Shown: in pieces, positions 1-61,444 of the stretch
How the letters are laid out: each line of letters begins with the position of its first letter
How positions within the stretch are numbered: position 1 is the stretch's first letter
Assembly: GCA_021204175.1 (NCBI GenBank)
Contig: JAJPZT010000032.1
Coordinates: 1-61,444, forward strand
Source: Clostridiales bacterium
Lineage (GTDB): Bacteria > Bacillota > Clostridia > Lachnospirales > CAG-274
DNA length: 61,444 nt
Direction of reading: 5' to 3'
Notes under the pieces: model-generated
Databases searched by the model: none
Told to the model about the DNA's origin: nothing
The model's input: only the letters and a program-made list of their open reading frames with translations
Position numbers and translations under genes: made by a program

Positions 1-81
1 CCGTAATACATATAATACACCGCCTTTTCTTAAATATTTTTGATATATATAATAATATACGTAAACTTTAATATAAAGTTT

Positions 82-1011
82 TTATTCTCCCAAAATTTTT
101 CCCTTTTCTATTTTATGCCCTAAAATATAGGCGCTGACAGGCATAATTTTCGAACCGGGAGCTTGAATTTCTTTAATTAAAAGACAGTCCTTGCCTGTTT
201 TAACAAGAATACCTTTTTTATCAGCTGAAATTATTTCGCCTAAAGAAGCTTCTCTTTCTTCCGAAACAGTCTCCGCCTTGAAAACCTTAAGCTTTTCACC
301 GTTATAAAATGTATAAGCGGCAGGGGAGGGGTTCAATGCCCTTATAAGGTTTTTAATTTCCGAAGCGGATTTCGAAAAGTCAATAAGCCCTGTTTCCTTG
401 GTTATTTTATGGGCATAAGTGTGCTTTTCTTCGTCCTGCTTTTCGGGCGTAATCTTTCCTTCTTCCAAAAGCCTCAAAGCCTTAATCAGAGCGTCAGCCC
501 CCAAAATTGAAAGCCTTTTTTCAAGCTCTCCCCCTGTTTCGTCCTCTCCTATAGGTGTTTCCGCCTTAAGAAGCATATCCCCGGCGTCAAGCCTTTCAGC
601 CATATACATAATTGTTATGCCGGTTGTTTTTTCGCTGTCCATAATAGCCTGTTGAACCGGTGCAGCCCCTCTGTATTTGGGCAAAAGAGACCCGTGAACA
701 TTAATAGAGCCGTATTCGGGGATTTCAAGCAAGGCTTTAGGCAAAATCTGACCGTAAGCCGCCACAACAAAAACATCGGCATTATATTCTTTTAATTTAT
801 CGATAAATTTATCTGTTTTAGCGGAAACAGGCTGAAGAACCTCTATGCCCAAATCTTCAGCCGCCTGTTTAACAGGTGTGGGAATAAGCTTCTTCCCTCT
901 GTTTTTGGGCTTGTCGGGCTGTGTGACCGCAGCCAAAACATTATGATGAGCCGCAAGAGCCTTTAAAACAGGCACTGCAAAGTCGGGAGTGCCGAAAAAA
1001 ACAGCCTTCAT
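82..1011 (-). CDS. fmt: Methionyl-tRNA formyltransferase
   Basis: Formylates the methionine on initiator Met-tRNA using 10-formyl-tetrahydrofolate, so that bacterial translation can start. The 309-residue protein has the usual length. The N-terminal formyltransferase fold opens with KAVFFGTPDFAVPVL, and the catalytic signature NVHGSLLPKYRGAAP lies at residues 104-118. A C-terminal tRNA-binding domain follows from about residue 205. It is the last visible gene of the minus-strand operon, 2 nt after def, its usual functional partner: Fmt adds the formyl group that deformylase later removes. The 81 bases beyond its stop, to the window edge, hold no recognisable feature. Confidence 0.97.
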   Translation of the reverse strand: MKAVFFGTPDFAVPVLKALAAHHNVLAAVTQPDKPKNRGKKLIPTPVKQAAEDLGIEVLQPVSAKTDKFIDKLKEYNADVFVVAAYGQILPKALLEIPEYGSINVHGSLLPKYRGAAPVQQAIMDSEKTTGITIMYMAERLDAGDMLLKAETPIGEDETGGELEKRLSILGADALIKALRLLEEGKITPEKQDEEKHTYAHKITKETGLIDFSKSASEIKNLIRALNPSPAAYTFYNGEKLKVFKAETVSEEREASLGEIISADKKGILVKTGKDCLLIKEIQAPGSKIMPVSAYILGHKIEKGKILGE

Positions 1012-1013
1012 AA

Positions 1014-1487
1014 TCAGTCCTCCTCGTCGTTTTCCACCTCAAAAAGGTCGCCTATAACCTTATCGGTATAAAGTATTCCGTCGAGGTGGTCGATTTCGTG
1101 ACAGAGACATCTTGCCATAAGATCCTCTCCCTCTATAATCATTTTTTCACCGTTCCTCGTCATACATTCAACCTTTACATACTGAGGTCTTTCAACCTTT
1201 CCCCCAAGCCCGGGAACGGATATACACCCCTCATTGTCCACAACAGCACCCTTTTGATCCAAAACTTTGGGGTTTACCATTTCCACAAGGCCTTCACCAA
1301 TGTCAATAACAACGCATTTTTTAAGTATGCCTACCTGCGGCGCAGCAAGTCCTACGCCGTTGTAATAATACATGGTTTCAGCCATATCGTCAAGAAGCTG
1401 CGAAAGCTTTTCGTCGAAAGCCTTAACATCCTTGCACTTCTTTCTTAAAATTTCTTCTTCTCTCATTCTGACTTGTCTCAGAGCCAT
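1014..1487 (-). CDS. def: Peptide deformylase
   Basis: Metalloenzyme that removes the N-formyl group from nascent proteins at the ribosome exit. All three family motifs are present in the 157-residue protein: GVGLAAPQ (residues 44-51), EGCIS (86-90, metal-binding Cys) and HEIDH (130-134, two metal-binding His and the catalytic Glu). The acidic tail EVENDEED is not unusual. It sits between priA and fmt in the operon, with 10 nt to priA and 2 nt to fmt, which implies coordinated expression. Confidence 0.97.
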   Translation of the reverse strand: MALRQVRMREEEILRKKCKDVKAFDEKLSQLLDDMAETMYYYNGVGLAAPQVGILKKCVVIDIGEGLVEMVNPKVLDQKGAVVDNEGCISVPGLGGKVERPQYVKVECMTRNGEKMIIEGEDLMARCLCHEIDHLDGILYTDKVIGDLFEVENDEED

Positions 1488-1497
1488 ATTGCGCCTC

Positions 1498-3708
1498 CTA
1501 TGGTATATATGTAGGATTTACCGTAACACTGACGGTTATGCCCTTTGGATTGTATTTTTCGTTAAATTTATTGAGACAATAGAAAATGTAGTTTTTAAGC
1601 TTTTCTTCGTCTCTGCCCTTAATTATGAGCCTGTGGCGGAATTTGTTTTTGATTTTGGAAACCGCCGCCGCCGAAGGACCTATCCTTGAGTAGTCCTTAT
1701 TTTTGCCGTAAAAGGCAAATATTTCCGCTAAAATATGCAGATTTCTGATGACCTCTCTTTCGTCCTCTCCCGTAAAGAGAACAACAGCTATATTTGAAAA
1801 GGGAGGATAAGCCATTTGCCGCCTGAACTCTATTTCTTCATCATAAAAGCTCAAATAGTCCTCTCTTTTTGCATATTCTATGCAGTAATTTTCAGGCATA
1901 TAGGTTTGAATTAAAACTCTGCCCTTGTCTCCGGCTCTTCCGGCTCTGCCTGCAACCTGGGTTATAAGCTGAAATGTGTTTTCGGCGGAACGAAAATCAG
2001 AGGAGTTTAAAGATAAATCAGCCGCTATAACCCCCACAAGTGTAACATTGGGGAAGTCAAGCCCTTTTGCTATCATCTGTGTTCCGGCTAAAATATCGGC
2101 TTTTCCCGCTGCAAAGGCTTCCAAAATCTGACGGTGGCTGTCCTTTGTTTTGGTGGTGTCGGCGTCCATTCTCAAAATGCGTGCTTCGGGAAAAAGCTTG
2201 TTTACCTCGGCAATGACCTTTTCCGTCCCTGCTCCGAAATATTTTATATATGGTGAGCCGCAAGCCGGACATTGTGTGGGAACAGAAGCCTCTCTTCCGC
2301 AGTAGTGACACACAAGCTTTTCATCCTGTTTATGATATGTATAGCTGACGGAGCAGTTTTCACAGGTCATAACATAGCCGCAGCTTCTGCAGCTTAAAAA
2401 TGTGGAATGTCCTCGTCGGTTCAAAAAAAGAATAATCTGCTTTTTAGCTTTCAGAGTTTCCCTTATTGCCTTTTGAAGCCTAAGAGAAAACATAGACCGA
2501 TTACCCAAAGCAAGCTCGTCTCTCATATCAACGGCGAAAATATCGGGAGGGGTCATATTAATTCTGCTGTTAAGCTCCAAAAGCTCATATTCCCCTGTTT
2601 CCGTCTTATAAAAGCTTTCGATAGAGGGTGTTGCGCTGCCGAAAAGAACAGCTGCTCCCGTCAGCTCCGAAAGCTTCAAAGCAACCTCTCTTGCATCGTA
2701 TTTGGGGGTAATCTCAGATTTATAGGTCTTTTCGTGCTCCTCATCTATTATAATAACGCCTAAATTCTCGAAGGGAGCGAATATAGCGGAACGAGGCCCT
2801 ATCATTATGGAAACGTCTCCCCGTTTAGCCTTTTTCCACTGGTCGAACCTTTCTCCCTCAGTCATTTTAGAGTGGGTAACGGTGACCTTTTCGCCGAACC
2901 GTTCAATAAAACGGCTGACAGTCTGAGGTGTCAGAGAAATCTCCGGCACTAAAACAACAGCCTGTTTTCCCATAGAAATTGTTTTGTCTATAATTTCGGT
3001 GTAAACCAGTGTTTTGCCGCTGCCTGTTACGCCCTTTAAAAGAAAAGGCTTTTTTTCGGGGTCGTTTAGCGATGAAACAACCCTGTCTATAACAGCCTGC
3101 TGGTCAGGGGTAGGGGAGTGACTTCTTGAAGGAGAGGGGTTCTTTGTGTCATAGAGGTCTCGGCTTTGTTCAAGCTCGCTTATTTCCACAATACCCTTTT
3201 TTTCAAGAGATTTAACAGTCTGCAGACTTATTTCAAGGCTTTCCTTAATATATTTTAAAGATAAGGGGCTGTTTTGCCTAAGCTCCTTTAAAAGCTGCGA
3301 CTGTCTGTTGTTTTTCTTGATTATTTTTTCCGTCTCTTCATTATCCGTCTTAAGGCTTACATACCTTTCAACCTTGTCTTTGGTTATTTTGGGCAGTATG
3401 CACTGAAGGCAGTCTGTCAAAGTACAGTAATATTTTTTCTGCATCCATTTGGCAAGAGAAATCTGAAGCTCCGAAAAAACAGGGTAGGGGTCTTTAATTG
3501 ATGTTATTTCCTTAAGGGTTCTGTCGGTTTCCACCTCATCAACTAAGGCGGTAACATACCCCTCTGTAGGTCTGTTGCCCCGTCCGAAGGGAACAGTCAC
3601 CCTCGATCCTGTTTTGATTTTATCTTCCAAATCTTCGGGAACAGTATAAAAGAAAATTCTGTCCACCTCTTTGGCTTTTATCTGAACGATTATTTCAGCA
3701 TATTTCAC
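1498..3708 (-). CDS. priA: Primosomal protein N' (replication restart helicase PriA)
   Basis: 3'-to-5' superfamily 2 helicase that rebuilds the replisome at collapsed forks. The 736-residue protein has the normal architecture: an N-terminal 3'-DNA-binding domain (AEIIVQIKAKEVDRIFFYTV), a winged-helix region, Walker A GVTGSGKT near residue 226, the DEEH box (IIIDEEHE), an eight-Cys zinc region inserted between helicase motifs (CRSCGYVMTCENC, CHYCG, CPACG) and the GRAGRAGDKG motif VI. It lies 4 nt after rpoZ. In Bacillus subtilis coaBC sits between rpoZ and priA; it is absent here. Confidence 0.97.
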   Translation of the reverse strand: MKYAEIIVQIKAKEVDRIFFYTVPEDLEDKIKTGSRVTVPFGRGNRPTEGYVTALVDEVETDRTLKEITSIKDPYPVFSELQISLAKWMQKKYYCTLTDCLQCILPKITKDKVERYVSLKTDNEETEKIIKKNNRQSQLLKELRQNSPLSLKYIKESLEISLQTVKSLEKKGIVEISELEQSRDLYDTKNPSPSRSHSPTPDQQAVIDRVVSSLNDPEKKPFLLKGVTGSGKTLVYTEIIDKTISMGKQAVVLVPEISLTPQTVSRFIERFGEKVTVTHSKMTEGERFDQWKKAKRGDVSIMIGPRSAIFAPFENLGVIIIDEEHEKTYKSEITPKYDAREVALKLSELTGAAVLFGSATPSIESFYKTETGEYELLELNSRINMTPPDIFAVDMRDELALGNRSMFSLRLQKAIRETLKAKKQIILFLNRRGHSTFLSCRSCGYVMTCENCSVSYTYHKQDEKLVCHYCGREASVPTQCPACGSPYIKYFGAGTEKVIAEVNKLFPEARILRMDADTTKTKDSHRQILEAFAAGKADILAGTQMIAKGLDFPNVTLVGVIAADLSLNSSDFRSAENTFQLITQVAGRAGRAGDKGRVLIQTYMPENYCIEYAKREDYLSFYDEEIEFRRQMAYPPFSNIAVVLFTGEDEREVIRNLHILAEIFAFYGKNKDYSRIGPSAAAVSKIKNKFRHRLIIKGRDEEKLKNYIFYCLNKFNEKYNPKGITVSVTVNPTYIP

Positions 3709-3712
3709 CGCT

Positions 3713-4225
3713 TTATTCGTTCTCCTTTAAATCTTTGACATCACCGGCGTCCTCTGCGTCAAGGCTGTCAAGTCCTTCTATGCCTTCAAGCTCGTTTTCA
3801 TCGTCCAGCTCGTCCAGCTCGTCTAATTCGTCAAGGCTTTCAATATTTTCGCTGTTAAAGTCAAAGCCTTCACTGGCTGTCTCTTCGGGTTTAAATTCGG
3901 CTTTCTTTTCATTTTCTTCGGCAGCCTGTTCAAGCTCGCTCTTAATTTCCTCTTCAAGAGTTTCTGTGTCCTTTTCAATCTGAATAACTGTGCCCATTCC
4001 TTCGGGAACAACCTTGATCTTGCCTTCTTCAAGCTCTTCAACAGCTATTGAAAGGGGCTTATCGGAAAGGGCAGGGTCGTCTACCATAGGCTTGTCGCCT
4101 TCAATAATCTGCCTTGCTCTCTTTGCAGCGGCAATAACCACAGTGTAACGGCTCTTAATAGCGTCGCCTGTTTCGTTGTCCTTGTTCATTATGTCCATAA
4201 GCTCAGCATATGATGGTTTAAGCAT
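3713..4225 (-). CDS. rpoZ: RNA polymerase omega subunit with long acidic tail
   Basis: Small subunit that helps assemble and stabilise RNA polymerase. The N-terminal ~75 residues match omega (KPSYAELMDI at the start, then SRYTVVIAAAKRARQI, the conserved region that binds beta-prime). Omega is usually 65-90 residues, but this protein has 170. The extra ~90 residues are almost entirely Glu/Asp/Leu/Ser, with a tandem LDE unit (LDELDELDELDD) near the end, and are probably disordered. The gene overlaps gmk by 8 nt, so the two are probably translationally coupled. The identity as omega rests on the N-terminus and on the conserved gmk-rpoZ-priA order; the role of the tail is unknown. Confidence 0.9.
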   Translation of the reverse strand: MLKPSYAELMDIMNKDNETGDAIKSRYTVVIAAAKRARQIIEGDKPMVDDPALSDKPLSIAVEELEEGKIKVVPEGMGTVIQIEKDTETLEEEIKSELEQAAEENEKKAEFKPEETASEGFDFNSENIESLDELDELDELDDENELEGIEGLDSLDAEDAGDVKDLKENE

Positions 4226-4847
4226 TAGTATCTACTCCTTTTTTTGATAAAAATTGTTCTGAAAAATCCAAATTCCTTGCGGCTCTGAATTTCTCCGTTT
4301 CAACAATTGCGTTTATGCGTTCCGTTGCGTTTCTTACAAGGTCGTTCAGAACCACATAGTCATATTTGTTAAGAAGCTTGACCTCTTCGGTTGCCCGTCT
4401 TAAGCGCATGTTTATAACGTCGTCTGTCTCTGTGGCTCTTCCTCTGAGTCTGTCCTGAAGATCCTGAATAGTCTCCGGGGTTAAAAATATAAGCACGGCA
4501 TCGGGATATTTTTCTTTAACCTGAATTGCCCCCTGAACCTCTATTTCCAAAATTACGTTTTTGCCCTCTGAGAGCTGCTGTTCAACATATTTTGTGGGCG
4601 TTCCGTAGAAGTTTCCGCAAAATATGGCGTATTCAAGGAGACTTCCGTTTTCAATAAGCTTTTTAAATTCCTTTTCCGTTCTGAAATAATATGCAACTCC
4701 CTCTTCCTCGCCGGGTCTGGGGGCTCGGGTGGTAACAGAGGTTGAAAGGCAATATTTTCCTTCCTCTTTTAAAAGCTCTTTAACAACGGTGCCTTTGCCT
4801 GCTCCCGAAGGCCCCGATATAATAAGCAGTATACCTTTATTATACAA
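4218..4847 (-). CDS. gmk: Guanylate kinase
   Basis: Phosphorylates GMP to GDP with ATP, an essential step in GTP and (p)ppGpp metabolism. The 209-residue protein carries the P-loop GPSGAGKG at residues 12-19 and the GMP-binding segment TRAPRPGEEEGVAYYF. The start is a TTG at 4847, placed directly after the remA stop; the Shine-Dalgarno GGAGG lies inside the 3' end of remA. No ATG fits the conserved N-terminus. The gene overlaps rpoZ by 8 nt at its 3' end. Confidence 0.96.
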   Translation of the reverse strand: MYNKGILLIISGPSGAGKGTVVKELLKEEGKYCLSTSVTTRAPRPGEEEGVAYYFRTEKEFKKLIENGSLLEYAIFCGNFYGTPTKYVEQQLSEGKNVILEIEVQGAIQVKEKYPDAVLIFLTPETIQDLQDRLRGRATETDDVINMRLRRATEEVKLLNKYDYVVLNDLVRNATERINAIVETEKFRAARNLDFSEQFLSKKGVDTNA

Positions 4848-5102
4848 TTATTCCGCCTCCTTTAAGCCGCCCGACAGACGGGCGAAAATGGTTTCGGGCT
4901 GATTGGCAGCCAAAATAATGTGATTGCTTTCGGTGATTATTGCGGCGCGGGTTTTTCTTCCGCAGGTTGCATCGATAAGTTTGCCCTCCTTGCGTCTTTC
5001 CTGAATAAGACGCTTTACGGGTGCGGCTTCGGGGCTGACCACAGCCAAAATTTTGTCAGCGGAAACAATGTTTCCGAAGCCTATGTTTATAAAGCTGTTC
5101 AT
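4848..5102 (-). CDS. remA: RemA-type extracellular matrix regulator (DUF370)
   Basis: Small DNA-binding regulator of the RemA/YlzA family, which in Bacillus subtilis activates biofilm matrix and osmoprotection genes as a ring-shaped oligomer. The core [20 protein letters not shown] and the segment [16 protein letters not shown] are family hallmarks. A GTG at 5111 would add three residues, but the ATG at 5102 has the better spacing to AAGGTG, giving 84 aa. The position between yicC and gmk is conserved across Firmicutes. Confidence 0.93.
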
Positions 5103-5148
5103 TATGTTCACCTTCGGTTCCGGAAGTGCTGATTAACATGCATTTCCT

Positions 5149-6024
5149 TTATTCTATGTTTTGAACCTGTTCTCTGATTTTTTCTATTTCGCTTTTAAGC
5201 TCAACAGTGCAGTTTGTAATAACAAGGTCGTTGCTCTTTGAAGCGATTGTGTTTGACTCTCTGTTCATTTCCTGAACCAAAAAATCCAGCTTTCTGCCGA
5301 TTGAACCGTCCTCGTCCAAAATTGATGACATTTGGCTTAAATGGCTTAAAAGCCTTGTGGTTTCTTCGTCTATGCAGCACTTATCCGCAAAAACAGCGGC
5401 TTCGGTTAAAATTCTGCTTTCGTCCGCCTGAATTTCTTCAAGCTCCGAAAGACGTTCTCTGAGCTTTTCACGATATTCCGCAGCGACCAAAGGCGCTCTT
5501 TCGATTATAACAGCCAAGGTCTCCTTCATACCCTCAAGCTTTTCCTTTATATCAACCTTAAGGTTTTCACCCTCTCTTGTTCTCATTTCCAAAAAGCCCA
5601 AAAGAGCCTGTGAAAGAGCTTCATTTAAACCCTCCAAAACCTCTGTGTTTTCGTCCAAATTGGCTTTTTCAACGGTTATAACGTCGGGAAAGCGTGAAAG
5701 AAGAGTAAGAGATATTTTATCCTCAATGCCGTAGCGGTCTTTAATTTCATTCAAAACCGAGTGATAGCTGTCTGAAAGGGCGGAGTTTAAACCGATTTTA
5801 TAGTCCTCTGCTGCCTGTGACTCGAAATTAACGAAAACGTCGGTTTTGCCTCTGAAAACCTGTTTTGACACTGTTTTTTTGATTATATCCTCATAGGAAA
5901 GCATCATTCTCGGCAGCTTCACCGAAATATCATTAAAACGATGATTGACCGAACGAATTTCCACCACAAACTTTCTGTTGTTAAGATTAGACTCCCCCCT
6001 GCCGTAGCCCGTCATACTTCTCAT
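5149..6024 (-). CDS. yicC: YicC family endoribonuclease-like protein
   Basis: YicC/YloC family protein, first gene of the minus-strand operon. Members have been linked to endoribonuclease activity and small-RNA decay. The family N-terminus MRSMTGYGRGE fixes the start at the ATG at 6024, since an upstream in-frame extension to 6057 has no family match. A GGAGTG Shine-Dalgarno lies about 10 nt upstream. The C-terminal segment contains GRKLDFLVQEMNRESNTIASKS, typical of the DUF1732 domain. Length (291 aa) is normal. Confidence 0.95.
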   Translation of the reverse strand: MRSMTGYGRGESNLNNRKFVVEIRSVNHRFNDISVKLPRMMLSYEDIIKKTVSKQVFRGKTDVFVNFESQAAEDYKIGLNSALSDSYHSVLNEIKDRYGIEDKISLTLLSRFPDVITVEKANLDENTEVLEGLNEALSQALLGFLEMRTREGENLKVDIKEKLEGMKETLAVIIERAPLVAAEYREKLRERLSELEEIQADESRILTEAAVFADKCCIDEETTRLLSHLSQMSSILDEDGSIGRKLDFLVQEMNRESNTIASKSNDLVITNCTVELKSEIEKIREQVQNIE

Positions 6025-6057
6025 AAAATATACACTCCAAATCAATTTTTTATTCAC

Positions 6058-6107
6058 GGAAACGGCAAACGCATAAAAAAGCTTATAATATCTTAAGCGC
6101 CGTTTCC
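6058..6107 (-). promoter_or_regulatory. Inverted repeat in the yicC leader
   Basis: Two perfect 9-bp arms (6058-6066 GGAAACGGC and 6099-6107 GCCGTTTCC) flank a 32-bp loop that itself contains the inner pair GCTTA/TAAGC. The structure lies between the putative promoter and the first gene of the yicC operon, so it would fold in the leader RNA. No T-run follows, so it is not a simple terminator. Confidence 0.45.
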
Positions 6108-6116
6108 CTACATACC

Positions 6117-6145
6117 ATTATACTAAATTTTTTGAAAAAGTACAG
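6117..6145 (-). promoter_or_regulatory. Putative promoter of the yicC-fmt operon
   Basis: A perfect -10 TATAAT on the minus strand (6122-6117) in the yicC-MATE intergenic region. The -35 region (TGTACT or CTGTAC, 16-17 bp upstream) is poor, so this call rests mainly on the -10 and the position. Confidence 0.4.
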
Positions 6146-6191
6146 ACCTTTTTTTTATTTTTGTAAAAAAACTCTTAAGCAAATTGTTTTG

Positions 6192-6220
6192 TTGATGTTT
6201 TATTAAAAAAGGAGTATAAT
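6192..6220 (+). promoter_or_regulatory. Putative sigma-A promoter of the MATE gene
   Basis: TTGATG (6192-6197), a 17-bp spacer and TATAAT (6215-6220), about 50 bp upstream of the MATE start codon. Confidence 0.6.
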
Positions 6221-6272
6221 TAAAAGCAGAATTAATGACGATTAGTATTTTTTTGAAAGCGGGAATTGATTT

Positions 6273-7622
6273 ATGACGGCGTCGGATAAACATAATTTTT
6301 CAAAGGGCTCACTGTGGAGAATAATTCTCTCCCAGGCTCTGCCTATGACTGTGGCTCAGCTTATACAGCTTTTATATAACATTGTAGACAGAATTTACAT
6401 AGGGCATATGCCGGAAACAGGGCATCTTGCCCTGACGGGCATAGGGTTTACATTTCCCTTTGTTACCTTTATTCTTGCCTTTTCTAAATTGTTTTCAACA
6501 GGGGGTACACCTCTTTTTTCAATTGCGAGAGGAGAGGGCAAAGAGGAAGAGGCAAAGAGAATTATGGGAAATGCATTTGCAATGGTTTTGCTGACTTCTG
6601 TAATATTGTTTTTGCTGTGCTATATTTTCAGAAAGCCCGTTCTATATCTTTTCGGAGCAAGTGATACAACCTTTCCCTATGCGGAAAGCTATTTGAAAAT
6701 ATATCTTTTCGGAACTCTTTTCAGCATGACGTCTGCCGGTATGAACGGCTTTATAAACGCACAGGGCTTTCCCAAAACCGCTATGATGACAACTGTTATA
6801 GGTGCAGTAATAAACCTTATTTTAGACCCGGTTTTTATTTTCGGCTTGGGCTTGGGGGTTAAGGGTGCGGCCCTTGCCACAGTTATAAGTCAGGCAATTT
6901 CGGCGGTATGGATTTTACAATTTTTGACAGGCAAAAAAGCTGTTCTGCCCCTTGGGCTTTCTTATATAAGGATAAATTTATACAGAACAGCAAAGATAAC
7001 GGCTTTGGGCATAACGGGCTTTATGCAGCAGGCAACAAACTGCCTTGTTCAGATAGTGTGCAACATAACCCTTCAAAACTATGGCGGAGATGTTTACGTG
7101 GGAATAATGACAATAGTTAATTCGATCAGAGAGGTGGCTATGCTGCCTGTTACAGGCTTGACAGGCGGTGCACAGCCTGTTTTGGGCTTTAATTACGGTG
7201 CAAAGGAAAATCACAGAGTTAAAGAGGGAATAAGATTTACTTCTACAGCCGGGGTATTGTATACAGTTGTGTTTTGGGCTGTCATAATGACTTTTCCTCA
7301 AATTTTTATAAAAATATTTGCAGATGATGCGGAAACTCTTTTGTTGGGGGTTCGTGCCGTAAGAATATATTTTGCAGGATTTATTTTTATGAGCTTTCAG
7401 TCTGTGAGCCAAGCTGCTTTTATTAGTTTGGGAAAGGCTAAAAGAGCTGTTTTCTTCTCGATTTTGAGAAAGGTTGTTATAGTCTGCCCATTGACCCTGC
7501 TTCTGCCTATGTTTATGGGCTTGGGCACAGACGGCGTTTTTCTTGCCGAGCCTGTTTCAAACCTTTTGGGCGGTCTTGCCTGTTTTCTGACTATGTATTT
7601 TACTCTTTATAAAAAGCTTTAA
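6273..7622 (+). CDS. MATE family efflux transporter
   Basis: Polytopic inner-membrane exporter of the multi-antimicrobial extrusion family, which uses an Na+ or H+ gradient to expel cationic compounds. The 449 residues show about twelve hydrophobic segments in two homologous halves. The N-terminal pattern SLWRIILSQALPMTVAQLIQ and LYNIVDRIYIGHMP are typical of the DinF/NorM-like group, as is PVTGLTGGAQPVLGFNYGAK in the second half. It is monocistronic, between the divergent yicC operon and the promoter of the RqcH gene. The substrate cannot be inferred. Confidence 0.93.
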   Translation: MTASDKHNFSKGSLWRIILSQALPMTVAQLIQLLYNIVDRIYIGHMPETGHLALTGIGFTFPFVTFILAFSKLFSTGGTPLFSIARGEGKEEEAKRIMGNAFAMVLLTSVILFLLCYIFRKPVLYLFGASDTTFPYAESYLKIYLFGTLFSMTSAGMNGFINAQGFPKTAMMTTVIGAVINLILDPVFIFGLGLGVKGAALATVISQAISAVWILQFLTGKKAVLPLGLSYIRINLYRTAKITALGITGFMQQATNCLVQIVCNITLQNYGGDVYVGIMTIVNSIREVAMLPVTGLTGGAQPVLGFNYGAKENHRVKEGIRFTSTAGVLYTVVFWAVIMTFPQIFIKIFADDAETLLLGVRAVRIYFAGFIFMSFQSVSQAAFISLGKAKRAVFFSILRKVVIVCPLTLLLPMFMGLGTDGVFLAEPVSNLLGGLACFLTMYFTLYKKL

Positions 7623-7674
7623 ACAGCGAATAATGACTGGAATTTATAATATTTTATAAAATGTAAAAAATACA

Positions 7675-7703
7675 TTGAAAAGGCATTGTTTTTTTGATAT
7701 AAT
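7675..7703 (+). promoter_or_regulatory. Sigma-A promoter of the RqcH gene
   Basis: TTGAAA (7675-7680), a 17-bp spacer and TATAAT (7698-7703), about 30 bp upstream of a start preceded by GGAGG. Confidence 0.75.
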
Positions 7704-7733
7704 CCCTTTATAAACTTTTTTGGAGGTTTCACT

Positions 7734-9509
7734 ATGGCGTTTGACGGTGTTATGATAAATGCTTTAATAAAGGAAATAGGAGACAAAACCGAAGGGGGCA
7801 AAATCGATAAAATATATCAGCCCGAAAGAGACGATATTGTCTTGCAGATTAGGGCTTTCGGGTCGGTTTACAGGCTTTTTTTAAGCGCAAACCCCTCAAA
7901 CCCAAGATTTAATTTAACCGATAAAAAATATGAAAACCCAAAACAGCCGCCTCTTTTTTGTATGGTTTTGAGAAAGCACATAGGCGGCGGACATATTAAG
8001 AAAATAATTCAGCCGGACTTTGAAAGAGTGGCGGTTTTTGAAATAGAAAGCCTTAACGAAATGGGGGACTTTGTAACCTATAAGCTTGTTTTGGAGGTTA
8101 TGGGCAGACATTCGAACCTTATTCTAATAAACGACAAGGGTGTTATTCTGGAAGCCGCAAGGCACATTAACTATGAGCTCAGCTCCGTGAGAGAGGTCTT
8201 GCCGGGAAAGGCTTATGTAAAAGCACCCTCACAGGGCAAAACCGACCCTATGACCCTGAGCCGTGAAAACTTTTTTGAAGGTGTCAAGGCTAACCCAAAC
8301 TTTAAGGCTCAGGAGCTTATTTATAAGTGCTATACGGGCTTAAGTCCGCTGACAGCCGGAGAAATATGCTTAAGAGGGGGAGTTGACCCCTCGGACAACT
8401 GCGAGATATTAGGAGAGGAGAGGCTTAACAGTCTTTTTAAAGCCTTTGAGAGCTTTATGAATGACGTTAAAGAGGGAAGCTTTTCGCCCCACATATACTT
8501 TAAAAATGACGGAACGCCCAAGGAGTTTGCGCCCTTCAGGCTTTTAAGCCTTGAGCCTATGAGCTTTAAAGAGGTTTCAACCTGTTCCGAGCTTTTGGAG
8601 GACTTCTACTCAAAAAGAGATATGCTTTTCAGAATGGGTCAGAAAACTCATGATTTGAGAAAGCTTGTAACAAACAATATAGAAAGATGCGTCAAAAAGA
8701 AGGACATTCAGCAGAGGACGCTGAAAAGCATTGAAAAAAGAGAAAAACACAGGCTTTACGGCGAGCTTTTGATTTCATACGCCTACAGCATAACCAGCGG
8801 AGCAAAGGAAGCAAAGGTTATTAATTTCTATGACGAAGAGCAGAAGGAAATTACCATACCCCTTGACGAAGCTCTGTCTGTTCAGGAAAACGCAGCAAAA
8901 TATTTCAAAAAATATAACAAAGAGAAGAGAACCTATGCGGCTTTACAGGTTCAAATGAAGGAAAACGATGAAGAGCTTTATTATCTCGAAAGTGTTTTGA
9001 ACTCTATTGAGGAATGTAAAAGCGAGGACGATATTAAAGAGATAAGGCGTGAGCTTTTCGAACAGGGCTTTATAAAGAAGCATAAGGGCTTTGAAAAGAA
9101 TAAAAAGTCGCAAAAAAAGTCTGCGCCTATGAGGTTTGTGTCATCGGACGGCTTTGTTATGGCAGTGGGCAAAAACAATACTCAAAACGATGAGCTGACT
9201 ATGAAAACAGCCAAAAATTCAGACCTGTGGTTTCATACTAAGCAGATCCCCGGGTCACACGTGGTGGTTTTCACCGAGGGAAAAGAAGTTCCCGACAAGA
9301 CCATTAACGAGGCGGCTATGCTGGCGGCTTATTACAGCAAAGCCCGTTCGGGAAGTCTCGTTCCCGTTGACTATACGCCGAGACGTTTTGTTAAAAAGCC
9401 CAACGGAGCAAAGCCCGGTTTTGTAATTTATACAACAAATAAAACCGCTTTTGTAACCCCAACAGAGGAATTTGTGGAGAAGCTTTCGCAAAACAAAGAA
9501 GCGGAATAA
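7734..9509 (+). CDS. rqcH: NFACT protein, ribosome quality control RqcH / fibronectin-binding
   Basis: Rqc2/NEMF homologue. In Bacillus subtilis RqcH binds stalled 50S subunits and adds C-terminal alanine tails to mark incomplete proteins for degradation; related proteins were first named fibronectin-binding. The 591 residues show the N-terminal NFACT-N domain (MAFDGVMINALIKEI), a central coiled coil around residues 290-430, and the C-terminal NFACT-R domain with DLWFHTKQIPGSHVV. Length and domain order match the family. Transcribed from its own promoter, with hisC following after 22 nt. Confidence 0.93.
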   Translation: MAFDGVMINALIKEIGDKTEGGKIDKIYQPERDDIVLQIRAFGSVYRLFLSANPSNPRFNLTDKKYENPKQPPLFCMVLRKHIGGGHIKKIIQPDFERVAVFEIESLNEMGDFVTYKLVLEVMGRHSNLILINDKGVILEAARHINYELSSVREVLPGKAYVKAPSQGKTDPMTLSRENFFEGVKANPNFKAQELIYKCYTGLSPLTAGEICLRGGVDPSDNCEILGEERLNSLFKAFESFMNDVKEGSFSPHIYFKNDGTPKEFAPFRLLSLEPMSFKEVSTCSELLEDFYSKRDMLFRMGQKTHDLRKLVTNNIERCVKKKDIQQRTLKSIEKREKHRLYGELLISYAYSITSGAKEAKVINFYDEEQKEITIPLDEALSVQENAAKYFKKYNKEKRTYAALQVQMKENDEELYYLESVLNSIEECKSEDDIKEIRRELFEQGFIKKHKGFEKNKKSQKKSAPMRFVSSDGFVMAVGKNNTQNDELTMKTAKNSDLWFHTKQIPGSHVVVFTEGKEVPDKTINEAAMLAAYYSKARSGSLVPVDYTPRRFVKKPNGAKPGFVIYTTNKTAFVTPTEEFVEKLSQNKEAE

Positions 9510-9531
9510 AATAATTAGGGAGTTGATTATT

Positions 9532-10602
9532 ATGAATGACAGGCTTAAAGAAAAATTAAGCAGAATAGAGCCTTATGTTCCCGGTGAACAGCCCAAGGGA
9601 GCGAATATTATAAAGCTTAACACAAACGAAAACCCTTATCCCCCTTCACAGCGTGTTTTAAATGCGCTTAAGGAGATTGACGGAAAAAGCCTTAACCTTT
9701 ACCCCGATTTTGTGCGCAGTGAGCTTAAGCAGGAGTTGGGAAAGCTGACCGGAGCAAATGAGAACGAAATATTTTTGGGCAACGGATCTGACGAGGTTTT
9801 GGCGCTGTGCTTTAAGGCATTTTTTAATTCCGAGACGCCTGTGCTTTTTCCCGAAATAAGCTATTCATTTTACAGCGTGTGGACGGAGTTTTTCGATATT
9901 CCTTATAAATGTGTGCCTCTTAAGGAGGATTTTCACATTGACATTGAGGGCTTTTTGTGCGAAAACGGAGGAATTGTTATTCCGAACCCCAATGCGCCTA
10001 CGGCAATAGCAGAGGGTAAGGATAACCTTATTAAAATTATAGAAAATAACCCCGACAGCGTGGTTATTATAGACGAAGCCTATGTTGATTTCTCCGATAA
10101 GGGCAGTGTTGCCGACCTTATACATAAATATGACAATCTTGTTGTGGTTCAGACCTATTCAAAGTCAAGAGCGCTGGCAGGCATTCGCTTCGGCTTTGCC
10201 TACGCAAACAGCGAGCTTATAAAGGTTTTGGAAGGGGTTAAAAATTCCTTCAATTCATATACTGTCAATACGGTAACAAGGGTTTTGGCTTATGAGTGCC
10301 TTAAAGACAGAGATTATTTTAACGAAACAGTTGAAAAAATAAAGAAAACAAGGGACAAGCTAATAAAGGGGCTTGATAAGCTGGGCTTTGAAACCCTGGA
10401 TTCGTCGGCAAACTTTGTTTTCACCACAAAGAAAGACGCCGACTGCGAAGCCCTGTTTGAATATTTAAAGGCAAATAATATTTATGTAAGGCATTTTAAC
10501 AACCCCAAAATTAAAAATTATTTGAGAATAACTGTGGGAACAGACGCGGCAACGGAAGCCCTTCTCGAAAAGATAAAAGTTTATTTTGAGGAAAAGGCTT
10601 AA
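9532..10602 (+). CDS. hisC: Histidinol-phosphate aminotransferase
   Basis: PLP-dependent class II aminotransferase converting imidazole acetol-phosphate to histidinol phosphate; some homologues also act on aromatic amino acids. The start is the ATG at 9532, preceded by GGGAG; an upstream in-frame start at 9472 would overlap rqcH and lacks family similarity. Visible landmarks are KLNTNENPYPPS near the N-terminus, the substrate region IDEAYVDFSD, and the PLP lysine in TYSKSRALAGIRFG. Length 356 aa. No other his genes are in the window, so it stands apart from a histidine operon. Confidence 0.92.
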   Translation: MNDRLKEKLSRIEPYVPGEQPKGANIIKLNTNENPYPPSQRVLNALKEIDGKSLNLYPDFVRSELKQELGKLTGANENEIFLGNGSDEVLALCFKAFFNSETPVLFPEISYSFYSVWTEFFDIPYKCVPLKEDFHIDIEGFLCENGGIVIPNPNAPTAIAEGKDNLIKIIENNPDSVVIIDEAYVDFSDKGSVADLIHKYDNLVVVQTYSKSRALAGIRFGFAYANSELIKVLEGVKNSFNSYTVNTVTRVLAYECLKDRDYFNETVEKIKKTRDKLIKGLDKLGFETLDSSANFVFTTKKDADCEALFEYLKANNIYVRHFNNPKIKNYLRITVGTDAATEALLEKIKVYFEEKA

Positions 10603-10642
10603 AGATATTTATAGTTTTAAAGAAAGGTATGAGGAGTTTAAA

Positions 10643-11815
10643 ATGAAATGTGTTGATGTTTTTGAAGAAAAATACGGAAGAGAGCCGGACGCAATGTCCT
10701 TTTGCCCCTACAGAATTTGCCCTTTGGGGGCGCATGTTGACCACCAGCTGGGCAAAATAAACGGCTTTGCCATTGACAAGGGCATACATATTGCCTACGG
10801 AGCAAAAAGAAACGGTATTATTGAAATGCGCTCCGTAAACTTTCCCAAGAGAGCGCAGTTTCACGTTAGGGATATTCCCGACAGCAAGGTCGGCGACTGG
10901 GCGGATTATTTAAGAGGGGCGGCTCTTCTTCTTTCGGAAAAATACCCTCTGAGAACAGGTCTTTGCGGCGTTATTGAGGGTACTCTGCCCATAGGGGGTC
11001 TTTCCTCCTCCGCTGCGGTTACAATTGCCTTTATGGCGGCTTTATGCAAGGTCAACAACATAACCCTCGAGCCTATGGAGCTTATTCTGACGGCAAAAGC
11101 CGTTGAAAATAATTACGTAGGCGTGTCGTCGGGCAAGCTTGACCAAAGCTGCGAGGTGCTTTGCAAAAAGGATCACCTTCTTTATCTGGATACTAAGGAT
11201 GACAGCTATGAGCTTATTCCTTCGTCGCCTAATATGAAGCCCTATAAAATCGCCGTTTTCTTTTCCGGGCTTGAACATTCTCTTGTCAGCAGTAAGTATA
11301 ATCTCAGAGTTGATGAGTGCAAGGCAGCGGCTTACGGGCTTATGGCTTTTTCGGGAATGGACTACGGAAAGTTTGAAGAAGTGCGTTTGAGAGATGTTCC
11401 CAAAGCTGTTTTTGACCAGTACGGAAAAAATCTCCCGGAAGTTTGGCGTAAAAGAGCGGAGCACTTCTTTTCGGAAACGGAAAGAGCCGAAAGGGGAGCG
11501 GAAGCCTGGCGAAAGGGTAACATCGAGGACTACGGAAAGCTTATAACCCAAAGCGGATATTCTTCAATAAACAGCTATGAAAGCGGCTCCGAGGAACTTA
11601 AGGGGCTTTATGAAATTATAACAAAGCAGGACGGAGTTTACGGCGGACGTTTTTCCGGCGCAGGCTTTAAGGGCTGCTGTATGGCGCTTATTGCCCCTTC
11701 ATTTGCTGAAAACATTGAGAAAAATGTTGCGGAGGAATATAAAAAACGATTCCCCAAATTAGCAGACAAATATTCATTTTATCTGTGCGAAAGCGCAGAC
11801 GGCGTTAAATTTTAA
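10643..11815 (+). CDS. GHMP-family sugar 1-kinase, galacturonokinase-like
   Basis: Phosphorylates a sugar at C1. The GHMP ATP-binding motif is LPIGGLSSSAAV, and the substrate region near the N-terminus reads CPYRICPLGAHVDHQ instead of the galactokinase PGRVNLIGEHTDY. That motif, together with YNLRVDECKAAA, KRAEHFFSET and GVYGGRFSGAGFKGCC, matches plant galacturonokinase as I remember it better than bacterial GalK. The ATG at 10643 with GAGGAG upstream is preferred to a TTG at 10586 inside hisC; it gives 390 aa. The following nucleotidyltransferase and uronate epimerase fit galacturonate activation. Kinase family is secure; substrate is inferred. Confidence 0.78.
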   Translation: MKCVDVFEEKYGREPDAMSFCPYRICPLGAHVDHQLGKINGFAIDKGIHIAYGAKRNGIIEMRSVNFPKRAQFHVRDIPDSKVGDWADYLRGAALLLSEKYPLRTGLCGVIEGTLPIGGLSSSAAVTIAFMAALCKVNNITLEPMELILTAKAVENNYVGVSSGKLDQSCEVLCKKDHLLYLDTKDDSYELIPSSPNMKPYKIAVFFSGLEHSLVSSKYNLRVDECKAAAYGLMAFSGMDYGKFEEVRLRDVPKAVFDQYGKNLPEVWRKRAEHFFSETERAERGAEAWRKGNIEDYGKLITQSGYSSINSYESGSEELKGLYEIITKQDGVYGGRFSGAGFKGCCMALIAPSFAENIEKNVAEEYKKRFPKLADKYSFYLCESADGVKF

Positions 11816-11835
11816 TTATAAAAGCAGGTGTAAAT

Positions 11836-12567
11836 ATGAAATGTATAATTCTTGCGGCAGGATACGCAACAAGACTTTATCCCTTGACTGAAAACTTTCC
11901 CAAGCCCTTGCTTTCTATGGGAGACAAGGCTATTTTGGATTATCTTGTTGACGACGCCGCCGATACGGGCGAGGTTAACGGCTTTATTGTAGTAACAAAC
12001 CATAAGTTTGCAGAGCATTTTAAAAGCTGGGCAAAGACGAAGGCTTTAAATATAGAGGTTGTGGACGATAAAACAATGACAAACGAAACACGTCTCGGTG
12101 CGGTTCGTGATATTTTATATGCCCTTGAAGAAACGAAAACAGATGACGATCTTCTTGTTATGGCAGGGGACAACATACTTGATTTTTCACTTAAGGGCTT
12201 TATCGATTTCGCAAAGGAAAAGGACTCTTCCTGCGTAATGTGTCACGAGGAGACAAGCCTTAAAAAGCTTCAAAAAACAGGAGTTATAACAACCGACGAA
12301 AACAGTCTTATTACAAGCTATGAAGAAAAGTCCCAAAATCCCAAAGGTCATTTGGCTGTGCCGCCTTTTTATGTTTTGAAAAAGGATGACGCTGCCCTTA
12401 TAGAAAAGGCTCTTGAAAACGGCTGCGGAGCCGACGCACCGGGAAGTTTTGCGGCATGGCTTTCCCGAAATTCGAAGGTCTATGCCTATGTAATGCCGGG
12501 AAAGAGATATGACATAGGCGATATTGAAAGCTATGAATATGTTAAAGAACAATTTGAAAGGAAATAA
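11836..12567 (+). CDS. Sugar-1-phosphate nucleotidyltransferase
   Basis: NTP:sugar-1-phosphate nucleotidylyltransferase of the RfbA/GlmU-N type. The signature LAAGYATRLYPLTENFPKPLL (a variant of LAxGxGTRLxPLTxxxPKPL) begins at residue 6, and the metal-binding Asp is in MAGDNILDF. It is short (243 aa) and lacks any acyltransferase domain. It lies 20 nt after the sugar kinase and 5 nt before the epimerase, so it probably converts the sugar 1-phosphate made by the kinase to an NDP-sugar. Nucleotide preference is not visible from sequence. Confidence 0.85.
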   Translation: MKCIILAAGYATRLYPLTENFPKPLLSMGDKAILDYLVDDAADTGEVNGFIVVTNHKFAEHFKSWAKTKALNIEVVDDKTMTNETRLGAVRDILYALEETKTDDDLLVMAGDNILDFSLKGFIDFAKEKDSSCVMCHEETSLKKLQKTGVITTDENSLITSYEEKSQNPKGHLAVPPFYVLKKDDAALIEKALENGCGADAPGSFAAWLSRNSKVYAYVMPGKRYDIGDIESYEYVKEQFERK

Positions 12568-12572
12568 ATAAA

Positions 12573-13646
12573 ATGGCTGAAATTAAACTTGAAGGAAAAA
12601 CAGTATTTTTAACGGGCGCAGCAGGTTTTATAGGCGCAAACCTTGCAAAAAGACTTTTTAAGGATTTTGAAAATGTTAAGGTAATCGGTATAGACAATAT
12701 GAACGATTATTATGACGTAAGACTTAAAGAGGAAAGACTTAAGGAGCTTAATTCCTGCGGAGATAATTTTGTTTTCATAAAAGGCTCCATAGCCGATAAG
12801 GATCTTGTAAGCAAGATTTTTACCGATTATAAGCCGGAGGTTGTTGTAAACCTGGCGGCTCAGGCTGGGGTAAGATATTCAATTACAAATCCCGATGCTT
12901 ATATTGAGTCAAACCTTATAGGTTTCTATAATATTTTGGAGTGCTGCCGTCATTCCTATGACAACGGTGAAAAGGGCGTAGAGCATTTGGTTTATGCTTC
13001 AAGCTCATCTGTTTACGGCTCAAACAAAAAAGTGCCTTATTCAACAGATGACAAGGTAGACAACCCCGTTTCACTTTACGCCGCTACAAAAAAGAGCAAC
13101 GAGCTTTTGGCTCATGCCTATTCAAAGCTTTACAACATTCCCTCAACAGGTCTTAGGTTCTTCACTGTTTACGGACCTATAGGCAGACCGGATATGGCTT
13201 ATTTCGGCTTTACAAATAAGCTTTTAGCCGGAGAAACAATTAAGATTTTCAATTACGGAAACTGCTCACGAGACTTTACCTATGTTGATGACATAACAGA
13301 GGGCGTTGTAAGAGTAATGAAAAAAGCTCCCGACAGACAGACAGGGGAGGACGGCTTGCCTGTAGCACCCTACGCAGTGTACAACATCGGCGGCGGCAGA
13401 CCCGAAAGCCTTCTTGACTTCGTGACTATTTTGCAGGAGGAGCTTGTAAGGGCAGGGGTTCTTCCCGAGGACTATGACTTTGAAGCCCATAAGGAGCTTG
13501 TGCCTATGCAGCCCGGCGATGTCCCCGTAACATACGCCGACACAAAGGCGCTGGAGCGTGATTTCGGCTATAAGCCTTCCACAACCCTAAGAGAGGGCTT
13601 GAGAAAATTTGCCGAGTGGTATAAAGATTTCTGTTTAAGCGAATAA
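12573..13646 (+). CDS. NAD-dependent epimerase, UDP-glucuronate 4-epimerase-like
   Basis: Extended short-chain dehydrogenase that interconverts C4 epimers of an NDP-sugar. The Rossmann motif GAAGFIGANLA starts near residue 15. The catalytic residues are Ser in YASSSSVYG and the pair YAATKK. The segment IDNMNDYYDVRLKEERL is characteristic of UDP-glucuronate 4-epimerases rather than GalE. Together with the preceding kinase and nucleotidyltransferase it would turn NDP-galacturonate into NDP-glucuronate. Length 357 aa. A terminator follows. Confidence 0.87.
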   Translation: MAEIKLEGKTVFLTGAAGFIGANLAKRLFKDFENVKVIGIDNMNDYYDVRLKEERLKELNSCGDNFVFIKGSIADKDLVSKIFTDYKPEVVVNLAAQAGVRYSITNPDAYIESNLIGFYNILECCRHSYDNGEKGVEHLVYASSSSVYGSNKKVPYSTDDKVDNPVSLYAATKKSNELLAHAYSKLYNIPSTGLRFFTVYGPIGRPDMAYFGFTNKLLAGETIKIFNYGNCSRDFTYVDDITEGVVRVMKKAPDRQTGEDGLPVAPYAVYNIGGGRPESLLDFVTILQEELVRAGVLPEDYDFEAHKELVPMQPGDVPVTYADTKALERDFGYKPSTTLREGLRKFAEWYKDFCLSE

Positions 13647-13670
13647 TTATAATTTTGCATTAAATAAAAT

Positions 13671-13708
13671 AGACAGCCTTTCCTTTTTATCGGAAGGGCT
13701 GTCTTTGC
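13671..13708 (+). terminator. Rho-independent terminator after the epimerase
   Basis: A 13-bp stem (13671-13683 with 13692-13704, one G-U type pair) ending in TCTTT, 24 nt after the epimerase stop. Confidence 0.8.
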
Positions 13709-13731
13709 CTCTTTAAATATTTGTCAAAGGC

Positions 13732-14725
13732 TTATCCTAAGACCAATTCCTTAATTTGATTATATTTATCTTCAGGTGCTTTTAAAACGGTGAATGCACT
13801 GTCGAATGTGTACTGACCTGTCTCCATTAATGCTTTTATGCTTGCTGTTTGTAAGTGTTTCAACTATGCCTTCCGCTTTGCCTTCCGCTTTGCCTTCTGC
13901 TTTGCCTTCTGTTCTGCCCTTTGCTATACCTTTGTTCAATGCTTTTCTTTCAATACCATAGCTCAAATTACACATAGTCGTCACCTCATCTTCTATAAAT
14001 TTTGTTATTGCAATATTAAAGTCGTTTTTAATTACGCCTATTCTTTCACTGTGTGTCAAATCTTCGGCGGTTAGAGTGTCAAGAAGCTTTATTGCTCCTT
14101 TATAGTTTTCGTCATTCCTATCGCCTAAGCAGACCATTACCACATCTAAAAGATCATAATCGGAAAAATTATACTTAGCTTTGCCTATAATATTTTGCTC
14201 CCTCATTGAGAACCTTGTTATGGTGTTCTGCTTGTCTTTGGGAGCTTCGCTGCAAACCCAAATACTGACAACCTTTTTAATGTTTCCGTATTTAGAATTG
14301 GTAAACTCTTTGTTATACTGACTCGAAATGAGCCTTGAACAGTAGTAAACCGCACGTTTCAGCAGAGGATAACCGGGATAATAGTCCTGCTGGGCTTCAA
14401 GATTTATTATGAGCTTGACTGTTCCCGACAGAGTGGGAGCATAAACGTAAAACAGAATGTCATATCTGACAATTTCGTCCTCTCTGTCCATACCCTTAAT
14501 TATTTCGTTCTCACCCTGATGTGCGGCTTCAACTGAAATTTCAGGCTCACCCTCAATATACTTTTCGGCTATATCGTAGGGGTCGCAGTCTTTGAACTCT
14601 TCCAAACAATCCTTTAGGATATGAGCCAAGAAAATTTTGATTGCCAAAGTTCTCTTGACTTGCTCGTCATATTTTCTGTTATCATCGTTATAAGCGTTTT
14701 TAGCCGCCTCGGTTAATGCTTCCAT
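13732..14725 (-). pseudogene. Rpn family recombination-promoting nuclease, frameshifted near its 3' end
   Basis: Rpn/YhgA-like PD-(D/E)XK protein, a family of putative nucleases linked to RecA-independent recombination and phage defence. The likely catalytic pattern is YDILFY followed by KLIINLEAQ. The intact frame runs 14725-13772 (317 aa) and passes through a KAEG repeat near residue 270. It then leaves the family sequence: a tandem AGCA duplication at 13839-13846 shifts the frame. Reading the other frame restores a family-like ending (IKALMETGQY through DKYNQIKELVLG) with a stop at 13732. The 317-aa product may still be active because the catalytic domain is complete, so the pseudogene label is provisional. 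Confidence 0.8.
13867..13914 (-). repeat. Four tandem 12-bp repeats encoding KAEG units
   Basis: Four consecutive copies of a 12-bp unit (plus strand TGCCTTCCGCTT and close variants) inside the Rpn-family gene. They encode the repeated Gly-Lys-Ala-Glu linker typical of this family and are a natural slippage hotspot. Confidence 0.85.
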
Positions 14726-14767
14726 AAAAATCTCCGCTAATCTCTTTACTTATCTCTTTACACTTAT

Positions 14768-14796
14768 ATTTTATTACAATTAAAAAATGTTGTCAA
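14768..14796 (-). promoter_or_regulatory. Sigma-A promoter of the Rpn gene
   Basis: Minus-strand TTGACA (14796-14791), a 17-bp spacer and TAAAAT (14773-14768), about 45 bp upstream of the Rpn start codon. Confidence 0.7.
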
Positions 14797-14870
14797 TAGA
14801 ATTACAAGGGTTTATTTATAAAGTATTTTTAATTTGTCACAATGAATTTTCATTATTTTTTAAAATTTAC

Positions 14871-14899
14871 TGTACTAAAGGGAAAATTTGTGTTAAAAT
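14871..14899 (+). promoter_or_regulatory. Weak candidate promoter for trkAH
   Basis: TGTACT (14871-14876), a 17-bp spacer and TAAAAT (14894-14899). The -35 is poor; the call relies on the -10 and on the position about 80 bp upstream of trkA. Confidence 0.35.
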
Positions 14900-14981
14900 A
14901 GTAATTAGTTGAAGTTTATCTTTAAGCCAAGGGCGGCTTTAATGTTATTATATAAGTTATATATGCTTTTCGGAGGTTTTT

Positions 14982-16337
14982 ATGAGGATAGTTATTGTGG
15001 GCTGCGGAAAGGTGGGCTATACCTTAGCCGAGGTTTTAAATGAAGAAGGGCACAAGCTGACCGTTATCGATAATAAGGAGAAAAACCTTTTAAATCTGAC
15101 CGATAACTTAGACGTTATGGGGCTTACGGGCAACGGCAGCAGCTACAGAGTGCTTACTGAAGCAGGCATTAAGGATGCCGACCTTTTGATTGCAGTGACG
15201 AACAAAGACGAAATTAATCTGCTGAGCTGTCTTGTTGCCAAAAAAGCCGGCAACTGCAGAACCATTGCAAGAGTGAGACATCCTGAATATTATGACGAAA
15301 TAAGGTTTATAAGCGAGGAACTGGGTCTTTTTATGGCTATAAACCCTGAGCTTGCTGCGGCAACGGATATCTTTAACCTTGTGAGAGCGCCGTCCGCTAT
15401 GGAAATCGACAGCTTTGCCAAGGGAAAAGCCAATATGGTTAAGCTTACTTTGCCCAACGGTTCTCCCTGGGCAGGAAAAAGGGTTAAGGAGCTTCCCATA
15501 AAGGGTCTGCCTTTTTTGGTAAGCATTATTGACAGACAGGGTTCTGTGGTTATTCCCAACGGCGACAGTATGATTAAAGCCGGGGACAACCTCTATGTTG
15601 TAACAGCTCCTTCCGATATGGAAAGGCTTTTCACTTCCATAGGCGTCACAACAAAGCTAATCAAAGACGTTATGATAGCCGGAGGGGGCACTATAAGCTA
15701 TTATCTTGCAAATATGCTTGTTAAAAACAAGATTAAAACCACTATTATTGTGCCCAGCTTTGAAAGATGTCAGGTTTTAAGCGAGCTTTTGCCCAACGCC
15801 ATAATTATTCACGGTGACCCTACTGATCAAAACATTCTTCTTGAAGAGGGTCTTGCAAATATAGACGCTTTTATATCTTTGACTGACTATGACGAAGAAA
15901 ATATTATGCTTGCGCTTTTCGCAGGAAAATATTCTAACGCAAAGCTTATAACAAAGGTCGACAAAATGAATTTCGAAAAAATGGTGCATAACTTCCCCAT
16001 AGGCAGTATTATCACCCCCAAGGCTATTACTGCTGAGCAAATGATAAGGTGTGTCAGAAGTATGCAGTCCGCTATGAACAGCAACGTGGAGTCTGTTTAT
16101 AAATTAGCCGACGGCAGAGTTGAATCATTGGAGTTTGTTGTAAACGGCAGTTCAAAGGTTACAAACAAGCCAATCAGAGACCTTAAGCTTAAAGACGGAG
16201 TATTGATTTCCACAATTATCAGAAACGGCAAAATTGTTATCCCTACGGGAAATGACGAAATTAAAATAAACGACAGAGTTATAGTTGTTACAACGCAGAA
16301 AAAAATCACTGATTTACAGTATATTCTTGAAGGGTGA
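14982..16337 (+). CDS. trkA: Trk potassium uptake regulatory protein TrkA
   Basis: Cytoplasmic NAD(H)/ATP-sensing subunit that gates the TrkH potassium channel. The 451-residue protein has two tandem RCK units: the first begins MRIVIVGCGKVGYTLAEVL with the GxGxxG nucleotide site; the second starts near residue 225 (KDVMIAGGGTISYYLA). Each is followed by a TrkA-C domain (near residues 140-220 and 370-451). The start has an ideal GGAGG seven nt upstream. The stop overlaps the region where trkH begins, consistent with a two-gene operon. Confidence 0.95.
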   Translation: MRIVIVGCGKVGYTLAEVLNEEGHKLTVIDNKEKNLLNLTDNLDVMGLTGNGSSYRVLTEAGIKDADLLIAVTNKDEINLLSCLVAKKAGNCRTIARVRHPEYYDEIRFISEELGLFMAINPELAAATDIFNLVRAPSAMEIDSFAKGKANMVKLTLPNGSPWAGKRVKELPIKGLPFLVSIIDRQGSVVIPNGDSMIKAGDNLYVVTAPSDMERLFTSIGVTTKLIKDVMIAGGGTISYYLANMLVKNKIKTTIIVPSFERCQVLSELLPNAIIIHGDPTDQNILLEEGLANIDAFISLTDYDEENIMLALFAGKYSNAKLITKVDKMNFEKMVHNFPIGSIITPKAITAEQMIRCVRSMQSAMNSNVESVYKLADGRVESLEFVVNGSSKVTNKPIRDLKLKDGVLISTIIRNGKIVIPTGNDEIKINDRVIVVTTQKKITDLQYILEG

Positions 16338-16342
16338 ACAAT

Positions 16343-17782
16343 ATGAATCATAAATCCATTGTTTTTATACTGGGCTGGATAATTAAAATAGAGGGGCTTT
16401 TTATGGCTCTGCCCACACTTGCCGCCTTAATTTACAGAGAAAAGGCAGGGTGGTATTTTTTGGGTGTCGGCGTTTTTGCCTTTGTCTTAGGGTCTGTTTT
16501 GACATACTTTAAGCCCTATAACAACAGATTTTACGCAAGAGAGGGCTTCGTAACTGTCTCTTTGGGCTGGATTGTTTTAAGTCTCATAGGGGCTTTGCCC
16601 ATTTATTTATGCGGAGAGTTTCCCAAATATATTGACGCTGTTTTCGAAATAGTTTCGGGCTTTACAACAACCGGCGCAAGCGTCTGCCCCGACGTTGAGG
16701 CTTTGAGCCGCTGCGTTAATTTATGGCGGTGCTTCTCCCACTGGATCGGCGGTATGGGGGTTCTTGTTTTCGTGCTTGCTATTTTGCCCCTTGCAGGGGG
16801 AGGACAGAACCTTAAGCTTATGAAGGCTGAAAGCCCCGGACCTTCTGTCAGTAAGCTTGTTCCCAAGCTAAAGGACAGTGCCCTTTACCTTTACGGAATT
16901 TATATGGCACTGACCGTTATTATGTTCGGGCTTCTTGTTTTGGCAAAAATGCCTGTTTATGACTCACTTTGTACGGCTATCGGCACAGCCGGCACAGGAG
17001 GCTACGGAATTAAAGGTGACTCCATAGGCAGCTACAGCCCCTTAATTCAAAACATATGTACTGTTTTTATGTTTTTGTTCGGAGTAAACTTTAACTTTTA
17101 TTTCCTTATTTTGATCAAGAGAGTTAAAGACGCTTTTTCAATAGAAGAGGTGCGGTGGTATTTTATCGTCTATGCTGCTGCTTCTGTTTTGGTGGCTCTT
17201 TCCGTTACATCTCAGGGCGGCGGCTTCTTTAACAATCTTCACCATGCCTTTTTCCAGTGTGCGTCTGTTATGACAACAACAGGCTTCTCCACTGTGGATT
17301 TTGACCTGTGGCCCCAGTTTGCAAAAATGATTATGATTGGGCTTATGTTTGTGGGTGCTTGTGCAGGGTCAACAGGCGGCGGTATGAAGGTTTCACGTTT
17401 TATAATTTACTTCAAGACCGCCAAAAAGGAGCTTTCCTACCTTATTCACCCAAGAAGCGTTAAAATAGTCAAAATGGACGGAAAGAAAATTGAACACGAG
17501 GTTATACGTTCAGCAAACATTTATCTTATTTGCTACGTAATTATATTTGCAGTGTCTCTTCTTCTTCTGAGCCTTGAAAACTATGACTTTACTACAAATT
17601 TTACGGCGGTAGCCGCTACATTTAACAATATAGGTCCCGGTTTAAACCTTGTAGGGCCGACCCAAAACTTTGCTTTTTGGGGATTTTTCTCCAAAATAGT
17701 AATTATTTTTGATATGCTTGCGGGAAGGCTTGAAATCTTCCCTATGCTGATACTTTTTTCTCCTGCCACATGGCGTAAGTAA
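16343..17782 (+). CDS. trkH: Trk potassium transporter TrkH
   Basis: Polytopic membrane protein forming the K+ pathway gated by TrkA. All four selectivity-filter loops are visible: SGFTTTGAS, GTAGTGGYG, SVMTTTGFST and AATFNNIGPG, as expected for the four-fold pseudo-symmetric TrkH/KtrB fold. The ATG at 16343 follows GAAGGGTG with a 6-nt spacer; a GTG at 16334 overlapping the trkA stop is the alternative. Length is about 479 aa, typical for TrkH. Confidence 0.95.
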   Translation: MNHKSIVFILGWIIKIEGLFMALPTLAALIYREKAGWYFLGVGVFAFVLGSVLTYFKPYNNRFYAREGFVTVSLGWIVLSLIGALPIYLCGEFPKYIDAVFEIVSGFTTTGASVCPDVEALSRCVNLWRCFSHWIGGMGVLVFVLAILPLAGGGQNLKLMKAESPGPSVSKLVPKLKDSALYLYGIYMALTVIMFGLLVLAKMPVYDSLCTAIGTAGTGGYGIKGDSIGSYSPLIQNICTVFMFLFGVNFNFYFLILIKRVKDAFSIEEVRWYFIVYAAASVLVALSVTSQGGGFFNNLHHAFFQCASVMTTTGFSTVDFDLWPQFAKMIMIGLMFVGACAGSTGGGMKVSRFIIYFKTAKKELSYLIHPRSVKIVKMDGKKIEHEVIRSANIYLICYVIIFAVSLLLLSLENYDFTTNFTAVAATFNNIGPGLNLVGPTQNFAFWGFFSKIVIIFDMLAGRLEIFPMLILFSPATWRK

Positions 17783-17860
17783 TTTTTATCACAAAAGTGC
17801 ATAAGTATTTTTGCGGATAGTCTTTGGAGAAAGAAATAATAAATATTGTGAGGAATTTTT

Positions 17861-19294
17861 ATGAACGAAGCTAATTTCATATACAGCGAGGCTCCTCAAA
17901 GAGAGCCTCAGAGACAGGAGTATTTTATTGAAAAATGCAGTGAAATTTTATCCCTTAAAACAAGCGAAACCGGCAGAGAGCTTAAGGCGTACGTAGGCAC
18001 TTACGGCTGTCAGATGAACGCAAGAGACTCCGAGAAGCTTAAGGGAATGCTGCTTAAAATGGGCTATGCCGAAGCCGAAAACGAGGACAACGCCGATTTT
18101 ATAATCTACAATACCTGCTGCGTCAGAGAAAATGCCGAAAACAAGGTATACGGCAATTTGGGGCTTTTAAAGCACCTGAAAAAAGAAAACAAACAGCTTA
18201 AAATAGCCCTTTGCGGCTGTATGATGCAGCAGAAGCACGTTGTTGAAACAATAAAGACAAAATATCCATACGTGGATTTGGTTTTCGGCACACACAATCT
18301 TTATAAGCTGCCCGAGCTTTTATACAGTTGTCTTAAAGACGAAAAGTCTGTTTTCGAAATTTTCGAAGAGCACGGCGAAATAGTTGAAAATCTGCCCTCT
18401 GTAAGGAATTTCAAGTTCAAGGCTTCCGTTAATATTATGTTCGGCTGTGACAATTTCTGCTCCTACTGCATAGTGCCTTATGTCAGAGGAAGAGAAAGAA
18501 GCCGTAAGCCCGAAGATATTATAGCCGAGGTTAAGGCTCTTGCGGCAGACGGAGTTAAGGAAGTGACCCTTTTAGGTCAAAACGTAAACTCCTACGGAAA
18601 GGGCTTGCCCGAAAAGGTTACATTTGCGGAACTTCTCGGTATGGTAAACGATGTGGAGGGTATTGAAAGAATAAGGTTTATGACAAGCCACCCCAAGGAC
18701 TTATCCGATGAGCTTATTTTCGCAATGAGAGATTTGGACAAGGTCTGCTGTCATATTCATTTGCCCTTCCAAGCAGGAAACGACAAAATTCTCAAGGATA
18801 TGAACAGACACTACACCAAAGAGGGGTATATTGCCCTGACCGAAAAGCTTAAAAAATATGTTCCGTACGTGGCTATAACAACAGACATAATGGTGGGCTT
18901 TCCCGGTGAATATGACGTTGACGACACAATAGACATAATTAAAAGAGTAAGATTTTCAGGGGCATTCACATTCATATATTCAAAAAGAGAGGGTACACCG
19001 GCAGCCAAAAGAGAGGATATGCCCGACCCTAAGCTTGTTAAGGCAAACTTCAACAGGGTTTTGGAAACATTAAACCCCATAATCTACGAAATAAACACTG
19101 AAAAAGTAGGAAAAACCTATAAGGTTTTGGCTGAGGGGCTTTCGGGTCACGACAAAAACCTTATGACAGGCAGACTTGAGGACAACACCCTTATTCACTT
19201 TAAGGGCAATAAAAACGCAATAGGAAATATAGTAAACGTAAAGGTAACGGAGTGTAAAACATTTTATCTTTACGGCGAACAGGAGGATTTATAA
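17861..19294 (+). CDS. miaB: tRNA-2-methylthio-N6-dimethylallyladenosine synthase MiaB
   Basis: Radical SAM methylthiotransferase that modifies A37 of tRNAs reading UNN codons. The N-terminal UPF0004 domain holds the auxiliary-cluster cysteines (GTYGCQMNARDSEK, NTCC, CGCM). The radical SAM CxxxCxxC motif is in GCDNFCSYCIVPYVRGRERSR. A TRAM RNA-binding domain closes the protein, with the final conserved block around residues 415-475. The protein starts with a ~40-residue extension before the conserved core. It heads a collinear plus-strand run that continues to 28.1 kb. Confidence 0.96.
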   Translation: MNEANFIYSEAPQREPQRQEYFIEKCSEILSLKTSETGRELKAYVGTYGCQMNARDSEKLKGMLLKMGYAEAENEDNADFIIYNTCCVRENAENKVYGNLGLLKHLKKENKQLKIALCGCMMQQKHVVETIKTKYPYVDLVFGTHNLYKLPELLYSCLKDEKSVFEIFEEHGEIVENLPSVRNFKFKASVNIMFGCDNFCSYCIVPYVRGRERSRKPEDIIAEVKALAADGVKEVTLLGQNVNSYGKGLPEKVTFAELLGMVNDVEGIERIRFMTSHPKDLSDELIFAMRDLDKVCCHIHLPFQAGNDKILKDMNRHYTKEGYIALTEKLKKYVPYVAITTDIMVGFPGEYDVDDTIDIIKRVRFSGAFTFIYSKREGTPAAKREDMPDPKLVKANFNRVLETLNPIIYEINTEKVGKTYKVLAEGLSGHDKNLMTGRLEDNTLIHFKGNKNAIGNIVNVKVTECKTFYLYGEQEDL

Positions 19295-19295
19295 A

Positions 19296-19682
19296 ATGGA
19301 CGAGGCTTTCAGAAAAGCAAGAGAACTGGGAGAAATTATGCTTGCATCTCCCTTATATGAAAAGCTTGAACAGGCAAGAAACGCCTTTGATGAGGATATG
19401 GAAGCAAGAGAGGCTCTTTTTGACTATAACGCAAAGCACAGACGTGTGGAAGCCCTTATGTCAAACGGCGACAAAAATCAAGAGCTTAGGGAAGCAAACG
19501 AAGATCTGAGAGAAGCGGCAGACAGGCTTGAAAACGACGAAATAGTAAAGGAGCTTATAACCTGTGAAACAAGATTTAACAACTATATGACACAGGTTAT
19601 GAACATAATAAAAGCCACTGTTACGGGAGACACCGCCGAGGGCTGCTCAGGCAACTGCTCAGGCTGTTCCGGCTGTCACTAA
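19296..19682 (+). CDS. YlbF/RicF-like regulator with Cys-rich tail
   Basis: Small helical protein of the YlbF/YmcA (Com_YlbF) family. In Bacillus subtilis RicF (YlbF), RicA (YmcA) and RicT (YaaT) form an iron-sulfur complex that affects RNase Y-dependent mRNA maturation, competence, biofilm and Spo0A phosphorylation. The first ~105 residues are predicted helical (KARELGEIMLASPLYEKLEQ opens the domain). The last 15 residues contain five Cys and a His (GCSGNCSGCSGCH), a plausible metal or Fe-S ligand set. It lies 1 nt after miaB and 14 nt before mutS. RicT is also encoded in this window (36304). Confidence 0.85.
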   Translation: MDEAFRKARELGEIMLASPLYEKLEQARNAFDEDMEAREALFDYNAKHRRVEALMSNGDKNQELREANEDLREAADRLENDEIVKELITCETRFNNYMTQVMNIIKATVTGDTAEGCSGNCSGCSGCH

Positions 19683-19696
19683 TCGGAGGTAATATA

Positions 19697-22303
19697 ATGG
19701 CAGGCTATACTCCTATGATGGAGCAATATTTAAGCATAAAAAGAAAATATAATGACTGTCTTTTGTTTTTCAGACTGGGAGATTTTTACGAGCTGTTTTT
19801 TGATGACGCAAAGGTTTGCTCTAAAGAACTGGGGCTTGCCCTGACGGGGAAAAGCTGCGGTGCGCCTGAGCGTGCGCCTATGTGCGGCGTTCCCTTTCAC
19901 TCGGCGGACGGCTATATTTCAAAGCTTGTTGCCAAGGGCTATAAGGTGGCTATATGCGAGCAGACGGAAAACCCTAAAAATGCGTCCGGCTCACTTGTTA
20001 AAAGAGACGTTATAAGAGTTGTTACACAGGGAACAGTTATTGACGACAAGGCTCTTGACGAGGGCAAAAATAACTATATAATGTGCCTTTATTTCGCTTC
20101 GGACGGCACAGGCTTAGCAGTCTGCGATGTAACAACAGGCGAATTTTTAACAACGGAGTTTAAGGGAGAAAATGACGGAAAAATTATTGACGAAACAGCC
20201 AAGTTTTCTCCCTCTCAGATTATAGTTAATTCCGAAAACGGCTTAACCGAATCCATAAAGGGTATTTTCGGGCTTAAGTGCGAGGTTTTTTATGAATGGG
20301 CTTTTGAAAAGGACGGAGCAGAGCTCAAAATTTGCAGCCATTTCAGAATTTTGGGCTTAAGCGGCTTAGGTCTTGAAGGCAAAAAACACTCCGTTTCCGC
20401 CTGCGGAGCTCTTTTGCAGTATTTAACCGAAACACAGAAGAATAAATTAAGCAATATAAGAAGCATTAAGAATTATTCAGACAATAATTATATGGTTTTG
20501 GATATTTCTTCAAGAAAAAATTTGGAGCTTACATCTTCTCTTCGTGACGGAGGTAAAAAAGGCTCTCTTCTTTGGGCGCTTGACAAAACAAAAACAGCCG
20601 TCGGCGCAAGGCTTTTGAGACGCTGGCTTGAACAGCCACTTATAGACGCCGAGGAAATTAAAAAGCGTCAGGACGGGGTTGAAGCCTTCAAAGACAATGT
20701 TATTGACAGGGAAGAGCTTAGAGAATATTTAAACACAGTCCACGATATTGAGAGAATTATGGGAAAGGTGGTTTATTTAAGCGCCAACGCCAAGGATTTA
20801 AACGCTCTTAAAGAAAGCCTTCAAAACCTTCCCCATATAAAAAGCCTTTTAGGGGGCTTTCCTTCTGATTATATAAACAGTTTGGGCGACGACCTTGACG
20901 AGCTGACCGATGTTTATATGCTTTTAAGCAGTGCCATAAGCGAGGACGCACCATTTTCCTTAAGAGAGGGCGGTCTTATAAGAAAGGGCTATGACCCTGA
21001 GGTGGATAAGCTCAGAGAAGCCAAGGACAACGGCACAATGTGGGTTAAGCGTCTTGAAGCCGAAGAAAAGGAAAAGACGGATATTAAGAACCTGAGAATT
21101 AAATTTAACAAGGTTTTCGGCTATTTTATAGAGGTTACAAATTCATACAAGGATTTAGTCCCGGAAAGGTACATAAGAAAACAGACTTTGGTGGGAGCTG
21201 AAAGGTTCATAACCCCGGAGCTTAAGGAGCTTGAAGAAACTATTTTAGGCGCAGAGGAAAAGGTTGTTGACCTTGAATATGATATTTTCTGCTCCGTAAG
21301 AGACAAAATAGGTGCTGAAATAGGCAGAATTTCACACACTGCCGAAATTTTGGCTACTATTGACGTTCTCTGTGCCTTAGGCGAAGCTGCCGACAAAAAC
21401 GATTACTGCCGTCCTGTTGTAAATAACGGCGACGAAATCAAGATTATAGGCGGCAGACACCCTGTTGTGGAGCTGACAGGCAAAGAGCCTTTTATACCCA
21501 ATGACTGTCTCCTTGACGAAAACGAAAACAGACTTCTTATAGTGACAGGTCCAAATATGGCAGGGAAGTCAACCTATATGCGTCAGACGGCTCTTCTTGT
21601 GGTTATGGCTCAAATAGGCAGCTTTGTTCCGGCATCAGCTGCCGAAATAGGTATTTGCGACAGAATATTTACCCGTGTAGGGGCTTCCGACGATTTGGCA
21701 ACAGGTCAAAGCACATTTATGATAGAAATGAGTGAGGTAGCCAATATTCTGAACAATGCAACGGAAAAATCCCTTCTTATTTTAAACGAAATAGGCAGAG
21801 GAACCTCCACCTATGACGGTCTTTCAATAGCGTGGGCGGTTCTTGAATACATTGCCGACAAAAGGGCTTTAGGCTCACGAACTCTTTTTGCCACACACTA
21901 TCACGAGCTGACGGAGCTTGAGGGCAGAGTTGACGGAGTTAAAAACTACTGCGTAGCCGTCGAAGAAAAAGGCGAGGATGTTATTTTCTTAAGGAAGATA
22001 GTCAAAGGCTCAACGGATAAAAGCTACGGTATTCACGTTGCAAGGTTAGCCGGTGTTCCGTCAGTGGTTATAAGGAGAGCAGGGGATATTTTAAAGCAGC
22101 TTGTTAAAAATGCAGCAGCTGACTTCGGAGACACAGAGGACTTCGGCGGCTATGACTTCGAGCAGCTTTCGCCTGTGACACTTAAGCTTAATGAAGAAAA
22201 CTTAGGGGTTATTGACGAAATAGCCGGTCTTGATATGGATAATATGACGCCTTTACAGGCATATATGCTCCTTGCGGAGTATAAAAAGAGAGTGAAGAGT
22301 TAA
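19697..22303 (+). CDS. mutS: DNA mismatch repair protein MutS
   Basis: Recognises base mismatches and recruits MutL. The 868 residues cover the mismatch-binding domain I with the Phe-X-Glu motif (FRLGDFYELFFDDA, residues 25-38), the connector, core and clamp domains, and a C-terminal ATPase. Walker A is GPNMAGKSTYMRQ. Walker B reads LLILNEIGRGTSTYDG: Asn (residue 697, codon AAC at 21785) replaces the usual Asp before the catalytic Glu. The signature FMIEMSEVANIL and the H-loop FATHYHEL are intact. mutL follows after 1 nt. Confidence 0.96.
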   Translation: MAGYTPMMEQYLSIKRKYNDCLLFFRLGDFYELFFDDAKVCSKELGLALTGKSCGAPERAPMCGVPFHSADGYISKLVAKGYKVAICEQTENPKNASGSLVKRDVIRVVTQGTVIDDKALDEGKNNYIMCLYFASDGTGLAVCDVTTGEFLTTEFKGENDGKIIDETAKFSPSQIIVNSENGLTESIKGIFGLKCEVFYEWAFEKDGAELKICSHFRILGLSGLGLEGKKHSVSACGALLQYLTETQKNKLSNIRSIKNYSDNNYMVLDISSRKNLELTSSLRDGGKKGSLLWALDKTKTAVGARLLRRWLEQPLIDAEEIKKRQDGVEAFKDNVIDREELREYLNTVHDIERIMGKVVYLSANAKDLNALKESLQNLPHIKSLLGGFPSDYINSLGDDLDELTDVYMLLSSAISEDAPFSLREGGLIRKGYDPEVDKLREAKDNGTMWVKRLEAEEKEKTDIKNLRIKFNKVFGYFIEVTNSYKDLVPERYIRKQTLVGAERFITPELKELEETILGAEEKVVDLEYDIFCSVRDKIGAEIGRISHTAEILATIDVLCALGEAADKNDYCRPVVNNGDEIKIIGGRHPVVELTGKEPFIPNDCLLDENENRLLIVTGPNMAGKSTYMRQTALLVVMAQIGSFVPASAAEIGICDRIFTRVGASDDLATGQSTFMIEMSEVANILNNATEKSLLILNEIGRGTSTYDGLSIAWAVLEYIADKRALGSRTLFATHYHELTELEGRVDGVKNYCVAVEEKGEDVIFLRKIVKGSTDKSYGIHVARLAGVPSVVIRRAGDILKQLVKNAAADFGDTEDFGGYDFEQLSPVTLKLNEENLGVIDEIAGLDMDNMTPLQAYMLLAEYKKRVKS

Positions 22304-22304
22304 T

Positions 22305-24257
22305 ATGAATAAGATACATTTGCTTGACAACAGCTTAATAAATAAAATTGCGGCTGGAGAGGTTATTGAGCGTCCGGCTTCTGTAGTAAAGGAGCTTGTG
22401 GAAAACTCCGTTGACGCCGGGGCAACCTCAATTACAGTCACAATGAAGGACGGAGGAACAAGCCTTATTTCCGTCTCCGATAACGGCTGCGGAATAGACA
22501 AAGACGACGTTAAACAGGCTTTTTTGCGTCATGCCACAAGTAAGCTTAACGTCTTTGACGACCTTTTGGATATTGCAACCTTAGGTTTTCGAGGTGAAGC
22601 TTTGGCAAGTATCGCAAGCGTTTCCCAGCTTGAAATGTCTACCCGAACAGAAGCCTCCGAAATCGGCACTCTTATAAGAATAAACGGCGGTGAAGCTGAG
22701 GATATTAAGGAAACAGGCTGTCCCGTCGGCACAACGATTACAGTCAAAAACCTTTTCTACAACACTCCGGCGAGAAAAAAGTTCTTAAAGAGAAATTCCG
22801 TTGAGGGAACATATATTGCGGAAGCTGTTTCACGAATTGCTTTAGGTCACTCCGAAATTGCCTTTAAGCTTATAAACAATGGAAATACCGTAATTCAGAC
22901 AAGCGGCAGAGGCGACCTTAAAACAGCGGCTTTTGCAATAATGGGCAGAGACGCCGTCAAAGCCTTTATTCCCTTAAGCTTTGAAAAAGAGGGCTGGCTG
23001 CTTTCCGGCTTTATTGCCGCTCCTCAAATTTCAAGGGGCAACAGAAGCTATGAATATTTTTATTTAAACGGTAGATATGTTAAAAGCGAGCCGCTGACAA
23101 AAGGGGCTGAAGAGGGATTTAAGGGCTATATGATGGGCGGAAGATTTCCTATATTTATAATGAATATAAAATCGCCTTCCGGCTGTGTTGACGTAAACGT
23201 TCACCCCACAAAGCTTGAAGTCAGGTTTAACAATGACGGCTTTATTTTTGACTTTATATGCGAGGGGGTCAAAAATGCCCTTAAGTCTCAAAACCTTATT
23301 CCCGAAGAGGGGCTTCAAAAGCCCAATTTTTCACAGGTTACGGGCATTAAATCACCCAAAGCGGAGGAAATAACCGTTGACCTTGAAGAGATTTTGAGAA
23401 ATGTTGAAAGTAAGAATACAGAAGAGGCTAAGGCGGAAGAGATGAAGGCGGTCGATCAAAAGCCGGAGGTTAAGTCCCCTGAGCCGACCTTTACGGTTCG
23501 TGAGCATAAGGCGGAATATGACGTTACTCCCGCAGAGCCTATGAAAATGATGCTTAATGAAGCAACTCCCGAAAAGGAGTTTAAGCCCTTAAGAGAAATT
23601 ATAGGGGAAATTAAGGATAAGGAGCTTAAGAATGGGAATATAGAAAAGACGACGGCATATCCCGAAAAAAAGCCCTTTTTCACTAACTATAAAATTATAG
23701 GTCAGGTGTTTTACACCTATTGGCTTGTGGAGCAGTCCGACAAGCTTTATATTATAGACCAGCACGCCGCCCACGAAAAGGTTCTTTACGAGAAATTCAC
23801 AAAAAGCCTTAAAGAGGGCAAGGCGGCTTCTCAGCTTTTGTTAGAACCTGTGACGGTAACACTGACTATGAAAGAGAAGTATATTATAGAAGAAAACAGA
23901 GAGCTTTTTGAAAAAACAGGCTTTGTTTTGGAGATGTCGGGGAAAAACACTGTTTCCATTAAAGCCGTTCCTTTTATTTTTGACGGAACTTCAAACCCTG
24001 TGTTCTTTTTGGATATTGTGGACAGCTTGGGAGAGGGAAGCCTTAAAGACGCTTTCGAGCTTAAACGTGACAAAATAGCTACAATGAGCTGCAAAGCGGC
24101 TGTTAAGGGAAACCACGCCTTAAGCTTTGCGGAAGCCTCGTCTCTTATTAAGGACTTGTTGAAGCTTGAAAACCCCTTTAACTGCCCCCATGGCAGACCC
24201 ACTGTTATAAAAATATCAAAATATGAAATAGAAAAGATGTTCAAACGGATCATATAA
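22305..24257 (+). CDS. mutL: DNA mismatch repair protein MutL
   Basis: GHKL ATPase that couples MutS recognition to strand removal. N-terminal motifs are present: KIAAGEVIERPASVVKELVE (motif I), DNGCGI (motif II) and TLGFRGEAL (motif III). A variable linker rich in Glu/Lys spans about residues 345-460. The C-terminal domain carries DQHAAHEKVLYE near residue 485, the metal-binding motif of MutL proteins with intrinsic nicking endonuclease, as expected in an organism without MutH. Length 650 aa. Confidence 0.96.
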   Translation: MNKIHLLDNSLINKIAAGEVIERPASVVKELVENSVDAGATSITVTMKDGGTSLISVSDNGCGIDKDDVKQAFLRHATSKLNVFDDLLDIATLGFRGEALASIASVSQLEMSTRTEASEIGTLIRINGGEAEDIKETGCPVGTTITVKNLFYNTPARKKFLKRNSVEGTYIAEAVSRIALGHSEIAFKLINNGNTVIQTSGRGDLKTAAFAIMGRDAVKAFIPLSFEKEGWLLSGFIAAPQISRGNRSYEYFYLNGRYVKSEPLTKGAEEGFKGYMMGGRFPIFIMNIKSPSGCVDVNVHPTKLEVRFNNDGFIFDFICEGVKNALKSQNLIPEEGLQKPNFSQVTGIKSPKAEEITVDLEEILRNVESKNTEEAKAEEMKAVDQKPEVKSPEPTFTVREHKAEYDVTPAEPMKMMLNEATPEKEFKPLREIIGEIKDKELKNGNIEKTTAYPEKKPFFTNYKIIGQVFYTYWLVEQSDKLYIIDQHAAHEKVLYEKFTKSLKEGKAASQLLLEPVTVTLTMKEKYIIEENRELFEKTGFVLEMSGKNTVSIKAVPFIFDGTSNPVFFLDIVDSLGEGSLKDAFELKRDKIATMSCKAAVKGNHALSFAEASSLIKDLLKLENPFNCPHGRPTVIKISKYEIEKMFKRII

Positions 24258-24270
24258 TGAGGTGATTTTA

Positions 24271-24900
24271 TTGTTTAATGAGTTGAGTTCATTGTATTTC
24301 GGCAGCTTACATCCTTTTATTAAGAGAGCAGTCTGCGGAATTATCGTTATAACGGTTCACGGCTTTTTGACAGCCCTTGTGTCAAGTTGTCTTGGTGATG
24401 ATGTTCCCAAACGTCAGGGAATGGTTACTCTTAACCCCATAAAGCACTTTGAGCCTTTGGGCTTTATAATTTTTGTCTTGTTCGGCTGCGGCTGGGGTCA
24501 GCCTGTCAGAACAAGCTCCTTCGGCTATAAAAACAAGAAAACGGGCTGTGTGCTTACGGCTCTTCTGCCTATAGCGGCTGATATTGCTTTGGGCTATTTG
24601 CTTTTTTTTGTTTTCGATCCGGGGAATTTCGTCAGAACAAATGTGTATTTAAGCGGATTTTTGAAAAGCTTAGGCTATCACTTCGCCTGTTACGGCATAT
24701 ATAATATTATACCCGTTTATCCCTTAAACGGTCAAAAGCTTCTTTTGGGGCTTTTGCCTGCTAACAAGATTATGAAATATAACGAAAGCGAAAAAATTTT
24801 ACAGCTTATTCTTGTATTTTTAATCTTTATGAGTATAATTCCCAGGGTTGTGTCGAAGATTTTCTATCTGCCCGTATTAGCTTTTGTGGTTACGGGGTGA
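24271..24900 (+). CDS. Site-2 protease (M50) homologue without the zinc-binding motif
   Basis: Multi-pass membrane protein related to the compact M50 family often found near scpAB and mutL in Firmicutes. The alignment landmarks are VPKRQGMVTLNPIKHFEPLG and LFGCGWGQPV. The expected HExxH motif is degraded to HGFLT, and the third-ligand motif PxxDG is PLNG. Only the first His remains, so it is very probably not a protease. The start is uncertain: a TTG at 24271 with GAGGTGA upstream, or a GTG at 24262 inside that Shine-Dalgarno. The gene lies between mutL and scpA. Confidence 0.75.
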   Translation: MFNELSSLYFGSLHPFIKRAVCGIIVITVHGFLTALVSSCLGDDVPKRQGMVTLNPIKHFEPLGFIIFVLFGCGWGQPVRTSSFGYKNKKTGCVLTALLPIAADIALGYLLFFVFDPGNFVRTNVYLSGFLKSLGYHFACYGIYNIIPVYPLNGQKLLLGLLPANKIMKYNESEKILQLILVFLIFMSIIPRVVSKIFYLPVLAFVVTG

Positions 24901-24904
24901 TTTT

Positions 24905-25687
24905 ATGAACAGTATAACCTTTAAGCTTGAAAATCTTAACTTCGAAGGACCTCTTGACCTTCTGCTTAAGCTAATCGAAAAGCATAAAATCGACATCTAC
25001 AATATTCCCGTAGCGGAGCTTACCGACAGCTATTTACAATATTTGGGGCTTCTGAAAGAGGTCAACGCCGATAACCTCAGCGAATTTATACTTATGGCGG
25101 CGACCCTTCTTGAAATAAAGTCCAGAATGCTGCTGCCTGTTCCCGAAGATGACGAAGAGGGAGAGGGCGACCCAAGAGAGGAGCTTGTGAGACGGCTTCT
25201 TGAATATAAGCAGTTTAAAGAAGCGGCTGAGGAGCTTGACGTAAGGCAGAAGGAAGGGCTTTTCCCTGTTTTTAAAGCGCCTGATGACGAAATAAAGAAG
25301 GAGGCCCTTAAGGGAGCGGAAGAGGAAAAGGATATTTCCGACATATTAAATGGAGTAACCGCCGATATGCTTTACAAAGCCTTTTTAGACGTAATGAAGC
25401 GAAAAGAGGTCAGGGTTGACAAAATAAGAAGCTCCTTCGACTCTGTGGTTAAAGACCCCTTTACAATAGAAGAAAAAACGGAGCATATTAAAAACGTTTT
25501 GAGTGTGAAAAATGAAATAGAGTTTACGGAGCTTTTCGGCAAAAGGGCGGGAAAATCCGAAACGGTTGTTACATTTATGGCTCTTTTGGAGCTTATTAAG
25601 GGAAAATATCTTGAAGCTTTTCAGGACACAATTTTCGGAAGGATTATCATAAGACGAAAGGAGACGGCGGCAGATGAAGCTCAGTGA
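24905..25687 (+). CDS. scpA: Segregation and condensation protein ScpA
   Basis: Kleisin subunit of the SMC-ScpAB condensin complex, which organises and segregates the chromosome. The N-terminus FKLENLNFEGPLDLLLKLIE is the family hallmark for binding the SMC neck; the central segment is acidic, and the C-terminal winged helix binds the SMC head. The start is the ATG at 24905, preceded by GGGGTGA and just after the previous stop. It overlaps scpB by 14 nt. Confidence 0.95.
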   Translation: MNSITFKLENLNFEGPLDLLLKLIEKHKIDIYNIPVAELTDSYLQYLGLLKEVNADNLSEFILMAATLLEIKSRMLLPVPEDDEEGEGDPREELVRRLLEYKQFKEAAEELDVRQKEGLFPVFKAPDDEIKKEALKGAEEEKDISDILNGVTADMLYKAFLDVMKRKEVRVDKIRSSFDSVVKDPFTIEEKTEHIKNVLSVKNEIEFTELFGKRAGKSETVVTFMALLELIKGKYLEAFQDTIFGRIIIRRKETAADEAQ

Positions 25688-26240
25688 AAAGGAAGCGGCA
25701 GTTGAAGCAATATTGTTTGCCGCAGGCGAGCCTGTTGAAATAGAGTCCATTGCGGCGGTTATAGACGAGGACAAGGCAACAGCCGAAAGTCTCTGCGAAA
25801 GCCTTGCCATAAAATATAACTGCGAAAAAAGAGGCATTAACATAATTAAGCTTGAAAACAGCTATCAAATGTGCACAAACAGGCGTTTTTTCGACACTGT
25901 CAGCAAGCTTTTCAGACAGCCCAAAAGAAAGAGCCTGTCACAGGCGGTTCTTGAGGTTTTGGCAATTATTGCCTACAAACAGCCCATAACCAAAACGGAA
26001 ATTGAAGAAATAAGGGGTATAAACAGCGACCACGCCGTAAACCGCCTTGTTGAATATGACCTTGTGGAAGAAAAAGGGCGGAAGAGCACTCCAGGCAGAC
26101 CTATTTTGTTCGGAACAACCGATGAATTTCTGCGTGTGTTCGGCTTTGAGTCCTCGGAAAAGCTTCCGGAGCTTAAAGCACCGGGGGTTGACGAAATAAC
26201 CGAAGCGGAAAGGGAAATCGATAGTAAAATTACGGTATAA
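25674..26240 (+). CDS. scpB: Segregation and condensation protein ScpB
   Basis: Partner of ScpA and SMC in the bacterial condensin; forms a dimer of two winged-helix domains that clamps the kleisin. The family pattern AVEAILFAAGEPV opens the protein, and QAVLEVLAIIAYKQPITKTE with the following GRKSTPGRPILFGTT covers the second winged helix. Length 188 aa. Translational coupling to scpA is suggested by the overlap. Confidence 0.95.
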   Translation: MKLSEKEAAVEAILFAAGEPVEIESIAAVIDEDKATAESLCESLAIKYNCEKRGINIIKLENSYQMCTNRRFFDTVSKLFRQPKRKSLSQAVLEVLAIIAYKQPITKTEIEEIRGINSDHAVNRLVEYDLVEEKGRKSTPGRPILFGTTDEFLRVFGFESSEKLPELKAPGVDEITEAEREIDSKITV

Positions 26241-26297
26241 AAATTTATTTTCGGCAGATAATAAACGGTAATAAATAACATAAGGTGAATTAATTTT

Positions 26298-27428
26298 ATG
26301 AAAATTGTAAAGTTTTTTCTTATTGCCGTTTTTATTTTAAATATGTGTGCAAGCGTCTTTGCAGAAGAGCCTGAAATTAAGAGCCGTTCGGCGGTTTTGA
26401 TTGATGCAGACAGCGGAAGGGTGCTTTGGGGGTTAGACCCCGAAAATCCTATGCCTATGGCAAGTACGACCAAAATTATGACCTGTATTTACACCATAGA
26501 AAACTGTGATTTGGAGGATGAGGTTGTTGTGAGCAAAAACGCCGCTTCCGCTCCGAAGGTTAAGCTGTTTTTGTCAGAGGGCGAAAGGGTTAGGCTGAAG
26601 GACTTGCTTTATGCCTTAATGCTCCGCTCATCAAATGATGCGGCGGTAGCCATAGCTGAACACGTCAGCGGCACATCAGAGGAGTTTTGTAAAGCCTTAA
26701 CAAAAAAAGCCGCTTTGATAGGAGCAAAGGACACTGTTTTCGAAACGCCAAACGGCTTAGACAGCGGAAACCACCATTCCACAGCCTTGGATATGGCTCT
26801 TATTACGCGCTATGCCCTTAAAAACGAGACATTCAGAGAGATTATAAAAACTCCCGCTTACAGCTTTTCTTCCGACAAAAGAAGCTACAGCCTTACAAAT
26901 GCCGACAGGCTCTTGACGGAATATTCAGGGGCAATAGGCGTTAAAACAGGCTATACGGGGAAAGCCGGTCACTGCTTTGTAGGGGCTGCGGAAAGAGACG
27001 GAATGACCCTAATTTCCGTTGTTTTGGCAAGCGGCTGGGGCGCACAGGGCAAGGCGGCAAAGTGGAGCGACACAAAGGCAATTTTGAATTACGGCTTTGA
27101 CAATTTTCATATAGAAGAGGTTGTGAAAAAAGGAGATCCGGCAGGGGAGTTTGAAATTTTTAAGGGCGAGAAGCCCAAAGGTGAGGCTGTTTTCGGCGAG
27201 AGTTTAAGCCTTCCTCTTAAAGAGGGGGAAGAGACTGAACTTAAGATAAGTTTTGACACCTTAAATGCACCTGCGGCAGTGGGCGACGAGGTGGGCATGT
27301 GCGAGGTATCTTTAGACGGAAAGGTTATAAAAAGAATTAAGCTTTTGAGCGCCGAAGATATAGAAGAACACAGCTTCGAAAGATTTTTTAACGATATATT
27401 TAACAGCTGGCTCAATATGTGTCAGTAA
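26298..27428 (+). CDS. dacF: D-alanyl-D-alanine carboxypeptidase (DacF/PBP5-like)
   Basis: Serine peptidase that removes the terminal D-Ala from peptidoglycan stem peptides outside the membrane. A signal peptide (residues 1-22, cut after SVFA) is followed by the three penicillin-binding motifs: STTK (56-59), SSN (111-113) and KTG (216-218). A C-terminal beta-rich domain follows. There is no obvious C-terminal amphipathic anchor, although the end (RFFNDIFNSWLNMCQ) is moderately hydrophobic. Sporulation-associated DacF is a possible role; the exact paralogue cannot be decided. Confidence 0.9.
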   Translation: MKIVKFFLIAVFILNMCASVFAEEPEIKSRSAVLIDADSGRVLWGLDPENPMPMASTTKIMTCIYTIENCDLEDEVVVSKNAASAPKVKLFLSEGERVRLKDLLYALMLRSSNDAAVAIAEHVSGTSEEFCKALTKKAALIGAKDTVFETPNGLDSGNHHSTALDMALITRYALKNETFREIIKTPAYSFSSDKRSYSLTNADRLLTEYSGAIGVKTGYTGKAGHCFVGAAERDGMTLISVVLASGWGAQGKAAKWSDTKAILNYGFDNFHIEEVVKKGDPAGEFEIFKGEKPKGEAVFGESLSLPLKEGEETELKISFDTLNAPAAVGDEVGMCEVSLDGKVIKRIKLLSAEDIEEHSFERFFNDIFNSWLNMCQ

Positions 27429-27447
27429 TATGATACCGGGGGATATT

Positions 27448-28149
27448 ATGGAGAGACTTCAAAAATTTATGGCTGAATGCGGAGTTTGTTCACGCAGAAA
27501 AGCCGAGGAATATATTAAGGAAGGAAAGGTTACGGTCAACGGCGTTGTTGTTACCGAAATGGGTACTAAGGTCGGTGAGGGCGACGTTGTAAGATTTTCA
27601 GGCAGGGTTATAAATAAGGAAGAAAAAAAGGTTTATATACTTATGAATAAGCCAGAGGGCTGCGTTACTGCAGTGACCGACGACAGAGGGCGAAAAACAG
27701 TCGTTGACCTTGTTAAAGGCGTAAACGAAAGAATTTACCCTGTAGGCAGACTTGACTATAACACGTCGGGACTTTTGATTTTGACGAATGACGGCGATGT
27801 GGCAAACAAGCTTACCCACCCGAAAAACAAAATAGACAAGGTTTACGAGGCGAGAATTAAAAGAATACCGGAACCGGCTGAAATTTTCTTTTTCGAAAGC
27901 GACATTTTTTTAGACGGAAGAAAAACCGCTCCGGCTAAGCTTGAAATTATAACCGAAGAGCCTCCTGTTGTAAACGTAACCATTCACGAGGGCAGAAACA
28001 GACAGGTTCGCCGAATGCTTGAAGAAATAGACAACAAGGTTATAAGCCTTAAAAGGGTTAAAATAGGCAGCCTTTCTTTGGGCAGCTTAAAAAAAGGAAA
28101 ATACAGGGAAATGATGGAGGAAGAGGTTAATTACTTGAAAAACTTGTAA
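27448..28149 (+). CDS. rluB: RluB-family rRNA pseudouridine synthase
   Basis: Converts a uridine of 23S (RluB) or 16S (RsuA) rRNA to pseudouridine. An N-terminal S4 RNA-binding domain begins MERLQKFMAECGVCSRRKAEE, and the catalytic Asp is in VGRLDYNTSGLLILTNDG. The motif GRNRQVRRMLE near residue 180 is typical. The ATG at 27448 follows GGGGGA; an upstream ATG at 27430 has poorer spacing. It is probably the last gene of the run starting at miaB. Confidence 0.92.
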   Translation: MERLQKFMAECGVCSRRKAEEYIKEGKVTVNGVVVTEMGTKVGEGDVVRFSGRVINKEEKKVYILMNKPEGCVTAVTDDRGRKTVVDLVKGVNERIYPVGRLDYNTSGLLILTNDGDVANKLTHPKNKIDKVYEARIKRIPEPAEIFFFESDIFLDGRKTAPAKLEIITEEPPVVNVTIHEGRNRQVRRMLEEIDNKVISLKRVKIGSLSLGSLKKGKYREMMEEEVNYLKNL

Positions 28150-28228
28150 AATATTTATTGGATTTTTAACTATTTATTTCTCGGTATAGAGGGATTATAC
28201 AAAGGGCAAAGTATAAATATATCTGCGG

Positions 28229-28263
28229 CGATTGCTTGATATTTTTTTGATGTTCAAGCGAAA
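28229..28263 (+). promoter_or_regulatory. Inverted repeat upstream of spoIVB
   Basis: Arms TTGCTTGA and TCAAGCGA (one G-U type pair) separated by an AT-rich loop, about 40 bp upstream of the spoIVB start. Could be a leader hairpin or a binding site. No convincing sigma-F or sigma-G promoter was recognised. Confidence 0.3.
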
Positions 28264-28300
28264 TATCGGCGTTTCCTAAAAAATTTGGGGAGGTAGGTTT

Positions 28301-29341
28301 ATGTGCTTTGCCGATTTTTTTTTATTAAAAAAGGGCTTTAAAAAGAGATTATTTCTGTTTTTATTTATTATTGTTTCTGTTTTGGGTGCAGTTTATACCG
28401 AAAGTTATTTTTCGGTAAGCGCCGCTTATGCCGACAGACGTGAGCTTTTGGTCAGCGGCGAGGTTGTGGGGGTAAAAATAGATATGGACGGCGTTATGGT
28501 TTTGGGGGTAGGGTCTGTTGCCTGTTCGGGCGGCAGCAAGGAGCCTTCAGCCGGTGTTTTCAAAGCCGGAGACTATCTGCTTTATGCTGATGAGGAAAAA
28601 ATCGAAAACAAAGAAGGGCTTATGAAAGCGGTCGAGGAAAGTTCCGGAGAGGAAATTGCCTTCGGTGTTTTAAGAGGGGGAAAGGAGCTAAATATTAATG
28701 TAACCCCCTGTCTTTCAGCGGAAGGGGAATATAAGCTCGGAATTTGGGTCAGAGACTCAACACAGGGCTTGGGCACTCTGACCTTTTACGACCCGGAAAG
28801 CCAAAGAATAGGTGCTTTGGGTCACGGCATAACCGACGTTGACACGGGAAAGCTTGCAAGCGTCAGCGGCGGTGAAATCTGTCGGGCAAACATTGGGGCT
28901 ATTGTGAAGGGCAAAAAGGGGACAGCAGGGGAAATGCTGGGGGATATTGATTTTAACGATAAATTAGGTACTGTTGAAGAAAACGTCAAAGCCGGTGTTT
29001 TCGGCTCTGCTTCACAGGAAAAAATTTCGGGAAAAATGTATCCTGTGGGCAGAAAAAACGAAATCCGTATAGGCGAAGCTGAAATTTTGTCAGACGTTAG
29101 CGGTGAGGTCAGAGAATATTCGGCAGTTATTGAAGGCTTTAACCCCTTTTCAGGCGACAGCTCAAAATGTATGGTTATAAAAATAACCGATGAGGAACTG
29201 ATAAGTAAGACAGGCGGAATAATTCAGGGCATGAGCGGCTCACCCATAATTCAGGACGGCAAAATAATCGGGGCTGTTACCCATGTTTTTCTCAATAATC
29301 CCCAAAAAGGCTACGGAATTTTTATTGAAAATATGATGTAA
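28301..29341 (+). CDS. spoIVB: Stage IV sporulation protease SpoIVB
   Basis: Forespore-secreted S55 serine protease that triggers pro-sigma-K processing across the intermembrane space in Bacillus. An N-terminal hydrophobic segment (residues ~13-32) is followed by a PDZ domain (GVGSVACSGG through NVTPCL) and the S55 peptidase domain. The catalytic His is in LGHGITDVDTG, the Ser in QGMSGSPIIQ. The protein (346 aa) is shorter than Bacillus SpoIVB (about 425), mostly before the PDZ domain and at the C-terminus, but it keeps the catalytic core. spo0A follows, the usual clostridial arrangement. Confidence 0.93.
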   Translation: MCFADFFLLKKGFKKRLFLFLFIIVSVLGAVYTESYFSVSAAYADRRELLVSGEVVGVKIDMDGVMVLGVGSVACSGGSKEPSAGVFKAGDYLLYADEEKIENKEGLMKAVEESSGEEIAFGVLRGGKELNINVTPCLSAEGEYKLGIWVRDSTQGLGTLTFYDPESQRIGALGHGITDVDTGKLASVSGGEICRANIGAIVKGKKGTAGEMLGDIDFNDKLGTVEENVKAGVFGSASQEKISGKMYPVGRKNEIRIGEAEILSDVSGEVREYSAVIEGFNPFSGDSSKCMVIKITDEELISKTGGIIQGMSGSPIIQDGKIIGAVTHVFLNNPQKGYGIFIENMM

Positions 29342-29425
29342 AAATGAGTTTTAGACGATTTCTTAAGAAAATCTGAAAATAATATCAAACCAAAGATTTA
29401 TTTTGTTAAAATTTGATTAAAGCAC

Positions 29426-29454
29426 TTGAAAATAACGGTTATTTGATGCATAAT
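29426..29454 (+). promoter_or_regulatory. Putative spo0A promoter with embedded palindrome
   Basis: TTGAAA (29426-29431), a 17-bp spacer and CATAAT (29449-29454). The spacer contains a perfect 7-bp inverted repeat with one central base, AAATAAC-G-GTTATTT (29430-29444), well placed for a repressor or other regulator. No clear 0A box or sigma-H promoter was found. Confidence 0.5.
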
Positions 29455-29560
29455 TATCATAGCTGAAAATTTTTACGGAAAAGTCTGTTTAAAAGTGTTA
29501 AAGGTTGAAGAATATTCGCTTTTTAAGCCTTTTCCTCTGTATTAAAAGGAGTTTTAGACT

Positions 29561-30325
29561 ATGAAGATTTTTATTTTGGATTCTAACAAAAAAACTCTCT
29601 CTGAGCTTGAAAAATTTTTTTCATCAAAAAACCGTTTTGAAGTTGTAGGCTGTGCGGATAACGGAATTGACGGCTTAAAGGGAATTAACGAAACAAAACC
29701 CGATGTTGTAGTTATGGATCTTATCTTAAATAATTTAGACGGCTTCGGTGTTTTGAAAGAGCTTGACACAAGCTCGGTTAAGGTTGTTGTTACTACAGCT
29801 ATGTGTTCTGACGAAATCGTTTCAAGCTGCTTTGCTATGGGCGTAAAATATGTTCTTATTAAGCCCTATGACTTTGAAATTTTGGCAGACAGAATAAGCG
29901 GAATTGTAAGTGCCGAAAACAAAGAGGTTAAGGAAATCAGAGGATTCGCTCCCTCAAGCATTTCCTCAGTTTCTGTTTCCGCTGCGCCTGCCGAGGTGGG
30001 AACAAAGTCAGTCACCACTCTCCTGCGCGACATAGGCATCACCCCCAACCTTAAGGGCTTCAGATATCTGCGTCTTGCTATTTCAATGGTTGTTGAAAAC
30101 GAGGCTGTTATCGAAACCGTAACAAAGGTTATTTATCCCGGTATTGCCAAAGAGTTTAAGACAACTCCCGTAAGAGCCGAAAGAGCTATAAGACACGCTA
30201 TCGAAACCGCATGGGAAAGAGACGGCGGCGAAACTATGAAGAAGGTTTTCAATCTGCCCAACAATATTAAAAGACCCACAAACAGCGAATTTATAGGTCT
30301 TGCGGCAGAATATCTTAAAGCTTAA
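29561..30325 (+). CDS. spo0A: Sporulation master regulator Spo0A
   Basis: Response regulator that commits the cell to sporulation when phosphorylated. The receiver domain (residues 1-115) has the phospho-acceptor Asp53 in VVMDLILNNLDG, the Thr in VVTTAM and the Lys in LIKPYD. The acidic pocket reads LDSNKK where Spo0A normally has two consecutive Asp, so one Mg-binding Asp is Ser8. The C-terminal DNA-binding domain is well conserved: VRAERAIRHAIETAWERGG-like recognition helix and FNLPNNIKRPTNSEFIG. Length 254 aa. Confidence 0.96.
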   Translation: MKIFILDSNKKTLSELEKFFSSKNRFEVVGCADNGIDGLKGINETKPDVVVMDLILNNLDGFGVLKELDTSSVKVVVTTAMCSDEIVSSCFAMGVKYVLIKPYDFEILADRISGIVSAENKEVKEIRGFAPSSISSVSVSAAPAEVGTKSVTTLLRDIGITPNLKGFRYLRLAISMVVENEAVIETVTKVIYPGIAKEFKTTPVRAERAIRHAIETAWERDGGETMKKVFNLPNNIKRPTNSEFIGLAAEYLKA

Positions 30326-30329
30326 GGCT

Positions 30330-30953
30330 ATGAACAAGGTAAACTATCAAAAAAAGCTTGATTTAATAATTGAAGAGAACTTAAAAAAGGGGCGGCTTCC
30401 GTCCCTTTTTCTCCATGCCTGCTGTGCGCCCTGCAGCACATATTGCCTTGAATATTTATCTCGCTTTTTTGATATAACGGTGTTTTATTATAACCCCAAT
30501 ATTTCTCCCCAAGAGGAATATGAAAAAAGAGTGGGGGAGATTAAGCGGTTCATTACCGAGTTCCCTGCGGAAAATAAAGTTAAGCTTATGTTGGGAGACT
30601 ATGATCCGAAAGTCTTTTTTGAAGCCGCAAAGGGCTTTGAAGCTGTCCCGGAAGGGGGAGAAAGGTGCTTTCGGTGTTTCAGGCTCAGACTTATGAAAAG
30701 TGCCGAAAAGGCGGCAAAGCTGGGATATGAATATTTAACCACAACCCTCACCATAAGTCCCCTTAAAAATGCGGAAAAGCTTAACGAAATAGGGGAAGAG
30801 TGTGCCGAAAAATACAGCATAAAGTGGCTTCCGAGCGATTTTAAAAAGAAAAACGGCTATAAAAGGTCAATTGAGCTTTCGAGAGAATATAACCTTTACA
30901 GACAGAATTTCTGCGGTTGTGTATATTCAAAAAGAGAAAGCGAACAGGAATAA
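30330..30953 (+). CDS. queH: Epoxyqueuosine reductase QueH
   Basis: Iron-sulfur enzyme of the DUF208 family that makes the last step of queuosine synthesis, reducing epoxyqueuosine in tRNA; non-orthologous to QueG. Conserved cysteines are LHACCAPCSTY near residue 27, GGERCFRCFRLR and the C-terminal NFCGCVYS. The ATG at 30330 gives the family-like start NKVNYQKKLD. It lies directly after spo0A (4 nt) and is closed by a terminator; the two may be co-transcribed. Length 207 aa. Confidence 0.9.
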   Translation: MNKVNYQKKLDLIIEENLKKGRLPSLFLHACCAPCSTYCLEYLSRFFDITVFYYNPNISPQEEYEKRVGEIKRFITEFPAENKVKLMLGDYDPKVFFEAAKGFEAVPEGGERCFRCFRLRLMKSAEKAAKLGYEYLTTTLTISPLKNAEKLNEIGEECAEKYSIKWLPSDFKKKNGYKRSIELSREYNLYRQNFCGCVYSKRESEQE

Positions 30954-30957
30954 AAAA

Positions 30958-30994
30958 GAGGGAGTATTTCAGAATAATGAATACTCCCTTTGCT
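30958..30994. terminator. Bidirectional terminator between queH and the PfkB kinase
   Basis: A perfect 9-bp stem, GGGAGTATT (30960-30968) with AATACTCCC (30980-30988), flanked by an A-run on the left and a T-rich tract on the right, between convergent genes. Confidence 0.8.
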
Positions 30995-31001
30995 TTTATG
31001 T

Positions 31002-31919
31002 TTAGATAAGACGAATTTTCGGATAAAGTGCGTCGATTTCTTCTTTTGAAGCGAGCCACTGTGAATAAGCTGTTGCAGAGCCTGCCGCCATTGAATATTT
31101 GAAGCATTCTATTGTGGGTCTGCCTTCTTCCATAGCGGCTATATAAGCCCCTAACATAGCGTCTCCTGCGCCTACTGTGTTTTTAACATGACCTGTAGGA
31201 GGCATACTCTGGAAAACGTGTTCGTGTTCGTCAAGAAGAATTGCGCCGTCCTTGCCTAAAGACACAATAACCCTCTGCGCCCCTCTTGCCTGAAGAAGCC
31301 TTGCGTGATAAGTAATTTCACTTGTGGAATTAAGCTCCTTTGAGAAAATCTGGCAAAGCTCTCTGCGGTTGGGCTTTATGAGATAAGGACGGTATCTCAA
31401 ACTGTCTACGAGAGAAGTGCCGTTTGTGTCTATAATAACCGTTATGCTTTTGCCCCTGATTGCTTTAAGAAGCTTGCTGTGACAGGTTTCGGGCCAGCCG
31501 GGGAAAATTGAGCCTGCAAGAACGAGAGTGTCTCCCGATTTAAGGTTATCACAAAGCTTGGTTACTATTTTATCATAAACTTCAAAGGGAATATGTGAAG
31601 GACCCTTTGAGTTGATTTCCGTTTCAACATCTGTCTGAAACTTTACATTAATACGGGTGTTGCCGCCTTCTGTCATAATAAAGTCTACATTAGAGACCAT
31701 ACCGCTTAAAAGCTTAACAAATTCCGCTCCGGTAAAGCCTGCCGCTATACCCATTGCTATGCTTTTGTGACCGAGACGTTCAAGCATAATGGAAATATTT
31801 ACGCCCTTGCCGCCGGGACGGATTTCTTCTCTGTTGCTGGTGTTGATTGCTTCAACGGCAAACTTCGGCAGCGTCAGTGAATAGTCGAGCGACGGATTAA
31901 GAGTTAAAGTATAAATCAT
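31002..31919 (-). CDS. 1-phosphofructokinase-family hexose kinase
   Basis: PfkB/ribokinase-fold kinase of the FruK/LacC subgroup, phosphorylating a sugar phosphate such as fructose 1-phosphate or tagatose 6-phosphate. Both PfkB signatures are visible: GGKGVNISIMLERLG near residue 38 and the catalytic GAGDAMLGAYIAAME near residue 247. Length 305 aa is normal. There is no fructose PTS or DeoR regulator nearby, so the substrate remains open. It is transcribed alone, divergently from wecB. Confidence 0.85.
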   Translation of the reverse strand: MIYTLTLNPSLDYSLTLPKFAVEAINTSNREEIRPGGKGVNISIMLERLGHKSIAMGIAAGFTGAEFVKLLSGMVSNVDFIMTEGGNTRINVKFQTDVETEINSKGPSHIPFEVYDKIVTKLCDNLKSGDTLVLAGSIFPGWPETCHSKLLKAIRGKSITVIIDTNGTSLVDSLRYRPYLIKPNRRELCQIFSKELNSTSEITYHARLLQARGAQRVIVSLGKDGAILLDEHEHVFQSMPPTGHVKNTVGAGDAMLGAYIAAMEEGRPTIECFKYSMAAGSATAYSQWLASKEEIDALYPKIRLI

Positions 31920-32014
31920 AACAAAACCTCCCTTTTTATAAGCCGCCTTGCCCTGTTTGGGCTGAACAAGCTTTTTTAAGGAACCTCTTATTAATTTACT
32001 TAGGTTTCTTTTAA

Positions 32015-32045
32015 ATTATAATAACACATTTTTTTTGTTTTGCAA
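32015..32045 (-). promoter_or_regulatory. Putative promoter of the PfkB kinase
   Basis: Minus-strand TATAAT (32020-32015) with TTGCAA 19 bp upstream (32045-32040). The spacer is long, so confidence is limited. Confidence 0.4.
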
Positions 32046-32064
32046 TATAAATCGAAGAGTTTAT

Positions 32065-32093
32065 TTGACAATTTTGATAAAGGGTTATATAAT
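32065..32093 (+). promoter_or_regulatory. Consensus sigma-A promoter of wecB
   Basis: Perfect TTGACA (32065-32070), a 17-bp spacer and perfect TATAAT (32088-32093), 60 bp upstream of wecB. Confidence 0.85.
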
Positions 32094-32154
32094 ATATGTG
32101 TTATGAGACGTACATAATATTTAATGCACAAAATCATATAAGGAGCAAAAAAGT

Positions 32155-33300
32155 ATGAACAAAATCAAAGTAATGACTATTTTCGGAACAAGACCCGAAG
32201 CTACAAAAATGGCACCGCTTATTAAAGCCCTTGAAAAATGCGAATATACCGAACCCGTTGTCTGCGTAACCGCTCAGCACAGAGAAATGCTTGATCAGGT
32301 TTTGGATATTTTTAAAATAAAACCTCAGTATGACCTTAACATTATGCAGGAGAGACAGACCCTTACGGACATAACCGTAAAGGCTCTTGTGGGGCTTGAG
32401 GGAGTTATGAAGGAGGCTAAGCCGGATCTCGTCTTGGTTCACGGCGACACAACCACCACCTTTGCCGGAGCTTTGGCTGCCTTTTACGGCGGAATAAAGC
32501 TTGGTCACGTTGAAGCGGGCTTAAGAACCTATGACAAAACACAGCCCTATCCCGAGGAAATGAACAGAGTTTTGACAGGGGACTTGGCAGATCTTCACTT
32601 TGCCCCGACTGCTCTTTCAAAGGAACACCTTCTTCTTGAGCATATTAAACCCGAGGGCATTTTCATTACGGGAAACACCGCAATTGACTGCCTTAAAACA
32701 ACTATTGAACCCGATTATAAGTTTACCAGAGACTGTCTTAACGATATTGATTTTGACAAATACAGAGTTATAACAATGACAGCCCACAGAAGAGAAAACT
32801 TAGGCGAGCCTCTTGAAAATATTTGCAGGGCTACCTTAAGGCTTGTGGAAGAAAACCCCGATGTTTTCGTGGTTTACGCCGTTCACTTTAACCCGGCTGT
32901 AAGAGAAACCGCCTATAAAATTTTGAGCGGTAACCCCCGTATTCTTTTGACCGACCCTGTGGATATGAAGGATATGCATAACCTTATGAACAGATCCTTC
33001 TTTATAATGTCCGATTCCGGCGGACTTCAGGAGGAAGCTCCCTCTATGCACAAGCCCGTTTTGGTTTTGAGAAACGTAACCGAAAGACCCGAAGGGCTTG
33101 AAGCCGGAACTCTAAGACTGGGCGGCAACAATGAGGACGAAATCTTCAATCAGGCTCAGCTTATTTTGAATGACAAAGAGGTTTATGCTTCCATGGCTAA
33201 CAGCAAGAACCCCTTCGGCGACGGCTATGCGGCTGAAAGAATTGTTCAGGCAATTCTCTATCATTTCGGCTTCAGAAAGGACCGCCCTGCGGATTACTGA
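32155..33300 (+). CDS. wecB: UDP-N-acetylglucosamine 2-epimerase (non-hydrolysing)
   Basis: Interconverts UDP-GlcNAc and UDP-ManNAc, supplying ManNAc for teichoic acid linkage units or capsular polysaccharide. The family N-terminus is FGTRPEATKMAPLIKAL. Active-site segments HVEAGLRTYDKTQPYPEEMNR and SDSGGLQEEAPSM are intact. Length 381 aa is typical. It is expressed from its own consensus promoter; no glycosyltransferase cluster is adjacent, so the pathway it feeds is not shown here. Confidence 0.95.
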   Translation: MNKIKVMTIFGTRPEATKMAPLIKALEKCEYTEPVVCVTAQHREMLDQVLDIFKIKPQYDLNIMQERQTLTDITVKALVGLEGVMKEAKPDLVLVHGDTTTTFAGALAAFYGGIKLGHVEAGLRTYDKTQPYPEEMNRVLTGDLADLHFAPTALSKEHLLLEHIKPEGIFITGNTAIDCLKTTIEPDYKFTRDCLNDIDFDKYRVITMTAHRRENLGEPLENICRATLRLVEENPDVFVVYAVHFNPAVRETAYKILSGNPRILLTDPVDMKDMHNLMNRSFFIMSDSGGLQEEAPSMHKPVLVLRNVTERPEGLEAGTLRLGGNNEDEIFNQAQLILNDKEVYASMANSKNPFGDGYAAERIVQAILYHFGFRKDRPADY

Positions 33301-33305
33301 TAAAA

Positions 33306-33509
33306 GTTAAAAATATAATTTATGAAAACGGAGCAGAAACAGGAAAAGCTTCTTTTAGTTCAAGTCCGCGGTCATATGAAATACCGGTAGAAAACGGAGT
33401 TTTGTGGGCAGCTAATGATATTGCGTATATAGATTCCGAATGGGGGTTGGTGGACTCGGTTGATGTTTCCATTAAATTTAACGATAGTTATACTATAGGG
33501 GAGAAGTAA
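33306..33509 (+). pseudogene. Open remnant without a start codon
   Basis: A 67-codon open frame with no ATG, GTG or TTG at its 5' end, overlapping the end of wecB. Translation reads NIIYENGAETGKASF near the start and SVDVSIKFNDSYTIGEK before the stop, and has a protein-like composition. I do not recognise the family. It looks like the 3' end of a gene whose 5' part was lost when the region after wecB was rearranged. Confidence 0.4.
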
Positions 33510-33516
33510 ACAGGCT

Positions 33517-33987
33517 ATGAAAAAAATCCATATTTTTATTTTGGTTATTATTTTTCTTATGTTAATAAGTGTTTTATGTAAATGCGGAAAAACCAAAAAT
33601 TTATACAATAGCTATGTGGGGAAGGATACTATCGAAGTTTATGGTGACGGAACATACCAAACAGCACACCAAGTAAAAGACGGAAATGACGTCAGTATAT
33701 TATACAACTGTAAATATAATTCTTGCCTTGCTGATGATATTTTAAACATTAAAGAAACCGAAAACTTTTTATACATTTACGGAATTCTTATAAATCATAA
33801 GGTATATACAATTATAAATTTAACTGACAATTCCACAAAATATTTTGCTGACATAGAAGATGGGGAAGTGTTGGGTCTGTCTGCTCCCGAAATGATTAAT
33901 AGTGATGATTTTATACTGCTGTCCGGCTATGATAATTTTACAAAGGATGAGCAGCAGATATTTGAAAATCTAAGCACTGATCAATAA
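33517..33987 (+). CDS. Small secreted or membrane-anchored protein of unknown function
   Basis: A 156-residue protein with a strong N-terminal hydrophobic segment (KKIHIFILVIIFLMLISVLC, residues 2-21) followed by CGKTKN. The two cysteines resemble a lipobox, but the residue before Cys is Leu or Lys, so lipidation is doubtful; an uncleaved anchor is also possible. The rest is polar with short repeated beta-strand-like stretches. The family is not recognised. It begins 7 nt after the remnant at 33306, and its 3' end overlaps the relic toxin frame on the other strand. Base composition is more AT-rich than the neighbours, suggesting recent acquisition. Confidence 0.55.
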   Translation: MKKIHIFILVIIFLMLISVLCKCGKTKNLYNSYVGKDTIEVYGDGTYQTAHQVKDGNDVSILYNCKYNSCLADDILNIKETENFLYIYGILINHKVYTIINLTDNSTKYFADIEDGEVLGLSAPEMINSDDFILLSGYDNFTKDEQQIFENLSTDQ

Positions 33988-34059
33988 AGCTGTGTACTTT
34001 ATGTCATATACAGATTGTATAATAACAAAGTACGCATTTATTATATCTAATGCAGTCAT
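33970..34059 (-). pseudogene. Relic second copy of the small toxin-like peptide
   Basis: A 29-codon frame (MTALDIINAYF through ALLISA) nearly identical over its first ~26 residues to the peptide encoded at 34399-34280. It lacks the strong Shine-Dalgarno and its basic C-terminus; its 3' end is fused into the neighbouring gene. It is best read as a degraded duplicate. Confidence 0.55.
33990..34059. repeat. 70-bp direct repeat, copy A
   Basis: Matches 34330-34399 with about six mismatches over 70 bp by eye. It covers the relic peptide frame. Confidence 0.85.
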
Positions 34060-34131
34060 TAGCCTCATCAAGAACCCAAAAGATGTTGAAAGTAAAGGTA
34101 AAATAAAATATTAAAATTTTACTTAAAACAC

Positions 34132-34160
34132 TTGTAATCTCAAAAAAGATAGTGTATAAT
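34132..34160 (+). promoter_or_regulatory. Promoter of the antisense-type small RNA
   Basis: TTGTAA (34132-34137), a 17-bp spacer and TATAAT (34155-34160). No plausible coding region follows, only a hairpin-rich stretch ending in a terminator. Confidence 0.7.
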
Positions 34161-34166
34161 AAAAAT

Positions 34167-34303
34167 ATAAAAAGAAAAGGTGAGTATTGCAGTACTCACC
34201 TGATCCCGTCTTTCGACTGAGCAATCGCTGTAAGTCGGTTAGGCAGAATATTAACCGTTAGGTAATAGACCACCATTGCTTACGACATAGGGTGGTCTTT
34301 TTC
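34167..34303 (+). ncRNA. Candidate antitoxin small RNA (type I TA locus A)
   Basis: About 137 nt from the predicted start to a T-rich terminator. It opens with the perfect hairpin GGTGAGTA-ttgcag-TACTCACC, continues with CGACT/AGTCG and CGGTTA/TAACCG stems, and ends in the stem AGACCACC/GGTGGTCT followed by TTTTCTTT. Its last ~24 nt overlap, on the opposite strand, the stop region of the small membrane peptide encoded at 34399-34280. This convergent overlap is the layout of Firmicute type I systems such as txpA/RatA. Function is inferred from layout only. Confidence 0.6.
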
Positions 34304-34305
34304 TT
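34267..34305 (+). terminator. Terminator of the candidate antitoxin RNA
   Basis: 8-bp stem (34267-34274 with 34291-34298) followed by a T-rich tract. Confidence 0.8.
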
Positions 34306-34399
34306 TACGCATTATCTTTAATAACAATGCTATGTACTTTATGTCATATACAGATTGTATAATAACAAAGTAAGCATAGATTATGTCTAATGCATTCAT
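34280..34399 (-). CDS. Small hydrophobic peptide, candidate type I toxin
   Basis: A 39-residue frame with a near-perfect Shine-Dalgarno (AAGGAGGTGA, 34413-34404) five bases upstream of the ATG. The peptide is MNALDIIYAYFVIIQ followed by a second hydrophobic stretch and a basic/polar tail KIMRKEKDHPMS, resembling in size and layout the small membrane toxins of Firmicute type I systems (holin-like, TxpA, BsrG). I cannot assign it to a specific family. A promoter lies at 34541-34513. Its 3' end overlaps a convergent small RNA. Confidence 0.6.
   Translation of the reverse strand: MNALDIIYAYFVIIQSVYDIKYIALLLKIMRKEKDHPMS
34330..34399. repeat. 70-bp direct repeat, copy B
   Basis: Covers the 5' two thirds of the intact toxin-like frame; copy A is at 33990-34059. 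The AT-rich flanks (34095-34130 and 34540-34566) are also similar, so the duplicated unit was probably larger. Confidence 0.85.
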
Positions 34400-34512
34400 A
34401 TGGCGTCACCTCCTTATAATAAAAGTCCAACAGATACTTAACAAAAGTACTACAGGTACTCAATTATAACAGAAGTTCAGCCTAACCAACCCGTTAGTGA
34501 TTGCCTGACGTT

Positions 34513-34541
34513 ATTATAACAAAAAAATTGTCATTAGTAAA
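34513..34541 (-). promoter_or_regulatory. Putative promoter of the toxin-like mRNA
   Basis: Minus-strand TTTACT (34541-34536), a 17-bp spacer and TATAAT (34518-34513). The resulting leader would be about 105 nt and contains a segment similar to part of the small RNA. Confidence 0.55.
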
Positions 34542-34604
34542 GATAAAACATTAAAATTTTCACTTCAGCCGTCAAAAAAAATGTGCATAGTCACTGACTT
34601 GTGC

Positions 34605-34633
34605 TTGTTTTTTTATTTATTGTTTGTTATAAT
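34605..34633 (+). promoter_or_regulatory. Putative promoter of the tmk operon
   Basis: TTGTTT (34605-34610), a 17-bp spacer and TATAAT (34628-34633), 40 bp upstream of tmk. Confidence 0.6.
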
Positions 34634-34672
34634 TAAAACAGTATTATCATAACTCAGATTGGAGAAGATTTT

Positions 34673-35305
34673 ATGTCGGGTTTGTTTATAAGCTTTGAGG
34701 GAAACGACGGCGCAGGCAAAACTACTCAGTCTAAGCTGCTTAAAGAATATCTTGAGGGCTGCGGCTACAGCGTCAGACTTTTCAGAGAACCGGGCGGAAC
34801 GGAAATTTCCGAAAAAATAAGAGAAATTATTCTTGATAATGAAAACTATAAAATGAAGCATATGACTGAAGCCCTGTTATACGCCGCAGCAAGGTGTCAG
34901 CTTGTTTATGAGGGTATTTTGCCGGCGCTTAAGGGCGGTCAGATCGTAATCTGCGACAGGTTTTTAGACTCGTCTTTGGTTTATCAGGGTGTAGGCAGAG
35001 GTCTTGGCATAGATGTAGTCAAGGACATAAACAGCTATGCCACAGGGGGTCTTATGCCTGATTTGACCTTTTTTCTCCATTTGGATTTTTCCGAAGCACT
35101 TCAGAGAAAAAATTATCAGCACGAGCTTGACAGAATGGAAAATCAAAAGGCTTATTTTCATAACAGGGTTTACAAGGGCTTTATGGAGCTTGCAGAAAGT
35201 GAGAAAGACAGAATTGTGACCATAGAAGCCGATAAAAAGCCCGAAATCATAGCCGAGGAAATTATAGATTATTTCAACTACTTTGTTGGGAGCAGAGGAT
35301 TATGA
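34673..35305 (+). CDS. tmk: Thymidylate kinase
   Basis: Phosphorylates dTMP to dTDP. The P-loop is GNDGAGKTTQ (residues 9-18), the substrate loop FREPGGTEISEKIREII follows, and the DR-type motif is CDRFLDSSLVYQGVGRGL. Length 210 aa. It starts the conserved Firmicute block tmk-holB-ricT-trmN6-rsmI and overlaps holB by 4 nt. Confidence 0.96.
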   Translation: MSGLFISFEGNDGAGKTTQSKLLKEYLEGCGYSVRLFREPGGTEISEKIREIILDNENYKMKHMTEALLYAAARCQLVYEGILPALKGGQIVICDRFLDSSLVYQGVGRGLGIDVVKDINSYATGGLMPDLTFFLHLDFSEALQRKNYQHELDRMENQKAYFHNRVYKGFMELAESEKDRIVTIEADKKPEIIAEEIIDYFNYFVGSRGL

Positions 35306-36300
35306 TTAAAAGCTTTGACGATTTTTTGGGCAATGCCTCTGCTGTGAAGGGACTTAAGTCAATGATAGCTTCCGGCAGGGTCAGCCACGCCTATATTTTT
35401 GACGGGGCTTACGGTATGGGAAAAAAGACCCTTGCCTATGCCTTTGCGAAGGCTCTTCAGTGTGAAAAGAGCGTTGAAAACGGCTGCGGAAGGTGCTATT
35501 CCTGTAAGGCTTTAGACAGCAGTGAACACCCGGACGTATTTTTCGTTGACACAGACAAAACCACCATAGGTGTTGACGTAATCAGAGACGAAATTATAGA
35601 AAGAGCAAAGACAAAGCCTTATTCTTCAAAATATAAGATTTTCATACTTAACGGAGCCGAAAGACTGACGGAACAGGCTCAAAATGCACTTCTTAAAACA
35701 ATCGAAGAGCCCCCTGCCTACGGTATTTTTATACTTCTCGTCTCAAATTATAATAAGCTTTTGGTGACCGTTCTTTCAAGGTGTGTTCTTATACGCCTTA
35801 ATGCTTTAGGCAGAGAAATTTTGGAACGGGAGCTTTTAAAGACGAACGCCTGCGACAGACAAATGTGCAGTCTTGTTGCGGAGTGCGCCGGGGGCAGCTT
35901 AGGTGAAGCCCTGAGACTTTGTAAGGACGAAGGCTTTTTTACTCTAAGAGAGATGGCTGCGAAATTTTTTGACAGGGTTGAAGCTGCTGATCTTATGGGG
36001 CTTTATGAATTAATCGACGAAGCAATTGAACTTGACAAAAGCCACGATAAGGGACTGGACAGCTACTTAAGCCTGATTTATCTTTTTTACAGAGATTTGC
36101 TTGTGTTTAAAACCTGCGGTGAAGAAGACGTAATTCAAAAGGACTATTTGGGCTTGATAGAGGATATTTGCGGAAGGCTAACCCTTAAAAAGCTTATAAA
36201 GGGTTCTGAAGCAGTATCTGAGGCAAGACGTGAAATAGGTATGAATGTGAATAAACAGCTCTGTCTTGAGCAGATGCTTTTCAAAATAAAGGAGAAATGA
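35302..36300 (+). CDS. holB: DNA polymerase III subunit delta'
   Basis: Clamp-loader subunit of the replicative polymerase. The AAA+ fold has a P-loop-like GAYGMGKKT near residue 34, a zinc-binding cysteine set (CEKSVENGCGRCYSCK), and the SRC motif in TVLSRCVLIRL. QNALLKTIEEPP is the typical delta' segment. The last third is divergent, as is usual for this subunit in Clostridia. Length 332 aa; its start overlaps the tmk stop. Confidence 0.92.
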   Translation: MIKSFDDFLGNASAVKGLKSMIASGRVSHAYIFDGAYGMGKKTLAYAFAKALQCEKSVENGCGRCYSCKALDSSEHPDVFFVDTDKTTIGVDVIRDEIIERAKTKPYSSKYKIFILNGAERLTEQAQNALLKTIEEPPAYGIFILLVSNYNKLLVTVLSRCVLIRLNALGREILERELLKTNACDRQMCSLVAECAGGSLGEALRLCKDEGFFTLREMAAKFFDRVEAADLMGLYELIDEAIELDKSHDKGLDSYLSLIYLFYRDLLVFKTCGEEDVIQKDYLGLIEDICGRLTLKKLIKGSEAVSEARREIGMNVNKQLCLEQMLFKIKEK

Positions 36301-36303
36301 TGA

Positions 36304-37143
36304 ATGGTAACAATTATAGGGGTAAGATTTAAAAAAGCGGGAAAAATATATTATTTTGACCCTGCCGGTGAGCAGTTTTGCTGCGGTCAGGGCGTTATTG
36401 TGGAGACAATCAGGGGAATTGAATACGGCACAGTTGTTATTGCCAACAGAATAATCGACGAAAATACCTTCAATAAGCCTGTCAAGAAGATTATTCGAGG
36501 GGCAACGGAACGTGACGATGAAATTAACGCCTACAATAAAGAGAGAGAAAAGGAAGCTTTCAACATCTGTATTGACGCAATTAAACGCCACGGCTTGGAT
36601 ATGAAGCTGATTAAGGTGGAATTTACATTTGATGTCAGTAAGATTATTTTCTACTTCACCGCCGACGGAAGAATTGACTTCAGAGAGCTGGTTAAAGACT
36701 TGGCTTCGGTCTTCCACACTAGAATCGAGCTTCGTCAAATCGGCGTAAGAGATGAGGCTAAAATGGTTTCCGGCATAGGCAGCTGCGGAAGAAGTCTTTG
36801 CTGCGCCACATTTTTAGGCGATTTTCAGCCTGTTTCAATAAAAATGGCTAAGGATCAAAACCTTTCCTTAAACCCCTCCAAAATTTCCGGAAACTGCGGC
36901 AGTCTTATGTGCTGTCTTAAATATGAAGAGGACGTTTACAAGGAGCTTAACAAGAATATGCCCAAAGAAGGCGACTTAATCGAAACTGATATGGGCGAAG
37001 GCGAGGTTCTTGCGGTGAATGTTCTCAGGGGAATAATTAAAGCAGCCATAAGAGAAGAAGAAAACGACAACGTAAATATAGCCTATTTCAGTGCAGACGA
37101 GGTTAAAATTATTCACAAGAGACGGGGCAGAGCCGATGGCTGA
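36304..37143 (+). CDS. ricT: PSP1-domain protein RicT/YaaT
   Basis: Member of the Ric (Y) complex, named stage 0 sporulation protein YaaT in Bacillus. The N-terminal region VTIIGVRFKKAGKIYYFDP and the PSP1 core around residues 60-150 are characteristic. Cysteine motifs GSCGRSLCCATF and NCGSLMCCLKY are conserved in the family and are implicated in Fe-S ligation within the complex. Its partner family YlbF is encoded at 19296. It sits 3 nt after holB and overlaps the next gene by 8 nt. Confidence 0.92.
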   Translation: MVTIIGVRFKKAGKIYYFDPAGEQFCCGQGVIVETIRGIEYGTVVIANRIIDENTFNKPVKKIIRGATERDDEINAYNKEREKEAFNICIDAIKRHGLDMKLIKVEFTFDVSKIIFYFTADGRIDFRELVKDLASVFHTRIELRQIGVRDEAKMVSGIGSCGRSLCCATFLGDFQPVSIKMAKDQNLSLNPSKISGNCGSLMCCLKYEEDVYKELNKNMPKEGDLIETDMGEGEVLAVNVLRGIIKAAIREEENDNVNIAYFSADEVKIIHKRRGRADG

Positions 37144-37873
37144 GCGAATTGACGATTTGCAGAGAAAGGGCTTTAAAATTATTCAGGACGATGAAATGTT
37201 CTGCTTCGGAACAGACGCTGTTCTGCTGTGTCACTTAGCAAGGCTTAAGCCCGGGGACAGGGTGGTTGACTTAGGCTGCGGAAACGGTGTAATAGGTCTG
37301 CTTCTCTGCTCACTTTATGACAATATAAACGTTACAGGGCTTGAAATTCAGCCAAAGGCTGCGGAGCTTGCCAAACGAAACATTAGCCTTAACGGCATTG
37401 AGGACAGAATGACAGCGGTTTTAGGCGACATTAGCCGTATTTCCGATTATTTTTCCATCGGTGAAGCGGACGTTGTTATCACAAACCCCCCATATATGAA
37501 GGCTCAGGGCAGCCTTAAAAACGAAAGCCAAGAAAAACGCTTAGCCCGACACGAAATACTTTGCTCCCTCAATGACGTAGTTAAGGCGGCGGCGTATCTT
37601 CTTAAGTTCGGCGGCAGATTTTTTATGGTTCATAAGCCGGAAAGGCTTTGTGAAATTTTCGAGGTTATGAAAAGCTGCGGAATTGAGCCTAAAAGGCTGA
37701 GACTTGTTCAGGCAAATTCAAAAAAAGAACCCTCCATGGCTCTTATTGAAGGAGCAAAAGGGGGCAAACCCGGGCTTAGGGTTATGCCGGCTCTTGTTAT
37801 AAACAGCGATGACGGAAGGCTAAATAGCGAATACGAAAGAATTTACAACAGTGACGAAACTGTTTTGATATAA
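37136..37873 (+). CDS. tRNA1(Val) A37 N6-methyltransferase-type protein
   Basis: Class I SAM methyltransferase of the TrmN6/YabB family. SAM motif I is VVDLGCGNGVIGLLL and the N6-adenine catalytic motif is ITNPPYM. The ATG at 37136 lies inside the end of ricT, giving 245 aa and the family-like start MAERIDDLQRKGFKI. The position between ricT and rsmI matches Bacillus yabB. Target assignment follows the family. Confidence 0.88.
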   Translation: MAERIDDLQRKGFKIIQDDEMFCFGTDAVLLCHLARLKPGDRVVDLGCGNGVIGLLLCSLYDNINVTGLEIQPKAAELAKRNISLNGIEDRMTAVLGDISRISDYFSIGEADVVITNPPYMKAQGSLKNESQEKRLARHEILCSLNDVVKAAAYLLKFGGRFFMVHKPERLCEIFEVMKSCGIEPKRLRLVQANSKKEPSMALIEGAKGGKPGLRVMPALVINSDDGRLNSEYERIYNSDETVLI

Positions 37874-37888
37874 GGAATTGATGAAATT

Positions 37889-38719
37889 ATGTGCGGAAAG
37901 CTATTTGTTTGCGGAACTCCTATAGGAAATTTAGAGGACATGACCCTTCGGTGCTTAAGGGTCTTAAAGGAATGCGACCTTATTGCTGCTGAGGACACTC
38001 GAAACACCCTTAAGCTTTTAAACTATTTTGAAATAAAAACCCCTATGACCTCTTATCACAAATTCAACGAGGAGGAAAAGGGGGAAAAGCTTGTTGAAAG
38101 AATTTTAAACGGCGATAATATTGCACTTGTCAGCGACGCCGGAATGCCGGGCATTTCCGACCCGGGAGCAGTTGTCATAAATATGTGCCGAAAAGCCGGG
38201 GTCGAGGTCTGTGTTGTTCCCGGACCTACTGCGGTAATTTCCGCCCTTGTGCTTTCCGGTATGGAGGGCAGAAGCTTCGCCTTTGAGGGCTTTCTTCCCG
38301 CAAATAAGCATATGAAAAAGGCGGTTTTGGAGCGGCTTAAAACCGAAAAGCGAACCACCGTTTTTTATGAAGCCCCTCACCACCTGAGAGAAACCCTTGC
38401 CGAAATCTATAAAATCTGCGGAGACAGAGAAGCGGCGGCAGTCCGTGAAATAACCAAAAAGCACGAGGAAACCCTGAGAATGGGGCTTAAGGAGCTTATT
38501 GACTATTTTGAAGAAAATGAACCACGGGGCGAGTTCGTCCTTATTATAGGGGGCGCAAAGGAAGAAGAGGTTAAAACCGACCTTTCAGCCGCCGAAAGAG
38601 TGGTTCAGCTTATGAATGAAGGCATTGATAAAAAAGAAGCTATGAAAATCTGCGCTAAGGAAAGAGGAGTTTCTAAAAAGGTAATATATGCTGAATTGCT
38701 GAAGGACGACAGCCTTTAA
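37889..38719 (+). CDS. rsmI: 16S rRNA (cytidine1402-2'-O)-methyltransferase
   Basis: Methylates the ribose of C1402 in the decoding centre. Family motifs are FVCGTPIGNLEDMTLR, AAEDTRNTLKLL, VSDAGMPGISDPG and VPGPTAVISALVLSG. Length 276 aa. It is the last gene of the tmk block and is followed by a terminator. Confidence 0.96.
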   Translation: MCGKLFVCGTPIGNLEDMTLRCLRVLKECDLIAAEDTRNTLKLLNYFEIKTPMTSYHKFNEEEKGEKLVERILNGDNIALVSDAGMPGISDPGAVVINMCRKAGVEVCVVPGPTAVISALVLSGMEGRSFAFEGFLPANKHMKKAVLERLKTEKRTTVFYEAPHHLRETLAEIYKICGDREAAAVREITKKHEETLRMGLKELIDYFEENEPRGEFVLIIGGAKEEEVKTDLSAAERVVQLMNEGIDKKEAMKICAKERGVSKKVIYAELLKDDSL

Positions 38720-38749
38720 ACATTGTCGAATAAAAAAATTACAGCGATT

Positions 38750-38782
38750 AACCGATACTGAATTGTGTCGGTTATTTTTTTG
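38750..38782 (+). terminator. Terminator after rsmI
   Basis: 9-bp stem (38750-38758 with 38765-38773, one G-U type pair) followed by seven T. Confidence 0.8.
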
Positions 38783-39018
38783 TCCAAAATTAATTTTAGC
38801 GAAGGGGGAACACTTTAATGACTTACGGATATGCAAGGGTCAGCAGCAAAGACCAAAACGAGGACAGGCAGCTTATAGCCTTTGAAGAAAGCGGCTATAA
38901 ATTCGACAGAATTTTTATTGAGAAGCAAAGCGGAAAGGACTTCAACAGAGCCGAATACCGCAGAATGATTAAGGCTGTCAGAAAAGGTGACATCATTGTT
39001 GTAAAGAGTATTGACCGA

Positions 39019-39436
<418 letters not shown>

Positions 39437-39636
39437 TGACTATCGTGACTATATAGAAATTTATGATAAATTCAGACGGCAGGAATTAACCCAAAAACAG
39501 GCTATGGAAACTATTGGCTGCTGCAAAACCACATATTACCGCCTTATGAAGAATATAAGAGCAGCAAAAACCTTTGAAGAGGTTTAATAATGAAGCTTCA
39601 ATATGCAATATGGAAATATTACCCAATAAGTTACAT

Positions 39637-39654
39637 CAAGGTATACTTTAGTAA
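39637..39654. promoter_or_regulatory. Operator-like half palindrome
   Basis: Contains GTATACTTTAGTAA (39641-39654), the same half-site as the perfect palindrome at 39754-39771; the left half is degenerate. Confidence 0.4.
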
Positions 39655-39753
39655 TCATAGTCACAATAAACAAATACACATTTTAATTATACAATGTTCT
39701 TTGTGTAAAAGTCAACATAAAAATCAAAAAAATGTCTGTAAAAAAGGGAGTTC

Positions 39754-39771
39754 ACTAAAGTATACTTTAGT
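39754..39771. promoter_or_regulatory. Perfect 18-bp palindrome upstream of the glycosylation cassette
   Basis: ACTAAAGTATACTTTAGT, a perfect inverted repeat without spacer, 36 bp upstream of the gene at 39808. Likely a dimeric regulator's site. The rest of 39588-39807 is AT-rich, with no further feature I can support. Confidence 0.55.
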
Positions 39772-39807
39772 AGGAATTTTAATGCTGCGGAGGTATTACA
39801 GAATTAA

Positions 39808-40398
39808 ATGCTATCTTTAATTAAACCGTTTTCGAAAAAAATTATAAAAAACAATCAAATGTCGGCAGCTTCCGGTGACAGCCGAAAAACAGGAGATATT
39901 GCATGGGCTTTCAGTGTTTTCGTTTTGGTTTTCGGAACTCTTTTTACGATTTTTGTGCTAATATTTCAGCATACATATTATTCAAAGCCCGTTAAAGCCG
40001 ATCTTTCTCAGGTTCAAATTGCCGATGAAGAGGCTTACAGATTTAACATTGACAGTATTACTGACTCAAGAACTTTGGGTAATTATGTCTTTATTAAAGG
40101 CTGGGCTCTTCATAAAGGACAGGACTTAAACCATTTTAATACAGAGTTGGTATTGTATAAGGACAGCTTGGAGAATTGCCTTGTTTTTAAGCTTGCTATG
40201 CAGACCCGAACAGACGTTACGGAATATTTTGACGACGGTTATGACTATGACCTGTCCGGTTTTTCCGCTAATGTTAAAAGCAGCTATATAGGCGGTAATG
40301 AATATAAAATTGCCCTGCTTTATAATGATACGGAAACAGACGACGGCGCCGCAATAATTTTAACAGGCGAAACCTTTATAAGTGAGGAGGAAGATTAA
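39808..40398 (+). CDS. Single-pass membrane protein of the glycosylation cassette
   Basis: Unrecognised 196-residue protein. One transmembrane segment spans about residues 31-53 (IAWAFSVFVLVFGTLFTIFV), followed by an extracytoplasmic domain of ~140 residues with VFIKGWALHKGQDLNHF and acidic ending TFISEEED. The Shine-Dalgarno GGAGG lies 17 nt from the ATG, which is too far, so the true start may differ. It is directly followed by the polytopic protein (1-nt overlap) and a GT2 enzyme, so a role in the same surface modification is likely. Confidence 0.65.
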   Translation: MLSLIKPFSKKIIKNNQMSAASGDSRKTGDIAWAFSVFVLVFGTLFTIFVLIFQHTYYSKPVKADLSQVQIADEEAYRFNIDSITDSRTLGNYVFIKGWALHKGQDLNHFNTELVLYKDSLENCLVFKLAMQTRTDVTEYFDDGYDYDLSGFSANVKSSYIGGNEYKIALLYNDTETDDGAAIILTGETFISEEED

Positions 40399-41795
40399 TG
40401 CGCAGAGAAAAAAGACAGAGGGCGGCGCATAAAATTCATATTCCCCAATGGGCAGTTTGGTATGTGCTGTTTATGATCGTTATTATTTTTTGGCATCTGT
40501 TAATGCATGAATACATAGGCGATGCGGTAACAAATTTTTCAAAAGGACTTGATTCCGACACATTAATCAATATATTGAAAAGAAGATATAATAACTGGTC
40601 GTCAAGGGTAATTATAGAAGGGCTTTTATATTTAATTGCCCGTTATGTTAATCTTTGGAAGCTGTGCAATATAGCGGTTTATGCACTTTTTGCCTACAGT
40701 CTGCTTTATTTAACCGATTTTAAACATCCTAAGCTGACTTTGGGCTTGTGGCTCACCTATCCCGTAATAGAAATGGCTTCCGCCGGCTGGATAGCTACCT
40801 ATATGAATTATTTTTGGCCCCTTGCTATGTGTACATATGCAATGATTTCACTGCACAAGCTTTATAACGGCAAAAAAATTCATCTCATTGAATGGCTGAC
40901 ATTTTCCCTTGCTGCTCTGTTTGCGGCGAATGTGGAACAGGTCTGCGTGCTTTATGCCTGTGTTTTAACAGGCTTCGGAATAGATTATTTTTTAATTCAA
41001 AAATCCAAAAAGGGTTTTGTGTTTTATATACTTCAGTGGATTATTACCCTGGGAAATATAGCCTTTATTTGCTTAAGCCGGGGTAATTCCGTAAGAACAT
41101 GGAAGGAAATAGGTATGCGTATGCAGGATTTCGGTACTATGAGTATAATTGACAAGGGAGTTTTGGGGGCTGTCGTTACAATGGGAAAGCTCGTAACGGC
41201 TAATCTTAATTTTCTCATTTTTGTGACGGTGATATTTGCCATAAGTATACTTAACAGGTATTATTCAGAAAAGAAAACAACGGGGCTGAAAAAGCTTATC
41301 ACTCGAATTTGCTTTGCTTTGCCCTTTGCAGCTGCCGTTGGTCTGACTGTTTTTAAAACCGCTTCGGAAACATTTTTCCCCCAAATTGTCGGCGTGCTTT
41401 TAAATTATGTCAGGGTAGACGCAGAAAACTGGTATAATTTGAAATATTATGTGCCGTTTATAGTATATATGGTTATGATTATGGCAATTCTCGTTGCTCT
41501 TTTGAATCTTTTTGAAGATGTAAAGAAAAGCTTCATGTTGGCGGCTTTATTTATGACGGGCTTGCTGAGCCGCGTGGTTTTGGGCTTTTCGCCCACACTT
41601 TATGCTTCAAATATGCGTACATTTATATTTTTTGACGCTGTGATAATATTTATTATTGTACTGATGTACTGCTTCAGTGCGGAGGTAAGAAAAAAGCTGC
41701 CTCAGAGGGTACATAAAGCCGCTTCATATATTTTTACGGCTGCGGTCGTTATTTCGGTTATTAACAATGCTGTTGCAGTATGCGCAAGGATATAA
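40398..41795 (+). CDS. Polytopic membrane protein, probable GT-C-type glycosyltransferase (DUF6056-like)
   Basis: 465 residues with about ten to eleven hydrophobic segments. An early extracytoplasmic loop contains DSDTLINILKRRYNNWSSRVIIEG, similar to the acidic/aromatic loop of DUF6056-type proteins and other lipid-linked sugar transferases. Placed between a single-pass protein and a GT2 bactoprenol glycosyltransferase, it fits the YfhO/GtrC role: moving a sugar from a polyprenyl phosphate carrier to a cell-wall polymer. The family assignment is from memory and moderate. Confidence 0.6.
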   Translation: MRREKRQRAAHKIHIPQWAVWYVLFMIVIIFWHLLMHEYIGDAVTNFSKGLDSDTLINILKRRYNNWSSRVIIEGLLYLIARYVNLWKLCNIAVYALFAYSLLYLTDFKHPKLTLGLWLTYPVIEMASAGWIATYMNYFWPLAMCTYAMISLHKLYNGKKIHLIEWLTFSLAALFAANVEQVCVLYACVLTGFGIDYFLIQKSKKGFVFYILQWIITLGNIAFICLSRGNSVRTWKEIGMRMQDFGTMSIIDKGVLGAVVTMGKLVTANLNFLIFVTVIFAISILNRYYSEKKTTGLKKLITRICFALPFAAAVGLTVFKTASETFFPQIVGVLLNYVRVDAENWYNLKYYVPFIVYMVMIMAILVALLNLFEDVKKSFMLAALFMTGLLSRVVLGFSPTLYASNMRTFIFFDAVIIFIIVLMYCFSAEVRKKLPQRVHKAASYIFTAAVVISVINNAVAVCARI

Positions 41796-41819
41796 AGCCA
41801 AGAAATCAGGTGAATTTGA

Positions 41820-42767
41820 ATGAAAAAACTATCTCTTATTGCACCTTGCTATAACGAAGAAGATGTATTATTAATATTTTATAAGGAAACATCCCGTATT
41901 GTAAAAGCTATGGGGTGCGATTATGAACTGATTTTTGTAAATGACGGTTCAACCGACAGAACCTTAAGCTTATTAAAGAAGCTTGCTGAGAATGACGAAC
42001 ATGTAATATATCTTTCGTTTTCGAGAAATTTCGGAAAAGAGGCTGCTATGTATGCCGGATTTTGCAATGCAAAAGGGGATTATGCGGCTGTTATGGATGC
42101 GGATATGCAGGATCCCCCGTCACTGCTTCCTAAAATGGTTGAAATTTTGGAGCAGGGCGAATTTGACAGTGTGGCTACAAGAAGAGTCGACAGAACAGGC
42201 GAACCCCCTATACGCAGTTGGTTTGCCCACAAATTTTATAAGCTGATTAACCGAATTTCAGACACCGATATTGTTGACGGAGCCAGAGATTTCAGGCTTA
42301 TGAAAAGAGAAATGGTTGACGCAATAATTAAAATGTCGGAATATAACCGTTTTTCAAAGGGCATTTTCGGCTGGGTGGGCTTTCGAACCTATTGGCTGTC
42401 ATATGAAAATGTGGAGCGTGCTGCCGGAGAAACAAAGTGGAATTTTTGGAAGCTGTTTAAATATGCAGTTGACGGAATTATAAATTTTTCCCAAACTCCT
42501 TTGAGTCTTGCCTCCTGGGGCGGAATAATTATGACAATTGTTTCTTTCTTTGTAATGATTTTGCTTGTGATCCGCCGTTTGGTTTTCGGCGACCCCGTAG
42601 CCGGATGGGCATCAACTATATGCTTCATTATTTTTATAGGCGGGCTTCAGTTGTTTTCTATCGGAATTATGGGGCAGTATATTGCCAAAATTTACATAGA
42701 AACAAAAAACCGCCCTCACTTTATAATTGCCGAAACAAATAAAGACGATGTGAAGAAAATTCAGTGA
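41820..42767 (+). CDS. Polyprenyl-phosphate glycosyltransferase, GtrB/CsbB-like
   Basis: Family 2 glycosyltransferase that charges undecaprenyl phosphate with a sugar at the inner membrane face. The N-terminal GT-A domain has IAPCYNEEDVL, FVNDGSTDRTL and the metal motif MDADMQDPP. Two C-terminal transmembrane segments (about residues 233-256 and 266-290) are typical of GtrB, DPMS and CsbB. Length 315 aa. With the preceding genes it forms a three-gene side-chain glycosylation unit; no GtcA-type flippase is seen nearby. Confidence 0.9.
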   Translation: MKKLSLIAPCYNEEDVLLIFYKETSRIVKAMGCDYELIFVNDGSTDRTLSLLKKLAENDEHVIYLSFSRNFGKEAAMYAGFCNAKGDYAAVMDADMQDPPSLLPKMVEILEQGEFDSVATRRVDRTGEPPIRSWFAHKFYKLINRISDTDIVDGARDFRLMKREMVDAIIKMSEYNRFSKGIFGWVGFRTYWLSYENVERAAGETKWNFWKLFKYAVDGIINFSQTPLSLASWGGIIMTIVSFFVMILLVIRRLVFGDPVAGWASTICFIIFIGGLQLFSIGIMGQYIAKIYIETKNRPHFIIAETNKDDVKKIQ

Positions 42768-42823
42768 TTATAATAAACTTATTTTAAATCAACAATTTAT
42801 AAGGTTTGACGCTTTTGTTTCGC

Positions 42824-42852
42824 TTGCATGTTTTTACAATATGTGCTATAAT
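42824..42852 (+). promoter_or_regulatory. Promoter of toxin-like peptide B
   Basis: TTGCAT (42824-42829), a 17-bp spacer and TATAAT (42847-42852), about 48 bp upstream of the small reading frame. Confidence 0.7.
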
Positions 42853-42899
42853 ATTCTTGTTACCGCCCCTATACCGGTACGGAGGGGAGGTGTTTTGGG

Positions 42900-42998
42900 T
42901 TGAATGAACTCATTATAACCTTTACGGTTTCCGTTGTGGCAAATATTATTTCTAACTATATTTGCAAATGGATAGACGGAGTAAAACACGGTGACTAA
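42900..42998 (+). CDS. 32-residue membrane peptide, candidate type I toxin
   Basis: Starts at a TTG preceded by GGAGGGGAGGTG with 7-8 nt spacing. The peptide is NELIITFTVSVVANIISNYI after the start, i.e. one transmembrane helix, then CKWIDGVKHGD. This plan (short helix, then CKW-D and charged end) is that of many small Firmicute membrane toxins, which gene callers often miss because of length and the TTG start. It has its own promoter and a terminator shared with a convergent small RNA. Confidence 0.65.
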   Translation: MNELIITFTVSVVANIISNYICKWIDGVKHGD

Positions 42999-43024
42999 CC
43001 TGCGGTCTAAGCCTCCGCAAAAAA

Positions 43025-43109
43025 AGGCTAGAAAAGCCCAGAGAACAGCACTCTCCGGGCTTTTTGTGGTGTTTGAGTTGTATGAACTTTTTGTCATTAA
43101 CCTTCTGAC
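43025..43109 (-). ncRNA. Candidate antitoxin RNA (type I TA locus B)
   Basis: Predicted transcript of about 80 nt from a perfectly consensus minus-strand promoter, ending at the hairpin 43064-43032 with downstream T-rich sequence. It is convergent with the toxin-like peptide mRNA, and the two transcripts would be complementary across the terminator, as in Fst/RNAII-type systems. No coding potential. Function is inferred from layout. Confidence 0.6.
43032..43065. terminator. Bidirectional terminator of TA locus B
   Basis: 13-bp stem with one mismatch (43032-43044 with 43052-43064) bounded by A-run and T-run. Confidence 0.8.
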
Positions 43110-43115
43110 ACCTTA

Positions 43116-43144
43116 ATTATAACGCATTTACATTTTTCTGTCAA
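43116..43144 (-). promoter_or_regulatory. Perfect consensus promoter of the antitoxin RNA
   Basis: Minus-strand TTGACA (43144-43139), a 17-bp spacer and TATAAT (43121-43116). No protein-coding gene follows, only the short RNA. Confidence 0.85.
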
Positions 43145-43160
43145 GCAATTTTTTATGACT

Positions 43161-43640
43161 TTATTCGGGATAAGTCATATTCTCGGGCTTAATGCAATAA
43201 AGTGTTTCCCTCAAATATTTATCGGCTTCATACTTTGCGAAGGTCAGGTTATGGTCTAAATAGTTTCCGCACTCCTTTGCTTCCGTCGCAGGCACTTTTC
43301 CCTGAAAATCTCTTGTATACTCAAAGGCTTTAACCACATATGGCAGAATATCCTCTGAGGTCAGGTCGCCCTTAAAAATAAGATACATACCTGTTCGGCA
43401 GCCCATAGGTCCTACATAAATAACCTTGTCGGCTATGCCGCTTTCATCGCTTCTGAGATACACAGCCAAAAGGTGTTCCAGTGTGTGAATTGCGGAAATT
43501 TCGACAGGGGGTTCGATGTTGGGGTGTTTAAGACGCACGTCGAAGGTGGTCACTGTTTCGTTTCCTACGCTGTCCTTTCGGGAAACATATATCCCCGGCA
43601 GAAGCTTGGTATGGTCGATTGTAAAGCTTGTTACATTCAT
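43161..43640 (-). CDS. luxS: S-ribosylhomocysteine lyase LuxS
   Basis: Cleaves S-ribosylhomocysteine to homocysteine and the autoinducer-2 precursor DPD, recycling the SAM by-product. Metal ligands are in HTLEH (residues 52-56) and Cys124 (AKECGNYLDHNL); the catalytic Cys81 is in GPMGCRTGMYL. Length 159 aa is typical. It is a single-gene unit with its own promoter upstream. Confidence 0.96.
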   Translation of the reverse strand: MNVTSFTIDHTKLLPGIYVSRKDSVGNETVTTFDVRLKHPNIEPPVEISAIHTLEHLLAVYLRSDESGIADKVIYVGPMGCRTGMYLIFKGDLTSEDILPYVVKAFEYTRDFQGKVPATEAKECGNYLDHNLTFAKYEADKYLRETLYCIKPENMTYPE

Positions 43641-43694
43641 TTTAAATCCTTCTTTCGTTTTTCAATAAACAGTTTTATGAATTATCTTTATTCT

Positions 43695-43723
43695 ATTTTA
43701 ATATAATTCAATTAAAAGTACAA
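43695..43723 (-). promoter_or_regulatory. Putative luxS promoter
   Basis: Minus-strand TTGTAC (43723-43718), a 17-bp spacer and TAAAAT (43700-43695). Apart from this and the Rnf promoter, the 43641-43975 gap shows nothing I can support. Confidence 0.55.
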
Positions 43724-43819
43724 GTTTTATTTTTCGGCTCAGAACTCATTATATTGTATAAAGTTACCTATTGCTAACCAAAATCGGTGAAAATTTTTGG
43801 CGAAATCGTGCAAAAGGGC

Positions 43820-43848
43820 TTGTATTTTTCTCGAAAATATTTTATTAT
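43820..43848 (+). promoter_or_regulatory. Putative promoter of the rnf operon
   Basis: TTGTAT (43820-43825), a 17-bp spacer and TATTAT (43843-43848). This gives a leader of about 120 nt before rnfC. Confidence 0.55.
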
Positions 43849-43975
43849 ATAAGATAGATATTGTATGATTGAGTTCTGATTGATAAAGAACTGCTGGCGG
43901 TGTTTTTGAAAGGCAAAAATGCAGCAGCCTTTGACCACACTAATATCAGACAAAATTTATAAGGAGGTAAAATCT

Positions 43976-45313
43976 ATGGAAATTAAAACCTTCAAAAGAG
44001 GCGTTCATCCGCATGACGGAAAAGAGCTTTCCAACAAGGCTGCCATAAGGGTCATAAACCCCGAGGTTGGCGAACTTATTACAATTCCCTTAAGCCAACA
44101 CATCGGCGCACCCTGTGATCCCCTTGTGAAAGCAGGCGAAAGAGTTCTTGCAGGTCAGAAGATCGGCGAAAGCTCAGCTTTTGTCTCCGCTCCGGTTTAC
44201 GCTTCCGTCTCCGGTACGGTTAAGTTTGTTAAGCCTATGCTTACACCCGGAGGCACAATGGTTAATTCCGTAATTATTGAAAATGACGGGGAGTATGAAC
44301 AAGCTCCCTCTCTCGGTGAAAATAAGGACATTTCTTCCCTTACTCCCGAGCAGATTGTAGCACGTGTTAAAGAAGCGGGTATCGTCGGTATGGGCGGTGC
44401 GGGCTTCCCCACACAGGTTAAGTTAAGCCCCGGCCCTGACGCTAAAATCACCGACATTATTGTTAATGCCGCTGAGTGCGAACCCTTTTTGACATGCGAC
44501 CACAGATGTATGGTTGAAAGAGGTGAAGAGCTTGTTAAGGGTCTTGAGATTATGCTTAAGATTTTCCCCAATGCCAAGGGTCACATCGGTATCGAAGTGA
44601 ATAAGCCCGACGCTATTGCCGAAATGGAAAAGCTCACTAAGGGCATAAGCAACATTTCCGTTGTAAGCCTTAAGTGCAAATACCCCCAGGGCTCAGAAAA
44701 ACAGCTTATTGACGCAATTACGGGACGTCAAGTTCCTTCAGGCGGTCTCCCTGCGGCTGTAGGCTGTATCGTTGACAACGTAGCTACGGTTATGGCTATT
44801 AAGGCTGCGGTAATTGACGGAAAACCCCTTATCAGACGAGTTGTTACGGTTACAGGTGACGCAATCAACAACCCCTCAAACCTTGAAGTGCCTATCGGTA
44901 TGACCTATGCAAAGCTTATCGAAGCAGCCGGCGGCTTTAAAGAAGACCCGGCTAAGGTTATCTCAGGCGGTCCTATGATGGGTATTGCCCTTTTCGACAC
45001 TGAAGTTCCCGTTACAAAGACAACCTCGGGTATACTTTGCCTTACAAAGAAGGCGGCTGAAATTCCGCCCGAAAGCAACTGTATCCGCTGCGGAAAGTGT
45101 GTTGAGCACTGCCCAATGGGTCTTATGCCTCTTCATTTGAACGCAGATACTCTTGCAGGCGATATGGACGCATTTATTGCCCACCACGGCGTTGACTGTA
45201 TCGAGTGCGGCTCATGCTCATTCATCTGCCCCGCAAAGAGACAGCTTGCCCAGTCTATTCGTGTTAATAAGCGTGCCGCTATGGCAGTGCTTCGTGCAAA
45301 GGGGGGTAAATAA
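43976..45313 (+). CDS. rnfC: Rnf complex subunit RnfC
   Basis: Peripheral NADH/FMN- and Fe-S-binding subunit of the ferredoxin:NAD+ oxidoreductase ion pump. The nucleotide site is GIVGMGGAGFPTQVKL; two [4Fe-4S] motifs lie near the C-terminus (CIRCGKCVEHCP and CIECGSCSFICP). The ATG at 43976 follows AAGGAGG at ideal spacing and gives the family start MEIKTFKRGVHPHDGKE; 445 aa. First gene of rnfCDGEAB, the usual clostridial order. Confidence 0.97.
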   Translation: MEIKTFKRGVHPHDGKELSNKAAIRVINPEVGELITIPLSQHIGAPCDPLVKAGERVLAGQKIGESSAFVSAPVYASVSGTVKFVKPMLTPGGTMVNSVIIENDGEYEQAPSLGENKDISSLTPEQIVARVKEAGIVGMGGAGFPTQVKLSPGPDAKITDIIVNAAECEPFLTCDHRCMVERGEELVKGLEIMLKIFPNAKGHIGIEVNKPDAIAEMEKLTKGISNISVVSLKCKYPQGSEKQLIDAITGRQVPSGGLPAAVGCIVDNVATVMAIKAAVIDGKPLIRRVVTVTGDAINNPSNLEVPIGMTYAKLIEAAGGFKEDPAKVISGGPMMGIALFDTEVPVTKTTSGILCLTKKAAEIPPESNCIRCGKCVEHCPMGLMPLHLNADTLAGDMDAFIAHHGVDCIECGSCSFICPAKRQLAQSIRVNKRAAMAVLRAKGGK

Positions 45314-45315
45314 TT

Positions 45316-46293
45316 ATGGAAAAATTAGTTGTTTCTTCAACTCCTCACGTTAGGTCTAACGACAGCGTTCAAAGAATAATGCTCGACGTTATTATTGCGC
45401 TGGCACCTGCTGCAATTGCAGGTATAATTTTACACAACAACAGCATTAACGCAGCCTTAACGGTGGCTATTTCTATCGTTGCCTGTGTTATTTTCGAAGC
45501 AGGCTTTCAGAAGCTTACAAAACAGACCTGTACAATAAGCGATCTTTCTGCAGTTGTTACCGGTTTGCTTTTGGCTATGAACTTGCCTGAAACATCACCC
45601 TGGTGGATGCCTATTGTAGGTGCTTTCTTCTCAATTATAGTTGCAAAGCAGCTTTTCGGCGGTTTGGGTCAAAACTTCATTAACCCTGCTCTTGCCGGCA
45701 GAGCCTTCCTTTTGGCAGCTTACCCCACAAAGATGACGGGCAGCGCAGCTTTCGGTCCTGCAAAGTTTGAAAGCGTTGTTGACGCCGCTACCTATGCAAC
45801 TCCTCTTACAGCACTTAAGGAGTCGGCAGGTGCGGTTACATCTTCTGATATTATTAACGGGTTTTTGGGAAACGTCGGCGGAACAATCGGTGAAACCTGT
45901 GCGGTTCTCCTTATTCTCGGCGGTATCTACCTTATCGTAAGAAAGGTTATAAGCTGGAGAATACCCGTTACATATATCGCTACAGTATTTATTCTTATGC
46001 TTATTTTCGGCAGAAACGGCGCAGGCGACTTTATGGGCGCAATAAACGAGCTTTTTGTGGGCGGTCTTATGCTGGGTGCTTTCTTTATGGCTACCGACTA
46101 TGCATCATCTCCCGTAACTCCCATAGGTCAGCTTATTATGGGCGTAGGCTGCGGTGTTTTGACGGTTATTATAAGACTTTGGGGAGGCTACCCCGAGGGT
46201 GTATCCTACTCAATTCTTCTTATGAACCTTTGTGTACCTCTTATTGACAGGTTTACTGAACCTAAAATTTTCGGGGAGGTGAAGAAGAAATGA
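45316..46293 (+). CDS. rnfD: Rnf complex subunit RnfD
   Basis: Integral membrane subunit with covalently bound FMN. About nine transmembrane segments. The flavinylation region is ATYATPLTALKE (flavinylated Thr expected in the TPL motif), and the conserved FGGLGQNFINPALAGRAFLLA is clear. Length 325 aa. It lies 2 nt after rnfC and overlaps rnfG by 4 nt. Confidence 0.96.
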   Translation: MEKLVVSSTPHVRSNDSVQRIMLDVIIALAPAAIAGIILHNNSINAALTVAISIVACVIFEAGFQKLTKQTCTISDLSAVVTGLLLAMNLPETSPWWMPIVGAFFSIIVAKQLFGGLGQNFINPALAGRAFLLAAYPTKMTGSAAFGPAKFESVVDAATYATPLTALKESAGAVTSSDIINGFLGNVGGTIGETCAVLLILGGIYLIVRKVISWRIPVTYIATVFILMLIFGRNGAGDFMGAINELFVGGLMLGAFFMATDYASSPVTPIGQLIMGVGCGVLTVIIRLWGGYPEGVSYSILLMNLCVPLIDRFTEPKIFGEVKKK

Positions 46294-46883
46294 AAATAAT
46301 TAAACCGGGTATTATTCTTTTAATTATTTGTGCCGTTGCGGCAGCTCTTCTTGGATTTGTAAATTCCGTTACCCTTGAGCCTATTGCAGAGCAGACAGCT
46401 AAAAAGACAGCCGAAGCTATGGAAGCGGTTTTCGAAGGCGCAGAGTTCGGCGACAGTGTTGAAACAGAAATCAGCGGTGCAGACCTTGACACAGACGGAG
46501 AGGACTTAAGCGACGCCACTATTACGGCTTATGCAGAGGCTGAAATCGACGGCAGCTCAGCAGGCTATGCAGTTTCGGTTGAAACAAACGGCTACGGCGG
46601 AACTCTTTCAATGATGGTCGGTATCGACAATGACGGAGTTATTACAGGCGTAAGCGTTATCGATATGAGCGAAACAGCCGGTCTTGGCGCTAACTGCCAG
46701 ACAGAGTGGATTGATCAGTATCAGGGCAAGGTTGCTCCCATAACAGTCAGCAAAACAGGCGCTCAGGGCGACAGCCAGATTGACGCAATCACTTCCGCCA
46801 CAATCACTTCAAAGGCTGTTACAAGAGGCGTAAACGCTGTTTATTATGCTTTCTCACAAGGTCAGTTAGGAGGTGCAAATTAA
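46290..46883 (+). CDS. rnfG: Rnf complex subunit RnfG
   Basis: Membrane-anchored FMN-binding subunit. One N-terminal transmembrane helix (residues 6-28), then a periplasmic-type FMN-binding domain with the flavinylation motif DAITSATITSKAVT near residue 170; the second Thr of SAT-x-T carries FMN in the family. Length 197 aa. Its stop overlaps the start of rnfE by one base. Confidence 0.95.
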   Translation: MKIIKPGIILLIICAVAAALLGFVNSVTLEPIAEQTAKKTAEAMEAVFEGAEFGDSVETEISGADLDTDGEDLSDATITAYAEAEIDGSSAGYAVSVETNGYGGTLSMMVGIDNDGVITGVSVIDMSETAGLGANCQTEWIDQYQGKVAPITVSKTGAQGDSQIDAITSATITSKAVTRGVNAVYYAFSQGQLGGAN

Positions 46884-47485
46884 TGCAAAATCCTGTTAAA
46901 ATTTTGAAAAACGGTTTGCTTAATGAGAACCCTACATTTGTTCAGGTTATAGGTATGTGTCCTACACTTGCGGTTACAACCGGTGCGGTTAATGCAGTAG
47001 GTATGGGTCTTTCCGTTACTGCGGTTCTTACCTGTTCAAACCTGTTTATATCACTTATTAGGAAGTTTGTTCCCGATGAAATAAGAATACCTTCATTCAT
47101 CGTTGTTATAGCAACCTTCGTTACAATAGTTCAGCTTGTTCTTAAGGCTTTTATTCCCACTCTTGACAGTGCTTTGGGCTTGTTTATTCCTCTTATCGTT
47201 GTAAACTGCCTTATCCTTGCAAGAGCCGAGGCTTTCGCTTCTAAGAACGACCCCATTTCCTCTGTTTTCGACGGTATCGGTATGGGTCTCGGCTTTACGG
47301 TTGCTCTTACATGCATCGGTATCGTAAGAGAGTTCTTGGGAACAGGGGCTGTTTTCGGAATTACAGTTCTTCCCGAAGCATTCCCTAAGACAATCACAAT
47401 GATTCTTCCTCCCGGAGCATTCTTTACACTGGCATTCTTAATGATAGCTGTAAACAAAATCAGAAGCTCAAGGGCTAAGGCATAA
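46883..47485 (+). CDS. rnfE: Rnf complex subunit RnfE
   Basis: Integral membrane subunit with six transmembrane helices. Family landmarks are GLLNENPTFVQVIGMCPTLA at the N-terminus and LTCIGIVREFLGTG. RnfE and RnfA are inverted homologues that form the membrane core with a [2Fe-2S] site (cysteines in GMCPTLAVT and LTCIGIVRE). Length 200 aa. Confidence 0.96.
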   Translation: MQNPVKILKNGLLNENPTFVQVIGMCPTLAVTTGAVNAVGMGLSVTAVLTCSNLFISLIRKFVPDEIRIPSFIVVIATFVTIVQLVLKAFIPTLDSALGLFIPLIVVNCLILARAEAFASKNDPISSVFDGIGMGLGFTVALTCIGIVREFLGTGAVFGITVLPEAFPKTITMILPPGAFFTLAFLMIAVNKIRSSRAKA

Positions 47486-47498
47486 GGAGGGGATATAA

Positions 47499-48077
47499 AT
47501 GAGATTAATTGCTATAATTGTTACGGCGATATTTATTAATAACTACGTTATGTCCCAGTTCCTCGGCATTTGTCCGTTCTTGGGCGTATCCAAAAAGGTA
47601 GAAACAGCTGCCGGTATGGGTGTTGCGGTTATTTTCGTAATGGCTCTTGCCTCCGCTGCTTCATGGCTTGCTTATAACTTTATTCTTGTTCCTCTCGGAC
47701 TTGAATATCTTTATAATATTGCCTTTATTCTTATTATTGCGTCACTTGTTCAGTTTGTGGAGATGTTTATTAAAAAGTCCTCTCCATCACTTTATCAGGC
47801 GCTTGGTGTGTTCCTGCCTCTTATAACAACAAACTGTGCCGTTTTGGGCGTTGCTGTTTCAAATATGCAGGCAGGCTATAACTTTATTGAAGCTGTTGTA
47901 AACGGTGTAGGCGGTGCTGCAGGCTTTGCTATGGCTATTATTCTGTTTGCCGGTATTCGTGAAAGAATTGCCCGCAACAAGATTTTGCCTGCTGTCAGCG
48001 GTTTCCCTATTGCGCTTATTTCAGCCGGTCTTATGTCCATTGCCTTTTTGGGCTTCTCGGGCATAAGCCTTATGTGA
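47499..48077 (+). CDS. rnfA: Rnf complex subunit RnfA
   Basis: Six-helix integral membrane partner of RnfE. The conserved FLGICPFLGVSKKVETAAGMG and LPLITTNCAVLGVA each hold a cysteine of the shared intramembrane Fe-S site. Length 192 aa. Starts 13 nt after rnfE with GGAGGGG upstream. Confidence 0.96.
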   Translation: MRLIAIIVTAIFINNYVMSQFLGICPFLGVSKKVETAAGMGVAVIFVMALASAASWLAYNFILVPLGLEYLYNIAFILIIASLVQFVEMFIKKSSPSLYQALGVFLPLITTNCAVLGVAVSNMQAGYNFIEAVVNGVGGAAGFAMAIILFAGIRERIARNKILPAVSGFPIALISAGLMSIAFLGFSGISLM

Positions 48078-48096
48078 TAAGGGAGGTGCAGATTTA

Positions 48097-48894
48097 ATGG
48101 ATATTACAAGTATTCTTTATCCGGTATTGAGTATCGGCGGTATGGGTGTTGTATTCGGCGCTTTCCTTGGTTTTGCCGCTATTAAATTTAAGGTTGAAAC
48201 AGATCCGAAAGTTCCTCTTGTAAGAGAGTGCCTTCCCGGTGCTAACTGCGGCGGCTGCGGCTATGCAGGCTGCGACGCTTTGGCTGACGCTATCGTTAAG
48301 GGCGAAGCTCCCGTTAATGCTTGTCCCGTCGGCGGTGCTGCCGTAGCTGAAAAGGTTGGGGCTGTTATGGGCGTTTCTGCCGGATCTTCTGAAAAAATGG
48401 TTGCTTTCGTTAAGTGTAACGGAAACTGTGAAGCAGCTAAAAGCAAGTATGAATATTTCGGTATTAACGACTGCGTAATGGAAGCTAACCTTGCAGGGGG
48501 CAACAAGCTTTGTTCCTACGGCTGTCTCGGCGACGGAAACTGTGTAAGAGCCTGCAACTTCGACGCAATTCATATTGTAAACGGCATTGCAGTTGTTGAC
48601 AAAGAAAAGTGCGTTGCCTGCGGAGCTTGTACAAAGGCTTGTCCCAAGAGCCTTATTGAGCTTATTCCTTATTCGGCTAAGGTTGCCGTTCAGTGTAACT
48701 CCAACGATATGCCAAAGGTTTCTAAGGATAACTGCTCAAATGCTTGTATGGGCTGTCAGCTTTGCGCAAGAAACTGCCCCGAAAAGGCTGTTACCGTAAC
48801 TAAGTTCCTTGCTAAGGTAGACTATTCTAAGTGTACCGCCTGCGGAACCTGTACGGAAAAATGCCCCACAAAGGCAATTAAACATATTTCATAA
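48097..48894 (+). CDS. rnfB: Rnf complex subunit RnfB (ferredoxin-interacting)
   Basis: Fe-S protein that accepts electrons from reduced ferredoxin. One N-terminal transmembrane helix, then a four-Cys cluster domain (PGANCGGCGYAGCDALADAI) and several [4Fe-4S] motifs: CVACGACTKACP, CMGCQLCARNCP and CTACGTCTEKCP, with further Cys in CSYGCLGDGNCVRAC. Length 265 aa. Last gene of the operon, followed by a terminator. Confidence 0.96.
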   Translation: MDITSILYPVLSIGGMGVVFGAFLGFAAIKFKVETDPKVPLVRECLPGANCGGCGYAGCDALADAIVKGEAPVNACPVGGAAVAEKVGAVMGVSAGSSEKMVAFVKCNGNCEAAKSKYEYFGINDCVMEANLAGGNKLCSYGCLGDGNCVRACNFDAIHIVNGIAVVDKEKCVACGACTKACPKSLIELIPYSAKVAVQCNSNDMPKVSKDNCSNACMGCQLCARNCPEKAVTVTKFLAKVDYSKCTACGTCTEKCPTKAIKHIS

Positions 48895-48913
48895 GCAAAT
48901 ATTAAATAATAAA

Positions 48914-48945
48914 GCACCGCAGAGAGAAATTTCTGCGGTGTTTTC
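48914..48945 (+). terminator. Terminator of the rnf operon
   Basis: Perfect 9-bp stem CACCGCAGA/TCTGCGGTG (48915-48923 with 48932-48940) followed by TTTT. Confidence 0.85.
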
Positions 48946-48970
48946 GCTTCGGCTTAAATTATTACATACA

Positions 48971-49005
48971 AAAACAGCCTCGGTTTTAAAGCCGGGGCTG
49001 TTTTT
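48971..49005. terminator. Second, bidirectional terminator, probably for the KDG kinase
   Basis: 13-bp stem with one G-U type pair (48971-48983 with 48992-49004), bounded by A-run and T-run, between convergent transcription units. Confidence 0.8.
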
Positions 49006-49023
49006 CATAATAAGCTTATGTAA

Positions 49024-50067
49024 TTATCTGTTCATTTCAGACTGAGGACCTGTTGACTTATGGTTTTTAATTACGCTGTTGATTTCTTCCAGTGAAGAAC
49101 GTGGCATATCGCCGTAAACAGTGTTTTTAACTGCGGACATAGCGTCGCCGTATTCAACTGCAGCCTGAATGTCGCCCTTCATAAGAATTGCATAAAGTGC
49201 GCCGCCTACGAAAGCGTCGCCGGAGCCTATACGGTCAACAACCTCGATTTCCTTATAATGCTCTTCTTCATAGAACTTTCCGTCAAAATAAATCTTACAG
49301 CCGAAGTTATGACGCGTGGGGCTGATAGCGATACGTCTTGTGGTAGCAACTATTTTACAGCCGTATTCGTCTGCATAGCTCTTCATAATTTCTTCAAGAG
49401 TGCCTGTTTTTTGCATCATTCTGCGTGAGGTCTCTTCGGAAACGAAAAGAACATCAACATAGGGCAAAATCTTGGTTATGGTTTCTCTTGCTTCTTCTTC
49501 ACTCCAAAGGGTAGCTCTGTAGTTAAAGTCGAAGGAAACAGCTGCGCCGTTTTTCTTAAACTCCTGAATCATTTTAAGAGTAGTATCTCTTAAGCTGGGA
49601 GCAAGGGCAAGGGTTATGCCGCTTACGTGGAAAAGACGTGTCTTATAATAAACCTCGGGGTTAATTTCATCGAAAGTAATTTTTGTAAATGAAGAGTTGG
49701 CTCTGTCATAAACAACCGATGACTTTCTGGGGTAAGCACCTGACTCGTAATAATAAACGCCCAAACGCTTTTCGGGAGACTTGTCGAAAACAACATATCT
49801 GTCGGTAACAGCGCCGTAACGAACGTTATACTGAATAAACCTGCCTATTTTGTTATCGGGGAGCTTTGTGATAATAGCGGTTTTAGCGCCCAAATAAGCT
49901 GCGCCTGAAGCTACGTTAAGCTCTGAACCGCCTGCGTTTTTATCAAAAACCTCACCGTATGAAATTTTTTCTTTATCGGGGGCTGAAAGTCTGAGCATAA
50001 CCTCACCGAAGCTAACAAGGTCAAAACGTCTGCCGACACCGTCGGGAATAAAATCTCTAATCTGCAT
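49024..50067 (-). CDS. kdgK: PfkB-family sugar kinase, 2-keto-3-deoxygluconate kinase-like
   Basis: Ribokinase-fold kinase. The N-terminal segment FDLVSFGEVMLRLSAPDKEKI and the GGSELNVASGAAYLG motif match KDG kinases; the catalytic DRIGSGDAFVGGALYA is near residue 276. KDG kinase phosphorylates 2-keto-3-deoxygluconate from uronate (pectin) breakdown before aldol cleavage. Length 347 aa. It is monocistronic. The link to uronates agrees with the galacturonokinase-like cluster at 10.6 kb, but no KDPG aldolase or uronate isomerase is in the window. Confidence 0.82.
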   Translation of the reverse strand: MQIRDFIPDGVGRRFDLVSFGEVMLRLSAPDKEKISYGEVFDKNAGGSELNVASGAAYLGAKTAIITKLPDNKIGRFIQYNVRYGAVTDRYVVFDKSPEKRLGVYYYESGAYPRKSSVVYDRANSSFTKITFDEINPEVYYKTRLFHVSGITLALAPSLRDTTLKMIQEFKKNGAAVSFDFNYRATLWSEEEARETITKILPYVDVLFVSEETSRRMMQKTGTLEEIMKSYADEYGCKIVATTRRIAISPTRHNFGCKIYFDGKFYEEEHYKEIEVVDRIGSGDAFVGGALYAILMKGDIQAAVEYGDAMSAVKNTVYGDMPRSSLEEINSVIKNHKSTGPQSEMNR

Positions 50068-50113
50068 TAAATATATACCTCCTCTTTATAAAAGTGTTCT
50101 TAACATTTATATA

Positions 50114-50142
50114 ATTATACCATATTATGTTTGGAATGACAA
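50114..50142 (-). promoter_or_regulatory. Sigma-A promoter of the KDG kinase
   Basis: Minus-strand TTGTCA (50142-50137), a 17-bp spacer and TATAAT (50119-50114). Confidence 0.75.
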
Positions 50143-50202
50143 GAACTTTTGTTGATTTTAACAAGAAATTTTCCGAAAATTTTAAAAATCATATGTTAAA
50201 TC

Positions 50203-51075
50203 TTACAAAGAGTTTACTATGTTTTTAAGCTCTTCCTCGTCAAAATCATAGTCTGTGTTGCAGAAATGACAGTGTACATTGGCTTTTTTGTCCTCATTGA
50301 GCATAGCTTCAAGCTCTTTTTTGCCTACGCTTACCAAAGCCTTTACAACCTTGTCTCTTGAACAGTCACACCTGAACTCTGTTTCGGTTCTGTCCATAAT
50401 TACCAGGTCAAAATCCTTCAAAACCCTGTTTATAATGCCCTCAATGTCAAGTCCGCTTTCAAACATGGACGTTACGGAAGGAATTGCCCCTAAACGGCGT
50501 TCAAGACGTGTTATAATGTCATCATCAGCATCCGGCAAAAGTTGTAAAATAAACCCTCCCGACTGCTTTATTGAAAGGTCTGTGTCAACCAAAACTCCCA
50601 GGGCACAGGCTGAACGGGTCTGCTCGCTTAAAGCAAAATAATAGGTTATGTCCTCGGCGATTTCTCCCGAAATTATGGGGACCTGCCCTACATAAGGCTC
50701 TTTAAGCCCCAAATCCTTGATTACTGTCAGGCTGCCGTTGCCAACTGCTCCGCTTACGTCAAGCTTTCCGAATTTGTTTAAGGGAAGGTTGGCGGAGGGG
50801 TTGTTTACATAGCCCTTGACTGTTCCGTCGGCGGCAGCGGTTACGGTAATTCCGCCGATAGGTCCGTCGCCCTTAATGGTGATTGTTAAAATGTTGGTTG
50901 GGTCTTTCAGCATAAGCCCCATCATTGTTCCGGCGGTTAAGGTTCTGCCCAAAGCCGCCGAAGCGGTAGGGGTGGTGTTGTGGGCTTGTCTTGCCCTTTC
51001 CGCAATGTCCTTTGTGTCTGCAAAGAAGAAGCGGATAGCTCCCTCTGCGGCGGTGCCTCTTAAAACACAGCTCAT
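50203..51075 (-). CDS. hslO: Redox-regulated chaperone Hsp33
   Basis: Cytoplasmic holdase activated by oxidative unfolding. The N-terminal domain has HNTTPTASAALGRTLTA. The C-terminal zinc switch uses four Cys: CDC (FRCDCSRDKV) and CHFC (HCHFCNTDYDF), matching the CxC...CxxC pattern. Length 290 aa. Its start overlaps the stop of the upstream methyltransferase by 4 nt. Confidence 0.96.
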   Translation of the reverse strand: MSCVLRGTAAEGAIRFFFADTKDIAERARQAHNTTPTASAALGRTLTAGTMMGLMLKDPTNILTITIKGDGPIGGITVTAAADGTVKGYVNNPSANLPLNKFGKLDVSGAVGNGSLTVIKDLGLKEPYVGQVPIISGEIAEDITYYFALSEQTRSACALGVLVDTDLSIKQSGGFILQLLPDADDDIITRLERRLGAIPSVTSMFESGLDIEGIINRVLKDFDLVIMDRTETEFRCDCSRDKVVKALVSVGKKELEAMLNEDKKANVHCHFCNTDYDFDEEELKNIVNSL

Positions 51076-51824
51076 ATTTCATTATCCTTTCTTACAATAA
51101 AATAAATTCTTTCCGTAGTCTCTGTTGGGGCTTCGAGATTTTCTGCATCCGCTGTTTCCAAAAGCTTAAACCCCGTTTCTTTAAGAAGCCCTTTAATTTC
51201 TTCAACGGAATAGGCTCTCTCATAGTGGCATTCCTCAGCCCTTTCATAAGAGCCGTCGGGGTTTTCCGAAAAAATATTTACATAATATTCGCAAATATTT
51301 TTATCTTCGTCAAAACAGTTTTCACAGGTAAAAGCGTAGCTGTCAGTTGTCTGACAGAAGCTGCCGTTTCCCAAAATTTCCTTAAGCTTATAAGGGGTGT
51401 TAAGGTCGAAAATAAAAAGTCCATTGTCATTAAGAGCGTTTTTGCAGTTTTCGAAGACCTTTTTAAGGTCGTCCTTGTCTGTAATGTAATTCAGACTGTC
51501 GCAGAGAGAAATAATCAGGTCATAGCCCTCGGGGGAAGAAAATTCCCTCATATCCTGCTGGACAAAAAGGGGATTTACTCCGGCTTTAACGGCGTTGTTG
51601 TAGGCCTCAGTCAGCATTTCCTCCGATATGTCTGCCCCCGTTACCTCACAGCCCTTTTTCGCAAACAAAATCGACATCTGCCCTGTTCCGCAGCCCAAAT
51701 CCAAAACTGTCTCGGGCTTTATATTATATTTTTTCAAATAATGCTCAATGTTTTTAAGCCAGTCTCCGTAGGGAACATCTTCCATAAAAACATCATAAAG
51801 ATGAGCCAGGCTTTTATATATCAT
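51072..51824 (-). CDS. Class I SAM-dependent methyltransferase, substrate unknown
   Basis: Rossmann-fold methyltransferase of 250 residues. SAM motif I is VLDLGCGTGQMSILFA, and the acidic post-motif is VTGADISEEML. The N-terminus YKSLAHLYDVFMEDVPYGDW is common in a clostridial/bacillar group (YqeM-like) whose substrate is not established. First gene of a two-gene unit with hslO. Confidence 0.82.
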   Translation of the reverse strand: MIYKSLAHLYDVFMEDVPYGDWLKNIEHYLKKYNIKPETVLDLGCGTGQMSILFAKKGCEVTGADISEEMLTEAYNNAVKAGVNPLFVQQDMREFSSPEGYDLIISLCDSLNYITDKDDLKKVFENCKNALNDNGLFIFDLNTPYKLKEILGNGSFCQTTDSYAFTCENCFDEDKNICEYYVNIFSENPDGSYERAEECHYERAYSVEEIKGLLKETGFKLLETADAENLEAPTETTERIYFIVRKDNEI

Positions 51825-51851
51825 ATTTTCACGTCCTTTTCTTTTTCTCGT

Positions 51852-51880
51852 ATTATATCATAAATTTATTTTAAAGTAAA
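51852..51880 (-). promoter_or_regulatory. Promoter of the methyltransferase-hslO unit
   Basis: Minus-strand TTTACT (51880-51875), a 17-bp spacer and TATAAT (51857-51852). Confidence 0.65.
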
Positions 51881-51911
51881 CATCGCCTTTGAGATGAAAA
51901 CAAGAAAATAC

Positions 51912-51940
51912 TTGCTAATTTACAGTGTCAATGCTAAAAT
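51912..51940 (+). promoter_or_regulatory. Promoter of the sfsA-rarA unit
   Basis: TTGCTA (51912-51917), a 17-bp spacer and TAAAAT (51935-51940), 40 bp upstream of sfsA. Confidence 0.65.
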
Positions 51941-51980
51941 TAAATATAAAAAATGAAGAAAAAATTTAGGAGAAATAAAG

Positions 51981-52661
51981 ATGAAATACGAAAGCATAAA
52001 AAAGGCTGTGTTTTTAAAGCGGCCCAACAGGTTTTGCGCTGAGATTTTGATTGACGGAGAGGTCGAGACGGTTCACGTCAAAAATACGGGGCGGTGCAGA
52101 GAAATTTTGGTTGAAGGGGCTGAAGTTTTTCTTGCAGAGGGCAAAGGCGAAAAACGGAAAACAAAATATGACCTTGTGTCGGTTTATAAGGGAGGCAGGC
52201 TTATTAATATAGACTCACAAGCACCCAACAAGGCGGCAGGGGAGTGGTTTTCATCGGGAAAAAGTCCTTTCGGAACAGTTGAGGTTAAGGCGGAACGAAC
52301 CTTCGGAGCGTCGAGACTTGACTTTCTTTTGGAAAAGGACGGACGGCGGATTTTTGTAGAGGTTAAGGGTGTGACCCTTGAAAATGACGGGGTTGTGTCC
52401 TTTCCCGATGCACCGACGGAAAGAGGTACAAAGCACTTAAGGGAGCTGATGGGGGCTTTGGCTCAGGGCTATGAAGCCTATGTTTTGTTTGTGGTGCAGA
52501 TGAAAAACGTAAAATATTTTACGCCTAACATTGAACACGACCCTGTTTTTTCGGCAGAGCTTATAAAGGCTGAAAACAGCGGAGTAAAAATTTTGGCGTA
52601 TGACTGTTTTGTAAGTGAAAATGAAATGAGAATAGAAGACAAAGTAGAAATAAGGCTTTGA
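51981..52661 (+). CDS. sfsA: SfsA family DNA-binding/nuclease-like protein
   Basis: Member of the SfsA family, named for sugar fermentation stimulation in E. coli; structure places it among OB-fold plus PD-(D/E)XK proteins. Family segments are FLKRPNRFCAEILIDGE, VHVKNTGRCREIL and the nuclease-like FVEVKGVTLEND; FPDAPTERGTKHLREL is also characteristic. Length 226 aa. Thirteen nt upstream of rarA. Confidence 0.93.
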   Translation: MKYESIKKAVFLKRPNRFCAEILIDGEVETVHVKNTGRCREILVEGAEVFLAEGKGEKRKTKYDLVSVYKGGRLINIDSQAPNKAAGEWFSSGKSPFGTVEVKAERTFGASRLDFLLEKDGRRIFVEVKGVTLENDGVVSFPDAPTERGTKHLRELMGALAQGYEAYVLFVVQMKNVKYFTPNIEHDPVFSAELIKAENSGVKILAYDCFVSENEMRIEDKVEIRL

Positions 52662-52674
52662 AAGGAAGAATTTT

Positions 52675-54000
52675 ATGGATTTATTTGAATATCAGGCTCA
52701 AAAAAGCAGAGAAAACGAGGCTCCTTTGGCTGCGAGGCTTCGCCCCTCCACTCTTGAAGAATTTGTAGGTCAGGAGGAAATTGTCGGAGAGGGGAAGCTT
52801 CTCTACAGAGCCATAAAGGCGGATAAGCTGACATCTGTTATATTTTACGGCCCTCCCGGAACAGGGAAAACAACCCTTGCCAAGATTATAGCCGGCACGA
52901 CCCAAAGCCGTTTTGAACAGCTTAACGCCACAACATCGGGTATTAAGGACATTAAAGACGTGGTTGAAAGGGCTAAGAGAGAGCTGGGCTTTGACGGACG
53001 AAAAACTATTCTTTTTATAGACGAAATCCACAGGTTCAACAAGACCCAACAGGATACTCTCTTGCCTTATGTTGAGGACGGCGTCGTTATTCTAATCGGA
53101 GCAACCACGGAAAACCCCTTTTTCGAGGTAAATAGGGCTTTGCTTTCAAGAAGTATTGTTTTCGAGCTTAAAAAGCTCAGCAAAGAGAACATAAAAACAA
53201 TTCTCAAAAGGGCGGTTTATGACAAAGAAAAGGGAATGGGAAGCTATAAGGCGGAAATCATCGAGGAAGCCCTTGACTTTTTGGCTGATGCCGCCGACGG
53301 AGACGCAAGGGTAGCCTTAAACGCCGTTGAGTTAGGTGTTTTGACAACCGAGAGAAACAAAGACGGAGTTATTTTAATCGACCTTGAAACAGCCGGAGAG
53401 TGTATTCAGCGCAGAGTTTTAAGCTACGACAAAAAGGGAAATAACCACTATGACACAGCCTCGGCATTTATAAAGAGTATGAGAGGCTCAGACCCCGGCG
53501 CAGCGGTTTATTATTTGGCGAGAATGCTGGCATCGGGAGAGGATATAAAGTTTATTGCAAGACGAATTGTTATTTGTGCCGCTGAGGATGTGGGAATGGC
53601 TGACCCCAATGCCTTGAGAGTGGCTGTTTCCGCAGCATGGGCAGCAGATTTTGTGGGTATGCCGGAGGCAAGAATTATTTTAAGTGAGGCTGTTTGCTAC
53701 GTTGCGTCTGCACCTAAGTCAAATGCTTCTTATCTTGCCGTAAACAAGGCTTTGCAGGACGTGGAAAAGGTCAGAGTGGAGACAATTCCCATTTATCTTA
53801 AGGACATTCACTATGAGGGTCACGAGGTTTTCGGCAACGGAAACGGCTATAAATATGCCCACGACTATGAAAACCACTATGTTGATCAGCAGTATCTTCC
53901 CGACGAGGTTAAAGATAGGGTTTATTATGAGCCTACGGGCATAGGCTATGAGCAGGAGGTTTTAAAGTATTTCCGCAAAATCAAAGGAGACAAAAAATGA
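52675..54000 (+). CDS. rarA: Replication-associated recombination protein RarA (MgsA)
   Basis: AAA+ ATPase of the RarA/MgsA/WRNIP1 family that acts at stalled forks with SSB. Walker A is GPPGTGKTTLAKIIAG (near residue 60), Walker B is LFIDEIHRFNKTQQD, and sensor 1 is in GATTENPFFEVN. The C-terminal helical/tetramerisation domain includes AEDVGMADPNAL. Length 441 aa. It overlaps the following gene by 4 nt. Confidence 0.95.
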   Translation: MDLFEYQAQKSRENEAPLAARLRPSTLEEFVGQEEIVGEGKLLYRAIKADKLTSVIFYGPPGTGKTTLAKIIAGTTQSRFEQLNATTSGIKDIKDVVERAKRELGFDGRKTILFIDEIHRFNKTQQDTLLPYVEDGVVILIGATTENPFFEVNRALLSRSIVFELKKLSKENIKTILKRAVYDKEKGMGSYKAEIIEEALDFLADAADGDARVALNAVELGVLTTERNKDGVILIDLETAGECIQRRVLSYDKKGNNHYDTASAFIKSMRGSDPGAAVYYLARMLASGEDIKFIARRIVICAAEDVGMADPNALRVAVSAAWAADFVGMPEARIILSEAVCYVASAPKSNASYLAVNKALQDVEKVRVETIPIYLKDIHYEGHEVFGNGNGYKYAHDYENHYVDQQYLPDEVKDRVYYEPTGIGYEQEVLKYFRKIKGDKK

Positions 54001-54476
54001 GAAGAAAAGACAGAGAGGTTACGGACTTTAATGAAATTATCAAAATAATAGACGAATGTGAGGTTTTAAGGCTTGGGCTTGCAGATGGAGACTTTCCCTA
54101 TATCGTGCCTGTGAATTTTTCCTACAGAGTTCAGGGAAAAGAAATCGAATTTTACATTCACGGGGCTTTGGCGGGCAGAAAGTATGAGCTTCTTCAAAAA
54201 AATCCCTTATGCTCATTTGAAATGGATATACCCTTGGGAATGGACTTTCTTTATGAAAAAAAGGACGTTACAATGCGTTATAAGTGCGTTATGGGAAAAG
54301 CCGAAGCTGAGTTTTTGGAAGGGGAGAAAAAGCAGAAGGCTCTTGATGATATTATTATGGCAAGATATGAGGAAACGAAAAATTTTGACTATAACAAAAC
54401 AGCGGTTGCAAGAACCGCTGTCATTAAGCTTAAAGTAACCGAAGTCACCGCAAAGGCAAACCTTAGAAAGAATTGA
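53997..54476 (+). CDS. Pyridoxamine 5'-phosphate oxidase family (NimA-like) protein
   Basis: Split-barrel flavin-binding protein of 159 residues. The N-terminus MRRKDREVTDFNEIIKIID and LRLGLADGDFPYIVPVNFSY match the group annotated as nitroimidazole resistance or flavin-nucleotide-binding proteins. FMN or haem binding is known for the fold; a nitroreductase role cannot be claimed. Its start overlaps the rarA stop. Confidence 0.85.
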   Translation: MRRKDREVTDFNEIIKIIDECEVLRLGLADGDFPYIVPVNFSYRVQGKEIEFYIHGALAGRKYELLQKNPLCSFEMDIPLGMDFLYEKKDVTMRYKCVMGKAEAEFLEGEKKQKALDDIIMARYEETKNFDYNKTAVARTAVIKLKVTEVTAKANLRKN

Positions 54477-54495
54477 GGGAAGCCTTAGTTAGTTT

Positions 54496-55299
54496 TTACT
54501 GTGACATCAATATTCTGTCGTTGTCGAGCCGTTTGCCTGCGTTTATGCGGAACTGCTCCACAAGGTCGTCGATTGTCATATTGTCTCTTTCCTTGCCCTT
54601 AATATCCAAAATGATTTTGCCGTCGTCCATCATAATGGTGCGGTTGCCCAAATCAAGAGCCTGGTGCATATTGTGGGTTACCATAAGACAGGTTATTTTT
54701 CTTTCGTCTATTATGTTTCGTGTAAGCTCCAAAACCTTCTCTGCCGTAGCCGGGTCAAGGGCTGCGGTGTGTTCGTCCAAAAGAAGAAGCTTAGGAGTGA
54801 CCATAGTCGCCATAAGAAGTGTCAAAGCCTGTCTCTGACCGCCTGAAAGAAGCCCCACGGGCTGCTTCATTCTGTCCTCCAAGCCCATGTTAAGGAGTGA
54901 AAGCTGCTGACGAAAACGCTTTTTGTCGGCATTGCTTATACGGCTGAAAAACTTTATGGGAGAGGTTGAAGCACGAAGATAAGCCAAAGCCATATTCTCC
55001 TCAATTGTCATATGAGGGGCTGTTCCCCTTAAGGGGTCTTGAAAGAGATGACCTATTTGTTTTGAACGGAGATGACGCTTTTTATAGGTTATATCCTCTC
55101 CGCCTAAAATAATTTTGCCCTCGTCAACATAAAACTGACCAGTTATGGCGTTGAAAAGTGTGGATTTGCCTGCACCGTTGCTGCCTACGATTGTGACAAA
55201 GTCACCGTCATCCAAATGAAGGGAAAGGTCTGCAACGGCTGTTTTTTCGTTTACCGTACCGGGGTTAAATGTTTTCTTTATTTTGATTACGTCAAGCAT
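54496..55299 (-). CDS. ABC transporter ATP-binding protein (TrpXYZ-type)
   Basis: ATPase of an importer with a single permease. Walker A is GSNGAGKSTLF (residues ~38-48), the signature LLSGGQRQALTLLMA, Walker B LLLLDEHTAALDP, and the H-loop MVTHNMHQAL. Length 267 aa. It overlaps the permease gene by 8 nt. The combination with a PF04392-type binding protein resembles tryptophan/tyrosine or other small-molecule uptake systems. Confidence 0.92.
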   Translation of the reverse strand: MLDVIKIKKTFNPGTVNEKTAVADLSLHLDDGDFVTIVGSNGAGKSTLFNAITGQFYVDEGKIILGGEDITYKKRHLRSKQIGHLFQDPLRGTAPHMTIEENMALAYLRASTSPIKFFSRISNADKKRFRQQLSLLNMGLEDRMKQPVGLLSGGQRQALTLLMATMVTPKLLLLDEHTAALDPATAEKVLELTRNIIDERKITCLMVTHNMHQALDLGNRTIMMDDGKIILDIKGKERDNMTIDDLVEQFRINAGKRLDNDRILMSQ

Positions 55300-56215
55300 T
55301 CTTGCCCCCTCCTTTCTTAGAAAGGCGAACTCTTGCCATAAAGGCAGCCTTCTCCTTCAAATAAGGTGAGGCAATAGCCGCCGCAACGATTACCGCCGAA
55401 ACGAGCTTAAGACACTCCGCCGAAACGTTAAGTCTCAGAGCAACAGCCACTATAAAGCGGTAGAGACAGCTTCCGAAAATAACGCCTATAACACGCCTTA
55501 TCATTCCGCCTTTACCTATAAGGGTTTCGCCTATAATAAGGCTTGCAAGGGCTATTGTAACCATACCGGTGCCTATGTTTATGTCGCATGACTTTTGATA
55601 CTGGGCAATAAGACAGCCGGAAAGAGCAGTTAAGCTGTTGGCTACGCATAAGCCCACTGTAATTGTAAAGGCTGAATTTATGCTTGAAGCCTGAACCATA
55701 TCAGGGTTGTCGCCGGTTGCTCTTATGGACATACCGAGACGGGTGCCCAAAAACAGAGCCAAAAGTACGGCGACTATTATAGTAATACCGGCAGCCACAA
55801 TGAGCTTATATATACCCTGACCCAAATATATTTTGGCGATTGAAAAAACTGTGTCGCAGTTAAACAAATTGGCTACGGAGCTGAAGCCCATAACGGCTAT
55901 GTTTATGGTGTAAAGCCCTGTGTTTACTATAATTCCGGCAAGAATTGACTCTATGCCCATTCTTGTCTGTAAAAATGCCGTAACAAAGCCCGAGCAGACC
56001 CCGGCGGCTATTGCCGCAAAGAGAGCAAGAAAGGGGTGACCTGAAAGTGTAACCATAGCCCCCGTTGCACAGCCTAAGGTAAAGCAGCCGTCTGTTGAAA
56101 GGTCGGCAATGTTTAAAAGTGAAAATGATATAAAGAGCGCAAGAGCCACAAGGGAGTAAATACAGCCCAGCTCAAGGGCACTCTGTAAAATCGAAATGGT
56201 GAAAATTGTTGACAT
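55292..56215 (-). CDS. ABC transporter permease (TrpXYZ-type)
   Basis: Integral membrane component of 307 residues with eight to nine hydrophobic segments, of the branched-chain/ribose permease (BPD_transp_2) superfamily. Typical segments are LFISFSLLNIADLSTDGCF and GTRLGMSIRATGDNPDMVQAS. It lies between the binding-protein gene and the ATPase gene. A terminator-like hairpin separates it from the former. Confidence 0.92.
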   Translation of the reverse strand: MSTIFTISILQSALELGCIYSLVALALFISFSLLNIADLSTDGCFTLGCATGAMVTLSGHPFLALFAAIAAGVCSGFVTAFLQTRMGIESILAGIIVNTGLYTINIAVMGFSSVANLFNCDTVFSIAKIYLGQGIYKLIVAAGITIIVAVLLALFLGTRLGMSIRATGDNPDMVQASSINSAFTITVGLCVANSLTALSGCLIAQYQKSCDINIGTGMVTIALASLIIGETLIGKGGMIRRVIGVIFGSCLYRFIVAVALRLNVSAECLKLVSAVIVAAAIASPYLKEKAAFMARVRLSKKGGGKNA

Positions 56216-56248
56216 ATGTTTTCCTCATAAAAATATATAATAGTCTTA

Positions 56249-56277
56249 ACAAAAAAGGGCGTTTTTCGGACGCCCTT
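56249..56277 (-). terminator. Intra-operon terminator/attenuator between binding protein and permease
   Basis: Minus-strand 8-bp stem AAGGGCGT/ACGCCCTT (56277-56270 with 56262-56255) running into a T-run. It would reduce transcription of the permease and ATPase relative to the binding protein. Confidence 0.7.
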
Positions 56278-56373
56278 ATATAAATTTTCTGCTTTACAGA
56301 AATCAAGTAATGTTTGACATACAGTCAAGTTTTCAGGCAAGCTTGCAAGTTTCCTGTTTATCAACAACGCTTT

Positions 56374-57441
56374 TTATTCGAATTCTTCGGCTGTCTTTGT
56401 TTCAACAAGGCTGTCGCACAAATCAGCAAACATTGAATAGTCAAGACCGATTGCTTCGGCTGTTTCTGTGTTTACTGTTGCGATACCGTTATCAAGCATC
56501 ATAACGGGAGTTGCGGCAGGGTCTGCACCGTTTACCAAAATGTCAACTGCCATATCTGCGGTAGCTGTTCCCAATTCGGCATAGTTTACGCCGTAGCCCA
56601 AAAATGCGCCGTTAAGTGCAAAGGAGTCTGCTCCTGTGTAGTGGGGAATGCCTGCTTCAATGAATTTCTCATATATAGCAAGCTCAGCTGTCATAATTGT
56701 GTTGTCTGTAGGTGTGAAAACTGCTTCAACTCCGGCTGCTGCAAGAGCGTCTGCCGCCAACATAACTTCGTCGTTTGTTGTGCCTGTTTTTTCAACAACT
56801 TCAATTCCGTTTTCCTCACAGAAAGCCTTTGCTTCTTCAATTGCCTTCTTAGAGCTGTCCTGGCTGTTGTCATAGAGTAAGCCTACCTTTGTTATTTCGG
56901 GGTTGGCGGCAACAATAAGGTTAAATATGGCTTCTGTGTCAAGAGCGTCTGATGTACCTGTTATGTTTGAGCCGGGTTCTTCAAGGGTTTCAACAAGACC
57001 TGCGCTGACGGGGTCTGTAACTGCCGAGAAAACAACGGGGATAGGGTCGTTTTCCGTTGCTGCCTGCATAATCATAGCTGCCGGTGTAGCGATAGGAATA
57101 ATTACGTCAACCTGTTCTGCTACAAGGTCGGCTGCAATCTGGTTAAGTGTTGTAGAGTCAGCCTGTCCGTTGTAGGTTGTGCCTGCGAAGTCAAAGGTTA
57201 CGCCGAGCTCTTCGCCCTTTGCGTTAAGCTCTTCTTCAATAGCCTTTTCAATTTGGTTTAATGAAGCATCGTCAACATACTGAACAATACCGACCTTATA
57301 GACAGCGCCTTCCTCGGCTTCGCTGCCCGCATCTTCTTCTGCCGAAGCCTCAGCCTCGGGTTCTTCTGTCTGTGTGCCGCCGCAGGCTGCCATTGAAAGA
57401 GCCATTGAAAGTGATAAAATAACGGCAAGTGCTTTTTTCAT
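56374..57441 (-). CDS. ABC transporter substrate-binding lipoprotein (PF04392, TrpX-like)
   Basis: Extracytoplasmic binding protein anchored by a lipid. The signal peptide ends in the lipobox MAACGG (Cys at residue 20), followed by an acidic low-complexity linker (EEPEAEASAEEDAGSEAEEG). The two-lobed domain has VGIVQYVDDASLNQIEKAI, and PIATPAAMIMQ and VVFSAVTDPVSAGLV are family landmarks. Ligand unknown: related proteins bind tryptophan or tyrosine. Length 355 aa. Confidence 0.92.
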   Translation of the reverse strand: MKKALAVILSLSMALSMAACGGTQTEEPEAEASAEEDAGSEAEEGAVYKVGIVQYVDDASLNQIEKAIEEELNAKGEELGVTFDFAGTTYNGQADSTTLNQIAADLVAEQVDVIIPIATPAAMIMQAATENDPIPVVFSAVTDPVSAGLVETLEEPGSNITGTSDALDTEAIFNLIVAANPEITKVGLLYDNSQDSSKKAIEEAKAFCEENGIEVVEKTGTTNDEVMLAADALAAAGVEAVFTPTDNTIMTAELAIYEKFIEAGIPHYTGADSFALNGAFLGYGVNYAELGTATADMAVDILVNGADPAATPVMMLDNGIATVNTETAEAIGLDYSMFADLCDSLVETKTAEEFE

Positions 57442-57486
57442 ATTAAATTCTCTCCTTTTTTATAGTAACTTTTTATTACAGTTATA

Positions 57487-57514
57487 ATTATACAATAAAT
57501 TTTTCTAATGTCAA
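57487..57514 (-). promoter_or_regulatory. Promoter of the ABC importer operon
   Basis: Minus-strand TTGACA (57514-57509), a 16-bp spacer and TATAAT (57492-57487). Confidence 0.75.
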
Positions 57515-57598
57515 TATAAATATTTATATATGAACTTAAGTTTTGCTTTAAAACGGGAAACTTTTTTAATCTTGACAGGTTATATTTTCAAATTTTTG

Positions 57599-57627
57599 TT
57601 GCAAAATATGTTTTGAAGGTTTATAAT
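57599..57627 (+). promoter_or_regulatory. Promoter reading into the structured element and the gene at 58004
   Basis: TTGCAA (57599-57604), a 17-bp spacer and TATAAT (57622-57627). If used, it produces a leader of about 370 nt containing the hairpins listed below. Confidence 0.6.
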
Positions 57628-57662
57628 TACTGTAAAAGTGTTCTCAATGGAAAAACAGATAG

Positions 57663-57959
57663 GCAAGCTTGCTTGCATAGATGTTTGGACATTAGAGAAC
57701 CTAACCGGTATGAGTAAGTAGCCATTTTTCATAGAAAAAATGAGCGGATTACGAATACAGGTGGCGATTGCGAGAGTACGTCACACTTGCCTGCGTGCAT
57801 TCATTTCTGTGCAAGCACAGAAACAAGATGCACTGCGGAAGTGTTCCTTATTCGCTGAAAGCTAAGGCTTTCAGCGAGAGAGGAGCAACAGCGTAACAAA
57901 GTCTTGTTTTCGTACTTGTACGGAAACAAATGTGTGAAGCTTGGTGCGACGCGCAATCG
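57663..57959 (+). other. Large multibranched hairpin element in the leader of the 58004 gene
   Basis: A noncoding stretch packed with inverted repeats. An outer stem CGATTGCG/CGCAATCG (57765-57772 with 57952-57959) and TCACAC/GTGTGA (57781-57786 with 57932-57937) enclose an imperfect 17-bp stem (57783-57800 with 57828-57844) capped by TTTCTGTGC/GCACAGAAA. They also enclose a perfect 10-bp hairpin with TAAG loop (57853-57876) and a 12-bp hairpin with one G-U pair (57904-57929). Two further hairpins precede it (57663-57676 and 57723-57742). It could be a structured RNA, a long regulatory leader or a small mobile element. TCACAC shares four bases with the adjoining stem, so those two are alternatives at the junction. 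Confidence 0.65.
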
Positions 57960-58003
57960 ACTTTTATACTGTTGTAATTAATTTATTTCGGAGAGAACTG
58001 CTT

Positions 58004-58405
58004 ATGGAAACAATTGTTGTAATTATGGAAAAAGACCCCAAAACGGGTTTTTTGGATAAGGAAATTGCAAGCCTTTCAATTTCAAAAAATGTTGAATATA
58101 TTGTGAACTTATATGCTCAGGGCGACCGGCTTTTTATTAAGCTTTCGGACGAAAAGGAGCTTAAGGACTGGGAGTTTAACGCGGTTTATGACTATTTTGC
58201 CCCGGAGGTCTTTTCAGACAGAGCCTTGGAGGTTAAAGAAGTTGAAGACAGCTATAACCCCACCTGGGAGCTTAAGCTGCCTTTTAACAGAGAAAATATT
58301 GAAGAGACGGAGAAAAACGTCTGTGAGATTTTGGAAATTTTCAAGAAGGAAATTAACGATGTTTATGAAGCCTGTAAGGATAAGGAAGAGGACTATCTTT
58401 CTTAA
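58004..58405 (+). CDS. Small conserved protein of unknown function (DUF6762-like)
   Basis: 133-residue acidic cytoplasmic protein. It starts at the ATG at 58004, preceded by GGAGAG, and reads ETIVVIMEKDPKTGFLDKEI. I associate this start with the clostridial DUF6762 family, from memory. No catalytic motif is visible; the C-terminal third is predicted helical with many Glu and Lys. It probably shares a transcript with the next gene (39-nt gap) and follows the long structured leader. Confidence 0.65.
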   Translation: METIVVIMEKDPKTGFLDKEIASLSISKNVEYIVNLYAQGDRLFIKLSDEKELKDWEFNAVYDYFAPEVFSDRALEVKEVEDSYNPTWELKLPFNRENIEETEKNVCEILEIFKKEINDVYEACKDKEEDYLS

Positions 58406-58444
58406 AGGCAGACTGCATAAAAATATAAAGGAGATGTTATTTTA

Positions 58445-59638
58445 ATGAAGAAAAACAACAAGGAGAGAAACGATGTTTTGCTGCTTATTGTACTTATCGT
58501 TATTATAATTTGTATGATAGCTTTTTTCATTATAAGCAGACTGGGCAGCGGCTCGAATTTAGATAAGGACGTTTCCATTGTGGAAACAGATGAGGACATT
58601 GAAGTCGAAACCGAAGCTGCCACCGAAGGCACAACAATCGACCTTTTGGATTTAACAGTTGAGGCTGTTGAGCTTAATGAAGCCCTTTACACAGCGGTAG
58701 GGGAGTTAAACCAGAATCTTCAGACATTTTATGAAGATAATTATGACTCAGGCAGACTTGTAAGCGTTTACGGCTATATTTATGATGCAGACACTATGCT
58801 GCCTATAGAAGCAAACGAGGTTTCAGAAAATGTTGCCGATGAGCTTGAATATGTAAATCTTCTTCTTATTAAGCCCGGTGATTTTGAGGTTTGTGAAAAT
58901 TCGGAATATGATGTTGATATTTTAGTTGATGATATAATGCCATTTACCTCGGTTTTGACTGATCAGGGCTATCTCGTTTCTTCCGCAGAATATGCAGGGG
59001 GAGTTTTGACCGAAGATGATTACAGAAGTCTCGTTATGAGATATAGCTGCAGTCACGGTGAGATTTCTTCACCGGAAAAAGGTTCTTCTATGTATGAAAT
59101 GATTTACAACAAGGTTGCGGAAGAGTGGGGAGAAGGCAGCACTGTCGACGTTAAATATATGGGTTTTGATGATAAATTCGGTATTGTGGTTGCAAATACT
59201 TTGGAAAACCCCAAGGAATTTAAGGAATATCTCTTTACAAAGTCCGGCAGCTCATGGACAATCAGAAATAAGAAGCTTGCCGACAAGGAAAATATAAAGC
59301 AGTATGTAAATGAGCTTTATCCCGATTTGGATCTTGCCCTTCTGCCTTATTATAATTTGGCTCTTTATGACGATTTCAAAACAGGGCTTACGGGATATTA
59401 TGACACTATTGTCGGCAACAGCGAGCTGGGCGTAACGGAAGCGGATCTGACAGATGTATATTGTCTTTACTCAGACAGCTTTATTTACTATGAATTTGCC
59501 AACGAAAAGAGAGTTGTGGGATATGTAGACAGCGAAGGTGTTCTGACATTCTATAAGGCAGAGTCTACCGATCAGGCTGTGGCTTTAATGGCGAGTCTTT
59601 CCGACAATCCTCCTGTATTCATTATAAAGTTTTCGTAA
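58445..59638 (+). CDS. Membrane-anchored extracytoplasmic protein of unknown function
   Basis: 397 residues. A lysine-rich start precedes one transmembrane helix (residues 13-33, VLLLIVLIVIIICMIAFFI), followed by a short acidic/Thr-rich linker (about residues 42-62) and a ~330-residue extracytoplasmic domain. No family is recognised. Acidic composition and the lack of cysteines suit an exposed domain. Located between the 58004 gene and rpsT. Confidence 0.65.
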   Translation: MKKNNKERNDVLLLIVLIVIIICMIAFFIISRLGSGSNLDKDVSIVETDEDIEVETEAATEGTTIDLLDLTVEAVELNEALYTAVGELNQNLQTFYEDNYDSGRLVSVYGYIYDADTMLPIEANEVSENVADELEYVNLLLIKPGDFEVCENSEYDVDILVDDIMPFTSVLTDQGYLVSSAEYAGGVLTEDDYRSLVMRYSCSHGEISSPEKGSSMYEMIYNKVAEEWGEGSTVDVKYMGFDDKFGIVVANTLENPKEFKEYLFTKSGSSWTIRNKKLADKENIKQYVNELYPDLDLALLPYYNLALYDDFKTGLTGYYDTIVGNSELGVTEADLTDVYCLYSDSFIYYEFANEKRVVGYVDSEGVLTFYKAESTDQAVALMASLSDNPPVFIIKFS

Positions 59639-59690
59639 AAACGGAAATATAAAGTTTACTGAAATTTATGCGGATTATTTGAAAAAATGC

Positions 59691-59719
59691 TTGACAATGA
59701 TTAAAACAGGGTGTATAAT
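59691..59719 (+). promoter_or_regulatory. Perfect consensus promoter of rpsT
   Basis: TTGACA (59691-59696), a 17-bp spacer and TATAAT (59714-59719), giving a ~60-nt leader. Confidence 0.85.
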
Positions 59720-59783
59720 TATCGGCGAATGAAAAATTTTCTAAGTAGTGTTACTTAAATTTATTTTATGGAGGAAAAATTTC

Positions 59784-60047
59784 ATGGCTAATATTAAATC
59801 TGCTAAAAAGCGTATCTTGGTTATTAACAAGAAAACCTTAAGAAACAAGATGATTACTTCCGCTACAAAGACAGCTATTAAGAAGGTTGTTAAGGCTGTT
59901 GACGCAGGCAATAAGGAAGAAGCTCAGAAGGCTCTTTCAGCTGCTGTTAAGGCAATGGATATGGCTTGTTCTAAAGGTGTTTATCACAAAAACCATGTTT
60001 CGAGAAAGAAGTCACGTCTCGCAAAGCTTGTTAATAAATTAGGCTGA
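59784..60047 (+). CDS. rpsT: 30S ribosomal protein S20
   Basis: Primary 16S rRNA-binding protein. The basic 87-residue sequence starts [20 protein letters not shown] and ends with the family pattern [19 protein letters not shown]. The ATG at 59784 follows GGAGG. An upstream in-frame start (59748) lies before the Shine-Dalgarno and is not used. Single-gene unit with its own strong promoter and terminator. Confidence 0.97.
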
Positions 60048-60066
60048 TAATCGACTGAAATTAAAT

Positions 60067-60090
60067 GCCGTCCCTTTTGGGGCGGCTTTT
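60067..60090 (+). terminator. Terminator of rpsT
   Basis: 8-bp stem GCCGTCCC/GGGGCGGC (60067-60074 with 60079-60086) followed by TTTT. Confidence 0.85.
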
Positions 60091-60121
60091 ATAGTGCACA
60101 ATACCTACCAGTTTTATGCAG

Positions 60122-60331
60122 TTATTTTTGTTTTAAAACCATTTTGGCGAAATCCTTATATGCATAGCCCGGGGTATCGTCAATATTGCATACCTCATTA
60201 AAGAAGCAGCTTGGAATTTCTCCGAGCTTAAGGCATTTTTGAATACACAGGTCGCAGCCGCTGCTGTGATTGACAGGGTTAAGAGGGCAGTTTTTGTCTC
60301 GGCAGGTGCAAAAATCCTTTGCGGTTTTCAT
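60122..60331 (-). CDS. Cys-rich small protein (DUF6485-like)
   Basis: 69 residues with seven Cys in the pattern CTCRDKNCPLNP, GCDLCIQKCLKLGEIPSC and a final EVC. The arrangement suggests a zinc or Fe-S site and matches the DUF6485 family as I remember it; function unknown. Its start overlaps the stop of the upstream frameshifted gene (ATGA), and its Shine-Dalgarno AAGGAG lies inside that gene. Confidence 0.75.
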   Translation of the reverse strand: MKTAKDFCTCRDKNCPLNPVNHSSGCDLCIQKCLKLGEIPSCFFNEVCNIDDTPGYAYKDFAKMVLKQK

Positions 60332-60842
60332 AGCTTTGTCTCCTTATAATTTGTTTTGGTATACATCCGGAGTGAAGAGGAGTCGGCACCATACCACGTC
60401 TGCACCTCGTTTTCTTCATTAGCTTCATTCAGCCACGCAGTTCCGAAAACATATTTTTTTGTTTTTGTTTCCGGGAAAATATTATACTGCATACCGGTTT
60501 TCAAATATTCTATATCATAATCAAATTCATATCCTGAATACCATTCACCATTTTCACAATACCATATTTCTCCCTCAGTACCGACTGACAATTTATACGG
60601 CGGCTTGCAGAAGCTGATTAATTCAAGCCGTTCACCTGATTCGGTATAATCCTCGTTTGAAGGAATGTAGTCTTTTATGCAGCAGCTTATTTTATGGGCT
60701 TTGCCGTCGGGAATGAAATTATAATTGCATATCTGCCGTCTAATTCAAGACAGGTTTTATCCTTGGGAATTTCTATATAATCATAGTCTGCCGCTTTTCC
60801 GTCGATTTTTATTTCAATTGTTCCTAAAGGTGTGTTTAACAT
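60328..60842 (-). pseudogene. Frameshifted gene of unknown function
   Basis: The frame opens at the ATG at 60842 (Shine-Dalgarno GGAGG) with LNTPLGTIEIKIDGKAADYD and stops after about 51 codons. A -1 shift near 60715-60725 restores a long frame (NYNFIPDGKAHKISCCIKDYI onward) that continues to the stop at 60328. The full product would be about 171 aa. The family is not recognised. A single-base indel is the simplest cause; no slippery heptamer or pseudoknot was seen at the site. Confidence 0.6.
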
Positions 60843-60931
60843 AATTTCCTCCTCTTATATAAAATTACAAAAACAGGCACTCGCACATTTTTCGAGAAAT
60901 TTATAGGTTATATCATTAAAAATAAAAATTG

Positions 60932-61276
60932 CTAAAGCAGGCAAATCTCTATTCCCACAACTCCGTATTTTTTTTGTCTGTCCGGCGGATAATAAAAATC
61001 CATATCAGAAGCTTTTGCGTACTCTACGTTATCTATACTGTATCCGCATTTTAAAAGGGGCAGCTCTCTGTAAAGGGCTTCAAAATTTTTAAATATATGC
61101 AGCTCAACCACTTTTGCAGTCAGTACTTCGTTTTTATTGCATATATTGAAAAATTTTATTTTATCGCCTACAGAAATGAGTTTTCTCTTTTCATCATATA
61201 ATCTTAATTCAATTGTTTTTTTGCCTTCTTTGATTTTCTCAAAAGGTTCCGGGTTTAAATTCATTTTATGTTCCAT
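60932..61276 (-). CDS. ASCH domain protein
   Basis: 114-residue protein with the ASCH/PUA-like beta-barrel pattern: LNPEPFEKIKEGKKTIELRLYDEKR at the N-terminus and VGDKIKFFN. ASCH domains bind RNA or nucleotides and are found in translation regulators and ribonucleases, but the role of this one is not known. Single gene with weak upstream signals. Confidence 0.85.
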   Translation of the reverse strand: MEHKMNLNPEPFEKIKEGKKTIELRLYDEKRKLISVGDKIKFFNICNKNEVLTAKVVELHIFKNFEALYRELPLLKCGYSIDNVEYAKASDMDFYYPPDRQKKYGVVGIEICLL

Positions 61277-61370
61277 TTTGTAAGCTTCTCCTTAAGTATC
61301 TGTGCTTTTATTATATTTCATTTTTTGTCTGCCGTCAATCAGAAATAAAGTCTTGAGGGTTTTTAGGGTG

Positions 61371-61399
61371 TGGACAAATAGCTCAGATTGTGGTATAAT
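61371..61399 (+). promoter_or_regulatory. Promoter at the right edge
   Basis: TGGACA (61371-61376), a 17-bp spacer and TATAAT (61394-61399). Confidence 0.7.
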
Positions 61400-61405
61400 A
61401 TAGCT

Positions 61406-61444
61406 ATGAGAAAAACAAAAGAAATAGAGGGACGCAAGTGCCCT
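61406..61444 (+). CDS. Start of a gene cut by the window edge
   Basis: An open frame begins at the ATG at 61406 (MRKTKEIEGRKCP) and runs off the window. The ATG is only 7 nt from the -10 box, so it would be leaderless. A GTG at 61438 with AGAGGG upstream is a conventional alternative, in a different frame. Too short to identify. Confidence 0.35.
   Translation, partial: MRKTKEIEGRKCP

Follow-up and report, generated by a model that had tools for sequence, protein, structure and literature searches.

A Clostridiales-1 (RF01699) Element with MITE-like Features, Hosting a Second Hairpin Repeat, between the Promoter and Start Codon of a DUF6762 Gene

Introduction

The intergenic DNA ahead of a DUF6762 gene in a Clostridiales bacterium (Lachnospirales, CAG-274) folds into a long array of hairpins, and the question is whether this array represents an RNA gene with its own promoter, a dedicated leader of the neighbouring gene, or a mobile repeat. 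The window analysed is the whole stretch of 61,444 nucleotides from contig JAJPZT010000032.1 (assembly GCA_021204175.1), and all coordinates are given for it. A sequence-only reading of the window described a structured element of about 200 nt, driven by its own promoter, which might be a conserved RNA or a MITE. We compared the genome of the window (G000) with the other genomes of its genus (G018–G025) and with a broader sample of the class; for the genus, every assembly used is fragmented, and several were derived from metagenomes.

The locus carries a copy of the Clostridiales-1 family (RF01699), which has another repeat, B, in its third hairpin. We consider it highly probable that this family has spread in a MITE-like manner and that the copy was inserted behind the -10 box of the DUF6762 promoter, where it would be transcribed as a 5' leader. 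The stretch 57630–57966 is in fact a pair of dispersed repeats, the second lying within the first, and both are devoid of a promoter of their own.

Family Membership, Fold, and Structural Conservation

RF01699 is the sole Rfam match in the whole window (57630–57814, + strand). It was obtained by a covariance-model scan with a score of 72.8 bits (E 4e-14), while the gathering cut-off of the family is 48 bits. The Rfam scan suggested earlier as a check thus identified the conserved structured RNA ahead of the 58004 gene; the remark that the stretch resembles no known riboswitch is correct, yet it does match a known RNA family. The extent 57630–57814 is the one scored by Rfam with an insert present, and the true 3' end of RF01699 is located near 57966.

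The segment 57620–57975 (356 nt) has an RNA folding energy of -140.9 kcal/mol against -90.3 +/- 5.5 for its shuffles (z -9.2), and a DNA folding energy of -79.4 (z -9.4); neither value was matched by any shuffle. The multibranched structure with G-U pairs proposed previously is therefore real, although its length is about 330 nt instead of 200 nt. It consists of a closing helix enclosing hairpins 1 and 2 and a very long third arm (57765–57959). On the + strand, the tail-less RF01699 element interrupted by repeat B occupies positions 57634–57966, as indicated by the Rfam match, the fold, and comparison of copies. In the fold, the 5' arm of its closing helix (AAAAG, 57634–57638) pairs with the 3' arm (CTTTT, 57961–57965). 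Hairpin 1 (57640–57700, GTTCTC...GCAAGCTTGCTTGC...GAGAAC) is followed by hairpin 2 (57704–57762, ATGAG...GCGGATTACGAAT), which has a conserved internal loop, and by hairpin 3, in which the 5' arm CGATTGC (57765–57771) pairs with the 3' arm GCAATCG (57953–57959). The closing helix and three hairpins that define membership in RF01699 are all present; hairpin 2 and the closing helix are drawn from the Rfam alignment and the fold, and hairpins 1 and 3 are backed by covariation over 46 copies as well.

In the consensus of these 46 copies, 98.7% of the cells are paired and 19 of the 33 pairs show double compensatory changes, a result equalled by none of 500 shuffles; the complementarity was thus rightly called conserved. 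Hairpin 1 alone has 22 pairs, 12 of which changed in this way. The stretch was also described as non-coding, and indeed it has no long reading frame; the one exception is a TTG-started frame that would lengthen the 58004 gene at its 5' side, as far as 57941.

Promoter Ownership and the Empty Site

The 17-bp-spaced promoter noticed in the sequence does exist: its -35 box TTGCAA is located at 57599–57604 and its -10 box TATAAT at 57622–57627 (+ strand, 57599–57627 as a whole), outside the element. The gene downstream (58004–58405, + strand), assigned to DUF6762 by a domain match (PF20548) and preceded by the Shine-Dalgarno-like GGAGAG (57990–57995, + strand, from the sequence and a start-site scan), is represented by an ortholog in each of the nine genus members. 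TTGCAA-16/17-TATAAT was found in all eight orthologs with readable upstream DNA, while the RF01699 element precedes DUF6762 only in G000 and G019 and is absent from the six other readable genomes. Since the promoter is kept in the element-free orthologs, it belongs to the 58004 gene and not to the element, contrary to what the sequence-only reading had assumed.

This observation bears on the possibility that the element is a free-standing, trans-acting small RNA transcribed from its own promoter. Such a role would agree with the Rfam type of the family (“Gene; sRNA”) and with its covarying structure. However, the promoter is that of the gene and persists where the element is lacking, and the sense copies located in leaders or between operon genes point to a cis element, so that we regard this possibility as very improbable.

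In G018, the DNA upstream of DUF6762 represents an element-free site, GGTTTATAATGACAATGAATAATGTTGTAAAT, with the promoter kept, as compared to the filled site of the window, GGTTTATAATTACTGT–element–TACTGTTGTAATT. The window copy is flanked by a 6-bp direct repeat, TACTGT (57628–57633 and 57967–57972, both on the + strand), at the place of which the empty site has a single similar TAATGT. Judging from these letters, TACTGT may be the target duplication of the window copy; the exact insertion ends are uncertain because the G018 site differs by 9 bp. A precise empty site in close relatives, together with multiple genomic copies, had been named as the sign of a MITE. The empty G018 site and the many copies described below indicate that RF01699 is MITE-like in origin.

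The two filled sites are almost identical. The composite 57630–58003 aligns between G000 and G019 over 373 bases without any substitution, a 1-nt indel being the sole difference; the upstream DNA, in contrast, shows 89.6% identity and the DUF6762 gene 95.3%. This identity, as well as the location of the element, which lies in sense after the promoter and ahead of the start codon, would suit a dedicated cis-regulatory RNA of DUF6762, that is, a vertically inherited, orphan riboswitch-like leader. Against it, the element is missing from the orthologous leader in six of six other readable genomes, the empty site contradicts vertical inheritance, other orthologous copies are conserved no better than their flanks, and copies precede unrelated genes, including ileS-like and ilvH-like genes with T-box leaders, an icd-like gene, and others. 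We therefore find a dedicated DUF6762 leader very improbable, and recent recombination or transfer is likely a simpler account of the G000/G019 identity than constraint.

Conservation of the element above its flanks was considered as a sign of function and was not seen in the ortholog pairs of the genus, the window copy (G000/G019) excepted: the element is 94–98% identical between orthologs and the flanks are 83–98% identical. Since its structure covaries whereas its orthologous copies show ordinary conservation, the structure may be as important for amplification as it is for any function after insertion.

Copy Number, Distribution, and Mobility

The genome of the window has 12 RF01699 copies above the cut-off. 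With E up to 0.001, the matches number 15 in G000, 16 in G018, 23 in G019, and 19 in G022, while there are two each in G020 and G021 and none in G023, G024, or G025; these numbers are lower bounds because contigs often break at such repeats. About 50 copies of the genus share a common 5' end, TTTA followed by CTATAAAAG, and many possess a tail of about 30 nt past the closing helix, ending in TTTA. The pattern of this 3' tail (up to three mismatches) gives 11–15 matches per genome, compared to 0–1 for the reversed control; the window copy is devoid of the tail.

Precise empty sites at TTTA were revealed for two more copies (L039 against L164/L165, and L038 against L173/L174), with one TTTA when the site is empty and two when it is filled. 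In this genus, TTTA could belong to the element itself as its 3' end rather than being a target duplication, and in place of clear terminal inverted repeats there are just the closing helix and the 3' tail. RF01699 is short, non-coding, dispersed, and multi-copy, with a patchy distribution and precise empty sites, which are features of MITEs.

In the broader class sample, RF01699 was detected in 16 of 391 genomes, mostly in several copies. G354, the high-copy genome scanned for element ends, has imperfect terminal inverted repeats, TGATGccaGgGTCAAAAG / TGATGtggGtGTCAAAAG, with 101 matches versus none in the control. Target duplications of 5 bp are exact in four of seven cases (TTTTA, TTACT, TTTTA, and CTTTA), two of the remaining flanks match in four of five positions and one in three of five, and the permutation p is 0.0005 overall. 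The terminal inverted repeats and 5-bp duplications of G354 also argue for the MITE-like nature of RF01699.

A transposase of the Y1 type (IS200/IS605 or RAYT) might be supposed to move the repeat as single-stranded DNA in a REP-like manner, B with its CGTC ends being a REP-like dimer. The insertion at TTTA, the 3' end TTTA, the lack of any longer duplication that is clear among the copies of this genus, the hairpin-rich ends, and the CGTC...GACG ends of B are all consistent with this route. However, the Y1 domain (PF01797) was not found in any element-bearing genome of the genus (G000, G018, G019, and G020–G022) and occurs only in the three genomes without RF01699, so that the REP/RAYT route is not supported; Y1 mobilisation was accordingly set aside for this genus. 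Y1 enzymes are not known to make target duplications, while the G354 copies are flanked by 5-bp ones. We thus hold mobilisation by a Y1 enzyme to be very improbable.

The explanation we prefer is that RF01699 would spread in this group as a small non-autonomous MITE-like repeat, moved by a putative transposase acting in trans. No autonomous partner was seen among the solo RF01699 3' ends examined or the G354 ends listed. A viral origin was considered as well: the hairpin-2 pattern gave no match in IMG/VR, and it gave none in plasmids. Partial RF01699 matches occur in records of uncultured “Bacteriophage sp.” from human faeces (MT835871.1, MT839641.1, and MT839354.1).

Reduced and distantly similar forms were also observed. 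Miniatures at L057 (G000:C42), L061 (G000:C32), and the 3' flank of L155 (G022:C304) retain the closing helix and hairpin 3 only, hairpins 1 and 2 being absent. A second structured repeat with a weak likeness to RF01699 (25.8–28 bits) is present at L058 1007–1168 and L059 1017–1179 (G000:C8 and C34) and has perfect ends, ACAGTTCAGCC...GGCTGAACTGT.

Repeat B and the Nesting of Hairpin Repeats

A search of G000 with the stretch as DNA yielded 35 places, which form two sets with different boundaries: one covers the RF01699 part (57627–57780), the other the 174 bp of repeat B. Bounded by CGTC...GACG, B is delimited by these genome matches at 57778–57951 (+ strand), within the loop of hairpin 3. 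It consists of three hairpins, a (57783–57844), b (57845–57884), and c (57885–57947), all on the + strand and taken from a consensus fold of nine copies, in which double compensatory changes affect 25 of the 66 pairs predicted. B has 23 matches in the genome of the window, many of them away from RF01699, and its copies are also found inside other hairpin repeats and beside palindromic ones.

In the window copy, the loop at the tip of hairpin 3 of RF01699 is occupied by B, and this unrelated 174-bp repeat may have been inserted into a resident RF01699 copy. At other loci, the filled and empty states are seen side by side. At the T-box-led ileS-like locus, hairpin 3 is short-looped (GATTGTGAGAGTGCGAAGCACGGAGCAATC) in G000 (L032) and G019 (L122), and in G018 (L115) B is found at the loop, with about 8–10 nt replaced. 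At the ilvH-like locus, RF01699 is plain and free of B in G000 (L030) and G019 (L130), and in G018 (L210) B replaces hairpin 2 together with one half of hairpin 3.

The window also has hairpin repeats in a recombinase-like gene (39019–39113 and 39302–39363, ending AAAAGTTCTGAA), of which the sequence-only reading had thought the array might be a larger member. They represent a different family, another hairpin repeat. The repeat at 39019–39113 matches one located inside hairpin 3 of RF01699 in G000 (L041) and G019 (L206), so the two families are linked by nesting.

Several further associations of this kind were observed. At L029, L030, L031, and L038, one more dispersed hairpin repeat, AAGGTAGAAACCATCAAGTTTTCCGC...CAGAAAAGTTTCTGTCC, has B at its 3' side, and two of its copies hold yet another repeat in their own loop. 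Palindromic repeats CACCTCTC...GGGGAGCC adjoin the B copies of L034, L046, L049, and L052. In L037 and L045 (G000:C114 and C94), the loop of the middle hairpin of B has an A+T-rich hairpin insert, which is alike in both.

Position, Orientation, and the Predicted Leader

Orientation was analysed in 43 non-redundant copies of the genus, from which copies related by descent had been removed only where their flanks matched; the orientation and promoter statistics are simple pattern scans, and the start-codon counts were taken by eye from the output of a simple scan for start sites. A start codon within 90 nt was found on the sense side of 20/43 copies and on the antisense side of 4/43 (p 0.0015, this genus). 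A sigma-A-like promoter is located 1–9 nt ahead of ten copies in the sense direction and of none in the antisense one (0.07 expected from shuffles); in six copies, the -10 box and AAAAG are separated by exactly 6 nt. An intrinsic terminator lies directly ahead of 10/43 copies, as compared to one in the reverse sense (0.36 expected). The presence of the 3' tail does not mark the leader position significantly (p 0.36). Such a strong sense bias, combined with covariation, is unusual for a purely selfish MITE.

The genes after RF01699 are diverse (ileS-like and ilvH-like with T-box leaders, icd-like, and others), and with its patchy presence the family has no conserved link to one gene class. At L030, L032, and L210, RF01699 is located directly behind the T-box-like leader terminators of the ilvH-like and ileS-like genes. 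In other genera, many copies lie between operon genes and begin at the stop codon that ends the preceding gene; start codons there are on the sense side in 20 cases and on the antisense side in none, a count in which not all copies are independent because some look orthologous, while in G354 the respective numbers are 1 and 2.

Since the window copy is inserted directly behind the -10 box, its structure is expected to form the 5' leader of the DUF6762 mRNA. The spacing suggests a transcription start near 57634, 6 nt past the -10 box and at the foot of the closing helix; DUF6762 transcripts would then begin with a multibranched leader of about 330 nt before the Shine-Dalgarno sequence. Folding of the full transcript gives a stable body, in which the 5' AAAAG is paired at about 40% (0.40), so protection of the 5' end by the closing helix is weakly supported by this model. 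The pairing of the ribosome-binding site in folding is 0.60 in the window leader versus 0.46 in the empty G018 leader; it is only moderately paired, and therefore no strong influence on translation is expected. Most likely, we are dealing with a non-autonomous mobile repeat that is transcribed together with the gene and forms a structured 5' leader, which may act in cis on mRNA stability or expression. If it has a function, mRNA decay or insulation from upstream reading is the likeliest one.

Outside the high-copy genomes, the copies may have been domesticated as portable leaders, retained since their structure stabilises or insulates the message; this is compatible with our explanation and plausible, even if we give it appreciably less than an even chance. 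The sense bias of 20 versus 0 in other genera against 1 versus 2 in MITE-like G354, the copies that share a downstream gene between genomes (L232 and L237; L233 and L254), and the constant 6-nt gap between the -10 box and AAAAG in six copies speak for domestication. On the other hand, the orthologous copies of this genus evolve no differently from their flanks, and the pattern could partly result from a preference of insertion for A+T-rich targets. More speculatively, and with a somewhat smaller chance of being right, RF01699 as a whole would be no sRNA at all; it would be a portable mRNA leader that moves, is inserted in sense at start points and behind terminators, and then forms the first section of the recipient message, with the loops of its hairpins receiving other hairpin repeats; perhaps insertion is guided by the DNA opened at such places.

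Comparison with Known Systems

The element belongs to RF01699 by its sequence and resembles MITEs in its behaviour; it is not a gene-specific riboswitch. Within the literature searched, Clostridiales-1 is treated by Weinberg et al. 2010 alone (PMC2864571); in the text of that paper available to us the family appears only in a table, and no description of it as a repeat, insertion, or leader element was encountered in the texts available. The sequence, closing helix, and three hairpins of the published family, so far as that text gives them, are those of our element, while the window copy differs from Rfam RF01699 by the 174-bp insert in hairpin 3 and by lacking the 3' tail.

Repeat B shares its CGTC ends, its palindromes, and the absence of a detected dedicated transposase with the CGTC-tagged REP repeats (PMC3733652), but differs from them in being 174 bp long with three hairpins. 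It bears the CGTC tag without the architecture of these repeats (a stem of 8–9 bp and a loop of 4–5 nt). The survey of CGTC repeats reported them in five phyla, Firmicutes not being among them (PMC3733652).

RF01699 itself may also be compared with known elements by its behaviour. The target of bcr1 is TTTAT. The bcr1–bcr3 repeats of the Bacillus cereus group, as described in PMC3446304 with reference to the original papers, are likewise intergenic, multi-copy, and MITE-like, located in UTRs and operon gaps, and bcr3 of B. cereus correlates with mRNA decay. RF01699 differs in its strong sense bias and in its presence in many clostridial genera; the likeness drawn here is one of behaviour. The BOX, RUP, and SPRITE elements of pneumococcus (PMC3049150) are similarly structured, have proliferated in the past, and are co-transcribed with their neighbours, BOX being modular; however, they are over-represented between convergent genes, while RF01699 precedes start codons in sense.

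Since 2010, no function has been assigned to the Clostridiales-1 RNA family. Evidence of a MITE-like origin with target duplications, and of a mostly sense placement in leaders and operon gaps, would turn the “orphan sRNA” into a testable candidate for a transposable distributor of structured mRNA leaders; it is also a warning that a covarying RNA family need not be a conserved gene. The repeat-in-loop nesting in orthologous filled and empty pairs provides a handle on how such composite structures arise.
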